The notes under the pieces are model-generated. The model was not told where the DNA came from. It ran no database searches and saw only the letters and a list, made by a program, of their open reading frames with translations. Shown in pieces: positions 1 to 64,000 of a stretch of 64,000 nt of DNA; positions within the stretch are counted from its first letter, which is position 1, and the number at the start of each line of letters is the position of its first letter. A program made the position numbers and the translations under genes. The DNA lies in assembly GCF_000388115.1 (NCBI RefSeq), contig NZ_AQGQ01000003.1, forward strand, positions 1 through 64,000, written 5' to 3'. The stretch comes from Aeromonas molluscorum 848 (GTDB lineage: Bacteria; Pseudomonadota; Gammaproteobacteria; Enterobacterales; Aeromonadaceae).

Positions 1-967
1 CTTCAAATAGTGCCCCATTTGTCTCTGCGCTGCCACGCAGTTCGACTCTGATACGCGGCCCCATGGGCAGCAGGCGACTAATGGTGGCCTCCACGCCGCC
101 GTGGGCTTCGAGAGGATGCAGTTCCAGTTCGTGAGGACGCACATAGGCGATGGCCGCGCTCCCTTGGCTCAGATCGGCGCGCCCGCCAGCGAGCAACCGA
201 TCACCGACCCCAAAACCCTGGGCCGCCACCCTGCCGTGGAACAGGTTCACGCTGCCAAGGAAGCTGTGCACGAACGCACTGGCTGGCTTGTCATAGACCT
301 CGACCGGCGTTCCTATCTGCTCTACTTTGCCGGCATTCATCAGCACCACCCGATCCGCCACCTCCAGCGCTTCCTCCTGATCGTGAGTGACAAACAGGCT
401 GGTGACATGCAGCTCGTTATGCAGTTCGCGCAGCCAGCGACGCAACTCCTTGCGCACCTGGGCATCGAGGGCACCGAAGGGTTCATCCAGCAGCAGCACC
501 TTGGGTTGCACCGCCAGGGCGCGCGCCAGGGCAACTCGCTGGCGCTGACCACCGGAGAGCTGAGTCGGATGTCTATCCGCCACATGGCTGAGCTGTACCA
601 GATCCAGCAGCTCCCTGACCCGGGCACGGATGACCGGCTCGCCGGGGCGCTCGGCTCTGGGCTTCACCCTCAAGCCGAAGGCCACGTTCTCGAACACCGT
701 CATATGGCGAAACAGGGCGTAGTGCTGAAACACAAAACCCACATTGCGCTCACGCACATGGAGGGAGCCTGCGTCTTCACCCCGGATCAAGATGCGGCCC
801 GTATCCGCCTGTTCCAGCCCGGCGATGATGCGCAGCAAGGTGGTCTTGCCGCAGCCGGAGGGGCCAAGCAGGGCGACCAGTTCACCATCCTTGAAGTCGA
901 GGTTGATGTCGCTGAGCGCCGCGTATTGATTGAAATGCTTGTTCAGCTGTTGCACTTGTATGCTCAT
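1..967 (-). CDS. cysA: Sulfate/thiosulfate ABC transporter ATPase CysA (3' end cut by window edge)
   Basis: This is the cytoplasmic ATPase that energises sulfate and thiosulfate import with CysT and CysW. The start codon is at 967 and reads [12 protein letters not shown]. Walker [10 protein letters not shown] lies near residue 36, the ABC signature [14 protein letters not shown] near residue 135, and the Walker [13 protein letters not shown] follows it. After the ABC domain the frame continues into the C-terminal regulatory part ([12 protein letters not shown]). About 322 codons are present and no stop is reached, so the last few dozen residues lie outside the window. It follows cysW by 9 bp in the leftward operon cysT-cysW-cysA. 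Family assignment is firm; the exact anion preference is inferred from the linked sbp. Confidence 0.96.
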
Positions 968-976
968 GACGACCTC

Positions 977-1876
977 TTACGGCTTGCGATGGGATGATGG
1001 GGTCCGGCCACGCAGCCGGTTAAGCAGGGTCTCCCCCACCAGGGTGAAGATGCCAAACAGGGCGAGCAGGCTGGCGACTGCAAAGGCAGCGCCGGTCTGA
1101 TACTCGTTGTAGAGGATCTCGATATGGAGCGGCAGAGTGTTGGTCTGGCCGCGGATGTGACCCGAAACCACAGAGACGGCACCAAACTCCCCCACGGCCC
1201 TGGCGGTACAGAGCAGCACGCCATACATCAGGCTCCAGCGAATGCCCGGCAGGGTGACGCGCCAGAACATCTGCAGACCGCTCGCCCCCAGCATGATGGC
1301 GGCTTCCTCCTCTTCCGGGCCACGGGCCTCCATCTGCGGCAGCAGCTCGCGCACCACGAAGGGCACTGTGATGAAGGTGGTCGCCAATATGATGCCAGGG
1401 GTGGCGAAGATGACCTTGATGTCGTGCTCACTCAACCAGTCACCAAACCAGCCCCGGCTGCCGAACAGCAGCACCAGCATGAGACCGGCGATCACAGGTG
1501 ACACCGAGAACGGCAAGTCGATCAGGGTGATGAGCCACTGGCGCCCCGGGAAGCGAAAGCGCGCTATGGCCCAGGCCGCGGCCAGGCCGAACAAAACGTT
1601 GAGCGGCACTGAGCAGAGGGTCACCAGGGCGGTGAGGCCAAGGGCACTCAGGGCGTCGGGATCGCTGATGGCTTGCCAGAAGAAGGAGAACCCCGGGCGC
1701 AGCGCCTGGATAAAGATGGTGGCCAATGGCAGCAACAGCAGAACGGTGAACCAGCCCAATCCCAGGCTGACCAGCAGCCATTTGACCCAGTGCGGATCCC
1801 GGGTGGGGGATTGAGGTTTGTCTGCAACGCCCACCACGCTGGGGCTCGCATCCACGGCGATTACGGATGAATTCAT
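977..1876 (-). CDS. cysW: Sulfate ABC transporter permease CysW
   Basis: One of the two inner-membrane permease subunits of the sulfate/thiosulfate importer; 299 residues. Several hydrophobic segments are visible, and the binding-protein-dependent transport loop near residues 185-215 (EEEEAAIMLGASGLQMFWRV) contacts the ATPase. The reading frame extends further upstream, but the ATG at 1876 has GGAGG about nine bases before it and matches the expected start, giving MNSSVIAVD. The start overlaps the stop of a 35-codon ORF (1873-1980) as ATGA. That ORF fills the space between cysT and cysW, so cysW translation may be coupled to it. Confidence 0.95.
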   Translation of the reverse strand: MNSSVIAVDASPSVVGVADKPQSPTRDPHWVKWLLVSLGLGWFTVLLLLPLATIFIQALRPGFSFFWQAISDPDALSALGLTALVTLCSVPLNVLFGLAAAWAIARFRFPGRQWLITLIDLPFSVSPVIAGLMLVLLFGSRGWFGDWLSEHDIKVIFATPGIILATTFITVPFVVRELLPQMEARGPEEEEAAIMLGASGLQMFWRVTLPGIRWSLMYGVLLCTARAVGEFGAVSVVSGHIRGQTNTLPLHIEILYNEYQTGAAFAVASLLALFGIFTLVGETLLNRLRGRTPSSHRKP

Positions 1877-1980
1877 ACTCGGCTCCCTCCAATGTGAATC
1901 CAGTGCCAGAGCGGCAAGCTTGAACGGGACAACCACAGTGTCGCCCCGGACAGCATCAGCTTTATTGTCAATGGGTTCAT
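1873..1980 (-). CDS. Small ORF (35 aa) joining cysT and cysW; degenerate duplicate of the cysT 3' end
   Basis: The frame runs from ATG at 1980 to TGA at 1873. Its start overlaps the cysT stop as ATGA, and its stop overlaps the cysW start as ATGA. GGAGGGAACCGGGC precedes its ATG, and the near-identical GGAGGGAGCCGAGT precedes cysW 104 bp downstream. The peptide ends WIHIGGSRV while CysT ends WARIGGNRA. The simplest reading is a tandem duplication of the cysT-cysW junction that left a short chimeric frame. Whether the peptide has a function is unknown; a role in translational coupling is plausible. Confidence 0.5.
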   Translation of the reverse strand: MNPLTIKLMLSGATLWLSRSSLPLWHWIHIGGSRV

Positions 1981-2816
1981 GCCCGGTTCCCTCCGATGCG
2001 GGCCCAGCTCCAGGCTTGCAGCTGGTTAATCAGCAACAACATGACGAAAGAGATGAGCAGCATGACCAGGGCGATGGCGCTGGCCCCTGCATAGTCGTAC
2101 TCCTCCAGGTGGCTCATGATCATCAAGGGGGCTATCTCGGAGACCATGGGCAGGTTGCCGGCGATGAAGATCACGGAGCCGTACTCGCCGACCCCGCGGG
2201 CAAACGCCAGGGCAAAGCCGGTGATCAGCGCCGGGATCAAGGTCGGCAGCAGCACGCGAGTGAAGGTCTGCCAGCGGTCGGCCCCCAGACTGGCTGCCGC
2301 CTCCTCCTGCTCAGCCTCGGTCTCGCGCAGCACGGGTTGCAAAGTACGCACCACGAATGGCAGACCGATAAAGGTAAGGGCTATCACTACCCCAGCCGGG
2401 TTGTAGGCGAGGGTGATATCAAGGGGGGCCAGGGCCTGGCCTATCCAGCCGTTGGGGGCGAAGATGGCGCACAGGGCGATGCCGGAGACTGCCGTCGGCA
2501 TGGCGAAGGGCAGATCGATCAGGGCATCCACCAGACAGCGGCCCGGGAAGCGGTAGCGCACCAGCACCCACGCCAGGATCAGACCAAACAGACTGTTGAG
2601 CAGGGCGGCGGCGAAGGCGGCGAAAAAGCTCAACCGAAAGGAGGCGAGTACCCTGGGGGAGCTGATCACCTGCCAGAACTCGGCGGCGCTCATATGGTTG
2701 ACCGCAAACAGCAACAGTGCGGCGATGGGCAAGAGGACCAGCAAGCCCAGATAGAGCAGGCTGAACCCGAGAGTGGTGCCAAGACCTGGCAGGACCGAGT
2801 AAGAACTAAAACGCAT
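1977..2816 (-). CDS. cysT: Sulfate ABC transporter permease CysT (CysU)
   Basis: Inner-membrane permease partner of CysW; 279 residues starting MRFSSYSVLPGLG. Six or so hydrophobic spans are visible, with the ATPase-contacting loop EEEAAASLGADRWQTFTRV around residues 165-185. An upstream extension of 70 codons is open but contains no hydrophobic or conserved features, so the start at 2816 is preferred; the ribosome binding site there is weak (GGA). It is the first permease gene of cysT-(small ORF)-cysW-cysA. The 119 bp upstream, before the terminator at 2936-2966, presumably hold its promoter and CysB sites, but no site could be defined with confidence. Confidence 0.94.
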   Translation of the reverse strand: MRFSSYSVLPGLGTTLGFSLLYLGLLVLLPIAALLLFAVNHMSAAEFWQVISSPRVLASFRLSFFAAFAAALLNSLFGLILAWVLVRYRFPGRCLVDALIDLPFAMPTAVSGIALCAIFAPNGWIGQALAPLDITLAYNPAGVVIALTFIGLPFVVRTLQPVLRETEAEQEEAAASLGADRWQTFTRVLLPTLIPALITGFALAFARGVGEYGSVIFIAGNLPMVSEIAPLMIMSHLEEYDYAGASAIALVMLLISFVMLLLINQLQAWSWARIGGNRA

Positions 2817-2935
2817 AACTAGTCCGTTTGTTATAAGTCGTTTTCGATAGGGTGATTCTGCGCACTCCAAGCCACACAACAAACTGCCAATAACGGCTTT
2901 GCTAAGCACTTTTTTGGCTAAGCGGCGCCCGCCCA

Positions 2936-2966
2936 TAAAAAAGACCCGCACTGTCAGATGCGGGTC
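2936..2966 (-). terminator. Rho-independent terminator downstream of the serine hydrolase gene
   Basis: On the minus strand GACCCGCA (2966-2959) pairs with TGCGGGTC (2950-2943) around an 8-base loop and is followed by a run of T. It lies between the hydrolase (3101-3640) and cysT, so it should separate sbp-hydrolase transcripts from cysTWA. Confidence 0.8.
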
Positions 2967-3100
2967 AGCAAGGAGCTTGCCAAGCACTATCAAAAATCTC
3001 CTGTCCAGGGGGCTATCCATGCCCACCGCTTTATCTCTCCTCTACCGAGAACAACGGTCACACCACGCTCAACGCCCTGCAAAAGGGGGGATCCCGGCAC

Positions 3101-3640
3101 TCAAACCGTGTCGGCGACCAACTCGGCCCGGCGATAGAGCTCGCCGAGCAGTTGCAGACCGCTGGCCCACTCCCCATGCCCGGACTGGGCATTGAGGTGA
3201 CCCACCTCGCCGGCATCAAACAGCGGCAATTGCCACTGTCGTCGCCAATATTCGGCGCGCTCGAAGCTCATCCAGGGATCGCTTCGACTCGCCACCAGCT
3301 GGGCGCAGACCCCGAGGGGCCCGGCCAGCAACTCATCTGCGATACCGAAACGACCGGGATCGGCAGGCGCTACCAGAAAGAGTGAGGCGACCTTGTCCGG
3401 CTGCAACTTGCTGGCACGGATAGCCGCCAGGGCACCGAAGGAGTGAGCCACCAGATGCGCCTTGCCACGCCGGCTCCTGAGCTTGCTCGCCAGCTTGGCG
3501 CTCCACACCGTCAGATCCGGCTTGTCCCAGGGCAACCCCATCATCCTCTGCCAATGGGGAAAGTCGTGATGCCAGCGGCTCTGCCAGTGATCCGGGCCGC
3601 TGTTGTGCAGGCCGGGGACCAGTAGGATCTTGTCCATCAT
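3101..3640 (-). CDS. RBBP9/YdeN-type serine hydrolase
   Basis: Small alpha/beta hydrolase of 179 residues. The nucleophile elbow is in HSFGAL near residue 74, the acid candidate in SRSDPW, and the catalytic histidine in GHLNAQSGHGEW near residue 150, the usual triad layout of the RBBP9/YdeN family. The natural substrate is not known. The ATG at 3640 has GGAGG six bases upstream, so the longer frame to 3661 is not used. It sits 52 bp downstream of sbp and is followed by a terminator, so it is probably co-transcribed with sbp. A sulfur-related ester substrate can only be guessed from this context. Confidence 0.85.
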   Translation of the reverse strand: MMDKILLVPGLHNSGPDHWQSRWHHDFPHWQRMMGLPWDKPDLTVWSAKLASKLRSRRGKAHLVAHSFGALAAIRASKLQPDKVASLFLVAPADPGRFGIADELLAGPLGVCAQLVASRSDPWMSFERAEYWRRQWQLPLFDAGEVGHLNAQSGHGEWASGLQLLGELYRRAELVADTV

Positions 3641-3692
3641 GTCGCTCCTCCGTTTGCTCATCCCTTGCCATCAAGGCCGTACCGGCTGGTGT

Positions 3693-4694
3693 TCAACGGC
3701 CCGGCTGGTAAATCTGGTCGAACAAGCCGCCCTGGGCGAAGTGTTTCTGCTGCGCCTGGTCCCAATCCCCGGCCAGCTCCTTGACGGTAAACAGGGCCAA
3801 TGTGGGGAACTGGGCCGCCGTTTCCTGCTGAGCCTTCGGCTGGCTAGGGCGGTAGTGATACTTGGCGATGATGCGCTGCCCTTCGTCGGAATAGAGGTAA
3901 TCGAGATATGCCTGGGCCACCGCCGTTGTGTCATGTTTCCTGGCGACCTTGTCAACCACGGCCACCGGCGGTTCGGCCAGGATGGAGACGGAGGGCACGA
4001 CCAATTCGAACTGGTCGCGGTTACCCGGCTGATCCAGCACCAGCAGCGCCTCGTTCTCCCAGGCAAGCAGCACATCCCCCAGACCCCGCTCGGTAAAGCT
4101 GGTGGTAGCACCGCGGGCGCCGGAATCCAGTACCTTGACGTTCTTGAACAGCTCGCCGACAAACTGCTTGGCCCCCTCCTCACTGCCCGTGCTCTTCAGG
4201 GCATAGCCCCAGGCGGCGAGGTAGTTCCAGCGCGCCCCACCCGAGGTATTGGGATTCGGGGTCACTATGCCGACATCGGACCGCACCAGATCGTCCCAGT
4301 CCTTGATCCGCTTGGGGTTCCCCTTGCGCACCAGGAAGACGATGGTGGAGGTGTAGGGCGCGGCGTTATTGGCGAGCCGACTCTGCCAGTCGGCGGCAAT
4401 CAATCCCTCCTTGGCAATGGCATTGACGTCATAGGCCAGGGCCAGGGAGACCACGTCGGCCTCCAGCCCCTCGGTCACGGCGCGGGCTTGCTTGCCCGAG
4501 CCCCCATGAGATTGACTCACGACGACCTCATCCCCCGTCTTGGCCAGCCACTGCTTGGCGAAGGCGGCGTTGTATTCATGGAACAACTCCCGGGTTGGGT
4601 CGTAGGAGACATTGAGCAGCCGGATTTCGGCGGCCTGGGCCTGACTCAGTGTCAGCAAAGAGAAGAGGGCGAAGGCGGTCTTGGTTAACGTCAT
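3693..4694 (-). CDS. sbp: Periplasmic sulfate-binding protein Sbp
   Basis: High-affinity periplasmic receptor that delivers sulfate (or thiosulfate) to CysTWA; 333 residues. A signal peptide is clear ([21 protein letters not shown], cleaved near residue 21). The mature start shows the family block [13 protein letters not shown] and the ligand-binding segments [12 protein letters not shown] and [16 protein letters not shown]. The start has AAAGGAG seven bases upstream. It is separated from cysT by a hydrolase gene and a terminator. Sbp and CysP are close relatives; the sequence blocks favour Sbp but CysP cannot be excluded. Confidence 0.92.
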
Positions 4695-4917
4695 GGCGAT
4701 ACTCCTTTATCTGGGATAAGTGCAGCATGCCCAAGCTTTGTTATGCCAAGAACCAAGAAATTACGATTTGCTTATCTCATTTCCTCATATCAAATCCGCC
4801 CCCTCTCCCCCGGACTCTGTGAGCCAGGGCCCACGGCCAGGCATGAGCTTGTGCCATCCTGAACATGGGGAGATGGCACTCGCTGCCATCAGGGTTGCCG
4901 ATGAGGAGGAGCTCACC
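4695..4917. promoter_or_regulatory. Divergent upstream region of sbp and the DUF4010 gene
   Basis: This 223 bp stretch is AT-richer next to sbp (4735-4800), which is where a CysB-dependent sbp promoter would be expected. The right half is GC-rich and remains open in the frame of the DUF4010 gene, but no protein features appear there. No precise -35/-10 pair could be assigned. Confidence 0.4.
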
Positions 4918-6168
4918 ATGTGGATCAATGCCCAGCCGGTCAATGCCGCCCTGGTCTCCCTGGCCATCGGCCTCATCATCGGGCTGGAGCGGGGCTGGCA
5001 GGTGCGTCAGCTCGGAGACAACCAGCGTATCGCTGGCATGCGAACCTATGGGCTCATCGGCTTGCTCGGCGGGGTCTGCGCCCTGTTGCTGCCCACCCTG
5101 GGCCCCTGGCTGGCGCTGCTCGGCCTGCTGGTGGTGCTGATGGGCTGCGCCCTCTCGGTCTGGCTGGCCCAACGCTGGCAGGGGGAGTTCGGTCTGACCA
5201 GCTCGGTGGCCATGGTGCTCACCTATCTGCTGGGACTGATGTCGGTGTTGCTGAGTCCGAGCGAGGCGGTGGCCTGCGCCGTGCTGGCGGCGCTGCTGAT
5301 GGGGCTCAAGGGCAAGATCCAGCAGGGCATGCTGTTTCTGAGTGAGACGGAGTTTCATGCCACCTTGCGCTTCCTGCTCATCTCCCTGGTGCTGCTGCCC
5401 GTGCTGCCCAACCAGGAGATGGGCCCCCTCAATGCCTTCAACCCCTTCAAGATCTGGCTCATGGTGGTGGTGATCGCCGGCATCTCGTTTTCGGGTCACT
5501 TCGCGGTGCGTCTGCTCGGCACCCGTTCCGGTCTGGTGCTCACCAGCATGCTAGCCGGGCTCGCCTCCTCCACCGCTCTCACCCTGCAATTTGCCCGGCT
5601 CAATCGTGAACAAGCAGGGCTGGAACGACTGCTGGCCAGCGGCATACTGCTGGCCGGGGCCACCATGTGGCTGCGACTGCTGGTACTGGTGCTGCTCATT
5701 CACCGGGAACTGGCCCTGCACCTCGCGCCGCCCCTGCTGATCCTGGGGGCTGTCGTCTATGGCTTTGCGTTCTGGTACTGGCGCCAGCGGGAGGCGCCCC
5801 CGGATGATCCAGTTCAGCCCGAAACCCGCAATCCCCTCGATCTCGCCACCGCCGTCAAGTTCGGCCTGCTGCTGGCGCTGATTGGCTTTCTCGCCACCTT
5901 GCTGCAAAGCGAGGTCGGCCGATCCGGTATCTATCTGCTCGCCCTGGTCTCAGGTATCACGGACGTGGATGCCATCACCCTCTCCCTCGCCCAGCTGGCC
6001 AACAAGGAGCTGGCGCTGGAAGTCGCTGCCCGCGCCATACTGCTGGCTGGCCTGGTCAACTCCCTGGTCAAGGGCGTGCTGGCTCTGGTGATAGGTGGGC
6101 GCCGCCTGGGCCTCATGGTCTTGCTCGCCTATCTGATCTCTGCCTTGCTGATCCTGCCCCTGCTGTGA
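4918..6168 (+). CDS. MgtC/SapB and DUF4010 family integral membrane protein
   Basis: A 416-residue polytopic membrane protein. The N-terminal MgtC-like half has the motif GLIIGLERGWQVR near residue 20 and a run of hydrophobic helices. The C-terminal DUF4010 half carries SGHFAVRLLGTRSGLVLTS and SGITDVDAITLSLAQL, both typical of the family. Transport substrate and physiology are not established. The ATG at 4918 follows GAGGAGGAGCTCACC, a strong ribosome binding site, whereas the longer frame to 4720 lacks one and encodes no recognisable extension. The next gene starts 149 bp further on, so it may be monocistronic. Confidence 0.88.
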   Translation: MWINAQPVNAALVSLAIGLIIGLERGWQVRQLGDNQRIAGMRTYGLIGLLGGVCALLLPTLGPWLALLGLLVVLMGCALSVWLAQRWQGEFGLTSSVAMVLTYLLGLMSVLLSPSEAVACAVLAALLMGLKGKIQQGMLFLSETEFHATLRFLLISLVLLPVLPNQEMGPLNAFNPFKIWLMVVVIAGISFSGHFAVRLLGTRSGLVLTSMLAGLASSTALTLQFARLNREQAGLERLLASGILLAGATMWLRLLVLVLLIHRELALHLAPPLLILGAVVYGFAFWYWRQREAPPDDPVQPETRNPLDLATAVKFGLLLALIGFLATLLQSEVGRSGIYLLALVSGITDVDAITLSLAQLANKELALEVAARAILLAGLVNSLVKGVLALVIGGRRLGLMVLLAYLISALLILPLL

Positions 6169-6317
6169 GGTGCCCCGCCTCCTCATTCTCCCTCGGCACG
6201 CCGGGACGTGGATCCCTGACGTGACCCCACCCCTGGCGTATACTCCCTGCCTTGCAGACTCAAGAGGACTTAGATTATGTGTGGCTGGAGCAAGGCTTTC
6301 CCGGGGGAGACAAGAGG

Positions 6318-6905
6318 ATGAGCGACTGGGACAAGGTACTGGCCGGGGGGCCCCTCAATAGCCAGAGCAAGGAGATAGCCGACGATCGCATCCGTGGCCA
6401 GGCCCTGCTGGCACGACTCAATGCCACCCCGGCAGGAGAGAGCGACGCGCGCCAGCGCCTCTGTGGCGAGCTGTTTGGCCACTGCCCGCCCTCTTGCTGG
6501 ATAAGCTCCCCCTTCATCTGTGAGTTTGGCCGCAACATCCATGTGGGTGAGCAGACCTTCTTCAACTTCAACGTCACCATTCTGGACGTCGGCGAGGTGC
6601 ACATCGGCAAGCATGTCTTGCTGGCGCCGAATGTGCAGATCTATACGGCCACCCACAGCATGGATCATCTGGAGCGGCGCAACTGGACCGCCTACAACAA
6701 GCCGGTGCGCATCGGTGATGACTGCTGGATTGGCGGTGGCGCCATCATCTGCCCCGGGGTCACCATAGGCCCTCGCTCCATCATAGGAGCAGGCGCCGTG
6801 GTGACCCGCGACATTCCCGCTGACTCGCTGGCGGTGGGCAACCCCGCCAAAGTTATCCGCAAACTCAACCCGGGTGAGCCACGTCATCCGAAGGCCACTC
6901 AATGA
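6318..6905 (+). CDS. Hexapeptide-repeat sugar O-acetyltransferase (Maa/NodL type)
   Basis: A 195-residue left-handed beta-helix acetyltransferase that would transfer acetyl from acetyl-CoA to a sugar hydroxyl. The N-terminal helical region is followed by hexapeptide repeats from about residue 75, with the family marker IYTATHSMD near residue 110 carrying the catalytic histidine, then IGDDCWIGGGAIICPGVTIG and the final GNPAKVIRKL. The start at 6318 agrees with the usual length of Maa-like enzymes. Its last 15 or so codons are repeated 110 bp downstream inside a tiny ORF, and its stop overlaps that ORF's start as ATGA. Confidence 0.9.
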   Translation: MSDWDKVLAGGPLNSQSKEIADDRIRGQALLARLNATPAGESDARQRLCGELFGHCPPSCWISSPFICEFGRNIHVGEQTFFNFNVTILDVGEVHIGKHVLLAPNVQIYTATHSMDHLERRNWTAYNKPVRIGDDCWIGGGAIICPGVTIGPRSIIGAGAVVTRDIPADSLAVGNPAKVIRKLNPGEPRHPKATQ

Positions 6906-7015
6906 ACCAACCGAGTGACATCCCCCCACCCGGCCTCCTGACCGTGGGCAACCCCGCCAAAGTGATCCGCAAACTCAACCCGGATGAAATCCGGGATCCG
7001 GACTTGCTGTCATGA
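6902..7015 (+). CDS. Small ORF (37 aa) carrying a copy of the acetyltransferase C-terminus
   Basis: The frame starts at 6902, overlapping the acetyltransferase stop as ATGA, and stops at 7015, overlapping the next start as ATGA. Its second half reads VGNPAKVIRKLNPDEIRDP, nearly identical to the acetyltransferase end VGNPAKVIRKLNPGEPRHP. The DNA at 6834-6872 and 6944-6982 is almost the same. The first 14 residues are not recognisable. This looks like the remnant of a duplicated gene junction that stays open and may couple translation of the flanking genes. An independent function is doubtful. Confidence 0.5.
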   Translation: MNQPSDIPPPGLLTVGNPAKVIRKLNPDEIRDPDLLS

Positions 7016-7350
7016 TGGGGCTGGCCCTGATCCCGCTTGGCTGGGCCAGCTGGCTTGGCGTGCAGAGCGGCCTCTGGTGGCCCCTTGGCCTGATAGTGCT
7101 GATGAGCCTGCTGACCCTGGCCGCCTACGCCTGGGACAAGCGTCAGGCGGTGCGCGGTGGCTGGCGCATTCCCGAGGCCCGCCTGCATATGCTGGAGCTG
7201 TGCGGCGGCTGGCCCGGCGCCCTGCTCGCCCGCCACTGGCTGCGTCACAAGACCCAGAAGGGGAGTTACCGGCTCCGATTCTGGGCCATCGTCTGGGGCC
7301 AGTTGCTCTTGCTCGGGCTCTGGCTCAGTCGCCCGTTCTGGCAGGTCTGA
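7012..7350 (+). CDS. DUF1294 family small membrane protein
   Basis: A 112-residue protein with hydrophobic segments at about residues 3-22, 24-42 and 90-108. The middle shows the DUF1294 signature: AYAWDKRQAVRGGWRIPE, then LELCGGWPGALLARH and HKTQKGSYR. Function is not known for this family; some members are fused to cold-shock domains, but this one is not. It is the last gene of a short rightward cluster, joined by ATGA to the 37-codon ORF, and is followed at once by a strong terminator. Confidence 0.88.
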   Translation: MMGLALIPLGWASWLGVQSGLWWPLGLIVLMSLLTLAAYAWDKRQAVRGGWRIPEARLHMLELCGGWPGALLARHWLRHKTQKGSYRLRFWAIVWGQLLLLGLWLSRPFWQV

Positions 7351-7365
7351 CCCATCACTTGCACC

Positions 7366-7405
7366 AAAAAGAGAGGGCCCCACCAGCGGTGGGGCCCTCT
7401 CTTTG
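7366..7405. terminator. Bidirectional terminator between the DUF1294 gene and ptsG
   Basis: AGAGAGGGCCCCACC pairs with GGTGGGGCCCTCTCT around a 3-base loop. It is flanked by an A run on the left and CTTTG on the right, so it can end both converging transcripts. Confidence 0.88.
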
Positions 7406-7522
7406 TTGCGGACCTTTCCATGGGGCGGATCACACCGCCAATCACCTCCATCCCGCCCTTGATATGGCCTGAGCGACGAGCAATCACTGGCCCCGGCGTA
7501 CATCACTTTGATCCTGAGGCGC

Positions 7523-8977
7523 TTACACCGCCATTGCCGCCGACATCTCGGTCTTGATGTTGTCGGAACGGGTGCCGAAGATGGCCTGCAAGTTGTTGCC
7601 TACCACCAGCACGTCGATGGCACCCAGGGCCTTGATGCGGGCAATATCGGCCAGCTTGATGTCGTGCAGAGTGACCCTTAGCCGGGTGATGCAGGCATCC
7701 AGGTGCTCTATGTTTGCCGCGCCCCCCATGGCCTCGACCAGATCCAGTGCCAGCTCGTCTTTCTCCTTGGCGTCCACTGCCTGCAAGGCCTCGCTCTCGC
7801 GCCCCGGCGTCTTGAGGTTGAACTTCAGGATGAAGAAGCGGAACAGGAAGAAGTAGAGCAGCGCCCAGAGCGGCCCGATGATCAGGAACCACCAGGTGTT
7901 GTGGGTCTGGGGCAGATTCAGGTAGAGGAAGAACTGCAGTGCGCCATGGGCAAAGTCGGTGCTGTGCACTATGCCCAGGTAGTTGGTCAGTGCGAAGGCG
8001 ACCCCGGTCAGCAGGGTGTGAACCACATAGAGCATGGGCGCCACGAACAGGAAGGCGAACTCCACCGGCTCGGTGATTCCGGTCAGCCAGGAGGTGAAGG
8101 CCGCCGACAGCATGAGGCCGCCCACCAGCTTGCGTTTCTCGGACTTGGCGCAGCTATAGATGGCCAGGGCCGCGGCAGGCAGGGCCCACATGGAGTACAT
8201 GTAGCCACCGGCCAGACCACCGGCATTGGGATCCCCCTTGAAGAAGCGCACCAGCTCCCCCGTTACCACTTCCCCGGTCTGCGGGTTGGTCCAGCTGCCC
8301 AGCTCGTTGAAGAAGAAGGCGTTCCAGATGTGGTGCAAACCGGTCGGGATCAGGGCGCGCTCGACCAGACCATAGATGCCGAAGGTGATCGATTTGTTCA
8401 AGGTGCCCAGGTAGGCGGTGAACTCGAAGATGGCGGAGCCAACCACGGGCCAGATGAAGCCAAGCATGACCCCGAGGAAGATGCCGCTAAAGCCGGTAAT
8501 GATGGGCACGAAGCGCTTGCCGGCGAAGAAGCCCAGGTATTCGGGCAGCTTCAAGGTGTGGAAGCGGTTGAAGAAGTAGGCCGCCAGGGATCCCATCAAG
8601 ATGCTGCCGAGGATCCCCATGTTGAGGGTGGGAATGCTCATCACCTCTGTGTTGGTCTCAAGGCCCCGCAACACCACCGTCTTGCCGAGGGCCGCGTTCA
8701 TGGTGATGAAGCCCACCACGGCGGCCAGGGCGGCCGTGCCGTCATTGTTGCGGGCAAGGCCGATGGCGATGCCGATCAGGAAGAGGATCGGCATGTTGCC
8801 GAAGATCCAGTCCCCCGACACCATCAGCACGCTCCAGAAGGACTCCGGCAGGAAGAGGTGCCCCTGGGCACCAAAGTTGCCTATGCCCAGCATCAGGCCG
8901 GCGGCGGGCAGGGTCGCCACGGGTAGCATCAGACTGCGGCCGACCCGCTGCGCCTGGGAGAAAAACGATCCGGACAT
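7523..8977 (-). CDS. ptsG: Glucose-specific PTS permease EIICB (PtsG)
   Basis: Imports glucose across the inner membrane with phosphorylation, taking phosphate from HPr via EIIA-Glc. It has 484 residues. The EIIC membrane domain fills residues 1-385 (SLMLPVATLPAAGLMLG, KLPEYLGFFAGKRFVPII, LTGITEPVEFAFLF) and the linker KTPGRE joins it to EIIB. The phosphorylated cysteine is C429 in LDACITRLRV. No EIIA domain is fused. Domain order and these motifs match E. coli PtsG. The start has AAGGA eight bases upstream. The gene lies 109 bp downstream of the orphan sugar-binding protein. An inverted repeat at 9056-9075, shared with the response-regulator promoter, sits 79 bp before the start. Confidence 0.93.
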   Translation of the reverse strand: MSGSFFSQAQRVGRSLMLPVATLPAAGLMLGIGNFGAQGHLFLPESFWSVLMVSGDWIFGNMPILFLIGIAIGLARNNDGTAALAAVVGFITMNAALGKTVVLRGLETNTEVMSIPTLNMGILGSILMGSLAAYFFNRFHTLKLPEYLGFFAGKRFVPIITGFSGIFLGVMLGFIWPVVGSAIFEFTAYLGTLNKSITFGIYGLVERALIPTGLHHIWNAFFFNELGSWTNPQTGEVVTGELVRFFKGDPNAGGLAGGYMYSMWALPAAALAIYSCAKSEKRKLVGGLMLSAAFTSWLTGITEPVEFAFLFVAPMLYVVHTLLTGVAFALTNYLGIVHSTDFAHGALQFFLYLNLPQTHNTWWFLIIGPLWALLYFFLFRFFILKFNLKTPGRESEALQAVDAKEKDELALDLVEAMGGAANIEHLDACITRLRVTLHDIKLADIARIKALGAIDVLVVGNNLQAIFGTRSDNIKTEMSAAMAV

Positions 8978-9055
8978 TGCTCAATTCCTTTTTGATGGTT
9001 GTCCGGAAGATGTTACCGGGTCGGCGCGGCCCGCGAGTATCAATAGGCTATGGGA

Positions 9056-9075
9056 TTGTAATGAAACGGTTACAA
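9056..9075. promoter_or_regulatory. Inverted repeat TTGTAA-N8-TTACAA upstream of ptsG
   Basis: TTGTAA at 9056-9061 and TTACAA at 9070-9075 form a 6-bp inverted repeat with an 8-bp spacer. It lies 79 bp upstream of the ptsG start. The same arms, spacing and distance occur upstream of the response-regulator gene (12543-12562); in matched orientation the two share TTGTAA-N6-GGTTACAAA. It is probably the site of the linked response regulator or another shared regulator. Confidence 0.6.
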
Positions 9076-9086
9076 AGCCGACTTAT

Positions 9087-10334
9087 TCACCCCTTGGCGG
9101 AGGCCGTGCGTGCCACAGCGCCGAGGCGGCGGATCACCCCTTCCCGATCAAGATCCGGCTGGTTGAAGAAGCGATAGAGCTCGCTCTCGACCGCCTTCTG
9201 ATAGAGGGGATGCAACGCCATGGAATCCGCCACGCTCGGCATCAGGTTGCCGGCGGCCTCAGCCCTGTCGTAGTCGATGCGCGACAACTGGGCACAGGGA
9301 TTGAAATCGGCCAGGGAGAGATCCCGGCGCACCGGGATCGAGCCCTTGGCGCGGTTGAAGGCGAGCTGGAAATCCGGGCTGGCCAGCGCCCTGGCAATCC
9401 CGAGATGGTCTTTGGGCAGGTTGGCGTTGAACATCACGAAGCTGTCCATGTTGTAGACATAGAGCCCCTGGGTGCCAGGCGCCGGCAGGCACTGGATCTG
9501 CTCGGGCACGGCCACACCTCGGGCCAGCAGATCCCCCAGCACCCAGTCCCCCATCAACTGGAAGGCGGCCTTGCCCTCGGCAAGATCGGCGGTGGCCTGA
9601 TCCCAGCTCTGCTGACTCAGGGTCGGCAACACCAGCTCGCTCAACTCGCGAAACCTGTCGAGGATCTGGCGACTGGTATCACTGCCAAGCGCTGTCGGGT
9701 CCAGCTCGACGAAGGCCCGTTGGTAGTACTCCTTGCCCCCCATCCCCAAGGCCAGACTCTCGAACAGCAGGGCCACCTGCCAGGGATCGTTGCCGAGTGC
9801 CAGCGGCTTGATGCCCTTGGCCTTGAGGGCCCGCAGCGCATCGAGAAAGCCGGGCCAGTCGGTGGGCGGCGCCATGTCGAGCCGGGCCAGCAGGGCGCGG
9901 TTGACCCACATCCAGTTGAGGCGATGGACATTGACCGGTATCCCCATGTAGTGGCCCTTTATCTTGTTTACTTGGGGAGCGACCCCCAGCAGTTGCTGAT
10001 CCCAGTGCTGTTCGACTGCTACTTCATCCTGGGGCTGGATGAAACCGAGCAGAGTCCAGGAGGCGATGGCCTGCCCCTCAAGCTGGGCCAGGGCGGGGGG
10101 ATTGCCGGCAATTGCCCTGGCCTGGAGCACCTCCATGGCACTGTTGCCCCCGCCCCCCAGGATGGCGGCGTTCTTGAGATCGATCCCGGCCCCTTGCAGT
10201 TGCGCGGTCACCACGTCAAACGCGGCCCGCTCCCCGGGGGAGGTCCACCAGTGCAGCATCTCCACCTGGCTGGCCAGGGCACAATGCAGCGGTAGGGCCG
10301 TCAACCAGGTCAGGGCACGCAAGGGATTAATCAA
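9087..10334 (-). CDS. Periplasmic sugar-binding protein, ABC type, without a linked permease
   Basis: A 415-residue family-1 extracellular solute-binding protein. A signal peptide is clear (hydrophobic run to LHCALAS, cleaved near residue 22), followed by VEMLHWWTSPGERAAFD, typical of the glucose/mannose receptors near GtsA/GltB of Pseudomonas. Other markers are IPVNVHRLNWMWVN and FQLMGDWVLGDLL. No permease or ATPase is nearby. Instead its start overlaps the stop of a histidine kinase gene by 8 bp and ptsG follows. It may therefore act as a periplasmic co-sensor for the kinase rather than a transport receptor. That role is inference from gene order. Confidence 0.88.
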   Translation of the reverse strand: MINPLRALTWLTALPLHCALASQVEMLHWWTSPGERAAFDVVTAQLQGAGIDLKNAAILGGGGNSAMEVLQARAIAGNPPALAQLEGQAIASWTLLGFIQPQDEVAVEQHWDQQLLGVAPQVNKIKGHYMGIPVNVHRLNWMWVNRALLARLDMAPPTDWPGFLDALRALKAKGIKPLALGNDPWQVALLFESLALGMGGKEYYQRAFVELDPTALGSDTSRQILDRFRELSELVLPTLSQQSWDQATADLAEGKAAFQLMGDWVLGDLLARGVAVPEQIQCLPAPGTQGLYVYNMDSFVMFNANLPKDHLGIARALASPDFQLAFNRAKGSIPVRRDLSLADFNPCAQLSRIDYDRAEAAGNLMPSVADSMALHPLYQKAVESELYRFFNQPDLDREGVIRRLGAVARTASAKG

Positions 10335-11769
10335 GATTGAGCTCCAGCACCAGGGTCAGACCATGGGGTTGATGATTGTGAAGATGAATGTCGCCGCCGT
10401 GGATGCGGGCAATATGACGGGCTATGGTGAGGCCGAGCCCGCTGCCGGGCAGGGCCCGGGTCGAGGCCACCCTGAAGTAGGGATCAAACACCCGCTCCAT
10501 CAGCGCCGGACTGATGCCCGGCCCCTGATCACTGAATGCGATCCTCACCTTGTCCCCCTGGCGCGCCACCTGCACCGAGAGGCGCTCTCCGTACTTGATG
10601 CCGTTGTCTATGATGTTTTGCAGGCAGCGCTTGATGGCCAGAGGCTTGCCGACCAGCATCAGGCTGGGGGGACCCTTCAGCGTCATCCTGGGTTCGTCAT
10701 GGTTGTAGAGCTCGCCACAGCGGCGCAGCATGCCCATCAGATCCAGCGCCTCTATCTCCTCGTGGATATGGGTCTCCTTCATGCACTGCAAGGCACCCTT
10801 CACCATCAGCTCCATCTCGTCCAGATGGGCTGCGAACTTGTCCCGCACCTCGGCATCATCCAGCATCTCGGTACGCAGCTTGAGGCAGGCCAGAGGGGTT
10901 TTCAGATCATGGGACATAGCGCTGAACAGCAGATCACGCTCATGCAGGTGGCTGCTGATGCGCCGCTGCATCTTGTTGAAGGCGTGGATGGCGGCGCGGG
11001 TCTCGCTGCTCCCCTCCTCCTGCACCTCGGGCACCTCCCGCTTGCTGTCGAGCAAGGTCGCGGCCCGCGCCAGGTTGCGGATGGGCCTTATCTCCTTGCG
11101 CACCACCCACCAGGTGGCAATCAGTATGATGAGCGCCGAGCCCAGCATGAAGCCGAGCTGATTCAGGGTGAAGAAGCGGGGATCCAGGCTGTCGTAAGGG
11201 GCGGGCAGTGCGGCCGCCAGATAGAACCAGGCGGTGGGCGACACGGCGATCTGTATCACCAGGATCGGCGGATTGAGCTCCCCCAGTGCCAGGCTGTAGT
11301 GGGCCCAGTTCAGGGGCAAGTCGTCGATGGGGAGCTCGGTGTTGAACACCCGCAGATCGGCACGATTGGTAAACTCGACCCGGGTGGTCACCTCGCTGCC
11401 CAGCTCCTGCTGCAGCACGCGCCGCACCTCGGTCACCATGTGCTCGCGGCGGGACGAACCCGAGATGGGGGTCACCGGCAGCGGGTGATTGTTGAGGGAG
11501 ACGAAGAAGCGGGTGCCCCCCATGTTGCGCAGCTGCTCCAGCACCAGATGGCGGTAATCCTGGGGCAGCTTGCGAAAGAAGGCGATGGTGGAGGAGGCGC
11601 TCAGGGCCATGCTGCGCACCGTGCTGATCAAGCCCTGCTCCTGAGCCTGGTTGCTGTGGCGATACCAGAAATAACCGGCGCACAGCTCGGCGGCCAGGAT
11701 GACGCACAGCAGGAACAGGCTGGTGCGGCTGGCCAGGGAGCGGGGCCCCCAGCCACGGCTAGGCCTCAT
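10327..11769 (-). CDS. Sensor histidine kinase of a putative sugar-sensing two-component system
   Basis: A 480-residue inner-membrane kinase. TM1 is at about residues 15-36 and TM2 at 203-224, enclosing a periplasmic domain of roughly 165 residues. A HAMP region follows, then the HisKA box SAMSHDLKTPL with H287 as the phosphorylated histidine. The ATPase domain shows the N box QNIIDNGIKYG, the G1 box DQGPGIS and the G2 box GSGLGLTIARHIA. Length and layout resemble the GtrS/GltS glucose-pathway sensors of pseudomonads. It overlaps the response-regulator gene by 11 bp and the binding-protein gene by 8 bp, so the three form one leftward operon. Confidence 0.92.
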   Translation of the reverse strand: MRPSRGWGPRSLASRTSLFLLCVILAAELCAGYFWYRHSNQAQEQGLISTVRSMALSASSTIAFFRKLPQDYRHLVLEQLRNMGGTRFFVSLNNHPLPVTPISGSSRREHMVTEVRRVLQQELGSEVTTRVEFTNRADLRVFNTELPIDDLPLNWAHYSLALGELNPPILVIQIAVSPTAWFYLAAALPAPYDSLDPRFFTLNQLGFMLGSALIILIATWWVVRKEIRPIRNLARAATLLDSKREVPEVQEEGSSETRAAIHAFNKMQRRISSHLHERDLLFSAMSHDLKTPLACLKLRTEMLDDAEVRDKFAAHLDEMELMVKGALQCMKETHIHEEIEALDLMGMLRRCGELYNHDEPRMTLKGPPSLMLVGKPLAIKRCLQNIIDNGIKYGERLSVQVARQGDKVRIAFSDQGPGISPALMERVFDPYFRVASTRALPGSGLGLTIARHIARIHGGDIHLHNHQPHGLTLVLELNLD

Positions 11770-12463
11770 AGACGGTCTCGGTCGCCAGCATGTAGCCCTT
11801 GTTGCGCACCGTCATGATCAGGGTACGATCCTTGTCATCCAGGGCCTGGCGCAGCCGGGAGACCTGTACGTCTATGCCCCGCTCGAACGGGTCGCTCTCC
11901 CTCCCCCAGATCTCCTGGGAGATGAGATCACGGCTGAGCAGCTCATTGGGGTGGCGAATGAAGAGGCCGAGCAGGGTGTAGTCGGCCCCCGACAGCTGAC
12001 GCGGCGCCTCCCCCGCACGGGAGAGCTGACGGGTCACGCTGTCCAGGGTCCAGGGGCCGAAGCTGATGCGCCGGGCGGTCGCCGCCTGCTGAGTGAGACG
12101 GCTGCGCCGCAGCAGCGCCTTGATCCGGGCCAGCAGCTCCCGGGGATTGAAACTCTTGGTGAGGTAGTCATCCGCCCCTATCTCGAGCCCGGCGATGCGA
12201 TCGGCATCCTCGGTCACGGCGGTCAGCATCATGATGGGTACGTTGGAGAGGCGGCGCAGCTGGGAGCAGAGGGTGAAGCCGTCATCCCCGGGCAGCATCA
12301 CGTCCAGGATCACCAGATCCGGCATGCCCTGGCGCACCTGCTGCCACATGGCCTCGCCATCACAGGCGGTGCGTACCTCGAAACCGGCGCGGCCCAGATA
12401 TTCGGTGAGGGTATCGGTCAGCGCCTGGCTGTCATCGACGATGAGAATGACTTTACTGTCCAT
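11759..12463 (-). CDS. OmpR/PhoB-family response regulator of the sugar-sensing system
   Basis: A 234-residue regulator. The receiver domain has the acidic pair D10/D11, phospho-acceptor D54 (VILDVMLPGDDG), T81 and K103. The winged-helix DNA-binding domain occupies about residues 135-230 (LSGADYTLLGLFIRHPNELLSRD; VSRLRQALDD; TVRNKGYML). The residue after K103 is serine, where nearly all receivers have proline (KPF); this may alter the switch. It is the first gene of the operon regulator-kinase-binding protein. An inverted repeat 80 bp upstream of the start is shared with ptsG, suggesting autoregulation and control of ptsG. Confidence 0.93.
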   Translation of the reverse strand: MDSKVILIVDDSQALTDTLTEYLGRAGFEVRTACDGEAMWQQVRQGMPDLVILDVMLPGDDGFTLCSQLRRLSNVPIMMLTAVTEDADRIAGLEIGADDYLTKSFNPRELLARIKALLRRSRLTQQAATARRISFGPWTLDSVTRQLSRAGEAPRQLSGADYTLLGLFIRHPNELLSRDLISQEIWGRESDPFERGIDVQVSRLRQALDDKDRTLIMTVRNKGYMLATETVYEA

Positions 12464-12542
12464 GGCATTATCAATCTGGCTACGAAGATCGGCCTAACTT
12501 ACCAGCACTGGCGCGCCAGGGTCGAGGCAATTGGCAGGCTTT

Positions 12543-12562
12543 TTGTAACCAAACTCTTACAA
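12543..12562. promoter_or_regulatory. Inverted repeat TTGTAA-N8-TTACAA upstream of the response-regulator gene
   Basis: TTGTAA at 12543-12548 and TTACAA at 12557-12562 lie in the divergent region between the response-regulator gene and a small membrane-protein gene. The site is 80 bp upstream of the regulator start and 98 bp upstream of the small gene. It has the same arms, spacer length and distance as the ptsG site. Confidence 0.6.
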
Positions 12563-12660
12563 ATCAGCCAAGATGGGATCCCCCGCTGGGCAAGACGGGG
12601 CTGGGCTGTCAAAATGGCCGGACTGACCCCGACCGGGGTCCTGCTGCCAGGGAGGCAAAC

Positions 12661-12873
12661 ATGAGTCTGTGGACCGCCATCGTCCTTATTGTCCTGATCA
12701 GCATGCTGTTCGGCTATCTCGGCAAGCGCGCCCGCTACCAGCTGGGAGATGCCCGCATCACGGATCGCCTCGGCAAGCAGGATCTCCTCATCAGGCAGTT
12801 GCAGGAGCGGGTCGCCAACCTGGAGGCCATCGTGCTGGAGCAGGAGAAGCGCCGTCCCTTCGAGGAGCTGTAA
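12661..12873 (+). CDS. Small membrane-anchored coiled-coil protein (PspB-like layout)
   Basis: A 70-residue protein: one transmembrane helix at about residues 4-20 (TAIVLIVLISMLFGYL), then a charged stretch and a likely coiled coil (LLIRQLQERVANLEAIVLEQE). The layout recalls phage-shock protein B but sequence identity is not obvious, and no other psp gene is present. GGGAGG seven bases upstream of the ATG supports translation. It is divergent from the two-component operon and could share its control region. The function is unknown. Confidence 0.7.
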   Translation: MSLWTAIVLIVLISMLFGYLGKRARYQLGDARITDRLGKQDLLIRQLQERVANLEAIVLEQEKRRPFEEL

Positions 12874-13041
12874 CACCGAGGTGGCTGCCATGGCGCAAAG
12901 CGGGCGGCCTGCAGCAAGCTCGGGCGTGCGCGCAAGATGCCCGCCACTAGGCCAGATAGCAAACGGCCACCCGGGGTTGCCGCGTTAAGGAGAGGATCTC
13001 CGTCCTCCTCGCCGCTGGGCGAGGCGCTGAAATCCCCTAGG

Positions 13042-13674
13042 CTATCGGCCCCGGCTCGGCCCTTCCATGGCCCCGGCCAGGGCGTCGCAGCCCCGCTCGC
13101 GCAATGCAGTGATCGCTCCCAGCCTGTCCCCTTCCTCCTTGTTCTGGCTCAGCTTGAACTTGCCGACCAGCCGATCGATCTCGATCTCTATGCCCACCAC
13201 AGCCGCCACCATGGCCTCCAGATAGTCGCGCGGCGCATCAGCCATCTTCCAGGGAACGGGCTCGGCAGCCTCATGGGTGCGGGTCAGGGTGGCGAGCAGG
13301 CGGCGCACGAAGCGGGCATCATCGTGAATACGAATTCGGCCGTGGGCATGGACCACGGCATAGTTCCAGGTGGGCACCTGCTTGTGGTGCGCCTGCTTGC
13401 TCGGATACCAGTTGGGGGAGATGTAGCCATCCGCAGCCTTGAAGATCACCAGCACCTCGTCACCATCCTGCACCTCCTGCCAGAGCGGGTTGTTGCGCGC
13501 CACATGGGCCCGCAAGACCCCATGCTCCCCCTCCCCGGCATCGAACTCGAACGGCAGATGGTTCGCATCCAGCCCCCGCTCACCACAGGTGATCAGGGCC
13601 CCCAGCGGATGGGCCAGGATCAGTTGGTGCAACGCCTCGGGATCGGTAACGGCGAAATGGGGTGGCAGGTACAT
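13042..13674 (-). CDS. PaiB-like FMN-binding protein
   Basis: A 210-residue protein of the PaiB family (FMN-binding split barrel). Typical blocks are NHLPFEFD near residue 42, GYISPNWYPSKQ near residue 85, VPTWNYAVVHAHG near residue 102 and KFKLSQNKEEGDR near residue 173. Bacillus PaiB was named for a transcriptional effect, but an enzymatic role with bound FMN is also possible. The start at 13674 follows AAAGGAG by six or seven bases; the frame upstream of it shows no conserved sequence. It stands alone between two short intergenic stretches. Confidence 0.88.
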   Translation of the reverse strand: MYLPPHFAVTDPEALHQLILAHPLGALITCGERGLDANHLPFEFDAGEGEHGVLRAHVARNNPLWQEVQDGDEVLVIFKAADGYISPNWYPSKQAHHKQVPTWNYAVVHAHGRIRIHDDARFVRRLLATLTRTHEAAEPVPWKMADAPRDYLEAMVAAVVGIEIEIDRLVGKFKLSQNKEEGDRLGAITALRERGCDALAGAMEGPSRGR

Positions 13675-13784
13675 GCAGGCTCCTTTATCCGGGGGGGTTG
13701 TCTGTACGAAACGCGTCGTGATACTCCCATGGGGGAGAGCATCATCTCGAGTTTGCCTGCCGAGCGCCACCGAAGAAAGCCTTG

Positions 13785-13808
13785 GCCGCCACCGACTTAC
13801 GTGGCGGC
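13785..13808 (-). terminator. Stem-loop downstream of the CMD/tautomerase/DUF4865 operon
   Basis: On the minus strand GCCGCCAC and GTGGCGGC form an 8-bp stem with an 8-base loop, 33 bp past the DUF4865 stop. No clean T run follows directly, so it may be a weak or Rho-assisted terminator. Confidence 0.5.
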
Positions 13809-13840
13809 ACAGCACAAGAGAAGCCCCGCCGGATGAACTG

Positions 13841-14434
13841 TCATCGGGGCGCCCCGGGCATAGGGGCGGCCCCCAGGATAACTGCCGGGTGAAGGCCATC
13901 CACCTGTTCAGGATGAAGGGCCCCCCTGGCCAGATAGCCAATATGATACACATCGGCCCCTGCCGGTATCGCCTGTGGGAGTGACGCCAAGAGATCCACC
14001 TCCAGCCATTGCCAACGGGAAAGATCCCATCCGCTCAGCATGGCCCCGGTGTGCAGCTCGGCCAGGCTGCAATGCGGCGTAATGCGGGTGCGCCGCAAGA
14101 TGGCCACCCTGGCCTGGTCAAGCGCCTCCATCTGCGGGGCTGACAGCAGATGCCAGGTCTCGATATGGGGCCAGCCAAACTGCTTGGTGAGCGCCGCAAA
14201 GCCCTCGCTGGCAAGGAAACTGTGCATCGCCCAGGCGCTTTGCCACACATAGAAGGGGGCATAGCGGTTCTCCCGGCATGGCAGCGCGACCTCGTCATGG
14301 CGGCCATAGAGATAGGCCTTGAACAGCAAGCCGGGGAAGCCGTCGAGTTTGGCGCCATTGCTGGCGATCCGCTGCTCGATCAGCGCCATGTCGTAGTCCG
14401 CCGGCAGGGTGAATCTGTAGTGCATGGCGATCAT
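13841..14434 (-). CDS. DUF4865 family protein
   Basis: A 197-residue soluble protein of the DUF4865 family, recognised from MHYRFTLPADYDM at the start, PGLLFKAYLYG near residue 34 and APFYVWQSAWAMHSFL near residue 60. The fold resembles a dimeric alpha/beta barrel monooxygenase-like protein, but no catalytic residue can be named. The start at 14434 overlaps the tautomerase stop as ATGA and is preferred over the longer frame. It is the third gene of a three-gene operon (carboxymuconolactone decarboxylase, tautomerase, DUF4865) with a divergent LysR, which suggests a role in handling an aromatic or reactive carbonyl compound. Confidence 0.82.
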   Translation of the reverse strand: MIAMHYRFTLPADYDMALIEQRIASNGAKLDGFPGLLFKAYLYGRHDEVALPCRENRYAPFYVWQSAWAMHSFLASEGFAALTKQFGWPHIETWHLLSAPQMEALDQARVAILRRTRITPHCSLAELHTGAMLSGWDLSRWQWLEVDLLASLPQAIPAGADVYHIGYLARGALHPEQVDGLHPAVILGAAPMPGAPR

Positions 14435-14823
14435 AAGCTCACCCCCTGCCGAAACATCAGACCCCGTCCGAAGCTCCACTCCTCACTGCCGTTTTGCTGG
14501 ATCACCACCATAAGGTTGTCGGGATGGATGCCCAGCTCCGCATGCAGGCGCTCGGCAAGCCGCTCATAGAGCCGCTGCTTGACCACTGTACTGCGCGGCT
14601 TTCCCGCCAGGATCTGGAAGAGGATGAAGTCGCCGTCCCGGCGGCCGGTCTGATAATGGGGATGATAAACAAGCGCCTTGGCTGGCAAGGCCTCCAGGAT
14701 CTGGAATTTGTCCTCCGGCGGTACATCAAACACCTCCACCAGGGTCTCATGATAGAGGTCGGAGAGCTGTTGCAGGCGCGCGTCACTCATCCCCTCGCGC
14801 AGAGTGATACGGGTCAGCGGCAT
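14431..14823 (-). CDS. Tautomerase family protein
   Basis: A 130-residue member of the tautomerase superfamily (larger, fused type). The catalytic Pro1 after methionine removal is present (MPLTRITL). The segment KFQILEALPAKALVYHP near residue 38 and HPDNLMVVIQQNGSEEWSFG near residue 100 match the family. It would enolise or isomerise a keto or halogenated acid, but the substrate is unknown. Its start overlaps the upstream decarboxylase gene by 10 bp and its stop overlaps DUF4865 as ATGA, so the three proteins are made together. Confidence 0.88.
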   Translation of the reverse strand: MPLTRITLREGMSDARLQQLSDLYHETLVEVFDVPPEDKFQILEALPAKALVYHPHYQTGRRDGDFILFQILAGKPRSTVVKQRLYERLAERLHAELGIHPDNLMVVIQQNGSEEWSFGRGLMFRQGVSL

Positions 14824-15140
14824 GGGTGCGGCTCCTCACGGCTGGGCAGGTAGCTCACGGCGGTGACCGCCGCAGGCAATCCGGCGTAGAAAGCGAGATG
14901 GGTGAACAGCTCCTCCAACTGCTCCCGTGTCAGGCCGTTTTGCTGGGCAAACGCTATGTGCCACGGCAGCTGTTGCACCCGGCCCAGCGATGCCAGTATG
15001 GCCAGGGTGATCAGGCTGCGTTCGCGCGCAGACAATGCGGGCCGCTGCCAGATATCGCCAAACAGCGTCTCTTCCGCCAGCTGGGACAGTCTCGGCGCTG
15101 CCAGCGCCAGGTCGTCACGATCAAGAACAGGATGGGTCAT
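14814..15140 (-). CDS. Carboxymuconolactone decarboxylase family protein
   Basis: A 108-residue protein of the CMD/AhpD-like fold. The core RERSLITLAILASLGRVQQLPWHI and the C-terminal LTREQLEELFTHLAFYAG match 4-carboxymuconolactone decarboxylase-type proteins. The CxxC of AhpD is absent, so a peroxidase activity is unlikely. The start at 15140 follows AAGGAG by six bases; the frame beyond it is not conserved. It is the first gene of the leftward operon and is divergent from a LysR gene 96 bp away, which probably controls it. Confidence 0.87.
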   Translation of the reverse strand: MTHPVLDRDDLALAAPRLSQLAEETLFGDIWQRPALSARERSLITLAILASLGRVQQLPWHIAFAQQNGLTREQLEELFTHLAFYAGLPAAVTAVSYLPSREEPHPCR

Positions 15141-15236
15141 GGCAATCTCCTTGGTTGGTGAAGCCACTCTCTATCACTGCTACAATTTTAAAAATCAAAA
15201 CGTTTAAGACAAACAATCCCAATTATCAGGACAATC
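15141..15236. promoter_or_regulatory. Divergent promoter region of the CMD operon and its LysR regulator
   Basis: An AT-rich 96 bp gap between divergent genes (for example TTTTAAAAATCAAAACGTTT at 15186-15205). A LysR-type regulator gene facing an operon across such a gap normally binds here. No single palindrome could be fixed as its operator. Confidence 0.5.
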
Positions 15237-16130
15237 ATGCAACCCCTTCCCCTGAACCTGGATCTCGATGCTCTGCGCAGTTATGTCCTTGGGCTGGACT
15301 GTGGCAGCTTTGCGCTGGCGGCGCAGCGGCTGTGCCGTTCCACCTCGGCGGTCAGCGCCCAGTTGAAAAAACTCGAACAGCAATGCGGTACCGAACTGGT
15401 TATGAAGAGGGGCCGCCACCTGGTCCCGACGGCCAGTGGCGAACGACTGCTGGGATATGCCAAACGGCTGCTTGAGCTCAATGACGAAGCCGTGCTTGTC
15501 CTGAAAGGGGAACTGCTGCAAGGGGAGATCAGGCTGGGGGTTCAGGAAGATTTTGGTGAATCCCTACTGCCGGCCGTGCTGGGCCCCCTCTGTCGCCTGC
15601 ACCCCGCGCTTCGCATGACGACGCGCATCGATCGCAATGCGCAGCTGATGAAAGGGATCAGGGAGGGAACCCTCGACATGGCCCTGGCCTGGCAGCACCC
15701 GGAAGAGAGGATGGACGCCCATCTCATCGATTTGGTGTCACTCCAGTGGATTGCTCACCCGAACTGGGATCCGGCGCCCCTGCTGGCACGCGGAGAGCCC
15801 TTGCCCCTGGTGCTCTTTGATGCCCCCTGCCTGATGCGATCACGGGCCATCAAGGCTCTGGACGACGCAGGTATCCCGTGGCGCATCGCCTTCACCAGCC
15901 AGAGCTTGGGCGGGATCTGGGCGGCCTTGCAGGCAGGGCTCGGGATCACTGTGCGCTCTGCCATCGGTATGCCGGCCTCTCTCTCCCCCTTGGCCAATGT
16001 GCTGCCGTCGCCGGGCACGCTGGGGGTCGTACTGCTGGGAGCAGGCAATGGATCCGGTGAGGCCGGACGCCAGTTGCAAAGCCTGCTCACCCAGGCAGTA
16101 CAGCAGGCCCATGCCACACACCAGGACTGA
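15237..16130 (+). CDS. LysR-type transcriptional regulator of the CMD/tautomerase operon
   Basis: A 297-residue LysR regulator. The N-terminal helix-turn-helix is at about residues 8-66 (FALAAQRLCRSTSAVSAQLKKLE), and the effector-binding domain runs from about residue 92. It is divergent from the decarboxylase-tautomerase-DUF4865 operon across 96 bp, the usual arrangement for a LysR protein controlling its neighbour. The inducer is unknown. The ATG has only a weak upstream GGA. Confidence 0.9.
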   Translation: MQPLPLNLDLDALRSYVLGLDCGSFALAAQRLCRSTSAVSAQLKKLEQQCGTELVMKRGRHLVPTASGERLLGYAKRLLELNDEAVLVLKGELLQGEIRLGVQEDFGESLLPAVLGPLCRLHPALRMTTRIDRNAQLMKGIREGTLDMALAWQHPEERMDAHLIDLVSLQWIAHPNWDPAPLLARGEPLPLVLFDAPCLMRSRAIKALDDAGIPWRIAFTSQSLGGIWAALQAGLGITVRSAIGMPASLSPLANVLPSPGTLGVVLLGAGNGSGEAGRQLQSLLTQAVQQAHATHQD

Positions 16131-16194
16131 GGATGCAGCCTCATTTTCCTGGCATCTCCGCAGGCCATCTCCCTCCCCTTCATCATCAGGCAAA

Positions 16195-16228
16195 CAAAAA
16201 ACGGCAACCCCTGGGGTTGCCGTTTTGC
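16195..16228. terminator. Bidirectional terminator between the LysR gene and argH
   Basis: ACGGCAACCCC pairs with GGGGTTGCCGT, with A residues on the left and TTTTG on the right. It can terminate both the rightward LysR transcript and the leftward arg operon. Confidence 0.88.
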
Positions 16229-16257
16229 TTTCTTATTCGAATGACAAGCCGGTGGGG

Positions 16258-17643
16258 TTAACCCGCTCGCTTGGCCAGCCACTGTTCGGCGGCGGTGAGG
16301 GCCGCATCTACCAGCTCGCGGGCAACGCCGCCCTTGGCGACCCGCTTGGCCAGGGTCGCTTCCAGCTCCAGGTTGGGATAGACATCCTCGCCAATGACGG
16401 GGCTGAAGCGCTGGAACTCAGGCAAAGAGAGTTCTTCCAGCGGTTTCTTCAACTTGATGGCCTGCACCACCACTTCACCGACGATATGGTGCGCCTCGCG
16501 GAAGGGGATACCCTTGGCGACCAGATAGTCCGCCAGCTCGGTGGCGTTGGCGTAGCCGCCCTGGGCGGCCGCCTTGGTGCGCTCGCCGTTCACTTTCAGA
16601 TCGATCAGGACCAGGGCCGCCATGTCGAGGCAGTCATGCCAGGTGTCCAGGGCATCGAACAGCCCTTCCTTGTCTTCCTGCATGTCCTTGTTGTAGGCCA
16701 GCGGCAACGCCTTGAGGCTCATCAGCATGGCCATCTGGGCGCCGACTACCCGCCCTGTCTTGCCACGAATGAGCTCCAGCGCATCCGGGTTCTTCTTCTG
16801 GGGCATCAGGGAGGAACCCGAGGTGACCGCATCGGAGAGCTCGACGAAGCCCGCTTCGCCGGTGTTGTAGAAGATGAGGTCTTCGGCAAAGCGTGACAGG
16901 TGCGCCATGGAGAGGGACGCCACGTGCATCAGCTCCACCACGTGGTCCCTGTCCGACACCGAATCCAGGCTGTTGCGGGTCGCGCCGCTAAAACCCATGT
17001 CCAGTGCCAGCGCCTCGCGGTCGATGGCATAAGCGGTACCCGCCAGGGCGCCACAGCCAAGGGGGCTGGTGTCGAGCCGCTTGAGCGCATCCTGCAGGCG
17101 GGAATAGTCGCGATCCAGCATCTCCACATAGGCCAGCGCCCAGTGGGCGAAGGTGACCGGCTGGGCACGCTGCAAGTGGGTGTAGCCCGGCAGCACGGCA
17201 GCCTGATTGACACGGGCCGAAGCGACCAGCCCGGCTTGCAGAGCAGTGATGGAGGCGGCAAGCAGCTCCCCTTGCGCCTTGCACCAGAGTTTGAGATCGG
17301 TGGCGACCTGATCGTTGCGCGAGCGGCCAGTATGCAGCTTCTTGCCAAGATCGCCGACGGCGGCGATGAGCTGACTTTCGACCCAGGAGTGAATGTCCTC
17401 GGCATCGGAACTGAGGATCTGCTGGGGATCCCGCTGCACAGAGGCGAGCAGCACTTCCATCGCCTGTTGCAGTTTTCCTTGCTCGTCGGCGGTCAAGACA
17501 CCGACCGTGACCAGAGCGCGGGCCCAGGCCATGGAGCCTTGAATGTCTTGCTCTGCCAGACGGTAGTCAAAGCGCAAGGAGTCATTGAATTGCTTGAACC
17601 GACTATCGGCTCCCTGACTGAAGCGTCCACCCCAAAGTGCCAT
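16258..17643 (-). CDS. argH: Argininosuccinate lyase
   Basis: Cleaves argininosuccinate to arginine and fumarate, the last step of arginine synthesis. It has 461 residues, close to the E. coli length. The fumarase/lyase signature [12 protein letters not shown] lies near residue 279; HTGRSRNDQ near residue 104 and [12 protein letters not shown] near residue 152 are also intact. It starts with MALWGGRF after a good AAGGAG. In this operon it is separated from argG by a lipoprotein gene and two stem-loops, so expression could be partly uncoupled from argCBFG. Confidence 0.97.
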
Positions 17644-17665
17644 ACTGCTCTCCTTGAATGCGAAA

Positions 17666-17686
17666 AGCTCTTCTACCAGAAGAGCT
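17666..17686 (-). terminator. Stem-loop between the lipoprotein gene and argH
   Basis: AGCTCTTCT and AGAAGAGCT form a perfect 9-bp stem with a 3-base loop. On the minus strand it is followed by TTTC, giving a weak terminator-like structure 22 bp upstream of the argH start. Confidence 0.55.
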
Positions 17687-17744
17687 CAAAATTCTTCCAA
17701 TCAACATTGGTAACTAAGAAAACCATGTTCCGTAATCAACCATC

Positions 17745-18065
17745 CTAACCACTGCATTTGGCAGCTTCCAATGCTCGCAGCTGTGTCAGGCGATCACTCG
17801 CCTTTTGTCTTGCCTCAGTCTTAGCAATTCCATTGCCAATACCGAAATCGCCTAATGCACCAAGGACTGTCTTACCATCAAACTCACCAGTACGTTCAAT
17901 CTCTGCCTGAATGCTACGAGTTTTGGCAATTTCCACGTTGATCGCCTGACAGTCAAATACAGCTGACTCTTCGGCACTAACCAAGGGGGCTTGAGGGTAC
18001 TGCTTGGTTGCACATGCAGCGAGTAAAAACGTTGAGAATACAGCCATCCATAGCTTCATATTCAT
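17745..18065 (-). CDS. Small lipoprotein interrupting the arg operon
   Basis: A 106-residue protein with a lipoprotein signal peptide: hydrophobic run VFSTFLLAAC with the lipidated cysteine at residue 18. The mature part contains a likely helical region and a glycine-rich stretch (LGALGDFGIGNGIAK). No family could be recognised. AAGGATG seven bases upstream supports the ATG at 18065. Codon use is visibly more AT-rich than in argG and argH. The gene lies between them, with a stem-loop on each side, which suggests insertion into an ancestral argGH arrangement. Confidence 0.75.
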   Translation of the reverse strand: MNMKLWMAVFSTFLLAACATKQYPQAPLVSAEESAVFDCQAINVEIAKTRSIQAEIERTGEFDGKTVLGALGDFGIGNGIAKTEARQKASDRLTQLRALEAAKCSG

Positions 18066-18087
18066 ATCATTTCATCCTTGGTTTATT

Positions 18088-18117
18088 CAGCCAATCAGGA
18101 TTATTCCTGATTGGCTG
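18088..18117. terminator. Perfect stem-loop between argG and the lipoprotein gene
   Basis: CAGCCAATCAGGA and TCCTGATTGGCTG form a 13-bp stem with a 4-base loop just after the argG stop. No T run follows on the minus strand, so it may act as an mRNA stabiliser or partial terminator limiting read-through to the lipoprotein gene and argH. Confidence 0.6.
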
Positions 18118-18127
18118 AGACACAGTA

Positions 18128-19363
18128 TCAACCGTGGGTATGGTCACCGCCGACCGCCAGGTTCTGTTCTTTCAAGGCACGAATGCGGCTAGCCAGGGTG
18201 TAGAGACGGATGAAGCCTTCGGCATGGCTTTGGTCGTACACCTCGTCGGCGCCGAAGGTGGCGAAATCTTCGGAGTAGAGGCTGTTGGCGGAACGCTTCT
18301 GGGTCGCGTTCACCTGGCCCTTGTACATCTTCAGCACCACTTCGCCGTCCAAATCCTCGGCGATGGCGTTGGCGGAAGCCAGCACCGCCTTGCACAGCGG
18401 AGTGAACCAACGGCCGTCATAGACCAAGTGGGAGAACTCGGCGCCGAGCTTCTCACGCCAGGAGCGGGTTGGTTTGTCCAGCACCAGCTCTTCGATGGCG
18501 CGCAGGGCCGCCATCATGACGGTGCCGCCCGGCGTCTCGTAGCAACCACGGGACTTCATGCCCACCAGACGGTTCTCTGTGATGTCGATACGACCGACGC
18601 CATGTTTGCCGGCGCGCTCGTTCAAGGTCACCAGCACCTGATAGGGGCTCAGGGCCTGGTCGTCCACGGCCACGATCTCGCCCTGCTTGACGGTCAGCTT
18701 GACGTATTCCGGCTCGTTCGGTGCCTGCTCCGGGGAGACGGTCCACTGCCAGACGGCGTCGGACGGCTCGTTCCAGGTGCTCTCCAGCTCGCCACCCTCG
18801 GTGGAGATGTGCCAGGCGTTGGCATCGCGACTGTAAAGCTTCTTCAGGGTCGCCTTGCAGGGGATGTTGCGCGCTTCCAGATAGGCAAGCAGCTCTTCAC
18901 GGGAACGCATGTCCCAGATGCGCCAGGGGGCGATCACTTTGAGCTGGGGAGCCAGCGCGGCCACGGCCCCTTCGAAACGAACCTGATCGTTGCCCTTGCC
19001 GGTGCAACCGTGGGCGATGGCGTCGGCCCCTTCGGCCTTGGCCACTTCCACCATGGCCTTGGCAATCACCGGACGGGCCATGGAGGTACCCAGCAGGTAA
19101 GTGCCTTCGTAGATGGCGCCTGTCTTCAGGGTCGGGTAGACGTACTCTTTGACGAACTCTTCCTTCAGGTCATAGACGATGCACTTGGTAGCACCTGAGG
19201 CCAGGGCCTTCTCTTCCACCCCTTCCAGGTCATCTTCACCCTGACCGACATCGGCCACGAAGGCGATGATCTCGGCGTTGTAGTGCTCTTTGAGCCAAGG
19301 AATGATGGCCGAGGTATCCAGTCCGCCCGAGTAAGTCAGTACTATCTTGTTGATTCCACTCAT
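18128..19363 (-). CDS. argG: Argininosuccinate synthase
   Basis: Joins citrulline and aspartate with ATP to give argininosuccinate. It has 411 residues. The ATP-binding P-loop is [10 protein letters not shown] near residue 9, and [15 protein letters not shown] near residue 117 and [24 protein letters not shown] near residue 255 (family blocks) are intact. The length fits the type found with argF in Vibrio and Shewanella operons. It is the fourth gene of argCBFG, 51 bp after argF. Confidence 0.97.
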
Positions 19364-19414
19364 TTACTTCTCTCCATGATCAATCTTGAAAACATTAAAA
19401 ACAGGGTCGGTCGC

Positions 19415-20326
19415 TCAGCTGTGGCCCATCAGGGTCAGCAAGATGGCGTTCTGGATATGCATCCGGTTTTCTGCCTCGTCCAGGATGAGGGAGGCGGGGC
19501 CATCCATCACTTCCGAGGTGATCTCCAGCTCCCGATGGGCCGGTTGGCAGTGCAGCACATGCTGGATACCGGTCCGGTCGAGCAGGGCCTGGTTGATCTG
19601 ATAAGGCATGAAGATCTCTTTTACCTGCTCCATTGGGGTGTTGTCACCCATGGAGACCCAGGTATCGGTGTAGACAACATCGAAGCCCTCGATGTCGGCT
19701 ACGTCGTCACTGATATGAATGGCCGCCCCGGACAGGGCCGCCAGCGCCTCTGCCTGCTTGAATATCTGGGTGTCCGGGCCATGGCCTTTCGGACAGATCA
19801 GGGTCACGTCCGTGCCGAGCGTCGCCCCCAGGAGCAGCAGGGAGTGACTGACGTTGTTGCCATCCCCCAGGTAGGCAAGCTTGACCTTGGACAGGTCGTC
19901 ATAGTGTTCGGCGATGGTCATGAAATCGGCCAGCCCCTGACAGGGGTGGTAGAGGTTGCACAGGCTGTTGACCACGGGCACGGTCGCGTACTTTTGCAGG
20001 TCGACCAGGGTCTGGTGATCGAATACCCGGGCAACGATGGCATCACACCAACGGGACAGATTGGCAGCGAAATCCTGCACGGATTCGCGCTTGCCAAGCG
20101 CACCGTTTTGCTGATCCAGGTAGACGCTATGGCCACCCAGCTTGGCGATGCCGATGTCGAAGGTGACCCGGGTGCGCAGGGAGGGCTTCTCGAACAGGGT
20201 GACCACCGCCTTGCCCGCCAGGGCCTGGCCGTACTTTTTCGGATTTGCCTTGACCTGCTTGCCCAGAGCAATCAGGGCCAGGATCTGGGCCTTGTCGAGG
20301 TCGCTGTCTTTGAGCAGATGTTGCAT
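19415..20326 (-). CDS. argF: Ornithine carbamoyltransferase
   Basis: Transfers the carbamoyl group to ornithine, giving citrulline. It has 303 residues. The carbamoyl-phosphate loop reads KPSLRTRVTF rather than the commoner STRTR, followed by HPCQGLAD, and the ornithine loop reads HCQPAHR instead of HCLPA. These variants, as I recall them, are those of the Vibrio/Shewanella-type ArgF, so they are not read as damage. DTWVSMGD near residue 222 supports ornithine use. It lies 21 bp after argB. Confidence 0.94.
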   Translation of the reverse strand: MQHLLKDSDLDKAQILALIALGKQVKANPKKYGQALAGKAVVTLFEKPSLRTRVTFDIGIAKLGGHSVYLDQQNGALGKRESVQDFAANLSRWCDAIVARVFDHQTLVDLQKYATVPVVNSLCNLYHPCQGLADFMTIAEHYDDLSKVKLAYLGDGNNVSHSLLLLGATLGTDVTLICPKGHGPDTQIFKQAEALAALSGAAIHISDDVADIEGFDVVYTDTWVSMGDNTPMEQVKEIFMPYQINQALLDRTGIQHVLHCQPAHRELEITSEVMDGPASLILDEAENRMHIQNAILLTLMGHS

Positions 20327-20347
20327 CGAATCGTCCTTTTATCGCGC

Positions 20348-21127
20348 TTAGAGGGTTACCTGGGTGCCGATGGCGGCGCCGCCAAGCAGCTTGAGCAGCT
20401 GATCCGGGTAGCGCCAGCTGGCGACACAAACCGGCTGGCCCAGGGTTTCTGCTGCGTGCAGCGCGGCCTTCACCTTGACGGCCATGCCATCGGTGATGAC
20501 ACCCTTCTCCATCAGATCTTGAGCGGTGGCCTTGTCCAGCTGGGGAAGCAGTTTGCCCTTGCCATCCAGGATGCCGCTCACGTCCGACAGCATCACCAGA
20601 TCCGCATCCAGTGTTTCTGCGATGGCGGTGGCGGCCTGATCCGCATTGACGTTCATCAGCTGGCCGTCCGCCGTGATGCCGATGGAGCTGATGACCGGCA
20701 GGAACTGCTGGGAGAGAATACCGTGCACCAGCGCCGGGTTGCCCGGTGAACAGTCACCGACCGCGCCGAGCTCAGGATCCAGCTGCACGACTTGGCACAG
20801 ACCGCCATCAGCCAGGCAGAGCCCCACCGCCGGGATGCCGCAGGCGATGGCCTTGGCCATCATCTGCTTGTTGGCCGTACCGGCCAGCGCACCCGCGACA
20901 AAGGGGATCTGGTCGAATGGGGTCACCCGCAGGCCATGCTTCTTGGTGGAGGTGAGCCCCAGTCCCTTGAGCAGATCATCGACCAGGCAGCCACCGCCAT
21001 GTACCAGCACCAGAGGTCTGTGCTGCTCGTCCAGGAAGGTCTTCAAGGTCGCGAACAGGGCGGTCAGGGCCTCATCGCTCTCGATCAGGGCACCACCCAA
21101 CTTGATTACCAATGTCTGTTTGTTCAT
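20348..21127 (-). CDS. argB: Acetylglutamate kinase
   Basis: Phosphorylates N-acetylglutamate, the second step of arginine synthesis. It has 259 residues, starting [17 protein letters not shown] with the Gly-rich ATP loop. VLVHGGG near residue 41, the [12 protein letters not shown] segment and [14 protein letters not shown] are characteristic. No N-terminal extension of the arginine-sensitive hexameric type is present, so control probably comes from transcription and from the first pathway enzyme elsewhere. It lies 15 bp after argC. Confidence 0.96.
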
Positions 21128-21142
21128 CTTCTCGATCCTTCC

Positions 21143-22150
21143 TTAAATCAGGCCGGTGGCCGGTTCAAAACCAAACTTGATGTTCACGCACTGAATAGCC
21201 TGAGAGGCCGCACCTTTGAGCAGGTTGTCGATGGCAGAGACCACCACCAGCATGTTGCCCTGCTGCTGCCAGGCCAGATCGCAATAAGGAGTGCTCGCCA
21301 CACCACGGATGGAGGGCATCTGACCGGTGAGGCGCACCAGGGGCTTGCCTTCGTAGGCGGCGAGATAGGTTCTATCCACCTGCTCCGGGGTCACCCCCTC
21401 GGCCAGTTGCACATAGATGGTGGCCAGAATGCCACGCACATAGTTGCCAAGGTGTGGCTGGAACAGCACGCCCTTGCCGAGGTGATGGCTGATCTCCGGC
21501 TGATGTCTGTGAGTGAAGGTGCCATAAGGGCTCAGGCTCACTTCGCAGAAGCTGGTGTTGACCGATGCCTTGCGGCCGGCGCCAGAGACACCGGAGACCG
21601 CGTTTATGATGGGCTGCCAGTCCGCCTTGATGAGACCCGCCTGTTGCAGCGGCTTGAGGGCGCACAGGGAGGCGGTCGGGTAGCAGCCGGGCACGGCGAT
21701 GAGCTGGGCGGCCGCAATGGCCTCGCTGTTCCACTCGGCCAGGCCGTAGGCAGCCTGTGCCAGCCACTGTTCATTGGCGTGGGTGAAGCCGTAGTAGTCC
21801 TGATAGAACTGTTGATCCTGCACCCGGAAGGCACCGGAGAGATCGAACACCGGCAGTCCCTTGGCCAGGAACTTGGGCGCCAGATCGGCACTCACCTCGT
21901 GGGCGGTGGCCAGCAGCACCAGATCGGCCTGGGTCAGGATCCGGGTCATGCCATCCTCATCCAGGGGCAGCAGCGGCTGATCCAGCTCGCCGACCCACTG
22001 GGGATGAAGAGAGGAGAAACGCTTGTGGGCGTCCTGGCTGCCAGCGGAGACATAGAGGCCGAACAGCTTGAGTTGGGGGTGGTTCTGCACCAGGGCGGCC
22101 AGCTCTGCTCCCGCGTAGCCACTGGCACCGACGATAACGGTGTTAAGCAT
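21143..22150 (-). CDS. argC: N-acetyl-gamma-glutamyl-phosphate reductase
   Basis: NADPH-dependent reduction of N-acetylglutamyl phosphate to the semialdehyde. It has 335 residues. The dinucleotide-binding motif GASGYAGAEL is at the N-terminus; the catalytic cysteine lies in AVPGCYPTAS near residue 152, and HRHQPEI near residue 215 supplies the catalytic histidine. It is the first structural gene of the operon. Its 5' leader of more than 200 nt holds an Arg-rich leader peptide ORF (22280-22324) and possible alternative stem-loops, with ArgR boxes further upstream. Confidence 0.96.
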   Translation of the reverse strand: MLNTVIVGASGYAGAELAALVQNHPQLKLFGLYVSAGSQDAHKRFSSLHPQWVGELDQPLLPLDEDGMTRILTQADLVLLATAHEVSADLAPKFLAKGLPVFDLSGAFRVQDQQFYQDYYGFTHANEQWLAQAAYGLAEWNSEAIAAAQLIAVPGCYPTASLCALKPLQQAGLIKADWQPIINAVSGVSGAGRKASVNTSFCEVSLSPYGTFTHRHQPEISHHLGKGVLFQPHLGNYVRGILATIYVQLAEGVTPEQVDRTYLAAYEGKPLVRLTGQMPSIRGVASTPYCDLAWQQQGNMLVVVSAIDNLLKGAASQAIQCVNIKFGFEPATGLI

Positions 22151-22206
22151 TGATCAATTCCAAAATCTGAGGAGTGGGTTCACAGCATGATGCTGCATAA
22201 GGATTA

Positions 22207-22282
22207 AGAGGCCGTGAATCGCCTCTCCATTCTTGCGTAGCAAGTGTGCAACGAGCGGGTCAGCTCATGCGGAGGCAATTCA
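22207..22282 (-). promoter_or_regulatory. Possible arginine attenuator in the argC leader
   Basis: Three RNA segments on the minus strand can form two exclusive pairings. Segment A (22282-22271, TGAATTGCCTC, overlapping the leader-peptide stop) can pair over 11 bp, with one G-U, with segment B (22225-22215, GAGGCGATTCA). Segment B can instead pair with segment C (22212-22207) as AGAGGC/GCCTCT with an 8-base loop. A ribosome at the leader stop would mask A and favour B:C. A ribosome stalled on the Arg codons would leave A free. There is no strong T run after C, so intrinsic termination is uncertain. Confidence 0.45.
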
Positions 22283-22324
22283 GGCGGGGTTGCGTCGTCG
22301 GTGATAGATCAGGTGACAGAACAT
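22280..22324 (-). CDS. Arginine-rich leader peptide upstream of argC (14 aa)
   Basis: The frame reads MFCHLIYHRRRNPA and stops with TGA. Three consecutive arginine codons (CGA CGA CGC, 22300-22292) end three codons before the stop. AAGGGA seven bases before the ATG is a good ribosome binding site. It lies between the ARG boxes and argC. By analogy with His, Thr, Leu and Trp leader peptides, arginyl-tRNA shortage would stall a ribosome at the Arg run and change folding of the downstream leader RNA. I know of no described arginine leader peptide at this position; that statement is from memory and was not checked. Confidence 0.6.
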   Translation of the reverse strand: MFCHLIYHRRRNPA

Positions 22325-22366
22325 TGACTTTCCCTTACAACTAGAGCCTTATCGATGAGCGCAAGA

Positions 22367-22405
22367 ACAGAATATTCATTCACTCAGTTTGCATTTGTAT
22401 TTTCT
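22367..22405. promoter_or_regulatory. Tandem ARG boxes (ArgR operator) between argC and argE
   Basis: The left 18-bp box (22367-22384), read on the minus strand, is TGAATGAATATTCT against the consensus TGAATWWWWATTCA. The right box (22388-22405) is weaker (TGCATTTGTATTTT). They are 3 bp apart, the usual spacing for a hexameric ArgR site. Their place between divergent argC and argE fits repression of both by arginine-bound ArgR. Confidence 0.78.
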
Positions 22406-22439
22406 AACAGAAACCTTCCGAGGGTGCAAGGAGGAGCTA

Positions 22440-23585
22440 GTGGCCAATCAGGATTTTTTTTCACTTTATAAGAATATTATTGCAATACCCTCTATCAGCA
22501 GCACGGACCCCAAGTGGGATCAGAGCAATCAAGGGGTGATCAGGCTGCTGGCCGATTGGTTCGGCCAACTCGGTTTTCAGTGTGACGTGACCGCGTTGCC
22601 GGACTTGCCCGGCAAGTACAATCTGGTCGCCACCTATGGCCAGGGTGAGGGGGGGCTGCTGCTGGCAGGTCACACCGATACGGTGCCGTTCGACCAGGGC
22701 GCCTGGCGCAAGGATCCCTTCAAGGTGACAGAAGAGGGCAACCGCCTCTATGGCCTTGGTACCATCGACATGAAGGGCTTCTTCGCCTTTATCGTCGAGG
22801 CGCTCAAAGGCATCGATCTCAAGACCCTCAACAAGCCCCTGCGCATTCTGGCCACCGCCGATGAGGAGACCACCATGGCGGGGGCTCGCGCCATCGCCGC
22901 GGCCGCCGAGCTAAAACCCGACTATGCGGTGATAGGCGAACCCACGGGGCTGGTGCCCGTGGTAGCCCACAAGGGCCACATGTCCGAAGCCATTCGCATC
23001 ACGGGTCGCAGCGGTCACAGCTCGGATCCCGCCAACGGCATCAACGCCCTGGAGATCATGCATCAGGCCATGGGGCAGGTATTGGCGCTGCAACGCAGCC
23101 TCAAGGATAAGTATGCAGATCACCGCTTCGCGGTGCCGCAACCTACCCTGAATCTGGGTTACATCCAGGGGGGCGATAGCCCGAATCGCATCTGCGGTTG
23201 CTGCGAGTTGCACATCGACATGCGCCCCACTCCCCAGGTCGGTCCGGATGAGTTGCTGGGCTTGCTCAAGGAGGCGCTCTCCCCCATAGAAATCCACCAA
23301 CCCGGCTGCCTGCACCTGCAACACCTGCACGAGCCCATCCCCGCCTACGCCTGTGATGACAGCTCCCTGCTGGTGCGTGAAGCCGAACAGGCGAGTGGCA
23401 AGCGCGCCGAATCGGTCAACTACTGCACCGAGGCCCCCTTCATCCAGCAGCTCGGCTGCCAGACCATCGTAATGGGTCCTGGCCACATCGCCCAGGCACA
23501 CCAGCCGGACGAATACCTGGATCTCTCTTTCGTCGAACCGACCAAGGCAGTGCTGCAACATCTGATCCGCCGCTTCTGCGTCTAG
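22440..23585 (+). CDS. argE: Acetylornithine deacetylase
   Basis: Metal-dependent hydrolysis of N-acetylornithine to ornithine and acetate, the linear version of arginine synthesis. It has 381 residues with a GTG start at 22440, which follows AAGGAGG by five bases; the longer ATG frame from 22389 overlaps the ARG boxes and has no ribosome binding site. M20 peptidase landmarks are [16 protein letters not shown] near residue 65, [10 protein letters not shown] near residue 102, ADEETTMAG with the catalytic Glu, and [14 protein letters not shown] near the end. It is divergent from argCBFG. The terminal codons TTC TGC GTC TAG are the first bases of a roughly 113-bp tandem repeat that continues downstream. 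Confidence 0.95.
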
Positions 23586-23830
23586 CAGATCCGATCGATG
23601 GGCCCCATCGACCCCGTGGTTGCTGCGTCTAACCGAGGCAACCAAGGAGGAAGGCCCGAGACAATGAATGGCATCTGACCCATCCCTTCTGCGTCTAGCA
23701 GATCCGATGATGGGCCCCGTCTGCCCCGTGGTTGCTGCGTCTAACCGACGCAGCCAAGGAGGAAGGCCCGAGGCGATGGATGTCATCGGATCCATCCCTT
23801 GTACGGCTAGCGATTCATTCGCAACAGGTG
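23574..23830. repeat. Tandem repeat of about 113 bp starting in the last codons of argE
   Basis: Copy 1 starts at 23574 (TTCTGCGTCTAGCAGATCC) and copy 2 at 23687 with the same start; a degenerate third copy begins near 23799 (CGGCTAGCGAT). Shared blocks include GATGGGCCCC, CCCGTGGTTGCTGCGTCTAA, CCAAGGAGGAAGGCCCGAG and CCATCCC. Each copy contains small inverted repeats such as TCTGC-GTCTA-GCAGA. Nothing coding is recognised in it. Confidence 0.8.
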
Positions 23831-24086
23831 CAACCGAGCGCAGGGAGGCGCAACCGGATATGTAGGAAAGTTACATGACAACAAGCGGGGCAAAGGGACT
23901 CGGCCAAACCAGGGAACTATCGAAAATACATGTTCTTAATCGGCTTGTTATTTGACCTTGCGCAGACAATCTGGGTAGATTGTCCCCCTAAGATGACGGA
24001 GCATATGTTGTAATCGCACAACAATAAGTGGGGCAGCCCCATGCCGAGGAGCGGCGGCCGGGCACCAACAAAAATAAGGATGTGGA
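23831..24086 (+). promoter_or_regulatory. ppc upstream region with predicted promoter
   Basis: A non-coding stretch. A sigma-70-like promoter is visible: TTGACC at 23952-23957 and TAGATT at 23976-23981, with an 18 bp spacer. About 105 bp of leader follow, with AAGGATGTGGA before the ppc ATG. No regulator site was identified. Confidence 0.55.
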
Positions 24087-26720
24087 ATGAACGATACTTA
24101 CGCAGCGCTACGCGCCAATGTGGGCATGTTGGGCCAGTTGCTGGGCAAATCCATCAAGGACCATCAGGGCCAAGCCTTCCTCGACAAGATCGAGACCATT
24201 CGCCAACTGGCCAAGTCCTCTCGCAAAGGCAATGAGGCCGACAGAGAGCAACTGCTCGACACCCTGCGCAATCTCTCGGATGACGAACTGTTGCCGGTGG
24301 CCCGCGCCTTCAGCCAGTTCCTCAACCTGGCCAACGTGGCCGAACAGTTCCACACCATCTCCCGCCATTGCGAGGAGCATATCTGCACCCCGGATCCCCT
24401 GGAGGAGATGTTCGCCAAGCTCAAGGCCTCCAACCTCTCCCAGGAAGCCATCATCCAGGCGGTGCGCGAGCTCGATATCGACCTGGTGCTGACCGCACAC
24501 CCGACCGAGGTGACCCGTCGCACCCTGATCCACAAGCATGTACAGCTCAACGACTGCCTGGAAGCCCTTGAACTCTCCGATCTGCTGCCCCGCGAGCGGG
24601 ACAAGATCGAGAGTCGCATCGAACAGCTGGTCAATCAGGCCTGGCACACCAACGAGATCCGGGTGCAGCGTCCGACCCCGGTCGATGAGGCCAAATGGGG
24701 CTTCGCCGTGGTGGAAAACAGCCTCTGGCCCGCCATCCCCGAATTTATGCGCAACCTGGACGAGCGTCTGCAGCAGCACCTGGGTGTGCGCCTGCCCCTG
24801 GACGCCGCCCCGGTCAAGTTCACCTCCTGGATGGGCGGTGACCGTGACGGCAACCCCTTCGTCACCGCCAAGGTGACCGCCGAGGTGCTGGAGCTGGGCC
24901 GCTGGATGGCGGTGAGCCTCTTCTACAAAGACATCAAGGAGCTCACCTCAGAGCTCTCCATGTCCGATTGCACCGATGCCGTGCGCGAACGGGTTGGCGA
25001 TCACGCCGAGCCTTACCGCGCCCTGGTGCGCGAGTTACGCGAGCAACTGCGCGAGACCCAGGATTTTCTCACCGCCAAGGTACAGAACCAGGCGAGCGAG
25101 AACCGGGATCTGATCAAGACCACGGCCCAGCTGCGCGAGCCGCTGGAGCTCTGCTATCACTCGCTGCACGCCTGCGGCATGGGCAACATCGCCGACGGCA
25201 TGCTGCTGGACGTGCTGCGCAAGCTGGCCTGCTTTGGCATCCATCTGGTCAAACTCGATATCCGTCAGGATGGCGAGCGCCACGGTCAGGTCTTCTCCGA
25301 GCTGACCCGTTATCTGGGCATGGGCGACTACGCCGAGTGGAGCGAAGATGACAAGCAGGCCTTCCTGCTGAACGAGCTCAACTCGCGTCGCCCGCTGCTG
25401 CCCGCCGACTGGGAGCCGAGCGCAGAGACCAAGGAGACCATCGACACCTGCAAGGTGATCGCCGCCCATGATCCGGACGCCTTCGGCATCTACATCATCT
25501 CCATGGCCGGTGCCCCCTCGGACGTACTGGCGGTGCAACTCTTGCTCAAAGAAGCGGGTTGCAAGTTCCGCATGCCGGTTGCCCCTTTGTTCGAAACCCA
25601 GGAAGATCTGATGGCAGGCACTGCGGTAATGGATCGCCTGCTGTCGGTAGATTGGTACCGTGGTTACATCCAGGGCCGCCAATACGTGATGATCGGCTAC
25701 TCGGATTCTGCCAAGGATGCGGGCATGATGGCCGCCGGCTGGGCCCAGTACGCCGCCATGGAGTCCCTGGTGGCCCTGGCCGAAACCAACAAGGTGCGGC
25801 TCACCCTGTTCCATGGCCGTGGCGGCACCGTCGGTCGTGGCGGCGCCCCAGCCCATCAAGCGATCCTCTCTCAACCACCGGGATCCCTGCGCGGCGGCCT
25901 GCGGGTCACCGAACAGGGCGAGATGATCCGCTTCAAGTTCGGCCTGCCGAAAGTCGCCATCAACAGTCTGAACCTCTATACCAGCGCCGTGCTGGAGGGC
26001 AACCTGCTGCCGCCGCCCAAGCCCAAAGAGAGCTGGCGCACCGTGATCGAGCAGGTGGCCGAGGCCTCTTGCGAACATTACCGCAGCATAGTGCGCGGCC
26101 ACCCGGACTTCGTGCCCTACTTCCGCGCCGCCACCCCGGAGATGGAGCTCGGCAAGCTGCCGCTCGGCTCCCGTCCCGCCAAGCGCAAGCCCAATGGCGG
26201 CGTCGAGAGCCTGCGCGCCATTCCCTGGATCTTCGCCTGGACCCAGAACCGGCTGATGCTGCCGGCCTGGCTCGGTGCCCATGAGGGCCTGAAGCAAGCC
26301 ATCGACAGTGGTCATCAGTCCGTGCTGGAAGAGATGAGCCGTCAATGGCCCTTCTTCCGCACTCGCCTCGAGATGCTGGAGATGGTGTTCCTCAAGGCCG
26401 ATACCTGGCTGGCGGAGTACTATGACACCCGTCTGGTACCCGAAAGCCTCTGGCCGCTTGGCAAGCAGCTGCGCGCCGAGCTGGAGGCTGCCGCCGAGCT
26501 GGTGCTGGCCCTGCGTCCCCAGGGAGACTTGCTCGACGATCAACCCTGGATCAAGGAGTCCATCAAGCTGCGCAACCCCTACACGGATCCCCTCAACGTG
26601 TTGCAAGCCGAGCTGCTCAACCGCTCACGCAGCAATCCGGAATCCCTGCACGAGGAGATAGATCAAGCGCTGATGGTCACCATCGCCGGTATCGCCGCAG
26701 GCATGCGCAACACAGGTTGA
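24087..26720 (+). CDS. ppc: Phosphoenolpyruvate carboxylase
   Basis: Adds bicarbonate to PEP to form oxaloacetate, refilling the TCA cycle and feeding aspartate and arginine synthesis. It has 877 residues (E. coli 883). Conserved blocks are [15 protein letters not shown] near residue 136 with the catalytic histidine, [14 protein letters not shown] near residue 250, [10 protein letters not shown] near residue 540, [12 protein letters not shown] near residue 577 and the C-terminal MRNTG. All active-site loops look intact. A promoter lies about 105 bp upstream and a terminator follows, so it is monocistronic. Confidence 0.98.
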
Positions 26721-26751
26721 TTGGCGCAAGCCATCCATCTCCATCCATGAC

Positions 26752-26780
26752 AAAGGGCGCCTCGGCGCCCTTTCTGTTTC
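26752..26780. terminator. Terminator between ppc and the diguanylate cyclase gene
   Basis: AAAGGGCGCC and GGCGCCCTTT form a 10-bp stem followed by CTGTTTC. It lies between converging genes and could serve both. Confidence 0.85.
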
Positions 26781-26804
26781 GGGTAGTACATCATCCCCGC
26801 AGCG

Positions 26805-28271
26805 CTAGGCAATCCGGTTACGTCCCTGCCGCTTGGCATCATAGAGGCGCAGATCGACGCATTGCAGCCAGTCGTCCATGCAGTGGTAGCTCGGCTGATA
26901 AGGGGTAAGGCCCACGCTGATGGTGACGGCGATCGATTGATCATGATGTAAAAAAACGTGGTGCTCTATCTGCTGGCGGGTGCGATCCATGACCTCTTGG
27001 GCATCCTTGAGGGTAGCGCCGCGCAGCAGCATGATGAACTCCTCTCCGCCAAAGCGCGCCACCAGATCCTGGCTGCGCACCGCCTGCAACAGCAACTGAG
27101 CCAAGTCCTTTAGCACGGCATCTCCGGCCAGATGGCCATATTCATCGTTGATCTGCTTGAAGAGATCGATGTCGATCAGGGCCAGGCAGCACGCCTCTCT
27201 CTCCGCCGGGTGGTGCTGCAAGTGATCGAACAATATATTGGCCTGGATGAAGAAGCTGCTGCGGTTGGGTAATTTGGTAAGAAAGTCGTGCTCGGCATTG
27301 AAACGCAGCACCCGTTCCATCCGGTTGCGCTCGTCCTCCAGGTTACGTGCGTGGATCAGGGTGCCGAGGGTTGTGGTGAGGGGGTCGAGCAACGTGACCA
27401 GCGCTTCATCGAAGCCACCTGGTCGGTTAGCCAGGGCAATCATGCCGATAGCCTCGCCCTTGTGGCGGATCGGGATACCAAGGAAGCTGTCCAGATGGGG
27501 ATGTCCAGGGGGCGAGACGCCGCGACTCGCCGGATGGCTCGGCAGATCGTTGCAGCACACCAGGGTGTTGTGAGTCACCACATGACCAAACAAGTTGTCT
27601 AGTTTGCTAAAAATGAGCCCGCCCCTATCCTGCCTCTGCTGCTCGTACCATGCATGGGTGGCCTCATTCCAGGAGACATTGGAGATGGAGGGAACATACA
27701 GGCTGAGCCGCTCTTCTTCGCACTGGACTATACCGATAAAGCCGTAATCACTCTGGCTCACGCTCAACAGCCGTTCGAAGACTGTATCGCAGGCGGAGGC
27801 GAGGTTGCGATCGAGCAGAAAGCTCTGATGGGCGACGACGATGATGTCAAACAGCTGGCTCTGCAGCTCGACTCGCTGTTCGGCCAGCACCTCAGAGGTA
27901 ATATCGTGAGCCAGCTTGATCACCCCGAGCAGTGAGCCCACCTCGTCGCTGATCGGCATGTAGGTAGCATGGAGCCAGACGCTCCTGCCGCTGCGCATGA
28001 TACGGCGACACTTGCCAGCGTAGATCTCTCCGCAAAGCACCCCCTGCCAGAAACTATCGTGCTCACCCTGCTGTTCGGGAGGAAGCAGAAGAGAGTGGGG
28101 CTGGCCAATCAGCTCCTCGGGGCTGTAGCCGAGAATGGCACAGAGCCGTGGATTGACCGACACCATGCAACCATTGAGGTCGAATTCGACAATGCCGTAG
28201 GCACGATCGAGGGCGGTTAATCGGGCGAGGATGTCATAGCGATCGGGAGGGCAGAGTGCTGGGATATTCAT
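26805..28271 (-). CDS. PAS-GAF diguanylate cyclase
   Basis: Makes cyclic-di-GMP from two GTP. It has 488 residues. A PAS domain is at about residues 15-120 (VNPRLCAILGYSPEELIGQ), a GAF domain at about 150-300, and the GGDEF domain at about 320-488. The active site RFGGEEF is intact, and an inhibitory I-site RSQD lies five residues before it, so product inhibition is expected. No transmembrane segment is present, so it is a cytoplasmic sensor. The start at 28271 follows AAAGGA and is preferred to the longer frame. It is divergent from ybaK. Confidence 0.93.
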   Translation of the reverse strand: MNIPALCPPDRYDILARLTALDRAYGIVEFDLNGCMVSVNPRLCAILGYSPEELIGQPHSLLLPPEQQGEHDSFWQGVLCGEIYAGKCRRIMRSGRSVWLHATYMPISDEVGSLLGVIKLAHDITSEVLAEQRVELQSQLFDIIVVAHQSFLLDRNLASACDTVFERLLSVSQSDYGFIGIVQCEEERLSLYVPSISNVSWNEATHAWYEQQRQDRGGLIFSKLDNLFGHVVTHNTLVCCNDLPSHPASRGVSPPGHPHLDSFLGIPIRHKGEAIGMIALANRPGGFDEALVTLLDPLTTTLGTLIHARNLEDERNRMERVLRFNAEHDFLTKLPNRSSFFIQANILFDHLQHHPAEREACCLALIDIDLFKQINDEYGHLAGDAVLKDLAQLLLQAVRSQDLVARFGGEEFIMLLRGATLKDAQEVMDRTRQQIEHHVFLHHDQSIAVTISVGLTPYQPSYHCMDDWLQCVDLRLYDAKRQGRNRIA

Positions 28272-28461
28272 GACTACGATTCCTTTCGATAGTCTACATA
28301 TCATTACAGCCAGCATAGCTATGCGGGATGCAGATCCCAGATCATAGGTGCGAACATTCAGTTACGCTAACCTCCGAAATCAGAAACGCTCCCCTGGTCA
28401 CTTGTCATGCCACTCTCCTCGGCGCAAACTGTCTGACCTTGCCGAGGCTCGAGGAAATCCG

Positions 28462-28932
28462 ATGACACCCGCTATCAACTTGCTGAAAAAGCTCAAGATC
28501 CCCCACAAGCTCTACCCCTATGAGTGCGACGCCCACGACGATTTTGGCAAGCATGCCGCGAGCCAGCTCGGCTTGCCGCAGGCCCAGGTGTTCAAGACCC
28601 TGCTCGCCCATCACGACAAGCAGGCGGTAGTGGCCATAGTGCCGTCATCGGGCCTGTGCAGCCTCAAGCAGCTCGCCAAGGCGGCGGGCCTCAAGAAGGT
28701 GGAGATGATGAAGCCTGCCGAGGCCGAGAAGCTGACCGGCTACAAGGTGGGGGGTATCAGCCCGCTGGCCCAGAAGAAGTTGCTGCCCACCGTGCTCGAT
28801 GACTCCGCCCTGCAATTTGACGAGATCCTGGTGAGCGGCGGCAAACGCGGCCTTTCGGTCGGGGTGGCGCCGCAAGACATGCTGACCCTGATGAAATGGC
28901 TAGCCGCCCCTATCGGCGAGCACCATGATTAG
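28462..28932 (+). CDS. ybaK: Cys-tRNA(Pro)/Cys-tRNA(Cys) deacylase YbaK
   Basis: Trans-editing enzyme that removes cysteine mis-attached to tRNA-Pro. It has 156 residues. YbaK/ProX-domain features are KLYPYECDAHDDFGKHAA near residue 16, FKTLLAH near residue 42, the conserved lysine region AKAAGLKKVEMM, and GGISPLAQKK near residue 96. The ATG at 28462 follows GAGGAAATCCG and fits the family length; the upstream frame is not conserved. It is monocistronic with a terminator just downstream. Confidence 0.93.
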   Translation: MTPAINLLKKLKIPHKLYPYECDAHDDFGKHAASQLGLPQAQVFKTLLAHHDKQAVVAIVPSSGLCSLKQLAKAAGLKKVEMMKPAEAEKLTGYKVGGISPLAQKKLLPTVLDDSALQFDEILVSGGKRGLSVGVAPQDMLTLMKWLAAPIGEHHD

Positions 28933-28949
28933 GTCGCAGAGTAGATAGC

Positions 28950-28986
28950 AAAGAGGCCCCGACATCCGGGGCCTCTTTGGTTTTAT
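28950..28986. terminator. Terminator between ybaK and the GNAT gene
   Basis: AAAGAGGCCCCG and CGGGGCCTCTTT form a 12-bp stem around ACATC, followed by GGTTTTATC. Its symmetry suits the converging GNAT operon as well. Confidence 0.88.
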
Positions 28987-29018
28987 CGGGTGTTGCCAGC
29001 GAGGGCACCGGCCGACGA

Positions 29019-29756
29019 TCAGGGTATCTGGTCTGCCTGAGCGCGGCAGGCCGCCGTCAAGTCGGAGAGCCGCAGCCGCTGACCCCCGGCCCCATCGAAG
29101 TTGTCATTCGCCAGCCAGCGCGCAAAGCAGCCTTGCAGGGCGGGCCACTCCCTGTCGATCACCGAGAACCAGGCGGTATCGCGCGAACGACCCTTGTCGA
29201 CCCTGGCCTGGCGGAAGGTGCCCTCGTAACGGAAACCGAGCCGCAGCGCTGCCTGGCGTGAAGGCAGGTTGAGATCGTTGCACTTCCACTCGTAGCGACG
29301 ATAGCCCAGCTCAAAGGCCCGGCCCATTATCAATGCCATGGCGGCGGTCGAGAGGCGGGTGCGCTGCATGGCAGGGGAGAAGTGCAGCCAACCCACCTCA
29401 ATGCTACCCGCAGCGGGGTCGATGCGCAGATAACTGGCGAGCCCCAGCGCCTTGCCGCTCGGCTCGTCGACAATGACATAAAACTGGGGATCGACCTTGG
29501 CTGCGCACTGCTGCAACCAGGCTCGCAGGGCAGACTCGTCCTCGAAGGGGCCGCTGGTGAGATAAGTCCACATGGCGCCATCATCAGCACTGAACGCCTG
29601 CCAAAGCGAACCGCCATGCTGCGCGGGATCCAGGGGCTCCAACCGGCAGCCCCAGCCACTCATGACCTGATGAGGGGGGAACTCGCCCCCCGTCCAATCC
29701 GGCACCACAGCGCCCAGGGGTTGATTGAATTCATTGGTAAAGTGGTTAGCAGCCAC
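29019..29756 (-). CDS. RimJ/RimL-type GNAT acetyltransferase
   Basis: A 245-residue GNAT-fold acetyltransferase of the group seen next to small stress genes. Landmarks are RLEPLDPAQHGGSLWQAF near residue 38, YVIVDEPSGKALGLASYLRIDP near residue 93, IEVGWLHFSPAMQRTRLSTAA near residue 118 (acetyl-CoA loop region), and RRYEWKCNDLNLPSRQAALRLGFRYEGTF. The acceptor is unknown. A GTG start at 29756 with GAGGGA upstream is chosen; it overlaps the rhodanese gene by 11 bp. The ATG further upstream would run deep inside that gene. It is the last gene of osmC-like, rhodanese, GNAT. Confidence 0.85.
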   Translation of the reverse strand: MAANHFTNEFNQPLGAVVPDWTGGEFPPHQVMSGWGCRLEPLDPAQHGGSLWQAFSADDGAMWTYLTSGPFEDESALRAWLQQCAAKVDPQFYVIVDEPSGKALGLASYLRIDPAAGSIEVGWLHFSPAMQRTRLSTAAMALIMGRAFELGYRRYEWKCNDLNLPSRQAALRLGFRYEGTFRQARVDKGRSRDTAWFSVIDREWPALQGCFARWLANDNFDGAGGQRLRLSDLTAACRAQADQIP

Positions 29757-30183
29757 AGGCGATCCCTCCCTCTTGCAATACTCCGGCCTGGGCGCCGCTG
29801 GCGACCGCGAAGCCATCTTGACGCCACCAGTGCAGGCCACCGATCAGCTCCTTGACCTGAAACCCGAGCGCGGCCAGCTTGTAGGCCCCCTGAGTCGAGC
29901 CGTTACAGCCGATGCCGTCGCAGTAACAGACATAGACCTTGTCTCGCGCCAGCCCCTCGGTGGTGGCCGGGCTCATGGTGCTATGGGGAAAGGAGATGGC
30001 CCCCGGGATATGTGCCTTCCCATAATGCTCGGGGGAGCGGGTGTCGATGACGACGATGGCGGCTTCCCCGGCCAGCAGATCAGCGGCCAGATCGGCCGGA
30101 TCGGTGCGATATTTCAGCTGGGCCTCGAAGAAGGTGTTGGCATCCGCCGGGCTGGCTACCCCTGTGCTCAAAACATGACTCAT
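29746..30183 (-). CDS. Rhodanese-like protein
   Basis: A 145-residue single-domain rhodanese. IVVIDTRSPEHYGKAHIPGAISFPH near residue 43 is the family N-terminal signature. The active loop is CYCDGIGCNGSTQGAYKLA near residue 86, with a candidate catalytic cysteine. It would carry sulfane sulfur, but the partner is unknown. It overlaps the OsmC-like gene as ATGA and the GNAT gene by 11 bp, so all three are translated together. Co-occurrence with OsmC points to peroxide or thiol stress. Confidence 0.9.
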   Translation of the reverse strand: MSHVLSTGVASPADANTFFEAQLKYRTDPADLAADLLAGEAAIVVIDTRSPEHYGKAHIPGAISFPHSTMSPATTEGLARDKVYVCYCDGIGCNGSTQGAYKLAALGFQVKELIGGLHWWRQDGFAVASGAQAGVLQEGGIACGC

Positions 30184-30662
30184 ACGGACTCCTGATATAA
30201 CGAGACGTCAGTGGTGACCTGGGTACTGACCGAGTTGGCGATGAAGCACTCTTCGTGGGCCTGATGATGGAGTTGCTCAAGCTCGGCCAGGCTGGGTTGG
30301 CGCTTACCGGCAAACGCCACCTGAGGGCGCAGGGTGACACGGGTAATCGACTGGCGGCCACGCTCGTCGGTCTCCATGATACCGACCGCCTTATCGCTGT
30401 AGTGTTCAACCAGATAGCGCTGCTTGGCCGCCAGCCAGAGAAACACCAGCATGTGGCAGCTGGACAGCGCCGCGACGAAGGCCTCCTCCGGATCGACATT
30501 TTCCGCCACCGAATAGGGCAAGGGCACCACGTGGGGAGATGATGAGGCGGGCACTCTGGCGCCGCCATCAAACGTCCACTCATGGGCCCGACTGTAACGC
30601 TGATCGACGAAGGGCTCGCAGGCACCCCGCCGCCAGCTGATGAAGGCACTGAACTCTGACAT
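30180..30662 (-). CDS. OsmC family protein
   Basis: A 160-residue OsmC-fold protein, probably a thiol peroxidase for organic hydroperoxides. The N-terminal part contains SRAHEWTFDGG, and the helix with the first redox cysteine is EEAFVAALSSCHMLVFLWLAA near residue 60. A second cysteine is in HEECFIANSV near residue 137. The spacing fits the two-cysteine OsmC/Ohr mechanism. It is the first gene of the operon, divergent from a MocR regulator across an AT-rich gap with direct repeats. Confidence 0.9.
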   Translation of the reverse strand: MSEFSAFISWRRGACEPFVDQRYSRAHEWTFDGGARVPASSSPHVVPLPYSVAENVDPEEAFVAALSSCHMLVFLWLAAKQRYLVEHYSDKAVGIMETDERGRQSITRVTLRPQVAFAGKRQPSLAELEQLHHQAHEECFIANSVSTQVTTDVSLYQESV

Positions 30663-30734
30663 CCCGACTCCTTGAGGTTGATGAACTCCTTGCTCTGTTC
30701 CTCAAATGTAGCGATAAAATGGCCTTGCCACGCC

Positions 30735-30766
30735 GACCAATTTTGCCAATATGAACAGACCAATTT
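30735..30766. promoter_or_regulatory. Direct repeats in the osmC/mocR divergent region
   Basis: GACCAATTT occurs at 30735-30743 and again at 30758-30766, 23 bp apart (about two helical turns), with a related GCCAAT between. MocR-type regulators often bind direct repeats, so this is a good candidate operator for the gene to its right. Confidence 0.55.
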
Positions 30767-30786
30767 CGCGAGCGAACTGCCCACCC

Positions 30787-31024
30787 CGGAGGCCGTCATG
30801 AGCGCCCTGCCCACCCTGTTTGCCAACCAGCAGCGGAACGATCTGCCGCTGCACGAGCAGCTGGTACCTACATTGGGCTGCACCATCTCGGCCAGTAACT
30901 CTCCCCAGGCCATTCGGAGGCCATCATGAGTGCCCTGCCCACCCTGTTTGCCAACCAGCAGCAGAACGATCTGCCGCTGCACGAGCAGCTGGTACGTACA
31001 TTGCGCGGCGCTATCCTGGCCGGT
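30787..31024 (+). repeat. 128-bp tandem duplication at the mocR start
   Basis: The segment from about 30787, containing the ribosome binding site GGAGGCC, ATG and the first 25 codons, is repeated from about 30915. Only a few substitutions separate the two over the first 80 bases, after which they drift apart. The second copy is the start of the real mocR gene. Confidence 0.85.
30798..30929 (+). CDS. 43-aa upstream ORF duplicating the MocR N-terminus
   Basis: It starts MSALPTLFANQQRNDLPLHE, matching the first 20 residues of MocR with one change. It then diverges and stops at 30929, where its TGA overlaps the mocR ATG as ATGA. It shares the same GGAGGCC ribosome binding site. It cannot form a complete DNA-binding domain. 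It may be a duplication remnant that now controls mocR translation by coupling. Confidence 0.6.
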   Translation: MSALPTLFANQQRNDLPLHEQLVPTLGCTISASNSPQAIRRPS

Positions 31025-32368
31025 CATCTGCCTCAACACAGTCGCCTGCCCGCCAGCCGCATGCTGGCCAAGGATCTTGGCATCTCCCGCAGCACGGTGG
31101 AGCTGGCCTATGGCCGCCTGGAGGCAGAGGGCTATCTGGTGCGCAAGGTGGGGGCCGGCAGCTTCGTTGCCCTGGCGGCGGTGCGCCCCGTCCCCCGGCC
31201 GCCCCAGTCGGCGGCCGGGCTGTCGCGACGCGGTCAGGAGATGGCCGCTGGCGGCGCCTGTCACGACGCCCCCGAGGTCGGCGTCTCCTTTGCCTCCAGC
31301 CAGCCGGATCCACGGATCTTTCCTCAGGCGCTCTGGGGCCGCGTGATGCAGCAGCAGTGGCGCCAAGGTGCCAGTGACTGGATGAATTATGGGGATCCGC
31401 AAGGGCTGGCAGAGCTGCGAGCCGCCATCAGCAGTTATCTGGTGCAGTCACGCGGGGTGCAGTGCGAGCCGGATCAGATCCTGATCCTCACCAGCTCCCA
31501 GCAGGGTATCTTGCTGGCAACCCAGTTGCTCATCGACGCCGGCGACACCGTCTGGGTCGAAGATCCCGGTTATCCGGGAGCCAGAACCGCACTGGAGAGC
31601 GCCGCGGCCCGCATCCATCCGGTACCGGTGGACGAGGAGGGGCTCAACCCTGCGGGGGAGCGACCCAGGCCAAGTCTCATCTACTGCACCCCCGCCCACC
31701 AGTATCCCCTCGGCGTCCCCATGACTCTGGCGCGGCGGATGGCGCTGCTGCACGAGGCCGAGCGGCACGGGGCCTGGATTCTGGAAGACGATTACGATGG
31801 GGAGTATCAGTACGATCAGCGGCCGTTGCCCGCCCTGCAGGGGCTCGACAATCAGGGGCGAGTCATCTATGTGGGCACCTTCAGCAAGGTGCTGTTCGGC
31901 TCATTGCGACTCGCCTATCTGGTACTGCCGCGCCCCCTGATGGAGGCCTTCAGCCGGGCCCGCGCCGCCTTCGATGGCCACAGCAATCAGTTGCAACAGG
32001 CGGTCACGGCGGACTTTATCCGGGCTGGCCACTTCGCCACCCACCTGCGCCAGAGCCGCCTGCTCTACCAGAGCAGGCGGGATCTGCTGCTGGCCGAGCT
32101 GGCCGAACACTGCCCCCAGTTAACCCCCATTCACAGCGGTGCAGGCCTGCAATGCGCCGTGCTGCTGCCCCCGGGTGGCGAGGCCCGCTGGACCCAGGCC
32201 GCCAACGCCTTGGGGCTGGGCCTGCGTCCACTTAGCCAGTTCTACCTTGGCGAGCCCAGGCTGGAAGGCTGGTTGCTCGGCTTTGGCAGTCTCGACAACC
32301 AGACCCTGCGCCAGCTCTGTCGTCGGCTCGGGGCATTGATGCGCATTGAAGCGTCGATCTCAGGCTGA
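30926..32368 (+). CDS. MocR/PdxR-type GntR family regulator
   Basis: A 480-residue fusion of a GntR winged helix (about residues 14-80, SRLPASRMLAKDLGISRSTVELAYGRLE) and a fold-type-I aminotransferase domain that binds PLP. The Schiff-base lysine is in VGTFSKVLFGSLRLAYLV near residue 317, and EDDYDGEYQY near residue 288 is typical. It probably senses a PLP-amino compound. It is divergent from the OsmC/rhodanese/GNAT operon and most likely controls it. Translation may be coupled to the 43-codon ORF just upstream. Confidence 0.92.
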   Translation: MSALPTLFANQQQNDLPLHEQLVRTLRGAILAGHLPQHSRLPASRMLAKDLGISRSTVELAYGRLEAEGYLVRKVGAGSFVALAAVRPVPRPPQSAAGLSRRGQEMAAGGACHDAPEVGVSFASSQPDPRIFPQALWGRVMQQQWRQGASDWMNYGDPQGLAELRAAISSYLVQSRGVQCEPDQILILTSSQQGILLATQLLIDAGDTVWVEDPGYPGARTALESAAARIHPVPVDEEGLNPAGERPRPSLIYCTPAHQYPLGVPMTLARRMALLHEAERHGAWILEDDYDGEYQYDQRPLPALQGLDNQGRVIYVGTFSKVLFGSLRLAYLVLPRPLMEAFSRARAAFDGHSNQLQQAVTADFIRAGHFATHLRQSRLLYQSRRDLLLAELAEHCPQLTPIHSGAGLQCAVLLPPGGEARWTQAANALGLGLRPLSQFYLGEPRLEGWLLGFGSLDNQTLRQLCRRLGALMRIEASISG

Positions 32369-32470
32369 TGGGCAGCAAAACCAAGGTGGCCCCCGACGGC
32401 CTTGGTAACACCGAGGACGGGCGGCGGATGACGAGAGTTCGTGCCCTGCCCGCAGCGCTCAAATACCGGC

Positions 32471-33352
32471 TTACTCTGCCTGCAACTCGCGGCAGAGGGC
32501 CAACCAGGCTTCGGCGCTGCGTGACAGATATCGGCCCTGAGGCCAGATCACTCCGAGTTGCCAGCTCAATTCGGGGAACAGCGGCCTGAGCAGCAGCCCT
32601 TCCGGGTTCAAACGGCGACAGATAGGTTCGGGCAAAAAGGCGACCCCCATGCCGCTGCGCACCATGGCGGTGAGAAAATCCCACTGGCTGCTCCGGGCCG
32701 CCACCAGGGTGCTGAACCCCGCATCCTGACAGGCCTGCTCGATGCGATCGCTCAGGGTAAAGGCCTGGGTGTAGAGCAGCAGCGGCTCGTCACGCAGATC
32801 CGGGAAGTTGACGCAGGCCCGCTCGCGCCAGTGCGGTTTTGCCGGCAACACCACCTGGATGGGATAGCTGGCCAGCTCCAGGGCGTTGAGTGCCCCCGAC
32901 TCCCGCGTCGGCAGCATGGTGATGGCCAGATCCAGCTCTCCCTCCAAGACGGCCTGCTCGATGCGCCGTCCGCCATATTCCACGATAGACAGCTCGATGG
33001 CCGGGTAGCGCTGGCGATAAGTGCGGATCAGATCGGCATAGACATGACCCACCATGGGGGGCATCCCCAGGGCTAGGCGGCCGCCCTTGAGGCTCTGGAG
33101 ATCCGCCAGCTCGGTTTCCAGTTGCAGCATCTGCGTCAATATCTCCTGGGCACGGGTGAAGAGCACCTGACCGCTGTCGGTCAGGGTAAAACGGCGACCC
33201 TCCCGGTTGAGCAGAGGCTGACCGAGCTCCTCTTCCAGGCTGCGGATCATCTTGCTGATGGTTGGCTGGGTGACGAACAGGCGCTCCGAGGCACGGGTGA
33301 AGCTCTGCTCACGCACCAGTTCGACGAAGTAACGCAGGGCACGGATATCCAT
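32471..33352 (-). CDS. LysR-type regulator divergent from cidAB
   Basis: A 293-residue LysR protein. The DNA-binding domain is at residues 1-60 (QSFTRASERLFVTQPTISKMIRSLE) and the effector domain from about residue 90 (LALGMPPMVGHVYADL). It is divergent from the cidA/cidB genes and resembles CidR-type regulators, which respond to acetate or overflow metabolism in other bacteria. A perfect 17-bp palindrome with the T-N11-A pattern lies 31 bp upstream of its start. Confidence 0.9.
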   Translation of the reverse strand: MDIRALRYFVELVREQSFTRASERLFVTQPTISKMIRSLEEELGQPLLNREGRRFTLTDSGQVLFTRAQEILTQMLQLETELADLQSLKGGRLALGMPPMVGHVYADLIRTYRQRYPAIELSIVEYGGRRIEQAVLEGELDLAITMLPTRESGALNALELASYPIQVVLPAKPHWRERACVNFPDLRDEPLLLYTQAFTLSDRIEQACQDAGFSTLVAARSSQWDFLTAMVRSGMGVAFLPEPICRRLNPEGLLLRPLFPELSWQLGVIWPQGRYLSRSAEAWLALCRELQAE

Positions 33353-33382
33353 GGGCTCTCTTCCTGGGGGCTAAGGTCACAT

Positions 33383-33399
33383 CATGCCAATTTGGCATG
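33383..33399. promoter_or_regulatory. Palindromic LysR-type box between the regulator gene and cidA
   Basis: CATGCCAA-T-TTGGCATG is a perfect inverted repeat with an embedded T-N11-A pattern. A second AT-rich inverted repeat, GAATTT-N8-AAATTC (33399-33418), follows directly. Both lie in the 127 bp divergent region. Confidence 0.65.
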
Positions 33400-33479
33400 A
33401 ATTTGATAATTTAAATTCATTTTTTGCAGGTTTAGCCTGACGGTAGACTGAAAGCCTTCTTACCGAATGGCCCTCTCTC

Positions 33480-33875
33480 ATGCCTCTGCCCGTCTGGTTT
33501 ATCACCCCCTTGCAGGTCGCCCTGCTGGCCGCCATCTGGTGGCTCGCCGATGGCGCCGTGCGCCTGTTTCATCTGCCGCTGCCCGCCAATCTCACCGGCA
33601 TGCTGGCCCTGCTCGCCCTGATCCTGCTCGGCGTCGTCAAGACCCGCTGGTTTAGCGCAGGATCTCGCTGGCTGCTGGCCGAGATGCTGCTGTTCTTCGT
33701 GCCCGCCGTGGTGGCTCTGGTCAACTATCAGGCGTTGCTGCTCAATCAGGGGCTGCGCATCCTGCTGGTGATAAGCCTCAGCACTGTGCTGGTACTCGGC
33801 ACCACGGCCCTGGTGGTGGACAGGGTTTATCGGCTCGAACTCAAACTGGCCCGCCGGGCGCGTCGCCATGACTAG
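33480..33875 (+). CDS. cidA: CidA/LrgA family holin-like membrane protein
   Basis: A 131-residue membrane protein with four hydrophobic segments. The family pattern PLPANLTGMLALLALILLGVVK near residue 35 and LLAEMLLFFVPAVVALVNY near residue 63 are clear. CidA/LrgA proteins form holin-like pores and have also been linked to pyruvate transport. Its end overlaps cidB by 8 bp. No strong ribosome binding site is seen before 33480. Confidence 0.9.
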   Translation: MPLPVWFITPLQVALLAAIWWLADGAVRLFHLPLPANLTGMLALLALILLGVVKTRWFSAGSRWLLAEMLLFFVPAVVALVNYQALLLNQGLRILLVISLSTVLVLGTTALVVDRVYRLELKLARRARRHD

Positions 33876-34557
33876 CCAAGCCCTGAGCCTGCTCTGCCTG
33901 GCCCTCACCCTGCTGTTTTACTACCTCAGCAAGTGGCTCTATGGTCGGGTGCGCATCCTGCCCCTGATGCCCCTGCTGCTGGCCCCGGCACTGCTGGTCG
34001 CCCTGGTGCTGCTCTGCCACATCCCCTATGAGACCTATATGGCCGACAGCCACTGGCTGCTCTGGCTGCTGGGTCCGGCCACGGTCGCCTTCGCCATCCC
34101 CGTCTATGAAAATCAGGCCCTGATGCGCAAGCACTGGTTGTCGCTCTCCCTCGGGGTACTTGCCTCCGTGGTGATGGCGGTGGGCAGCTCCGTGCTGCTG
34201 GCACGCTGGTTGGGCCTCTCGGATATGCTGCAACGCAGCCTGGCCATGCGTTCCATCACTACCCCCTTCGCCGTCGAGGCGAGCAAGCGCGTCGGTGGCC
34301 AGAGCGACCTGACCGCCCTGTTCGTGGTACTGACTGGGGTGATCGGCATGGCGGTGGGTGATCTGGTTCTGCGCCGTCTCGCCATCCGCAGCAAGCTCGG
34401 CAAGGGGGCCGGGTTTGGTGCATCGGCCCATGGGGCGGGCACGGCCCGAGCCTATCAGATGGGCAATGAGGAGGGAGTCGTTGCCAGCATGGTGATGATG
34501 ATAGCGGGCATGGTGACTGTGCTGCTCGCCCCCCTGCTCGGCCAACTGTTGTGGTGA
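33868..34557 (+). CDS. cidB: CidB/LrgB family membrane protein
   Basis: A 229-residue polytopic membrane protein of the LrgB family. LGPATVAFAIPVYENQALMRKHW near residue 69 and RSITTPFAVEASKRVGG near residue 128 are hallmarks, as is GASAHGAGTARAYQMGNEEG near residue 190. It works with CidA. The 8-bp overlap with cidA and the upstream divergent LysR indicate a two-gene regulated unit. Confidence 0.92.
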   Translation: MTSQALSLLCLALTLLFYYLSKWLYGRVRILPLMPLLLAPALLVALVLLCHIPYETYMADSHWLLWLLGPATVAFAIPVYENQALMRKHWLSLSLGVLASVVMAVGSSVLLARWLGLSDMLQRSLAMRSITTPFAVEASKRVGGQSDLTALFVVLTGVIGMAVGDLVLRRLAIRSKLGKGAGFGASAHGAGTARAYQMGNEEGVVASMVMMIAGMVTVLLAPLLGQLLW

Positions 34558-34622
34558 TCCCAGGCTGATCCCGGCTCCCTGTCCGGTTACACTGGGGTCA
34601 TGCGAGCGGATCAGGAAGCGAC

Positions 34623-35537
34623 ATGACCTCAACGAACAGGCGAGCACTGTGCCGGGCACTGCTCTGCGCCCTCATGCTGGCAGGGCCCCAGGCCGGGGCC
34701 GCCACCCTCTTCACCCATGTCAGTCCCGAGAGTCCTCAGGATCAGCGCACCCGCTACGAGCAGGATCTGCTGCGCCTGGCGCTGGAAGAGACCCGGGCAG
34801 ACTTTGGGGAGTACCAACTGGCCCAGGCGCCGTCCATGAACCGGACCCGGCTGCTCCAGCAACTGGCACAGAACAGCTACACCAACCTGATCGCCTCTCA
34901 TGCCTGGCTGAATCCGAGCGAACACCCTCATCTCGGCCACGTTCGCTTCCCCATCACCCTGGGCATACTCAGTTACCGGGTCTGCTTCGTCAACGAGGGG
35001 CGCGAGGCCGACTTTGCCCAGGTCCGTACCCTGGTGGCGCTGCGCACCTTTCGTCAGGTACAGGGGCGGGGCTGGCAGGACGCACTTGTGCTCAAGCGCG
35101 CCGGCATGCAGGTGCTGGAGGTGGATGGCTACGAGCGTCTGTTCAAACTGGTGGCCAGGGGGCGAGCCGATCTCTTCTGCCGGGGGGCGGGAGAGGTATA
35201 TCAGGAGTGGCAACGGCGCCACACCATGCCGGGTCTGGCCCTGGATGACCAGATCGTCATCTCGTACCCCAACCCCCACCTCTTCTACAGCCACGAGGCC
35301 AATGGCGCCGCCCTGGCCCGAGTACAGACCGGACTGGAGCGCGCCTGGCGCAAGGGCTCCTTGCAGCGTCTCTGGCGTCAGCATTTTCAACCCGCCTTGG
35401 CGCTGGTGCAGCTGAAGCGGCGCCATGCGCTGGTGCTAACCAACCCCTACCTAGAGGGGATCGACTTCGACTATCAAGCCTACTTTCATCAGATGCTCGG
35501 GGAGGCGATCACCTCGCCCCCCAGGGATCTGGAATAA
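34623..35537 (+). CDS. Putative periplasmic substrate-binding-like protein
   Basis: A 304-residue protein with a signal peptide (cleaved near AGA, residue 26) and no transmembrane helix after it. The overall look is of a type-II periplasmic binding protein of the amino-acid receptor group: VSPESPQDQRTRYEQDLLRLALEETRADFG at the start and a hinge around FPITLGILSYRV. No clear ligand-binding arginine/aspartate pair can be named. No transporter genes are nearby. It has AGGAAG before the ATG and a terminator after it, so it is a single-gene unit. The function is unknown. Confidence 0.75.
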   Translation: MTSTNRRALCRALLCALMLAGPQAGAATLFTHVSPESPQDQRTRYEQDLLRLALEETRADFGEYQLAQAPSMNRTRLLQQLAQNSYTNLIASHAWLNPSEHPHLGHVRFPITLGILSYRVCFVNEGREADFAQVRTLVALRTFRQVQGRGWQDALVLKRAGMQVLEVDGYERLFKLVARGRADLFCRGAGEVYQEWQRRHTMPGLALDDQIVISYPNPHLFYSHEANGAALARVQTGLERAWRKGSLQRLWRQHFQPALALVQLKRRHALVLTNPYLEGIDFDYQAYFHQMLGEAITSPPRDLE

Positions 35538-35540
35538 CGG

Positions 35541-35566
35541 AAAGGGCGCCATAAGGCGCCCTTTTA
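35541..35566. terminator. Terminator between the binding-like protein gene and metL
   Basis: AAAGGGCGCC and GGCGCCCTTT form a 10-bp stem with loop ATAA, followed by T. It serves the rightward gene and, in reverse, metL. Confidence 0.87.
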
Positions 35567-35583
35567 CTGTTCCTTTCCCGGCC

Positions 35584-38091
35584 TCACAGCTCGGCGCAGA
35601 TTTGCCAGAGGTCGTACTGGATGGCGCCGGCGGTCACCTCACGCCCTGCCCCCGGCCCCTGGATGACCAGCGGGTTGGTGCGGTAGCTGTCGCTCTCTAT
35701 GGCAAAGACATTGTCGCAAGGCAGCAGATTGGCGAAAGGATGGTGCGGCTCAAGGGTCTCCAGTCCGACGCGCGCCTTGCCGCCCTGCTCGAAGCGGGCC
35801 ACGAAACGCAGCACCTTGCCAACCCGGCGAGCCCCCTCAAAGGCCGTCTGGAGCGGGCCATCCAGCTCGCCCAGTCTGTCCATGAACTCCTCGACCGACA
35901 GCTTGCGCAGGGCCGCAGGCACCAGGTTTTCCAGCTCGATATCGGCGGAATCCAGCTCGAAGCCCGCCTCCCGCGCCAGAATGAGCAGCTTGCGGCGCAC
36001 ATCCTGGCCGGAGAGATCCTCGCGAGGATCCGGCTCGGTCAACCCCTGCTGCCAGGCGTCGTCCACCAGCTCGGAGAAGGGGCGACTACCGTCATATTGC
36101 TGGAACAGCCAGCTCAGGGTACCGGAGAAGATGCCGGAGACGCCCTGGATGCGATCGCCGCTCTGACGCAGCATCTGGATGCTGGACTGGATGGGCAAAC
36201 CGGCACCGACGGTGGCGTTGTAGCGCCACTGCACCTGATGGTCGCGGCAGCTCTGTTTGATGCGCTGGTAGAACTCGCTCTCGGCGGCACCGGCGAACTT
36301 GTTGGCGGCGATGATGTGGCAGCCGAGCTGGGCAAAGTCCGGGTAGTAACGGCTCACCGTCTCGCTGGCGGTGAGATCGAGCGCGATCAGGCTGTCAAAG
36401 CCGTGCTGCTCCAGCTGGGTCAGCAACTCTGGCCAGATGAGCGGGCTGGGCTCGAAGTGCTTCTGCACCTTGATGGGATCCAGCCCCTCCTCATCCAGCA
36501 GGCCGCCCTGGGAGTTGAAGACCCCGTACAGGGTGAGCGCCACGTTCAGCTCGCTCTCGAGACGAGCCTTCTCGCGGCCATAGAGGTTGAGCCACTGGCT
36601 GCCGATGTTGCCCTTGCCAAACAGCACCAGACCGACCCGGGCCGGGCGGCTGAACAAGGCACTGTGCAGGGCTATCATCAAGGGCTCGAGCACCACCTGA
36701 CGCAGCACAGCCACCAGGCTCAATCCATCCTTGGCGACCTGAACGAACTCCTGGGGCTGATCCGCCAGCAACTGATAGAAGCGGTGGCACTGCTCGGCGT
36801 TGTCCGTCACCCCCGATCCCACCAGGGCAACCAGGCTGTAACCCTCTTTCTGGATAAGACCGGTGAAGCCACCCTGCAGCTGGAAATCGCGCAGCAGATC
36901 GTAGGCGCCGACCGCCACCTCCAGGGTATAGGCAAGGCGCAACACCCGCCTGTCCGGCTGGCGTTGCAGGGTGAGCGGGCTGAGTCGATATCGTGCCAGG
37001 TGGGCCTCTATGGTCTTGACCGCCTGCTCAAAGTCGCCCTGGGGCAACACCTTGAGTTCGATCAGGGCAATCTGATCCACCGAGCTGACGATACGAGCCC
37101 CGTTGCTGCGCGGTGCACGGCGCAAGATGTGGGTACAGCCCTCGTCGGGGTTGTAGCTGCATCTCAGGGTGAGACGCTGGCGGCTGTCCGCCACCGGCTG
37201 CAGGGTGCGCGAGTGCAGCACAGAGGATCCCAGGCGAGCCAGTTCGTTGGCTTCGGCCAGACTGAGCCGCTCCAGCAGGCGCGCCTCCTTGACCCGGCGC
37301 GGATCCGCGCTGTAAACCCCGGCCACATCGCTCCAGATGGTGGTGGAATCCCCATCCGCCAGCAGGGCCAAGAGGCTGGCACTGTAATCTGAACCATTGC
37401 GACCGAGCAGCAGGGAGCGCCCCTCCATGTCGGCGGCGATGAAACCTGTCACCACGACACGACCGCTATGCTCGGCAAGGCGCGCCTTGAGCAGCTCGCT
37501 GGAGAGCGCCTCGTCCACCTTGACCAGGGCACCGTCCTCGGCACGCAGGAAGCTGCGGGCATCCAGCCAGATGGCGGGCTCGCCCCGGCTGGTAAGCAGC
37601 GCGGCCAGGAGCCGTGCCGACCAGACCTCCCCAAAGGCGAGCAGGCCATTGCGCTCGAAGCGATCGAACTGGCCCTCCAGGATCTGGCCCAGACTGCCGA
37701 GGTCACCGTTGAGCTGGGTGGTCAGGCTCTGGTGCAGCTCGCCCTCCAGCAAGCCATCGATCAAGCCCTGCTGATAGGCACGCAGGGCGTTGAGCGCCTC
37801 ACCGGCCGCCTCGTCCCCCGCCTCGGCCAGCTCAACCAGCTGGATCAGGCGGTTGGTGGTCTTGCCCGCAGCCGACACCACGATCAGCTCGCTGCCATTG
37901 CCCTGCTGCTCGACGATGGCCGCGACCCTGCGGTAACAGACGGGATCGGCCAGGCTGCTGCCGCCAAACTTGTGTACTTGCCGATGTTGTACGCTGACCG
38001 TCACCTCGGCCTCCTTGACCTCTGCATTCATCTTGATCTCATCCCCAACGGTCAATTCGCTCCCTGATCTTTCTTGATAATGCTGGTTCAT
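35584..38091 (-). CDS. metL: Bifunctional aspartokinase II/homoserine dehydrogenase II
   Basis: Catalyses the first and third steps from aspartate toward methionine and threonine. It has 835 residues. The aspartokinase domain begins VHKFGGSSLADP near residue 40, and GRNGSDYSASLLALL near residue 230 is the kinase core. The homoserine dehydrogenase domain starts near residue 490 (GLVLFGKGNIGSQWL) with AANKFAGA and NATVGAGLPIQSS near residue 620. The start at 38091 overlaps the metB stop as ATGA, giving a metBL operon. Confidence 0.96.
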   Translation of the reverse strand: MNQHYQERSGSELTVGDEIKMNAEVKEAEVTVSVQHRQVHKFGGSSLADPVCYRRVAAIVEQQGNGSELIVVSAAGKTTNRLIQLVELAEAGDEAAGEALNALRAYQQGLIDGLLEGELHQSLTTQLNGDLGSLGQILEGQFDRFERNGLLAFGEVWSARLLAALLTSRGEPAIWLDARSFLRAEDGALVKVDEALSSELLKARLAEHSGRVVVTGFIAADMEGRSLLLGRNGSDYSASLLALLADGDSTTIWSDVAGVYSADPRRVKEARLLERLSLAEANELARLGSSVLHSRTLQPVADSRQRLTLRCSYNPDEGCTHILRRAPRSNGARIVSSVDQIALIELKVLPQGDFEQAVKTIEAHLARYRLSPLTLQRQPDRRVLRLAYTLEVAVGAYDLLRDFQLQGGFTGLIQKEGYSLVALVGSGVTDNAEQCHRFYQLLADQPQEFVQVAKDGLSLVAVLRQVVLEPLMIALHSALFSRPARVGLVLFGKGNIGSQWLNLYGREKARLESELNVALTLYGVFNSQGGLLDEEGLDPIKVQKHFEPSPLIWPELLTQLEQHGFDSLIALDLTASETVSRYYPDFAQLGCHIIAANKFAGAAESEFYQRIKQSCRDHQVQWRYNATVGAGLPIQSSIQMLRQSGDRIQGVSGIFSGTLSWLFQQYDGSRPFSELVDDAWQQGLTEPDPREDLSGQDVRRKLLILAREAGFELDSADIELENLVPAALRKLSVEEFMDRLGELDGPLQTAFEGARRVGKVLRFVARFEQGGKARVGLETLEPHHPFANLLPCDNVFAIESDSYRTNPLVIQGPGAGREVTAGAIQYDLWQICAEL

Positions 38092-39251
38092 GACGCCACC
38101 TGACCGGCAATGGTCAGGGCCTGGGCCAAGTCGGCGACCAGATCCTCGCCATGCTCTATGCCGACCGAGATCCGCAAAAGCTGGGGACTGATCCCCGCCG
38201 CCTGCTGGGCCTCGTCGCTCATGGCCCTGTGGGTCATGCTGGCCGGATGGGCCACCAGACTCTCTACCCCACCGAGGGACTCGGCCACCGAGAAGTAGTT
38301 GAGGGCGCCGAGGAAGGCACGCAGACCCGCCTCGTCGCAGTCGAGCTCGAAGCTCAGCATGGCACCGAAACCGGACTGCTGGCGACGGGCTATCTCATGG
38401 CCAGGATGAGTCGGCAAGCTGGGGTGGTAGATGGTCTTCACCAGAGGCTGAGTCTGCAAGAAGGCCAGTATGCTCTGGGTGTTCTCCTGATGGGTGCGCA
38501 GACGGGGCCCCAGGGTGCGCAGACCCCGCAGGGTCAAATAGGAATCGAAGGCGCCACTGGTCAACCCCAGACAGTTGGCCCACCACAGCAGGCTGTCGGC
38601 CAGCGCCTGCTCCTTGGCGATGGCTACGCCCCCTACGACGTCCGAGTGGCCATTGATGTATTTGGTGGTGGAGTGCACCACCAGATCTGCGCCAAGCGCC
38701 AGGGGTTGCTGCAACAGCGGAGAGAGGAAGGTGTTGTCCACCGCCACCAGGGCGCCCACGGCGTGGGAAGCCTCGCAGATGGCCGTCACGTCCACGACCC
38801 GCAGCAACGGGTTGGAGGGCGTCTCCACCCAGACTAGCTTGGGCCCCTCGGCCAGGGCGGCGGCCAACGCCCGCTCATCGCCCTGATCGACGAACTTGAC
38901 CCGATAGTTGCCCTTGGCGGCCAGAAATTCGAACAGGCGCCAGGTGCCGCCATAACAGTCATGGGGGGCAATCAACAGATCCCCCACCTGCAACAGAGCC
39001 TGGGTTATCAGATGGATGGCCCCCATGCCGGTGCCGGTCACCACGGCGCCCGCCCCCCCTTCCAGGGCGGCCAGCGCGTCCGCCAGATTGCCACGGGTCG
39101 GGTTGCCGGAGCGGGCATAATCATATTGACGGGGTACGCCGAAGTCGGCAAAGGTGTAATTGCTGGAGAGATAGATGGGCGGCACTACGGCACCATGCTG
39201 GGTATCTGTCTCTATGCCGGTGCGTACCGTCAGGGTTGCCTTGTGGGTCAT
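38088..39251 (-). CDS. metB: Cystathionine gamma-synthase
   Basis: PLP enzyme that joins cysteine to an activated homoserine to give cystathionine. It has 387 residues (E. coli 386). Features are YDYARSGNPTRGNLADALAALE near residue 47, VDNTFLSPLLQQP near residue 172 and the PLP lysine in VVHSTTKYINGHSDVVGG near residue 193. The ATG at 39251 follows GAGGAGAGAGAG, and the longer frame is not conserved. MET boxes lie about 70-100 bp upstream, so MetJ should repress it. Confidence 0.96.
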   Translation of the reverse strand: MTHKATLTVRTGIETDTQHGAVVPPIYLSSNYTFADFGVPRQYDYARSGNPTRGNLADALAALEGGAGAVVTGTGMGAIHLITQALLQVGDLLIAPHDCYGGTWRLFEFLAAKGNYRVKFVDQGDERALAAALAEGPKLVWVETPSNPLLRVVDVTAICEASHAVGALVAVDNTFLSPLLQQPLALGADLVVHSTTKYINGHSDVVGGVAIAKEQALADSLLWWANCLGLTSGAFDSYLTLRGLRTLGPRLRTHQENTQSILAFLQTQPLVKTIYHPSLPTHPGHEIARRQQSGFGAMLSFELDCDEAGLRAFLGALNYFSVAESLGGVESLVAHPASMTHRAMSDEAQQAAGISPQLLRISVGIEHGEDLVADLAQALTIAGQVAS

Positions 39252-39318
39252 CTCTCTCTCCTCATCCTTGTGCGAGTCCATCCTCGCCATTGCACAAGAC
39301 ATTACGCCACCCAAATAA

Positions 39319-39350
39319 AGCCGTCAACACTTCTAGACGTCTAAATGGCT
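39319..39350. promoter_or_regulatory. MET boxes (MetJ operator) between metB and metJ
   Basis: Four adjacent 8-mers align with AGACGTCT: AGCCGTCA, ACACTTCT, AGACGTCT (exact, 39335-39342) and AAATGGCT. Tandem 8-bp boxes are how MetJ dimers bind. The position between divergent metB and metJ fits autoregulation and repression of metBL. Confidence 0.82.
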
Positions 39351-39423
39351 TTGCTGTTGGATTGCCATTGATTTCCTTAAGGGTTAAAATCCGCGCTCAA
39401 GGCCAAATGAGAACAGGTGAATC

Positions 39424-39747
39424 ATGGGTACAGAGTGGAACGGCGACTACGTCAGCCCTTATGCGGAACACGGTAAGAAGAGTGAACAGGTCAAGAAGAT
39501 TACCGTCTCGATCCCGCTCAAGGTGTTGAAGGTGTTGACCGATGAGCGCACCCGTCGCCAGGTGAACAACCTGCGCCATGCGACAAACAGCGAACTGCTC
39601 TGCGAGGCCTTTCTCCATGCGTTCACCGGCCAGCCACTGCCCGGCGACGACGATTTGCGCAAGGATCACCCGGACAGCGTCCCGGCTGAGGCCCGCGCTA
39701 TCATGGAAGCCCTTGGCAAAGAGATTGAAGATTACGACGCCGAGTGA
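39424..39747 (+). CDS. metJ: Methionine repressor MetJ
   Basis: A 107-residue ribbon-helix-helix repressor that binds S-adenosylmethionine as co-repressor. The DNA-contacting beta strand is [20 protein letters not shown] near residue 24, and [26 protein letters not shown] is almost universal in MetJ. It is complete and divergent from metBL, with its operator between them. Confidence 0.98.
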
Positions 39748-39766
39748 GTCATCACTCAGGGGCAGT

Positions 39767-39800
39767 AAAAACGCGGCTTTAATCAGCCGCGTTTTTTATT
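39767..39800 (+). terminator. Terminator downstream of metJ
   Basis: ACGCGGCT and AGCCGCGT form the stem core, extended by A/T pairs, followed by TTTTTATT. A strong intrinsic terminator. Confidence 0.9.
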
Positions 39801-39868
39801 GTCTCTGTGCCGATAGCAGACAAAAAAGCGCCCCATCCTGGAGCGCAAACAGTAGGTGAAACATCAAG

Positions 39869-40327
39869 TCAGGCCGCGCGGCTGCGGCTCATGGCGGTCA
39901 GGGACACCCCGAGAAACACCACATCCTTGAACAGGAAAAAATTGATCACGGGGACACCATCCACCCACTTCCAGACCCCGGGCAGGGTGAACAGGAAGCT
40001 CAAGGTCACCAGAAAGATAAGGCTGGCGGCGGCGCCCGCATAGAGACCAAGCGGGGGATAACGCAGGGAGAGCACCAGGCCAAGCGCCACCAGCAATTCC
40101 GCGATACCGATCAGGTTGGAGACTCCTTGCACCGACCAGATGCCATAGAGCCAGCTCATCAAGGGGTGGCTGGCCACCATGGGACGGATTGCCTGCGCCT
40201 CGGTCGGGGTGAACTTGAACACGCCGATCCAGATCAGGGTCGCCACCACACCAAACAGCGCAACCAGATAACCCGCATCCGCCCGGGTCAGCGGGGCGGC
40301 GCGCGTCAACAAAGCGGCCCGGTTCAT
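39869..40327 (-). CDS. DUF417 (YkgB-like) membrane protein
   Basis: A 152-residue membrane protein with about four hydrophobic segments. IWIGVFKFTPTEAQAIRPMVASHPLMSW near residue 32 is the DUF417 signature, and LFTLPGVWKW and FFLFKDVVFLGVSL follow. Members are often induced by reactive chlorine or oxygen species; the mechanism is unknown. Its start overlaps the stop of the AhpD-like gene as ATGA, so the two form an operon divergent from an AraC regulator. Confidence 0.9.
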   Translation of the reverse strand: MNRAALLTRAAPLTRADAGYLVALFGVVATLIWIGVFKFTPTEAQAIRPMVASHPLMSWLYGIWSVQGVSNLIGIAELLVALGLVLSLRYPPLGLYAGAAASLIFLVTLSFLFTLPGVWKWVDGVPVINFFLFKDVVFLGVSLTAMSRSRAA

Positions 40328-40863
40328 GGCCTCACCGCCACGGCGGGGAAGTCTATCTCTGTGCCCGCCACATGATTGCTGTAGTTGGTGAGGGTGTTGA
40401 GGGCGACCTGACCCAGCACTTCAATGAGCAGCTCATCATCGACCCCGGCGACTCTGGCCTCTTGCAGCTGGGTATCATCGATGACACCGCGCTGGCGCAC
40501 CACCAGGATTGCCAGGGTGATCAACGCCTGATCCAGCGGATTTTCAGCCTCACCCAGCCGCGCATCACGGATCTGCTCCGGGGAGAAACCAGCCTTCTTG
40601 GCACCCAGCACATGGGCACTCAGGCAATATTGACAGGCATTGACCTGACCTATGGCCAAGGCCAGCAACTCCCGCTGACGGGCATCGAGCCGCCCTTGGC
40701 CCAGGGCCTCGGCGAAGGCCAGATAGGCTTTGAACACCGCAGGGGAGTGCGCCAGCGTGGAGAACAGATTGGGCACCATGCCGAGTTTACCCTTGATGGC
40801 AGTGAGCGTGTCGGCGGTGGCCGGCTTGGCCTCGGCGAGGGTCAGGGGATTGATACGTACCAT
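40324..40863 (-). CDS. AhpD-like carboxymuconolactone decarboxylase family protein
   Basis: A 179-residue protein with the redox motif CQYCLSAHVLGAKKAG (CxxC plus the conserved histidine) near residue 77. This points to an alkylhydroperoxidase-like or thiol-redox activity rather than decarboxylation. VPNLFSTLAHSPAVFKAYLAFAEAL near residue 30 is typical of the subgroup. It overlaps the DUF417 gene as ATGA and is divergent from an AraC regulator 113 bp away. Confidence 0.9.
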   Translation of the reverse strand: MVRINPLTLAEAKPATADTLTAIKGKLGMVPNLFSTLAHSPAVFKAYLAFAEALGQGRLDARQRELLALAIGQVNACQYCLSAHVLGAKKAGFSPEQIRDARLGEAENPLDQALITLAILVVRQRGVIDDTQLQEARVAGVDDELLIEVLGQVALNTLTNYSNHVAGTEIDFPAVAVRP

Positions 40864-40976
40864 GAAAATCTTCCTCTCGTGTTAATGAACTAGCTGGTCA
40901 ACGAGAGTGAGTATTTCAAAAAGCATGATACGATTTATTACCAATAGTCCAAAAAAGATCACTCATCGTCTCAATC

Positions 40977-41816
40977 ATGGATTCCTTGTCGGCACTGCTT
41001 CATCAATATGCCCCCCGGGCGCAGATCTTCTACGCAGGCAGCCTGTGTGGCCGGGCCGACTATGAGGGCTCGGACGCTGGCGGTCATCTCCACCTGCTGC
41101 GGGCGGGCACGCTCAGACTACGCAGTGATGGGGAGGTGCCGCTCATCCTCGTCGAGCCAAGCCTGATCTTGTTTCCCGGGGGCAGCAGCCACCGAATGCA
41201 GAGTCGGCTAGACTGCGATCTGGTCTGCGCCAACGTCCGCTTCGGGCGCACCAATGCCAATCCTCTGGTGGCAGCGCTGCCCCGTCGGCTCGTCATTCCT
41301 CTGGCCAGCGCCCCCGGCCTGGCTCCGGTGCTGGAACTGCTATTTCAGGAGGCGAGCCAGCCCGGCTATGGCCAGAGCCAGGCCCTGGATCGGCTGTTGG
41401 ATCTGCTGCTCATTCTGGTACTGCGCCATGTACTCGATGCCGGACTCTATCGCGGAGGTGTCTTGGCGGGACTGGCCGATGTCCGGCTGGGCAAGGCGAT
41501 CATTGCCATGCAGCAACAACCTGAGCACCCCTGGACGCTGCAAGGGCTGGCTGCGCTGGTGGGCATGTCCCGCGCCCGTTTCGCCGCCCACTTCCATCAG
41601 GTAATAGGCAAGACGCCACTGGTTTATCTGACCGAGTGGCGGCTGGCCCTGGCCCAGCAGCGCCTTCTGACGGGGGAGCCCCTCAAGCTGGTTGCCCCCG
41701 GGGTAGGTTATGGCAGTACCGCCACCCTGACCCGAGCCTTCGCCAAGCAGTGCGGATTGACCCCCAGTCAATGGTTGCACCAGCAGAAAACCGCCGCAGA
41801 ACCACCCCTTGATTGA
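40977..41816 (+). CDS. AraC family transcriptional regulator
   Basis: A 279-residue regulator with an N-terminal cupin (GGHLHLLRAGTLRLRSDGE, ILFPGGSSHRM) and a C-terminal pair of helix-turn-helix motifs (TLQGLAALVGMSRARFAAHFHQVIGKTPLVYL; VGYGSTATLTRAFAKQCGLTPSQW). Cupin-AraC proteins of this group often face small redox genes and respond to reactive species. Here it is divergent from the AhpD-like/DUF417 operon and probably activates it. Confidence 0.92.
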   Translation: MDSLSALLHQYAPRAQIFYAGSLCGRADYEGSDAGGHLHLLRAGTLRLRSDGEVPLILVEPSLILFPGGSSHRMQSRLDCDLVCANVRFGRTNANPLVAALPRRLVIPLASAPGLAPVLELLFQEASQPGYGQSQALDRLLDLLLILVLRHVLDAGLYRGGVLAGLADVRLGKAIIAMQQQPEHPWTLQGLAALVGMSRARFAAHFHQVIGKTPLVYLTEWRLALAQQRLLTGEPLKLVAPGVGYGSTATLTRAFAKQCGLTPSQWLHQQKTAAEPPLD

Positions 41817-41850
41817 TGGCAGGCGAACTCCTCCGCGCTGACGATCTCAA

Positions 41851-41885
41851 TAAAAACGGCGACCTGAGGGTCGCCGTTGTTCATG
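41851..41885. terminator. Terminator between the AraC gene and cysQ
   Basis: AACGGCGACC and GGTCGCCGTT form a 10-bp stem, flanked by AATAAAA on the left and GTTC on the right. It suits the converging genes. Confidence 0.82.
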
Positions 41886-41901
41886 CCGATGCAAGGTGCA
41901 G

Positions 41902-42720
41902 TTAGTCGCGGTGTAGCACTATCTGGGTCCAAGCCAGACGAGGATCCCCCATCACGATAAAGTCGGGATTGCCAAGGGACTCGGTCTCGTTATAGCTCAG
42001 CGGCTGCAGTGCCAGACTGAGAATACGCCCCCCAGCCGCCTCGACGATGCACTGAGCCGCTGCGGTGTCCCACTCGCCGGTAGGGCCGAGTCGCACATAA
42101 CAGTCGGCCGCCCCCTCGGCCACCAGGCAGGATTTGAGGGAGCTGGAACCCAGCGGCACCAGATCATAGTGGATGGCGGGGTTGAGACGACGAGTCAGAC
42201 TCACCTGCTGCTGACGGCGGCTGATGGCGATCACCAGGGAGCTGGGGAGATCATGTTCATGATGCTGGGCGCGAATGGGCTTGCTCTCGCCATTTGCCTC
42301 CTTGAAGGCACCATGACCACGCACCGCCCAGTAGAGCAGATCCGCCTCGGGGGCATAGATGACGCCGAGCACGGGCACATTGTCCCGCACCAGGGCTATC
42401 AGGGTGGCGAAGTCACCACTGCCGGCGATAAATTCCCCCGTGCCATCCAGAGGATCCACCAGCCAATACTGCCGCCAGTTGGATCGCTGGCTGAAGGGGA
42501 CATCCGCCGCCTCCTCGGTCAACACGGGGATATGGGGGGTGAGTGCCGCAAGCGCCTGCTTGAGGTAAGCATCCGCGGCGAGATCGGCACTGGTGACCGG
42601 GGTCGCATCCTCCTTCAGCTCGCGCTCAAACTGACCGCCTTGATAGATGTCGTGAAGGATACGCCCCGCTTCGCGGGCTATCTCCTTGACCCCGGGAACC
42701 CAGCTCAGTAGTTCCTGCAT
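41902..42720 (-). CDS. cysQ: 3'(2'),5'-bisphosphate nucleotidase CysQ
   Basis: Converts PAP, the toxic by-product of PAPS reduction, to AMP and phosphate, protecting sulfate assimilation. It has 272 residues. Metal-binding motifs of the inositol-monophosphatase superfamily are VLTEEAADVP near residue 65, DPLDGTGEFIAG near residue 88 and GEWDTAAAQCIVEAAGG near residue 215. It lies 34 bp downstream of nudE and is probably co-transcribed with it. Confidence 0.95.
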   Translation of the reverse strand: MQELLSWVPGVKEIAREAGRILHDIYQGGQFERELKEDATPVTSADLAADAYLKQALAALTPHIPVLTEEAADVPFSQRSNWRQYWLVDPLDGTGEFIAGSGDFATLIALVRDNVPVLGVIYAPEADLLYWAVRGHGAFKEANGESKPIRAQHHEHDLPSSLVIAISRRQQQVSLTRRLNPAIHYDLVPLGSSSLKSCLVAEGAADCYVRLGPTGEWDTAAAQCIVEAAGGRILSLALQPLSYNETESLGNPDFIVMGDPRLAWTQIVLHRD

Positions 42721-42754
42721 CTTGTCATCCTCTGTGTCACTCGCCGCTCTGGCT

Positions 42755-43315
42755 TTATTTTTCCTGCTCTGCCAACCACTTGATGGTCAACAGCAGGGCG
42801 CTGATGCTACGTGATTCGGTGAAGTCCTCCCGCTCGAGCAGTGCGTCGATGCGATTGAGGGGCCAGGGGATCACCTCCAGGGGCTCAGGCTCGTCACCGA
42901 CCCGCTGCTCGGGGAAGAGATCCCGGGCCAGCAATATGTCCATCTTGCTGGCGAAATAGCCGGGGGCCAGGGAGACCTGCTTGAGGGGGATCAGGCTGTT
43001 GGCACCAAAGCCCGCCTCCTCCATCAACTCGCGATTCCCCGCGGTCAGGGCATCCTCACCGGGATCGATCAGACCCTTGGGGAAGCCCAGCTCATAACTG
43101 TGGGTGCCAGCGGCATATTCGCGGATCAGCAGCAGGGTGTCTGCATCGAGCATGGGCACCACCATGACGGCGCCCCGGTTACCGCCCCGCATCCGCTCAA
43201 AAACTCGCTCCTCGCCGTTGGAAAACTTGAGGTGCAGGGATTCCACCTTGAACAGGCGGCTTTCGGCCACGATTTCAGCCTTGATGATGTCGGGTTTGCG
43301 CTTGTTGGGATCCAT
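42755..43315 (-). CDS. nudE: ADP-compound hydrolase NudE
   Basis: Nudix hydrolase acting on ADP-ribose, NADH and related ADP compounds. It has 186 residues from the ATG at 43315, which gives the same N-terminal length as E. coli NudE. The Nudix box G-x5-E-x7-REL-x-EE is complete (GLIDPGEDALTAGNRELMEE near residue 90). The ATG at 43339 is possible but offers no better ribosome binding site. It is divergent from yrfG, as expected from the conserved enterobacterial order apart from the missing igaA. Confidence 0.93.
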   Translation of the reverse strand: MDPNKRKPDIIKAEIVAESRLFKVESLHLKFSNGEERVFERMRGGNRGAVMVVPMLDADTLLLIREYAAGTHSYELGFPKGLIDPGEDALTAGNRELMEEAGFGANSLIPLKQVSLAPGYFASKMDILLARDLFPEQRVGDEPEPLEVIPWPLNRIDALLEREDFTESRSISALLLTIKWLAEQEK

Positions 43316-43446
43316 AGCCGGGCCACTGGCGAGAGTCATGACTCAAGAGTAAACGAGTCGCAAGACGAACACCACGGGCCAAGGCCGGGAAAGCGACGCT
43401 AAAAATCCGTTATAATGCCGCCCCCTTTTCAGCAGTGAGACAACCC

Positions 43447-44115
43447 ATGCCGACCCAGCTACCCTGGCACCAGATAGATACAGTCCTGCTCGACATGGAT
43501 GGCACCCTGATCGATCTCCATTTTGACAGTCATCTCTGGCAACAGCTGGTGCCCGAGCGTTACGCCGAGCGGCTCGAACTGCCGCTGGCCGAGGCCAAGG
43601 CGCGGATAGATACCTGCTATCACGCCGTCAGCGGCACCCTCGACTGGTACTGTGTGGACTACTGGAGCCAGACCCTGGGGCTGGATATTCGCGCCCTCAA
43701 GCAGGAGATCCTGGAGAAGATCCAGTGGCGACCCAACGCCATCCCCTTCCTGACCGAGTTGCGGGCGGCGGGCAAGCAGCTGGTGCTGTTTACCAATGCC
43801 CACCCCGCCAGCCTCTCGGTCAAGGAGGCCCGGCTCGGCCTCGCCAGTCATCTGGATCTGATGGTGAGCACCCACGAACTGGGCTGGTCGAAGGAGAGCC
43901 AGTACTGCTGGCAGGCGCTGGCCGAACGGTTGGCATTCGATCCCGCTCGTACCCTGTTTGTCGATGACAGCGAGCGTATCTTGCAGGCAGCCGCCGACTT
44001 TGGCATCGGCTATCAGCTCGCCATCCAGAACCCGGACAGCCAGCAACGGCCACAGCAGATCATCCGCTTCCCGGCCATACATGACTACGCCGAGCTGCTG
44101 CCGCTGAGTCGTTGA
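43447..44115 (+). CDS. yrfG: HAD-family GMP/IMP nucleotidase YrfG
   Basis: A 222-residue HAD-superfamily nucleotidase that dephosphorylates purine 5'-nucleotides. Motif I is DTVLLDMDGTLIDL, motif II LFTNAH near residue 120, and motif IV TLFVDDSERIL near residue 176. The ATG at 43447 aligns with the E. coli start; an in-frame GTG at 43435 is less likely. A TATAAT box (43411-43416) lies about 30 bp upstream. Confidence 0.93.
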   Translation: MPTQLPWHQIDTVLLDMDGTLIDLHFDSHLWQQLVPERYAERLELPLAEAKARIDTCYHAVSGTLDWYCVDYWSQTLGLDIRALKQEILEKIQWRPNAIPFLTELRAAGKQLVLFTNAHPASLSVKEARLGLASHLDLMVSTHELGWSKESQYCWQALAERLAFDPARTLFVDDSERILQAAADFGIGYQLAIQNPDSQQRPQQIIRFPAIHDYAELLPLSR

Positions 44116-44124
44116 GCCGCCCAC

Positions 44125-44153
44125 GACAACGCCCTCTCACGGAGGGCGTTGTC
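44125..44153. terminator. Stem-loop between yrfG and the LysE-family gene
   Basis: GACAACGCCCTC and GAGGGCGTTGTC form a perfect 12-bp stem with a 5-base loop between two converging genes. No T run follows, so efficiency is uncertain. Confidence 0.7.
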
Positions 44154-44156
44154 GCA

Positions 44157-44768
44157 TCAGGTCAGCAGCCAGTAGAGGGCGATCCCCATCATTAGCAGAG
44201 AGGATATCCGCCCCAGCAGATCCCCCCGCCCCTGGGTCTGCAGCAGCCGATCCGCTCTCTGCCCACCGTAGGCGTAGAGCAGCAGGTTGACGCATTCGAT
44301 CAGGATAATGAGGGTGACGAACAGCAGGGTCTGCAACCCGGCAGAGAGGGCCGGGCTGATGAAGGGCGGCAGCAGGGTCATCATGAAGAGCCAGGATTTG
44401 GGATTGGATATGGCCACGGTAAAACCCCGCAGCAGCAGACTCAGGCGCCCGCTATCCACCTGACTGGTCGCCGCCTTCTGCCCGCCGCCGCGCCAGCCAG
44501 TGATCCCCATCCACAGCAGGTAGAGAGCCCCCAGATACTTGAAACCCTGTAGCAGCGCCGGTTGCTCGGCCAGCACCCGGGTGTAGCCGAGCAGGGCAGT
44601 GAGGGCGATCAGCCCCACCCCGGCCAGCTCGCCCCCGATCACCCAGAGGGTGCGGCGCACTCCCAGGCTGGCGCCGAAGCTCATGGCCAACATCATGCAC
44701 AGTCCGGGTGAGACGGAGATGAGAAAGAAAGTGGGGATGAACATCAGCAACAGGGTCCATTCGCTCAT
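44157..44768 (-). CDS. LysE/RhtB family exporter
   Basis: A 203-residue membrane exporter with six predicted helices. The N-terminal PTFFLISVSPGLCMMLAMSFGASLGVRRTLW is the LysE/RhtB signature, and KYLGALYLLWMGITGWRGG and FTVAISNPKSWLFMMTLLPPFI are typical. It probably exports an amino acid or derivative; the substrate is unknown. It follows the flavin oxidoreductase gene by 9 bp, so the two form an operon facing a LysR gene. Confidence 0.92.
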   Translation of the reverse strand: MSEWTLLLMFIPTFFLISVSPGLCMMLAMSFGASLGVRRTLWVIGGELAGVGLIALTALLGYTRVLAEQPALLQGFKYLGALYLLWMGITGWRGGGQKAATSQVDSGRLSLLLRGFTVAISNPKSWLFMMTLLPPFISPALSAGLQTLLFVTLIILIECVNLLLYAYGGQRADRLLQTQGRGDLLGRISSLLMMGIALYWLLT

Positions 44769-44777
44769 GATGCCCCC

Positions 44778-45884
44778 TTATGCTGCATCATGCGGGGCCA
44801 GTACACCCATGCCAGCAAGGTAGCCGAGCGCGCTCGCCGTGAAACCGACCTCCTCGAGCCGTGTCGCCGTAAACGGGGCCTGGAGCAGAGGCAAGCCGCG
44901 GCTCACCTTGGTCATCCAGTCCGGGTTACCGAGGGCCGCCGTGCCTACCGCCACCAGGTCGGCGCCGCCAGCCAAAGCCAGCTGGGCTGAGGTGGCATCG
45001 CGAATACTGCCTGCCACCATGAGCGGCACTCGTCCCGCCAGCCCGGCCTGCACCGCCCCCAGCAGCGATCCTCCGTCCGGATCCCCATTCACCGCCTTGA
45101 AGCTGTCCCCCATGGAGAAGTGCAGGTAGTCGATCTCCTCGTCTGCCAGCAAGTGCGCCACCGCCAGCTGATGGGGCAACTCGATACCCTGAATATGGGC
45201 ATAGCTCTCGGGGGAGAGACGCACCCCGACCAGGAAGGCACGCGGCAGGCTGGCGCGAATGCCCCTGATAATCTCGACCAGGATCCGCGCCCGGTTGGGC
45301 AGAGTGCCTCCCCAGCGATCGGTGCGTTGGTTGTGCAGCGGATTGAGGAAATTGCAGAGCAGGAAGTTGTGGGCCGCGTGCAGCTCGACCCCGTGCAGAC
45401 CGGCGGCCTGGGCCCGCTCGGCGGCGCGCACGAAGGCCTCGACAACGGCCAGGATCCCCTCCTCGGTCAGCGCCCTGACCCCGCGTGGATAGCGCCCGCC
45501 TGGTGCAACTTCGCCGGGGCCCACCGGAGCCCCCTCGTTGAGTTCGGGCAGGGCACGCACTCCGCCATGGTGCAGTTGCACCACAGCCAGCGTCCCCGCC
45601 TGCGTGACGCGGGTGGCAAGGGTGGTGAAGGCCTGCTGCTGGGCATCGGTCATCAGGGCCGGTTGTCCGGCCCAGCAACGTCCGCCGGGTTGCACCTGGG
45701 TGGCGGCGGCGATGAGCAGGCCGAAGCCGCCGCGGGCGCAGCGCACCAACCAGTCGAGCTCGGCCTGGCCGGGATCTCCCCCGGCGCCGCTCATGTTGTG
45801 GGTCAGGGGGGCCAGCACGGCACGGTTCTTGAGCCACAGGCCGGCCCGTTCGAAGTGGAAGCTGTCGTTCAGCGCCTTGTTCAT
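44778..45884 (-). CDS. Old-yellow-enzyme family NADH:flavin oxidoreductase
   Basis: A 368-residue TIM-barrel flavoprotein. The N-terminus LKNRAVLAPLTHNMSG binds FMN, LHHGGVRA near residue 104 follows, and the substrate-binding histidine pair lies in GVELHAAHNFLLCNFLNPLHNQRTDRWGG near residue 165. MVAGSIRDATSAQLALAGGADLVAVGTAAL near residue 292 completes the phosphate site. It lacks the C-terminal iron-sulfur domain of dienoyl-CoA reductases. It probably reduces an activated alkene. A LysR gene is divergent upstream. Confidence 0.9.
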   Translation of the reverse strand: MNKALNDSFHFERAGLWLKNRAVLAPLTHNMSGAGGDPGQAELDWLVRCARGGFGLLIAAATQVQPGGRCWAGQPALMTDAQQQAFTTLATRVTQAGTLAVVQLHHGGVRALPELNEGAPVGPGEVAPGGRYPRGVRALTEEGILAVVEAFVRAAERAQAAGLHGVELHAAHNFLLCNFLNPLHNQRTDRWGGTLPNRARILVEIIRGIRASLPRAFLVGVRLSPESYAHIQGIELPHQLAVAHLLADEEIDYLHFSMGDSFKAVNGDPDGGSLLGAVQAGLAGRVPLMVAGSIRDATSAQLALAGGADLVAVGTAALGNPDWMTKVSRGLPLLQAPFTATRLEEVGFTASALGYLAGMGVLAPHDAA

Positions 45885-45920
45885 TGCCTTCTCCTAGGAT
45901 CGCAATCGGATGGCTGCCAC

Positions 45921-45945
45921 TATATCCCCCCACCTTTGGGATATA
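45921..45945. promoter_or_regulatory. Inverted repeat between the flavin oxidoreductase operon and its LysR gene
   Basis: TATATCCC (45921-45928) and GGGATATA (45938-45945) are perfect 8-bp arms with a 9-bp spacer. A TATAAT box for the rightward LysR gene overlaps the right arm (45942-45947), so binding would repress the regulator gene itself. Confidence 0.6.
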
Positions 45946-46000
45946 ATCCATTTCAAAAGAAACACATTCATTCCCAACAAGACACAATAAGTGAGTCCCC

Positions 46001-46906
46001 ATGAGCAACCACAAGCTCGACACCCTCTACCTGATGCGCCTGCTGATCGCCATCGTCCGCTGTGGCTCTTTCGCCGCCGCCGCCACCCACCTTGGTATCA
46101 CCCCAAGCAAGGCCTCCAAGGATCTTCGCCACCTCGAGCAGCACCTCGGTAGCGAACTGCTGAGCCGCACCACACGCCGGGTGCAACTAACCGACGCAGG
46201 CGAGCTCGCCTACCGCCAGGCCGACCAGATGATCGCCCTGCACGAGCAGTTGCTGGATGGCCTGCAACGCCGCCGCTCGGCCCTGTGCGGCGAGCTGCGC
46301 ATCACGGCGCCGGATCTCTGGGGCGAGGTGGTGCTGACCCCGGTGCTACTGCGCTTTCGAGCCAGCCATCCGGAGGTGCGCCTCATCGCCGACTTCAGCA
46401 ATCACCCCGCCGACCTGCTGCGCGACAACCTGCACGTGGCGTTTCGCAGCACCGAGCTGAGCGCCGAACCCTACCTGGCGCGCCCTATCGGTCCGGACGA
46501 GCTGGTGCTGTGCGCAAGTGCCGCCTACCTGGAGGCCCACCCGCCCCTGGCCACTCCTCAGGGTCTGCACCAGCACAGCCTCATCACCCGCAGCCAGGAG
46601 TACAGCCGCCACGAGCGCTGGACCCTGCTGGATCAGGGGCGCGAGATCCCCCTCGAGGTGGTGGGTGAACTTGCCTTCAGCAGCAAGAGGGCGATCCACG
46701 AGGCGATGCGCCAGGGCCTGGGGATCGCCCGTCTTCCCCGCTACTTGCTGGCGGGCGAGCTGGCCGATGGGACGGTGCGCGAGGTACTGCCCGCCTACCG
46801 CCCCAAGGGGTCCCACTTCTACGCCCTCTACACCCAGCGCCGGGCCGAGTCTGCCCTGGTCGGCCACTTCCTCGACTACGTCATCGGCGAGCTGACCGCC
46901 TCATGA
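46001..46906 (+). CDS. LysR-type regulator of the oxidoreductase/LysE operon
   Basis: A 301-residue LysR regulator of the CrgA-like group. The N-terminal helix-turn-helix is [25 protein letters not shown], and the effector domain starts near residue 92 ([16 protein letters not shown]). It is divergent from the flavin oxidoreductase and LysE genes. Its last codons overlap the end of the converging tyrS gene by 6 bp. Confidence 0.92.
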
Positions 46907-48166
46907 GCAGATCACCAGCTGGTACTGCTTCTTACCCCGGCGCAGCAGCAGGTAGCGGCCAAACAGCCGCTCGCCTGCGCTCAGCCGCTCATCTCGTTTG
47001 AGCACGCCATTGAGGCTGATGGCCCCCGCCGCCAGCAGCTCGCGGGCGATGCGCCTGGAATTCGCCAGACCGCACTCCACCAGCAGGGTCACCAGATCCG
47101 TTTCACCCTCGCTGCGGCTGCTCGGCATGCCATCTTGCGCCAGCTGGGCGAGATCGCTCTCGCCGAGGCGAGCCACGTCGCCGCGAAACAGCAGCTCACC
47201 GATGCGTTGCACCGCCGCCAGCGCCCTCTTGCCATGCACCAGTTCGGTCAGCTCGTTTGCCAACACCTGCTGGGCCTGCTTGCGCCCCTGCCGCTGGGCA
47301 TCTTCCGCCTCCAGTGCATCAATCTCGCTCAGCGACATAAAGCTGTAGTAGCGCAGGAAGTGGTAGACATCCTCGTCCGCGGTGCCGAGCCAGAACTGAT
47401 GGAAGGCGTAGGGCGAGGTGAGCGCAGGATCGAGCCAGATTGCGCCGCCTTCGGTCTTGCCGAACTTGGTGCCGTCCGCCTTGGTGATAAGGGGCAGGGT
47501 CATGCCATGGACCTGGGTCTGATGGAGGCGGCGGGTCAGATCCATGCCACTGGTGATATTGCCCCACTGGTCGTTGCCGCCAATCTGCAGGGTGCAGCCG
47601 AGCCGCTGGTTGAGCACCGCAAAATCGTAGGATTGCAGCAGGGCGTAGGAGAACTCGGTGAAGGAGATGCCCTGATCCGGGCGGGCGAGGCGCTGGCGTA
47701 CCGATTCACGGGCCAGCATGGCGTTGACCGAGAAGTGCTTGCCGATATCCCGCAAAAAATCGAGGGCGGACATCTGCCCCATCCAGTCGCCATTGTTGAC
47801 CAGTTGCGGTGCCGACAGGCCCTCATCGGCCGGCAGCAGCGCCCTGATCTGGGCCGACAGGCTGGCCACCCAACCCTGCACGGTATCGGCACTGTTGAGG
47901 CTGCGCTCGGTTGCTTTGAAGCTGGGATCGCCGATAAGGCCGGTTGCCCCGCCCACCAGTGCCACTGGGGTATGACCCGCCAGCTGGAAGCGGCGCAGCA
48001 TCAAGAGTGGCACCAGATGACCGATATGCAGGCTGCCGGCGGTGGGATCGAACCCGCAGTAGAGGGTGCGCGCCGTGGCGAGGTGGGAGGCCAGGGCCGC
48101 CGGATCGGAATGCTGGGCCACCAGGCCGCGCTCGGTCAGCTCATCAAGCAGGTGGGGGTTGATCAT
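46901..48166 (-). CDS. tyrS: Tyrosyl-tRNA synthetase
   Basis: Attaches tyrosine to tRNA-Tyr. It has 421 residues. The class I motif HIGH is in [12 protein letters not shown] near residue 46, the tyrosine pocket in [27 protein letters not shown], and the second signature reads KFGKT (near residue 232), as usual for this TyrRS group. The C-terminal S4 RNA-binding domain starts near residue 352. No tRNA or T-box is seen upstream, and no second gene is co-directional. Confidence 0.95.
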
Positions 48167-48328
48167 GGGGGTTCTCCAACAGCAGGGGGAAAAGCCGTCA
48201 TCCTCGCCGTTCTGGCCGATGGCGAATATGTCCCCTAAGGGACAGTTTTGTCACTCTCGTGCTAGCATCCCGCCATAGTGGGGAGCAGCTCCCCTCCACC
48301 GGGAACCCACCACCATGACTCAACGACC

Positions 48329-49150
48329 ATGACCCAGCCATTCCCCACAGATGCCTTGACCCGCAGCATGACCGAGGTGGTCGATGCCCTGCACAGCAGC
48401 GCCTTTGCGGCGACCCTGGTGCGGCTGATCCAGCAGCAGGTGGCGTTTGATTGCGCCCTGCTGCTCGGGGTGGGGCAGCGCCCCGTCTACCTCTACGACA
48501 ACCTCAACCATCAGCGGGCCCTGCTGTTTGATCGCTACCTCACCAGCCACTTCAGTCAGGATCCCTTCATGCTGGCGCTGGATCAGGGGCTGGGGGCCGG
48601 GGTCTGGACCCTGGCGCAGGTCTCCCAGGGGCGGCTCGATCCCGAATATCGCCACCACTTCTATCAGGCCACCGGCTGGCAGGAGGAGGTGGGACTGATC
48701 CTGCCAGTGCGCGGCGGACTCACCCTGATGCTGTTTCTCGGCCGCCTGGACAAGCGCAGCCCTCTCAGTCGTGACGAGCTGGCCAGGCTGGAGGCGATCT
48801 TTCCGCTGGTGCATTCGCTGTGTCGTCAGCAGTGGCGGCAGGAGACGCCGCTGCTGGCCCAGAGCAGCGCGCAGCCGGACAGCGCCAGCCTCAAGAGTGC
48901 TGTGGAACAGGCGATGGCAAGCGTGGGGGGTGACAGGCTCACCCGCCGGGAGCGGCAGGTGGCGGAGCTATTGCTGCAAGGGCTGGATACCGAGGCCATC
49001 GCCACGGCCCTCGGGATTGGCGGCGGCACTGTGAAGAATCACCGCAAGCACCTCTACGCCAAGCTGCGGCTCGGCTCGCGCGCCGAACTGTTCAGCTTCT
49101 TTCTCAATCACCTCATCGCGGCCCCAGACGGCGGCGAACCGACGGCCTGA
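48329..49150 (+). CDS. LuxR-type transcriptional regulator
   Basis: A 273-residue regulator with a C-terminal LuxR helix-turn-helix at about residues 203-260 (LTRRERQVAELLLQGLDTEAIATALGIGGGTVKNHRKHLYAKLRL). The N-terminal domain has no recognised receiver or autoinducer-binding signature; DCALLLGVGQ and VGLILPVRGGLTLMLFLGRLDKRSPL look like a GAF-type sensor fold. The start is uncertain: ATG at 48329 is used, but it has no clear ribosome binding site, and an in-frame GTG at 48278 is open. The target genes are unknown. Confidence 0.82.
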   Translation: MTQPFPTDALTRSMTEVVDALHSSAFAATLVRLIQQQVAFDCALLLGVGQRPVYLYDNLNHQRALLFDRYLTSHFSQDPFMLALDQGLGAGVWTLAQVSQGRLDPEYRHHFYQATGWQEEVGLILPVRGGLTLMLFLGRLDKRSPLSRDELARLEAIFPLVHSLCRQQWRQETPLLAQSSAQPDSASLKSAVEQAMASVGGDRLTRRERQVAELLLQGLDTEAIATALGIGGGTVKNHRKHLYAKLRLGSRAELFSFFLNHLIAAPDGGEPTA

Positions 49151-49163
49151 TCAGCCCCATAAC

Positions 49164-49192
49164 GAAACACCCCGCCGAGGCGGGGTGTTGTC
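49164..49192. terminator. Terminator between the LuxR-type gene and gspN
   Basis: AACACCCCGCC and GGCGGGGTGTT form an 11-bp stem around GA. Placed between converging genes, it also ends the long gsp operon. Confidence 0.8.
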
Positions 49193-49210
49193 TATCCGTG
49201 CGGCCGCGGG

Positions 49211-49966
49211 TTAGATCCGGCCCTGATAACGCAGCGGGAAGCGACCTTGACTGTCTGGCTGACCGAGGTAGGGCAACCCCTGTTTCATCTGATCCGGCAA
49301 CTCAGGGCCCGGCTTGAGGCTGCCCTGGAACAGGTACTGGCGATTGGCCTGCAACTCCAGCTTGCCCAGCACCTGCACCGCCTCAGAGCCCTGTTTGAGC
49401 TCGGCCACCAGCCGGGAGTCGAGGCAGGTCAGCTTGAGCTCTGGATCCCCCAGTTTCAGCTTACCTGCCGGGGTATCGGCCTCGGCATCATACCAATAGA
49501 GGTTGCCATAAAGGCTATCGCACCAGGGCTTGCCCTGACTGAATTCATCAAGCTTGAGCTGCAACTGGCCCGTCGCCGTGACCGGGAAGGGCAGGCGCAT
49601 AGGCAAGCGGCTCAGTAACCAGGGAGCGGGGGCGTTGAGGGTCAGATCGCGGCCAAAGACGGCACCGCCCCAGCCCACCACGCCCTGGCCGTTGAGGCCA
49701 TCCCGCTCGCCAAAACGCACCGCCAGTTCGGGAGCAAAGCGCAGCAGCGACCAACCATTGAGATCCCAACGCAACCGGGTCACAGACTCGCTGGCATATT
49801 GCAGACGAGCCACTTCCCCCTGCCAGAGGGTGCCACTCACCCCTTCCAGTTTGACCATGGGCGGCAACGGCAGATGACGAACCATCAGGCTGGCGGGCAC
49901 GCTGGTCAGCAAGAAGCCCAGCCAGGCCAGCATGAAGACGACGACTATCCAGATCTTGCGTTTCAT
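49211..49966 (-). CDS. gspN: Type II secretion protein GspN (ExeN)
   Basis: A 251-residue inner-membrane-anchored component with one N-terminal transmembrane helix (residues 4-24) and a periplasmic domain. GVSGTLWQGEVARLQY near residue 43 is the GspN hallmark. GspN is dispensable in several systems. Its start overlaps gspM as ATGA. It is the last gene of the operon and is followed by a terminator. Confidence 0.93.
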   Translation of the reverse strand: MKRKIWIVVVFMLAWLGFLLTSVPASLMVRHLPLPPMVKLEGVSGTLWQGEVARLQYASESVTRLRWDLNGWSLLRFAPELAVRFGERDGLNGQGVVGWGGAVFGRDLTLNAPAPWLLSRLPMRLPFPVTATGQLQLKLDEFSQGKPWCDSLYGNLYWYDAEADTPAGKLKLGDPELKLTCLDSRLVAELKQGSEAVQVLGKLELQANRQYLFQGSLKPGPELPDQMKQGLPYLGQPDSQGRFPLRYQGRI

Positions 49967-50454
49967 TGCGGGCGACTCACCTGTAAGCGTCTCACCTTGA
50001 CCATGCCTGCGGGCAACTGCTCGCGGGCCACCTCTATCACCTTGACCTGGACGCCATATCGGTCCGACAGCTCAGCCAGCCACATCAAGAGCCCATCGAA
50101 GGGAACCGCGTCTATCCATACCTGCAGCTCCTGACCTTGGGGTTGCAGCCGGGTGATCTTGATCTTGTGATTGAAGGCGGTACGGTTGACCACCCCATCC
50201 AGCGTCCCCCCCAGCTCGATGTTGCGGCCGCTGCCCGCCTGGGCAGCCAGGACTCGCTCGCCCTTCTCTTTCAGCCAGACCAGGGTCTGCTGCTGGTTCT
50301 TCACCTGCCGCTCCCGCTCCGCAATGCGACTGTCGAGGGGCTGCCAAACCAGCCAATAGAAGAGACCTATGGTCAGCAGGGTGCCGCCAATTGCTAGCAG
50401 TCGCTGCTCCCGGGCGCTGATGCCGCGCCACCAGAGTTCAAACCTTGCCATCAT
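49963..50454 (-). CDS. gspM: Type II secretion protein GspM (ExeM)
   Basis: A 163-residue bitopic protein with one transmembrane segment at about residues 19-37 and a periplasmic ferredoxin-like domain. It begins [20 protein letters not shown], as usual for GspM. It binds GspL and stabilises the inner-membrane platform. Overlaps with both neighbours (ATGA at each end) imply strict co-translation. Confidence 0.93.
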
Positions 50455-51635
50455 GATGATTTACCCTTGAGCACCAGTGCCCCCTCGACTCGGCCTTTCG
50501 TGCTACGCACCTCGCCCTGTTGCACCTCGAAACGCTTGCCCGCCAACTCCCGGAATCGTTCCATCTCGGTAAAACCGGGAGCCGTGACTTGCAGCCTCAG
50601 CTCTCCCCGCTCCACATCAAAGCGCAGCACCTCGGGCTTGAGTCCCGGAACTTCGGCAAAGGTGGGGGCCAGCTCGGTCAAAAACAGCAAGACGCCACTT
50701 TGGGACGCCCCACCCAGCAACCTCAGATGCTGCTCAACCTGGCTGCGTACATTCACGATCCGGGTCTCTCCCGGGAAGATGCGGGTATAGACCTCGCGGA
50801 TCTCGGCCTTGAGCGCCTTGTCCTGGCTATCGAGTTGATAGAGTGCCAGGCCTCGCTGTCCCAGGGTGACCAGCAACAAGGCCACCGCCACCACCACCAC
50901 CTTGCGCCACTGCAACCAGTGGCGGCTGTACTCGGTCTGTGGCCGGAAAGCCCCCTGCAACAGGTTCACCTGACCGCGCAGCGCCTCCCGGGCCAGCAGC
51001 AGCATGGGCAGCTCGGGATCGGCCTCCAGCCAGTTGGCTCCCGCCAGTGCCGGGGGCGGCGTATGGCTGTGGATGGTGACAGGCTCGAGCTGAGTGCTCA
51101 GCAACAGGCCGAGCAAGACTTCGTCTGCCACCAACCCCTGGTGAGGCCCCTGGCGCAGCAGCCAGACCTTGCCCAGTTGCAGCGCCGACCAGCCATCACT
51201 GGCCTGCGGCAAGGCCAGCACGTCCGGCAGCAGTTGCAGGCTCTTGAGCCCTGCCGCCTCGAGCCAACCGAGCCAGCGCAGCATCTGCTGGTTGTCCACC
51301 GCCATCAGATCCACCTCCTGACCCTGATGGGCCAGCACGACCAGATGCAGGGACTCCACATCGGAGGCTATCTGCTCTTCGAGCAGATAGGGCAGGGCCG
51401 CCGCCGACTGGCGGTTGTACTTGCCCGGCAGCCGCACTCGCCGGAAGATAACGGCGCTGCCCGGCACCAGGGCGACCACGGGACGGCCACCGGCCCGCTC
51501 ACGCAGTTCATGCAGTTCATGGGCCGAGACCAGGGTCCCGGAGGCGATGATCTCCTCCTCTCCCTTCGACCAGACCAGCCACTCGACCGGCTCTTCCTGG
51601 GTTATCCCCAGACGGATGACCAGACTCTCGTTCAA
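50451..51635 (-). CDS. gspL: Type II secretion protein GspL (ExeL)
   Basis: A 394-residue platform protein. A cytoplasmic actin-like domain recruits the GspE ATPase, a transmembrane helix lies near residue 247 ([15 protein letters not shown]), and a periplasmic ferredoxin-like domain follows. A TTG start at 51635 is chosen because AAGGAG lies eight bases upstream and NESLVIRLG... then aligns with the first residues of Vibrio EpsL. An in-frame ATG at 51740, overlapping gspK, would add 35 residues with no recognisable feature. Its end overlaps gspM as ATGA. Confidence 0.9.
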
Positions 51636-51723
51636 TACAGCTTCTCCTTGGTCAGGGCCGAGTCCTGTCGACGGCTGACCCTTGATATGGACAGCGAGAT
51701 GCCGTCGCGCGTCGAGGCGAGCG

Positions 51724-52737
51724 TCACTCAGCCCCCCCATTGACCCGCCGCAGCACCACCGCCTTGTTGTCTTTACTGCGCTGGAAGTAGGTCTCCAGCC
51801 TGGCCCGGGTGTCAGCCACCTCGGCCAGCAGATAGGCCACAAAGTAATCGCTCTTGACGTCTATCGCCTCATTCAGCCCCTTGATGCCGGAGCCTGCCGC
51901 CAGTGCAGGCAGGCTCGTCATCTCCTCTTTGCTTTGCCACCCTTTCTTGGGGCGATCATTGAGCACTCCCTTGGCATCATCCACACCGATCTTTCCCAGG
52001 TAGAGTGCCGCCAGCAGTTCGGACTGCTCTGGGGCTATGGTATTGATGTTCACCAGCAACTTGTCGTTTGGCAGGGCGCAGACATAGGGTGCCAGCCTGG
52101 CATACAGCTTGCCGCTGACCCCACGCACGGCACGCAGCTCATCCACCCCCAGCATCTTCTGGTTGGCGGGCAGATAGGGCTGACTCAACCCTTCATAATA
52201 TGCATCTTCGGCGCCATAGCTGGAGACCAGCACCGTATCGCTGTCGGTCCAGTCACGTACCGCATCCGTCAGCTGGGTCGCCTCGTATTCGTCAACCTCG
52301 AGCAGGGTCAACAGGGTGTGGAACACCTTGACGGGATAAGGCTGGTTGGCCAGATCGTCCCCATTGCCCCCCTGTTGCGCCACGCTCAGGCTGTTGAGGT
52401 TGAAGCAGCTTTGCAGGTCGCGTACCTCTCCCTTGAGAGTGCCATCCTCGACCGGAAACACCACATCCTTGCGGGCCCAGTACTGGCCAAGGCTGACCAC
52501 CTTGGGGTCATCCTTGAAGTCCTGGGCCAGGATCTTGCTGACCAGCGCCTCGGTGGAGATGGCATACCACCAGGCCTGTTTGCCGCTGCTGAGGTTGGCC
52601 GTGCGCCTGAGCTCAAGCTGCAAGCGACCACTCATGTTGCTGGCGATGATCACCATCACCGAGAGGATCAGCAACACCACCAGCAATGCCATGCCCCGGC
52701 CTCTTCCCGGCCCGGCGCCCTTATTGTGTCGGTGCAT
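51724..52737 (-). CDS. gspK: Type II secretion minor pseudopilin GspK (ExeK)
   Basis: The largest minor pseudopilin, 337 residues, which caps the pseudopilus tip with GspI and GspJ. The prepilin peptidase site is [18 protein letters not shown], followed by the hydrophobic helix. As usual for GspK, the +5 Glu of other pilins is missing (MALLV in place of FTLLE). The ATG at 52737 follows GAGG and is preferred to the frame from 52764; it overlaps gspJ by 17 bp. Confidence 0.93.
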
Positions 52738-53437
52738 CTTCGAGCCTCTGGCCGCCGGCCCCAATCAGAAACTGGCGGCGTATGGTGCCGTAATCATCCA
52801 GATCCAGCTCAACCGCCAGTCCCTCAGGCAGACGCGCCTCCTGGGTCCACTCCGACTTCCAGCCCCCCTCGCTGTAGAAAAAGAGGCGCAGTCCCGTCAC
52901 CCGGTCGAGCAGGGCCTGCACCCTGGGCTCGGTGCCTATCACGGGATCCGGATAGAGGTAGCTGAGTCGCTCCAACTGGTTATCCTTGAGCCGCCAGCCG
53001 ACTCGTTGCAGGCCAGATCGCGGCAAGATGCCATCCGGATTGAGCCAGCCGCCCCGAATGAAGGCCATGCCCCAGTCGTCACTCTGCTGGCCAAACTGGC
53101 TAGCCGCCAGCAGCACCCGGTTGTTTTCGCCCTGGATGCGACCGGTGCGCGGCACCATCTGGCTCACGTCCCGCTCCAGCAGATCGAAGGCCCGCTGCAA
53201 TTGGGCCAAGCGCACCTCTTTCTTCTTGGCCACCTCATCGCTGGTGAGCACCCCCTGCAACACCTGATAGGCGCCCAGACTCAGGCCTGCGAAGATGGCG
53301 ATCGCCACCAGCATCTCGAGCAAGGTGAAGCCCCCCTGCCACCCTCGCGACCTCTGCGGCGCTACTGGCATCCTCGAGGTGCCAGGCAAGGTAAGCCAGG
53401 GAGCGGCGCGGCCGGGGGAGCGGTTATCGGCTGACAT
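52721..53437 (-). CDS. gspJ: Type II secretion minor pseudopilin GspJ (ExeJ)
   Basis: A minor pseudopilin of up to 238 residues. The processing site is [18 protein letters not shown], with +5 Glu present. The ATG at 53437 overlaps the gspI end by 14 bp but gives a long 36-residue leader without a ribosome binding site. The in-frame ATG at 53371 would give a more usual leader of 14 residues. The start is therefore unresolved. The C-terminal domain is typical of GspJ. Confidence 0.92.
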
Positions 53438-53822
53438 AGGTTCGCATCATGGTCACGGGACTTTCGGATTTGGGGGCGGTGCGCACTTCCAGATCCAGTG
53501 CCTTGAAATTACTGTCGGCGGTGGCGACACCGTGATGACGCCAATACCAGCGCTGCCCCGCCATCTCCTCATCACCCTCGACCCAGCCTTCGCTCGGCCA
53601 GGTGCCCTCGAGTCGCTGCTGGACCAGCTGGTTCTGGGCAACCCAGGTCGCCAGGGTTTTCTGCTCCAGATAACTGAGCCCGGCAAGGTGCTCGCTAGCC
53701 GCCTTCATCACTGCCAGCCCGGCGATGGCAAAGACCACCAGGGCCACCATCACCTCGAGCAGCGTCATGCCCCTCGCCCGGCGAGGCCCACCATGGCGCA
53801 AAGCCACGCGCGGGGTCCTCAT
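53424..53822 (-). CDS. gspI: Type II secretion minor pseudopilin GspI (ExeI)
   Basis: A 132-residue minor pseudopilin. The prepilin peptidase site is [21 protein letters not shown], with methionine at +1 and Glu at +5. GspI is thought to nucleate the tip complex with GspJ and GspK. Its start overlaps gspH as ATGA. Confidence 0.94.
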
Positions 53823-54364
53823 TGCTCCTCCTCGGGCCGATCGCTATCCAGGGTAAGGTTGCCAAACTCATCGGCCCACACCACACGGAAGTAACGCTCC
53901 TCATCGACCAGCTGACTGAAGGTCAGCACGAAGGGGGTCAACTCGTCACCGGGAAAGATAAACACCTGGGGGCTGGCCACCTTGTCCCCCTCCCCTCGCT
54001 CATCTTCATCCGGCTGCCAGGCCAACCCGCCCAGTTCGACGCCGAGCTGGATATCCTCAGGCAGTTGCACCGGCCCCAGCACCTTGTCATCACTCAAGGC
54101 CTTCCAGCTGCGATCTTTCCCTTGGCGCACCATGAATTGCCAGCCGTGATCGTCGAGCCGCAACCCCAGCAGGCGACCATCCATCACCGCCTGCTCCTGG
54201 GCCTGTTGTAATACGGCCATGAAGCGACGCGCCTGTTTGTCCAGCTCGCGATCCCCCTTGGCGCCCCCCATGCTGAGGGTGACGGCGGTGGCCACCAATC
54301 CCATCAACATGGCGACCAGCAGCACCTCCAACAGGGTGAAGCCTGCCTGACGACGAGCCCTCAT
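53819..54364 (-). CDS. gspH: Type II secretion minor pseudopilin GspH (ExeH)
   Basis: A 181-residue minor pseudopilin starting MRARRQAG/FTLLEVLLVAML, with a short leader and +5 Glu. It links the tip complex to the GspG shaft. The ATG at 54364 is preferred to an upstream GTG. A 142 bp gap separates it from gspG, the largest gap but one in the operon. Confidence 0.93.
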   Translation of the reverse strand: MRARRQAGFTLLEVLLVAMLMGLVATAVTLSMGGAKGDRELDKQARRFMAVLQQAQEQAVMDGRLLGLRLDDHGWQFMVRQGKDRSWKALSDDKVLGPVQLPEDIQLGVELGGLAWQPDEDERGEGDKVASPQVFIFPGDELTPFVLTFSQLVDEERYFRVVWADEFGNLTLDSDRPEEEQ

Positions 54365-54506
54365 TGAGCCCACCCTGTCAGGGGGACAACAATGGACAGC
54401 GGCCCCATCAGCGCTGGCAGCTGCTGCCAGATGAAAATGCAGGCATGGCGCCCCAAGAGGTGACTCATGGCTGTCGGTCGAGGCGAGAGACGCGGCGAGT
54501 CGGCAC

Positions 54507-54938
54507 TTACTGGAAGTCCTTCAGATTCCAGTTGCCGATGTCGTCGTCGGTACCCGCTTCGCCATCTTGCCCCATGGAGAAGACGTCGAGTTTGCCGAAT
54601 TGACCCGGGCTGAGCAGCTGATAAGGGTTGCTCCAGGGATCTTGTGGCAGGCGCTTGATATAGCCCCCATCCCGGTAGCTGCGCGGTTCCGGGGCCGAAG
54701 TCGGTTTGTTGACCAGGGCATCCAGCCCCTGCTCCGTGGTCGGGTAGCGATTGTTGTCCAGCTTGTACATGTCGAGGGCGTTTTCCAGCGCCACTATGTC
54801 GGAAACCGCCTTCTGCTGATCGGCTTTCTCCTTGTTCCCCATCAAGTTGGGCACCACCAGGCTGGCCAGTATCCCCAGGATGACGATGACCACCATGACT
54901 TCCAGCAGGGTGAAACCCGATTGACGACGCTTATCCAT
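54507..54938 (-). CDS. gspG: Type II secretion major pseudopilin GspG (ExeG)
   Basis: The main pseudopilus subunit, 143 residues. The leader MDKRRQSG is cut before FTLLEVMVVIVILGILASLVVPN. The calcium-binding C-terminal region is seen in PWSNPYQLLSPG and MGQDGEAGTDDDIGNW. It is the most abundant pilin, and the gaps on both sides may allow separate expression control. Confidence 0.96.
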   Translation of the reverse strand: MDKRRQSGFTLLEVMVVIVILGILASLVVPNLMGNKEKADQQKAVSDIVALENALDMYKLDNNRYPTTEQGLDALVNKPTSAPEPRSYRDGGYIKRLPQDPWSNPYQLLSPGQFGKLDVFSMGQDGEAGTDDDIGNWNLKDFQ

Positions 54939-55017
54939 GACTTACTCCCTCGATAAATAAGATGGCGGCTGCCATCAGAGATTGACCATAGTGAGACCCG
55001 GCAGACGGATCCCGTTG

Positions 55018-55110
55018 CATATTGACCATGTTGTTGAGCGCGAGTGAATGGGCTGCAGGAGTAGCCTGCTTATTCACATATTGACCATGTTGTTCAGTTC
55101 CAGGATCGGC
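55018..55110. repeat. Duplicated gspF 3' end in the gspF-gspG gap
   Basis: CATATTGACCATGTTGTT occurs at 55077-55094, where it encodes the gspF C-terminus NNMVNM, and again at 55018-55035, 59 bp away. A GGCTGCAGGA block is also shared just beyond each copy. The left copy is outside the gene and reads as a broken repeat of its last codons. Confidence 0.75.
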
Positions 55111-56294
55111 TGCAGGATCGACATCACGATAAAGAGCACCACCCCTGCCATGGAGACCACCAGCATGGGTTCGAACACGCCAAGCGCAATGTTGACCTGA
55201 CTTTCGAACTCCCTGTCCTGGTTGTCTGCCGCCCGCTCCAGCATGCTGTCGAGCTCGCCACTCTGCTCGCCAGAAGCGATCATGTGCAACATCATGGGCG
55301 GAAATATCTTGGTTTCATTCAATGATTTGCGAAGACTGGTTCCCTCACGTACCCGCTCGGTGGCCTCAAGGATACGGGCCCGGGCGAAGTCGTTGGAGAG
55401 CACCTCACCGGAGATTTTCATCCCCTCTATCAACGGCACGGCACTGGCATTCAAGATGCTCAGGGTGCGGGCGAAACGGGCGGTGTTGAGCCCCCGGCTC
55501 ACCCGGCCAATCACCGGCAGGCGCAGCAGGATGCCGTGCCAATGGCGGCGGCGCAGCTCATTACCAAGCCACCAACGCCAGACGAAACCGCCCAGGAAGA
55601 TCAGCAGCAGGAACCAGAGGCCGTAATTCTGCATCAGTTCGCTGGTGCCGATCAGGAAGCGAGTGGTGGCCGGCAACTGCTGCCCCATATGCTCAAACTG
55701 GGCAACCACCTTGGGCACCACGGCGGTCAGCAAGATGGAGATGACCCCCACGGCGACAAGGGTCAGCACCATGGGGTAGATCATCGCCTGCATCAGCTTG
55801 GTGCGCATATGCTGACGCTGCTCGGTGTAATCGGCAAGCCGGTTGAGTACCTTTTCCAGATGACCCGACTTCTCCCCTGCCGCCACCATGGAGCGAAACA
55901 GTTTATCGAACACGTGGGGAAAAGCGCCCAGGGAATCGGCCAGGCTGTAGCCCTCCACCACCCGGCCACGCACAGTGGCTACCAGGCTGCTGAGGTGAGC
56001 CTTTTCACACTGCTGGGAGACAGCCCGCAGCGCCTCCTCTATGGTGAGCCCGGCCCCCACGAGCGTGGCAAGCTGGCGGGTGATCAGTGCCAGTTCGGCG
56101 GTGCTGGCGCCACGGCGAAACAGTCGGAAACGACCCGCCTCACGCTTGGCCTTCTCCGTGGTTTCGCTCACCTCCAGCGGAGTCAGCCCCTGCTCACGCA
56201 GTTGCTGGCGCACCTGGCGCGCCGAATCTCCCTCGGTCACCCCCTGCTTCTGGCGTCCCTTGTCATCAAGGGCCTTATATTCGAATGCAGCCAC
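55074..56294 (-). CDS. gspF: Type II secretion inner-membrane platform protein GspF (ExeF)
   Basis: A 406-residue polytopic protein at the centre of the platform. Two homologous cytoplasmic domains are visible (LALITRQLATLVGAGLTIEEAL and ARFARTLSILNASAVPLIEGM) with three transmembrane helices (about residues 170-190, 220-240 and 375-395). It follows gspE by 9 bp. The last 6-14 codons are repeated in the downstream gap. Confidence 0.95.
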   Translation of the reverse strand: MAAFEYKALDDKGRQKQGVTEGDSARQVRQQLREQGLTPLEVSETTEKAKREAGRFRLFRRGASTAELALITRQLATLVGAGLTIEEALRAVSQQCEKAHLSSLVATVRGRVVEGYSLADSLGAFPHVFDKLFRSMVAAGEKSGHLEKVLNRLADYTEQRQHMRTKLMQAMIYPMVLTLVAVGVISILLTAVVPKVVAQFEHMGQQLPATTRFLIGTSELMQNYGLWFLLLIFLGGFVWRWWLGNELRRRHWHGILLRLPVIGRVSRGLNTARFARTLSILNASAVPLIEGMKISGEVLSNDFARARILEATERVREGTSLRKSLNETKIFPPMMLHMIASGEQSGELDSMLERAADNQDREFESQVNIALGVFEPMLVVSMAGVVLFIVMSILQPILELNNMVNM

Positions 56295-56303
56295 GTCCTA
56301 TCC

Positions 56304-57812
56304 TCAATCTTCCCGAGTCACACGCAGCACTTCTTCCAGGCTGGTCTGCCCCTGGAGCACCTTGTCGATGCCGTCGCGGCGAATGCTGGGGGTATGGGGG
56401 CGGATCAGCCGCTCGATGGCGAGTTCACCACTGGCACCATGGACCGCCTCGCGTACCGGTTCATCGACCACCACCAGTTCGTGGATGCCGGTCCGGCCAC
56501 GATAGCCGGTATGGTTGCACTGTTCGCACCCCACCGGATGCCAGATCTGGCTGGCCTTGTCCAACCCCTCGACGCGCATCAATGCCAGCTCTTGTTCCGT
56601 GACCGGACGCGCCTCCTTGCAGTCGGGGCAAAGGGTGCGTACCAATCGTTGCGCCAGCACCGCCAGCAGGGACGAGGAGAGCAGGAAGGGTTCTATGCCC
56701 ATGTCCCGCATCCGGGTGATGGCACCGATGGCCGTGTTGGTGTGCAGGGTCGACATCACCAGGTGACCGGTGAGGGATGCCTGCACGGCTATCTGGGCTG
56801 TCTCCAGATCCCGGATCTCCCCCACCATGACCACGTCAGGATCCTGCCGCAAGATGGCCCGCAAGCCACGGGCGAAGGTCATGTCGACCTTGGCATTGAC
56901 CTGGGTCTGGCCCACCCCCTCCAGGTCATACTCGATGGGATCCTCCACCGTGAGGATGTTGCGATCCCGCGAGTTGATCTCCGACAGCGCCGCATAGAGG
57001 GTGGTGGACTTGCCCGAACCGGTCGGCCCCGTCACCAGGATGATGCCGTGGGGTTTGCGGATGAGTTCGCTGATGATGTTGCGATTGGCGAGGGTCATGC
57101 CGAGCTGCTTGAGCTCGAGCCGGATATTGTTCTTGTCGAGCAGACGCAATACCACCCGTTCACCGTAGCTGGACGGCATGGTCGAGACCCGCACGTCCAC
57201 CGCCCGGCCACCGATGCGCAGTGAGATGCGGCCATCCTGAGGCAGTCGCTTCTCGGCGATGTCCATGCGCGACATCACCTTGATGCGCGACACCAGCAAG
57301 GAGGCGAGCTTGCGATGGGGGCGCAGGATCTCCCGCAATACCCCATCGATGCGAAAACGGATCACCAGCACCCGCTCGAAGGTCTCGATATGGATGTCGG
57401 ACGCTTCCTCTTTTATCGCCTCGCTCAACATGGCATTGATGAGACGGATGATGGGCGCGTCATCATCGGCGTCGAGCAAGTCCTCGCTCTGGGGCAGCTC
57501 TTCGGCCAGGGCGAAGAAGTCCATTTCGTTGCCCAGATCCTCCATCAGCTGACGCGCCTCGGAAGAGTCGCGCTGGTAGTGGGCCATCAACAGCTGCTCG
57601 AACGCCTCACCCTCTATCTGATCGACGGCGAAGGCGGCACCCGCCACCCGCTGCACCTCGAGCAAAGTCTGGGAAGTGACCCCGGGTCGGCAGATCAGCA
57701 CGGGCGATCCAGCCTGCTCGGTCAGGATCACCCCGAAGTTGCGGGCAAAGGCGAATGGCAGCTCGGGCAGTGATGCCGACAATTCGCAGCCATCAAGCTG
57801 GTAGGCCGCCAT
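56304..57812 (-). CDS. gspE: Type II secretion ATPase GspE (ExeE)
   Basis: The cytoplasmic ATPase that drives pseudopilus assembly; 502 residues. Walker A is GPTGSGKST (262-270); the Asp box is in [14 protein letters not shown], Walker B in [16 protein letters not shown], and the His box in [12 protein letters not shown] tetracysteine zinc motif (CPDC near residue 396 and CEQC near residue 429) is present. The N-terminal domain binds GspL. Its stop overlaps the upstream gspD by one base. Confidence 0.96.
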
Positions 57813-59845
57813 CAGGGCTTGCTCTGCACGAAGGGTTGCACGCTCGCCGCCGTGGCCTGCTGCCGGCTCTTCATGGACTGGATCTGTCTTTGGACCTCGG
57901 GGGAGACCATGATGTCCTGACCATATTCGGGCAATACCTGACGAGGTGGCGAAGTGAGGTAGCCCTCTTGCGCCGCGCGATCCAGCTGTTCGGCCCTGAA
58001 CAGGGTGTATTTGCTGCTGGAGATGCCGGAGTACACGTTGGCATCACGCAATATGGTCGGCCGGATGAAGATCATCAGGTTGCGTTTGGCCGTGGTATTG
58101 GAGGTGGAGCGGAACAGATAGCCCAGTATGGGGATGTCCCCGAGCAGCGGCACCTTGGAGACCTGCTCCTTGGTCTGCTCATCCATCAAACCACCCAGCA
58201 CTACGGTTTCGCCACTCTTGACCAGCACGGCGTTCTTGACGGTACGGGTGTCGAAGGTCGGGCCCAGATCTGCCGTACCTGCGGCCTGAGCCTGGGCAAC
58301 GCTCGACACCTCCTGCTCTATGTTGAGCAGCACAGAGTCCCCTTCGTTGATCTGGGGGGTGACCACCAACTTGGTGCCCACCGTCTTGCGCTCTATGGTG
58401 TTGAAGATGTTGTCTCCCGAGGTCGAACTCTGGGAGCCGGTCTGCACCGGCACCTCCTGACCCACGTTGAACGACGCCTCCTTGTTGTCCATGGTGACGA
58501 TGCTCGGGGTCGAGAGTATGTCGTTCTTGGTATTGGTGGAGAGCGCCGTCATCAACATGGCCCAGTCCCCTTTGTAGAAACCGGCGGCCATGCCGCTAAA
58601 GCTGCCCAGCAGGTTTTCCAACCCGTCCGTGTTGCCATTGTCCTGGTAATCTTTGCCCGCGATGATGGCAGGTCCGATCGGCAAGCCAGTATTGGTAAAC
58701 TGAGTGCCGCCGCCATTGGCATTGCCCCACTGTACCCCGAGATTGAGGCCATCGCCGTCCTGGATCTCGACGATGATGGCTTCCACCAGCACCTGGGCGC
58801 GGCGGATGTCGAGTTTGGCGATCACCTGCTCCAGCTCGGCCATGACGTCCGGCTGGGCGGTGATCACCAGGGCATTGGTTGTCTCATCCGCCGAGATAGC
58901 AAGCTGACCACCACCTATGCTGGTACCCGCCGCACCACCCGCGGTACTGCCTTTCTTGTCGGATTCGATACTGGAACTGACCCCCTTGAGCACGTCCACC
59001 AGATCCTTGGCCTTGCCATATTTCAGGTAGAAGACCCGGGTATTGCCCTGGCTCTGCAGATCCCGATCGAGCTGATGCACCATCTGGATGACGCGGGCCC
59101 GCGCCTTGGGCTCACCACTCACCACCACAGAGTTGGTGCGCTCGTCCGCCACCACCTTGGGAGTAAGCTGATAGCCCGCATTGCCCCCCTGAGCTGCACC
59201 GTCTTTGTTGAGGTTGCTCACCAGGCGCACCATCTCGCCAGCCGAGGCGTATTTCAGCTTGATGATATCCACATCCTGATCGCCAGCCTTGTCGACCCGG
59301 CGCACTACCTCGACCAGACGATTGACCACGGCGGCACGGCCGGTGATCAGCAGCACGTTGGAAGGTTCGTAATGGACCACGTTGCCACCGCCAGCGTTGT
59401 CGTTGAGCTGACGCAGCAAGGGGGCCAGCTCGCGCACCGAGACGTTGCGAACCGGCACAACCCGGGTAACCATTTCGTCACCGACGCCGGGGTTGCTGTC
59501 GTCCACCACGGGAATGGCCGAGGTCTTGGCATCCTTGGCCCGAACCACCTTGAGCACCCCATTGCTCATGGGCACCACGGCGAAGCCGTACACGTCCAGC
59601 ACACTCAGGAAGAATTGGTAGTATTGATCCTCGTTGAGCAGATCGTAGCTGCGCACATTGATCTTGCCGCGCACAGATGGCTCTATGATGATGGTTTTAT
59701 TGAGATTTTTACCAACCGTGTTGATGAACTCTTCGATCTCGGCATTCTTGAAGCTAGCCGAATACTCGGTCGCCCAGACGGACCCCGTCATCAGCAAGGC
59801 CGCCGCTACAGAAGCCAGGCGCCAGCCTTTCCCTTTATTTATCAT
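57812..59845 (-). CDS. gspD: Type II secretion outer-membrane secretin GspD (ExeD)
   Basis: The outer-membrane channel protein, 677 residues. A signal peptide (cleaved near VWA, residue 25) is followed by N0-N3 domains ([19 protein letters not shown]; then three KH-like repeats ending near residue 350) and the secretin beta-domain ([40 protein letters not shown]). The S-domain at the C-terminus is where a pilotin would bind in other systems, but none is coded here. It follows gspC by 21 bp. Confidence 0.96.
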
Positions 59846-59866
59846 TCTTGGTGCTACTCCAATTCA

Positions 59867-60733
59867 TTATTCTGACAAGCCGACATAGACGTCATACAGC
59901 TGTCCTTGCCGTTCGACTGTCACTGTCATTTCGGTGGCGCTCGCCACCTGCTGCATCGCCTGCATCGCCTGGGCATTGTCACGCAGGTCGAGCCCATTGA
60001 TGCTGACGGCCAGGTCATTGGCGACCAGACCGAGTTGATTAAAGAGTTCAGGATCCCGCCCGGGATTGAGACGATAGCCCGCCATGCGGCCATCGACCCG
60101 GACCGGGGAGATATTGAGGTAATCCGTGAGTTTGCCCGGGTTGCTCATCAGCTCGCCGCGCACCTCACCCAGCTTGTCGGTGGCGTTGCCATTGGCTGGC
60201 AGCGGTTTGCCGTACTCTTCACCATCGAGCATCAGGGTCTCATCACGACCGTTGCGTTCAATGATGACGCGATCGGCAAAAATCTGTCGCAGCCGGGCCT
60301 GGGTACCGTCTATGTAGTCCCCTATGCCGTAGGAGTTCTGGGTACCGTTGTGGGCTATGATGGCGATGGATTTGGCGGCATTGGTGCTGGCCAGCAGGCC
60401 ATTGAGCTGAGCATTCAACTGGGTCTTGGGAGCATCTGCCGCCACCTGGGTCTGGGCCTGGATTTGTTCGGCGCGGCCAAACAGACCCAGTCGAGTGAGG
60501 GGCACCAGGTCTGTCCCCTGACTCACCGTCTCTGCCGCTCCAGTGCTGGGCTGCCAGGTTGCCTGCGGCTCCGGACTCGCCAAAGCGAGCAGTCGCCAGG
60601 TCAAACCGGCGCACTGATGAGCCAGCAGCAGCAAGAGTCCCCAGAATAACCAATGGCTAAGACGGGCAAGGGGCAGCCGCTTGCTCTGGGCAAGCAAGGC
60701 AGACAGCAAGTCATCCTTGAACGGTAGCGTCAT
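59867..60733 (-). CDS. gspC: Type II secretion protein GspC (ExeC)
   Basis: A 288-residue inner-membrane protein linking the platform to the secretin. One transmembrane helix at about residues 30-50, an HR domain (VPLTRLGLFGRAEQ near residue 95; SIAIIAHNGTQNSYGIGDYI near residue 142) and a C-terminal PDZ-like domain (LFNQLGLVANDLAVSINGLDL near residue 230) are present. The ATG at 60733 is used; the upstream frame would begin with TTG. It is the first gene of gspCDEFGHIJKLMN, with a non-coding upstream region of 186 bp. Confidence 0.94.
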   Translation of the reverse strand: MTLPFKDDLLSALLAQSKRLPLARLSHWLFWGLLLLLAHQCAGLTWRLLALASPEPQATWQPSTGAAETVSQGTDLVPLTRLGLFGRAEQIQAQTQVAADAPKTQLNAQLNGLLASTNAAKSIAIIAHNGTQNSYGIGDYIDGTQARLRQIFADRVIIERNGRDETLMLDGEEYGKPLPANGNATDKLGEVRGELMSNPGKLTDYLNISPVRVDGRMAGYRLNPGRDPELFNQLGLVANDLAVSINGLDLRDNAQAMQAMQQVASATEMTVTVERQGQLYDVYVGLSE

Positions 60734-60919
60734 GTTTCTCAAAATAATTTTCTATCCAAATCGGTCAGTCATTGTGTACGGCAATGCCGCCGGAGACAAC
60801 TGACCTAAAGGGCAATATGGCTAAAAATGCTCGTGCCATCACTCCAATGCAGGCCAGATTCAACCCTGGGGCCCGGCTCTGGTATAATCGGTCACCATGT
60901 CACATCGTCGGAATACGTC
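60734..60919. promoter_or_regulatory. Divergent region between gspC and hslR
   Basis: 186 bp without a gene. The left part is AT-rich (AAAATAATTTTC near 60740) and should hold the gspC promoter; TATAAT at 60893-60898 fits a -10 for hslR but lies close to its ATG. No operator could be assigned. Confidence 0.4.
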
Positions 60920-61318
60920 ATGAGCAAAGCCGTTTCGCCCGAATCCTCCCTGCGTCTGGATAAATGGCTATGGGCCGCCCGCTTCTACAAGAGCCGCAGT
61001 CTGGCACGGGAGCAGATCGAAGGGGGCAAGGTGCACTATAACGGCCAGCGCAGCAAACCTGGCAAGGCGGTCGAGCTCGGCGCCCTGGTCCGCTTCTGGC
61101 AGGGTCAGGACGAGCGGGAAGTGCGGGTACTCACCCTGAGCGAACAGCGCAAATCGGCCCCCCTGGCCCAGCTGATGTATGAAGAGACGGCCGAGAGCCT
61201 CAAACGTCGGGCAGAAAATGCCGAGGCTCGCCGCTTCAACAGCCAGTTTGCCCCCAGCCCCGAGCGCCGTCCCGACAAGCAGGAGCGGCGCCAGCTGATC
61301 CGGGTAAAGCAATACTGA
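60920..61318 (+). CDS. hslR: Ribosome-associated heat-shock protein Hsp15 (HslR)
   Basis: A 132-residue S4-domain protein that binds stalled 50S subunits carrying a nascent chain. SLRLDKWLWAARFYKSRSLAREQIEGGKVHYNGQR is the S4 RNA-binding core, with a basic helical tail (RPDKQERRQLIRVKQY). It starts at 60920, matching E. coli length. It is followed by hslO after 102 bp, as in E. coli. Confidence 0.95.
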   Translation: MSKAVSPESSLRLDKWLWAARFYKSRSLAREQIEGGKVHYNGQRSKPGKAVELGALVRFWQGQDEREVRVLTLSEQRKSAPLAQLMYEETAESLKRRAENAEARRFNSQFAPSPERRPDKQERRQLIRVKQY

Positions 61319-61420
61319 CCTGAGTCCATGACCCCTGTATGACGACGTGCACACCAGAAAGTTCACACTCGGCCCAATATGCCGGGTGTCCACGCCATTA
61401 CCACCCCGAAGGAAGATGAG

Positions 61421-62305
61421 ATGAGTCACCAAGATCTGCTGTATCGCTATCTGTTTGAAGAGTACGAAGTGCGGGGTGAGCTGGTCCAGCTGGATAGCAC
61501 CTATCGCCACGTGATCGAGGCGCAGAGCTATCCAGTTCAGGTACAACAGCTGCTAGGCGAACTGCTGGTCGCCACCAGCCTGCTCACTGCCACCCTCAAG
61601 TTTGAAGGCTCCATCACAGTGCAGTTGCAGGGTGATGGTCCGGTACGTCTGGCCGTCATCAATGGCGATAACAACCAGCAGCTGCGCGGTGTCGCCCGCC
61701 ACGAAGGCGAGTTGCCCGGCGATGGCAAGCTGCAGAGCCTGATAGGCAATGGCCAGCTGGTCATCACCATCACCCCTGAGCAGGGGGAACGCTATCAAGG
61801 CATCGTTGCCCTGGAGGCCGATACCCTGGCTGGCTGCCTGGAGCAGTATTTCGCCCAGTCCGAACAGCTCGCGACCAAACTCTGGATCCGCACCGGGCAC
61901 CATGAAGGTGAGCCCCGCGCCGCGGGCATACTGCTGCAGGAACTGCCATCCCAGAGTGAGGATCACAGCATCGACTTCGACCATCTGACTCAGCTCACCA
62001 GCACCATCAAGGATGAAGAGTTGTTTGGCCTCGAAGCGGAAGAGATCCTCTACCGCCTCTATCACCAGGACAAGGTGCGAGTGTTCGATCCCCAGGCCGT
62101 CGCCTTCCGCTGCACCTGCTCACGGGAGCGCTGCGAGGGTGCCCTGTTGCAGGTAGAGAAAGCCGAAGTACTGGAGATGCTGCAGGAGCAGGGCAAGATT
62201 GAGATGCACTGTGACTATTGCGGTGCCCACTATCCCTTTGATGCGATCGATGTCGAAACCCTGTTCAGTGGGGCTCCCGGTAATGATGCAAACCAGTTAC
62301 ACTAA
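61421..62305 (+). CDS. hslO: Redox-regulated chaperone Hsp33 (HslO)
   Basis: A 294-residue holdase chaperone switched on by disulfide formation. The zinc/redox cysteines are C231, C233, C264 and C267 (CxC-x30-CxxC), all present. The N-terminal domain contains [18 protein letters not shown] near residue 46. The ATG at 61421 follows AAGGAAGATGAG. A hairpin with a T run follows the gene. Confidence 0.96.
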
Positions 62306-62308
62306 ATA

Positions 62309-62332
62309 GAGGCGGGGAAACCCGCCTTTAAC
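62309..62332 (+). terminator. Terminator downstream of hslO
   Basis: GGCGGG and CCCGCC form a 6-bp stem with a GAAA tetraloop, followed by TTTAAC, four bases after the hslO stop. Confidence 0.8.
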
Positions 62333-62452
62333 TTAAATAACAAAAAATACCCTACTTTATAAAGTTTGATGAAGGTCGCTAAATTCTACTACCTAAGTGG
62401 TAGAGTTGATGCCAGATAGAACCCTACACACCTCTGAACCCAGGAGAATACA
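62333..62452 (+). promoter_or_regulatory. pckA upstream region
   Basis: 120 bp, AT-rich in the left half (AAAAAATACCCTACTTTATAAAG). A short inverted repeat CTACC-TAAGT-GGTAG (62389-62403) lies about 50 bp upstream of the ATG and could be an operator or a leader stem. Nothing firmer can be said. Confidence 0.4.
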
Positions 62453-64000
62453 ATGACAATCGTGGCAGAACCCACCCTGGCCCAACAGTTACAACTGGAG
62501 CAATACGGTATCCATGATGCCGTAGAAGTCCTGCGTAACCCCTCCTATGAGCAGCTTTTCGCAGAAGAGACCCGCCCAGACCTGGAGGGATTCGAACGTG
62601 GAATAGTAACTGAACTGGGCGCCGTCAATGTCAATACCGGCATCTTTACCGGCCGCTCCCCGAAAGATAAATATATCGTCAAAGATGCCACTACCCAGAA
62701 TACTGTGTGGTGGTCTGACCAGGGCAAGAACGATAACAAGGCCATAACCCCCGAAGTCTGGTCAAAACTCAAATCCCTGGTGACCAAGCAGCTCAGCGGC
62801 AAGCGACTGTTTGTCATCGATGGCTACTGCGGCGCCAACCCGGACACCCGGCTGGCGGTGCGCGTCATTACCGAGGTGGCCTGGCAGGCACACTTCGTCA
62901 AAAACATGTTCATCCGCCCAAGCGACGCTGAGCTGAACACGTTCAAGGCTGACTTCGTGGTAATGAATGGTGCCAAATGCACCAATCCTGACTGGCAGGC
63001 CCAGGGGCTCAACTCCGAGAACTTCGTCGCCTTCAACCTCACCGAGAAGATCCAGCTCATCGGCGGCACCTGGTACGGTGGCGAGATGAAGAAGGGGATG
63101 TTCTCCATGATGAACTACTTCCTGCCCCTGCGCGGCATTGCCTCCATGCACTGCTCCGCCAACGTGGGTCAGGACGGCGACGTGGCCATCTTCTTCGGCC
63201 TCTCCGGCACCGGCAAGACCACCCTCTCCACCGATCCCAAGCGTCAGCTGATCGGCGATGATGAGCACGGCTGGGATGACGATGGCGTGTTCAACTTCGA
63301 AGGAGGCTGCTACGCCAAGACCATCAAGCTCTCCAAGGAGGCCGAGCCGGACATCTTCAATGCCATCCGTCGCGATGCCCTGCTGGAGAACGTGACGGTG
63401 GCCGAGGACGGCACCATCGACTTCGATGATGGTTCCCGCACCGAGAACACCCGGGTCTCCTACCCCATCTATCACATTGAGAACATCGTCAAGCCGGTCT
63501 CCAAGGCGGGTCATGCCAACAAGGTGATCTTCCTGACTGCCGATGCCTTCGGCGTGCTGCCCCCGGTTTCCAAGCTGACCAAGGAGCAGACCAAGTACCA
63601 CTTCCTGTCCGGCTTCACCGCCAAACTGGCCGGTACCGAGCGCGGCATCACAGAACCGACTCCGACCTTCTCCTCCTGCTTCGGTGCGGCCTTCCTCAGC
63701 CTGCACCCGACCAAATATGGCCAGGAGCTGGTGAAGCGGATGGAAGCGGCTGGCGCCGAAGCCTATCTGGTCAACACAGGTTGGAACGGCACCGGCAAAC
63801 GCATCTCCATCAAGGACACCCGCGCCATCATCGACGCCATCCTGGATGGCTCCATCGAGAAGGCGCAGACCAAGGTACTGCCCATCTTCAATCTGGAAGT
63901 GCCGACCGCACTGCCCGGCGTGAACCCGATCATCCTTGATCCCCGTGACACTTACGCCGACAAGGCAGAGTGGGATGCCAAGGCGCAGGATCTGGCCCAG
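62453..64000 (+). CDS. pckA: ATP-dependent phosphoenolpyruvate carboxykinase (3' end cut by window edge)
   Basis: Converts oxaloacetate and ATP to PEP, CO2 and ADP for gluconeogenesis, the reverse direction of ppc in this window. 516 codons are present without a stop. The P-loop is GLSGTGKTT (residues 249-257), with the metal/substrate motifs [10 protein letters not shown] near residue 267 and [14 protein letters not shown] near residue 61. The ATG at 62453 follows AGGAG by six bases. Only the last 20-30 residues should be missing. It follows hslO, keeping the E. coli order. Confidence 0.96.

Follow-up and report, generated by a model that had tools for sequence, protein, structure and literature searches.

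Among the closest described systems to the locus reported here are the attenuators of the his, trp, leu, thr, ilv and phe operons. In these, as upstream of argC in Aeromonas, the operon is preceded by a short open reading frame (ORF) that contains end-product codons; the RNA downstream has alternative pairings, which for argC are predicted. To our knowledge, the amino acids served by known leader-peptide attenuators do not include arginine. Other leader peptides, such as SpeFL and TnaC, arrest the ribosome as nascent chains, and ArgR, which senses free arginine, works on promoter DNA.

Two consecutive arginine codons sense arginine in orf34, the leader of Salmonella speF, and translation of orf34 interferes with Rho-dependent termination (PMC6386406, in the sections available). 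The codons concerned are AGG-CGG, and arginine control was kept when they were replaced with CGC-CGC or CGA-CGA (same sections); since orf34 responds with CGC-CGC as well, codon rarity is not needed there. Unlike the argC leader, orf34 controls ornithine decarboxylase and encodes a peptide of 34 residues whose HIRRT core is conserved (same sections). By eye, the HIRRT core of SpeFL/orf34 (DUF2618) was not found in the argC leader peptides, and the gene behind the leader is argC rather than speF. Codon choice does matter in attenuators, as with CUA in leu, cited in the available part of PMC1183508.

In the part of PMC5343134 available, gammaproteobacterial arginine biosynthesis appears as an ArgR-controlled regulon, and attenuation is mentioned for tryptophan and phenylalanine genes only. 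Among the papers listed in searches of a largely open-access literature, none was recognised as describing a leader of argC or of any other arg operon. The main text of PMC2965389, on premature terminators, contains neither arginine nor argC; that of PMC2659441, on Shewanella cis-regulatory RNAs, does not contain argC; and in PMC1382215, which deals with arg genes in marine gammaproteobacteria, neither 'leader' nor 'attenuat-' occurs.

Results

A short ORF upstream of argC

The window is the whole stretch of DNA that was analysed, 64,000 nucleotides from Aeromonas molluscorum 848. A preliminary description had read the region before its argC gene as an arginine attenuator with an 'RRR' leader peptide. 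The 14-codon ORF that it placed there is indeed present at 22280..22324 on the minus strand, between the plus-strand gene argE and the minus-strand gene argC: the letters, read directly, are ATGTTCTGTCACCTGATCTATCACCGACGACGCAACCCCGCCTGA from 22324 to 22280, with the translation MFCHLIYHRRRNPA, and the ORF is kept in every one of the 37 Aeromonas genomes read. The Shine-Dalgarno-like site AAGGGA (22331..22336, minus) was also correctly located, but six bases, rather than seven, lie between it and the leader ATG.

Within the ORF, the putative control codons are CGA-CGA (22295..22300, minus), which are in frame and common to the leaders of eight families. They are followed in the window by a third arginine codon, CGC (22292..22294, minus), so that the run of three described previously does exist at this locus. 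However, the third position is occupied by Arg in only 12 of the 37 Aeromonas genomes, the others having His (24) or Pro (1), and therefore the conserved signal is CGA-CGA, not 'RRR'. The attenuator reading was upheld to the extent that a leader with conserved arginine codons precedes argC, with the nature of its signal corrected.

A scan of 22140-22480 returned 0 terminator-like and 0 promoter-like sites, in agreement with the earlier remark that no T run follows the hairpin formed by segments B and C (see below). Rfam curated covariance models, applied at a relaxed threshold, gave two matches far below gathering scores, both on the opposite strand and neither exceeding chance.

Gene order and ArgR context

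NCBIfam profiles identified the genes behind the leader, all on the minus strand, as argC-argB-argF-argG-argH, with argE divergent. The first gene of the presumed operon is argC (21143..22150; TIGR01850, 371.8 bits, cut-off 233.6), followed by argB (20348..21127; TIGR00761, 210.6 bits, cut-off 151.3), argF, encoding ornithine carbamoyltransferase (19415..20326; NF011380, 555.1 bits, cut-off 421), argG (18128..19363; NF001770, 596.5 bits, cut-off 334) and argH (16258..17643; TIGR00838, 647.6 bits, cut-off 279.5). On the plus strand, argE occupies 22440..23585 (NF003474, 607.2 bits, cut-off 460), with a probable GTG start. The ArgC proteins of the window and of A. rivuli (L134) share 98% identity. 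Between argG and argH there is a lipoprotein-like ORF of 106 amino acids (17745-18065, minus) with no NCBIfam match at 1e-10.

Two ArgR-box-like sequences were located on the minus strand, TGAATGAATATTCT (22369..22382) and TGTTAGAAAATACA (22396..22409), with 2 and 3 mismatches respectively to a box pattern that was very permissive, giving at least one match at every CGACGA locus scanned. From box-like matches of this kind, with 2-3 mismatches, we infer putative ArgR control of the argC operon.

Conservation within the Aeromonadaceae

All 75 genomes of the family yielded an ArgC, and every one of the 75 upstream regions was scanned; a leader with an ATG ORF was present in 64 of these loci. Among the 37 genomes of Aeromonas itself, CGACGA and AAGGGA occurred in all 37 and the leader ATG in 36; the remaining genome, G025, has ATA in its place. 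The residues MFCHL are almost invariant in Aeromonas leader peptides. In the other genera, leaders such as MAMSFLPSIQRRRQLA were found in 16 of 23 genomes of g3, MFIQQFFFARRYISV-like leaders in 11 of 11 of g5, and a leader ending in ...QLRRRSS in the single genome of g2, while CGA-CGA leaders were found in none of three loci of g4. One locus of g3, G055, contains CGACGA without such an ORF.

In Aeromonas (37 genomes), the sequence surrounding the start of the leader (22341-22308, minus; TTGTAAGGGAAA...ATGTTCTGTCACCT) is nearly constant, including the third positions of codons 2-4. As read from these alignments, the constraint at this point is greater than two arginine codons would explain. The g4 genome G061, with a leader (ATGTTCTGTCACCGCTAA) that has one Arg codon only, retains most of the leader-start sequence.

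Other arginine loci of Aeromonas were searched in 11 genomes each, and no such leader was found before carA (10 loci) or argA (10 loci). CGACGA occurred at one carA and one argA locus, but without an ATG ORF containing Arg-Arg.

Distribution beyond the family

The order-level sample comprised 295 genomes, of which 269 had ArgC, 246 of them outside the family; 96 of these 246 upstream regions were read. A leader was defined as an ATG ORF of at most 34 codons with CGA-CGA, lying within 230 nt of argC. The first 47 loci outside the family were sampled across families before any result was obtained, and 10 of them had a leader; later sampling partly followed families that were already positive, so the totals given here are not frequencies. 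Overall, 99 of 199 loci had an ATG ORF with CGA-CGA, against 0.65 expected from dinucleotide shuffles (0.53 in a repeat). By family, the leader was present in 64/75 loci of f1, 8/9 of f2, 7/8 of f6, 8/16 of f7, 1/2 of f11, 4/4 of f13, 3/3 of f16 and 4/5 of f17. It was not found in the loci of f3 (6), f5 (1), f9 (3), f10 (10), f12 (5), f15 (3), f19 (5), f21 (3), f22 (10), f26 (1) and f27 (2), and CGACGA was present in none of 28 outgroup loci from outside the order, these being the best-scoring 28 of 180 matching genomes.

A set of 80 named argC loci, which overlaps with the numbered genomes and was not added to them, showed the leader in 20 and its absence from 60. The positives include 11 from Aeromonadaceae or Aeromonadales, four from Pseudoalteromonas (MKIMRR, twice, MNIKRR and MNTKRR), and others from Algicola, Grimontia, Enterovibrio, Photobacterium rosenbergii and Paraglaciecola arctica; the 60 named loci without CGACGA include Vibrio, Aliivibrio, Psychromonas, Escherichia, Salmonella, Klebsiella, Yersinia and Xenorhabdus. 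These comparisons of sequence showed that a short predicted ORF with in-frame CGA-CGA has been kept before argC in at least eight families. Outside the CGA pair, the leader peptides differ between families, and some are only six residues long.

In G075 (f2), the first CGA is TGA, and a leader of the MNRFSSFRRDSI type is shortened to seven codons, constituting a natural nonsense variant. The argC match of an f6 genome (G159:C1:275328-276302) contains one internal TGA. TTG-started ORFs in some Vibrio loci (L145, L182, G095) that end in RR or KR do not contain CGA-CGA; they were left out of the count because, as we read the sequence, they overlap a TTGACA promoter-like stretch.

Reading frame and codon choice

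Among 75 distinct CGACGA contexts, an in-frame ATG and a stop within 12 codons were found 69 times in the CGA frame, and 1 and 6 times in the other frames. The 65 distinct leaders were 7-33 codons long (median 16), with 62-139 nt (median 91) between leader stop and argC; in 59 of the 65, the CGA pair lay 0-6 codons from the stop. A Shine-Dalgarno-like site preceded 20 of the 65, when the first in-frame ATG was taken, against 8.7 expected. CGA itself accounts for 86 of 1058 Arg codons (8.1%) in 41 long ORFs of the window. Other Arg-Arg codon pairs were also counted, to avoid the circularity of searching by CGACGA: ATG ORFs with such pairs and no CGA-CGA occurred at 8 loci, below the 18.3 expected by chance.

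This deficit bears on the possibility that the nascent leader peptide is itself the sensor of free arginine or ornithine and stalls the ribosome, in which case the codons would matter only as Arg-Arg residues. Such a peptide would be consistent with Arg-Arg being the common residue pair, with the several leaders that end in RR-stop (as MKIMRR and MNIKRR in Pseudoalteromonas) and with the near invariance of MFCHL in Aeromonas. However, the peptides of different families are unalike outside the pair and go down to six residues, leaving little to recognise, and synonymous pairs, which encode the same residues, are not above chance; arrest by the peptide is improbable.

It is similarly improbable that the CGA pair serves as a constant slow site to keep ribosome and RNA polymerase coupled, or as a general sensor of translation speed, with no report of arginine. 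CGA pairs did slow the his leader of Salmonella in strains for which no arginine starvation is described (part of PMC4046918), and two control codons are few, but the element stands upstream of an arginine operon and is absent at the carA and argA loci searched, while the isoacceptors of CGA also read CGC and CGT in enteric bacteria and so can report arginine supply (parts of PMC10325894 and PMC4046918).

That CGACGA is a nucleotide signal, either a protein site or an RNA pairing partner, with the ORF incidental, is very unlikely: synonymous Arg-Arg pairs not exceeding chance, the position of the motif within a stem in f17 and the invariance of Aeromonas codons 2-4 even at third positions would suit it, but the ATG and near stop belong to the CGA frame in the great majority of contexts (69/75), and a 6-nt CGACGA complement (G-U allowed) lies nearby in 16 of 84 distinct leaders outside f17, close to the background of 9/69 loci without CGACGA and 4/28 outgroups. 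RNA pairing was rejected as an explanation of CGACGA on this basis, except in f17, where the complement was nearby in three of four distinct leaders.

RNA folding and the output step

Three segments following the CGA codons on the minus strand were chosen by hand: A (22271..22281), which overlaps the leader stop and can pair with B; B (22216..22227), which can pair with A or C; and C (22206..22213), after which there is no T run. Both of the pairings proposed in the preliminary description are possible, but their lengths of 11 bp (A:B) and 6 bp (B:C) were revised by hand count to 10 contiguous pairs, nine Watson-Crick and one G-U, and to 7 pairs, six and one G-U. The whole leader folded only slightly better than its shuffles, 12 of 200 of which did equally well (z = -1.72).

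The RNA remaining free was then folded for 35 distinct Aeromonas leaders, with the ribosome placed either at the first CGA (stalled) or at the stop codon; the counts are of minimum-energy folds and carry no shuffled control. In the stop state, B paired with C in 34 of 35 leaders (the exception being G011); in the stalled state, the partner of B was A in 23 leaders and C in 12. Covariation was assessed among eleven Aeromonas sequence types by permuting partners, with the reservation that hand-chosen segments are biased towards pairing. For B:C, 12 of 5000 permutations were as good as the native arrangement; for A:B, 414 of 5000 were as good, which is not significant; and the control pairing A:C showed nothing (1461 of 5000).

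A further hairpin, D (GCAGCA-TCA-TGCTG; 22183..22196, minus), lies about 35 nt before argC and is recurrent in Aeromonas in the form GCAGC...GCTGC, as judged from alignment by eye. Grimontia and Enterovibrio have hairpins that resemble it.

No intrinsic terminator was found at any of 66 Aeromonadaceae loci with CGACGA, against 6.6 expected from shuffles. The RNA after the CGA pair at these loci has a C content of 0.31 and a G content of 0.21; C-rich, G-poor RNA would suit Rho but proves nothing. The automatic terminator scan was lax, with high expected counts, and the argument rests on hairpins inspected individually.

In f7, the scan returned a terminator at six of nine CGACGA loci, against 3.2 expected, and three of seven f7 loci without CGACGA also scored. 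A strong hairpin and T tract follow the CGA pair in the Alteromonas-like f7 loci G326, G175, G104 and G160, and in Paraglaciecola L201. However, the f7 loci G344 and G318 have a terminator-type hairpin although they lack the CGA pair, and so the f7 terminators may belong to a further element. In G175 and G104, both Alteromonas-like, the stop codon adjoins the terminator stem, an arrangement that fits poorly with classical attenuation logic; G104 has no in-frame ATG for its CGA pair. Five f7 loci (L201, G175, G104, G344, G326) share, by eye, a CTCCCTGGCTGGCTAC-like stretch about 25 nt before the CGACGA position, together with strong terminators. In the Alteromonas-like f7 loci, this stretch is perhaps a separate RNA element.

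The arrangement in f17 is different again, since in G090 and G133 the CGA codons and the stop lie in the 5' arm of a hairpin that is followed by a TCTTTT-like tail. The same arrangement was seen by eye in G180 and in the variant G206.

Discussion

The CGA-CGA leader probably constitutes a cis-acting gauge of arginine in the argC transcript, acting on top of ArgR. The leader itself is well supported, and confidence is lowest for the output step in Aeromonas. Given the absent intrinsic terminator, the Aeromonas leader would best be said to 'work like' a leader-peptide attenuator; ribosome-mediated transcription attenuation is putative in Aeromonas itself.

In the mechanism proposed, the leader ORF would be translated by ribosomes. 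If the charged inosine-34 tRNA-Arg that reads CGA were scarce, the ribosome would wait at CGA-CGA, leaving A free to pair with B; with ample arginine, the ribosome would reach the stop codon and cover A, so that B would pair with C. B:C, or some consequence of it such as a C-rich stretch exposed to Rho, would then lower expression of argC and the genes downstream. The output may resemble ordinary intrinsic termination in some Alteromonas-like relatives, and in f17, where the CGA codons lie in the terminator stem, a waiting ribosome would block the terminator directly.

More tentatively, the leader may be a codon-specific sensor. Only CGA is used, and its poor I-A wobble with inosine-34 tRNA-Arg could make a leader with two such codons, even one of six residues, sensitive to the charging of an isoacceptor on which the common codons CGC and CGT depend as well; this would amount to tRNA-level control by arginine across many gammaproteobacterial families, which E. 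coli has lost or never had. CGA, CGC and CGT do share isoacceptors in enteric bacteria (parts of PMC10325894 and PMC4046918), and part of PMC1183508 cites verification that Arg isoacceptors are charged selectively. A related idea concerning another place, that tandem CGG codons within E. coli argA act as a sensor, was proposed in PMC10325894 (in the part available).

With an Arg-codon leader conserved in at least eight families, the leader-peptide class would gain a further amino acid, and a second layer of control that is missing from the E. coli model would be revealed. The exclusive use of CGA would also be a natural test of the way in which sensors of this type are tuned by their codons.

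Among individual systems, rbfL of Staphylococcus aureus is similar to the argC leader in that rare Arg codons in a leader ORF serve to sense arginine limitation, but its codons are AGA and AGG, and starvation represses, since translation of rbf is blocked by the waiting ribosome (part of PMC13009471). Pseudomonas aeruginosa carAB likewise has a leader peptide before an arginine/pyrimidine operon, with possible attenuation; as told in the available part of PMC4997734, however, that attenuation is tied to pyrimidines and control by arginine is transcriptional. Repression by ArgR concerns the same operon, with box-like sites upstream, whereas the proposed leader would sense tRNA charging and control, in cis, the transcript of which it is part. 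Finally, the argC leader differs from the classical attenuators in its end product, arginine, in the pair CGA-CGA, in the intrinsic terminator that was not found in Aeromonas, and in peptides that are unalike between families. It would join the leader-peptide attenuators as a member with arginine as the end product, and an unusual one, with a CGA-CGA rule and, in Aeromonas, no terminator.
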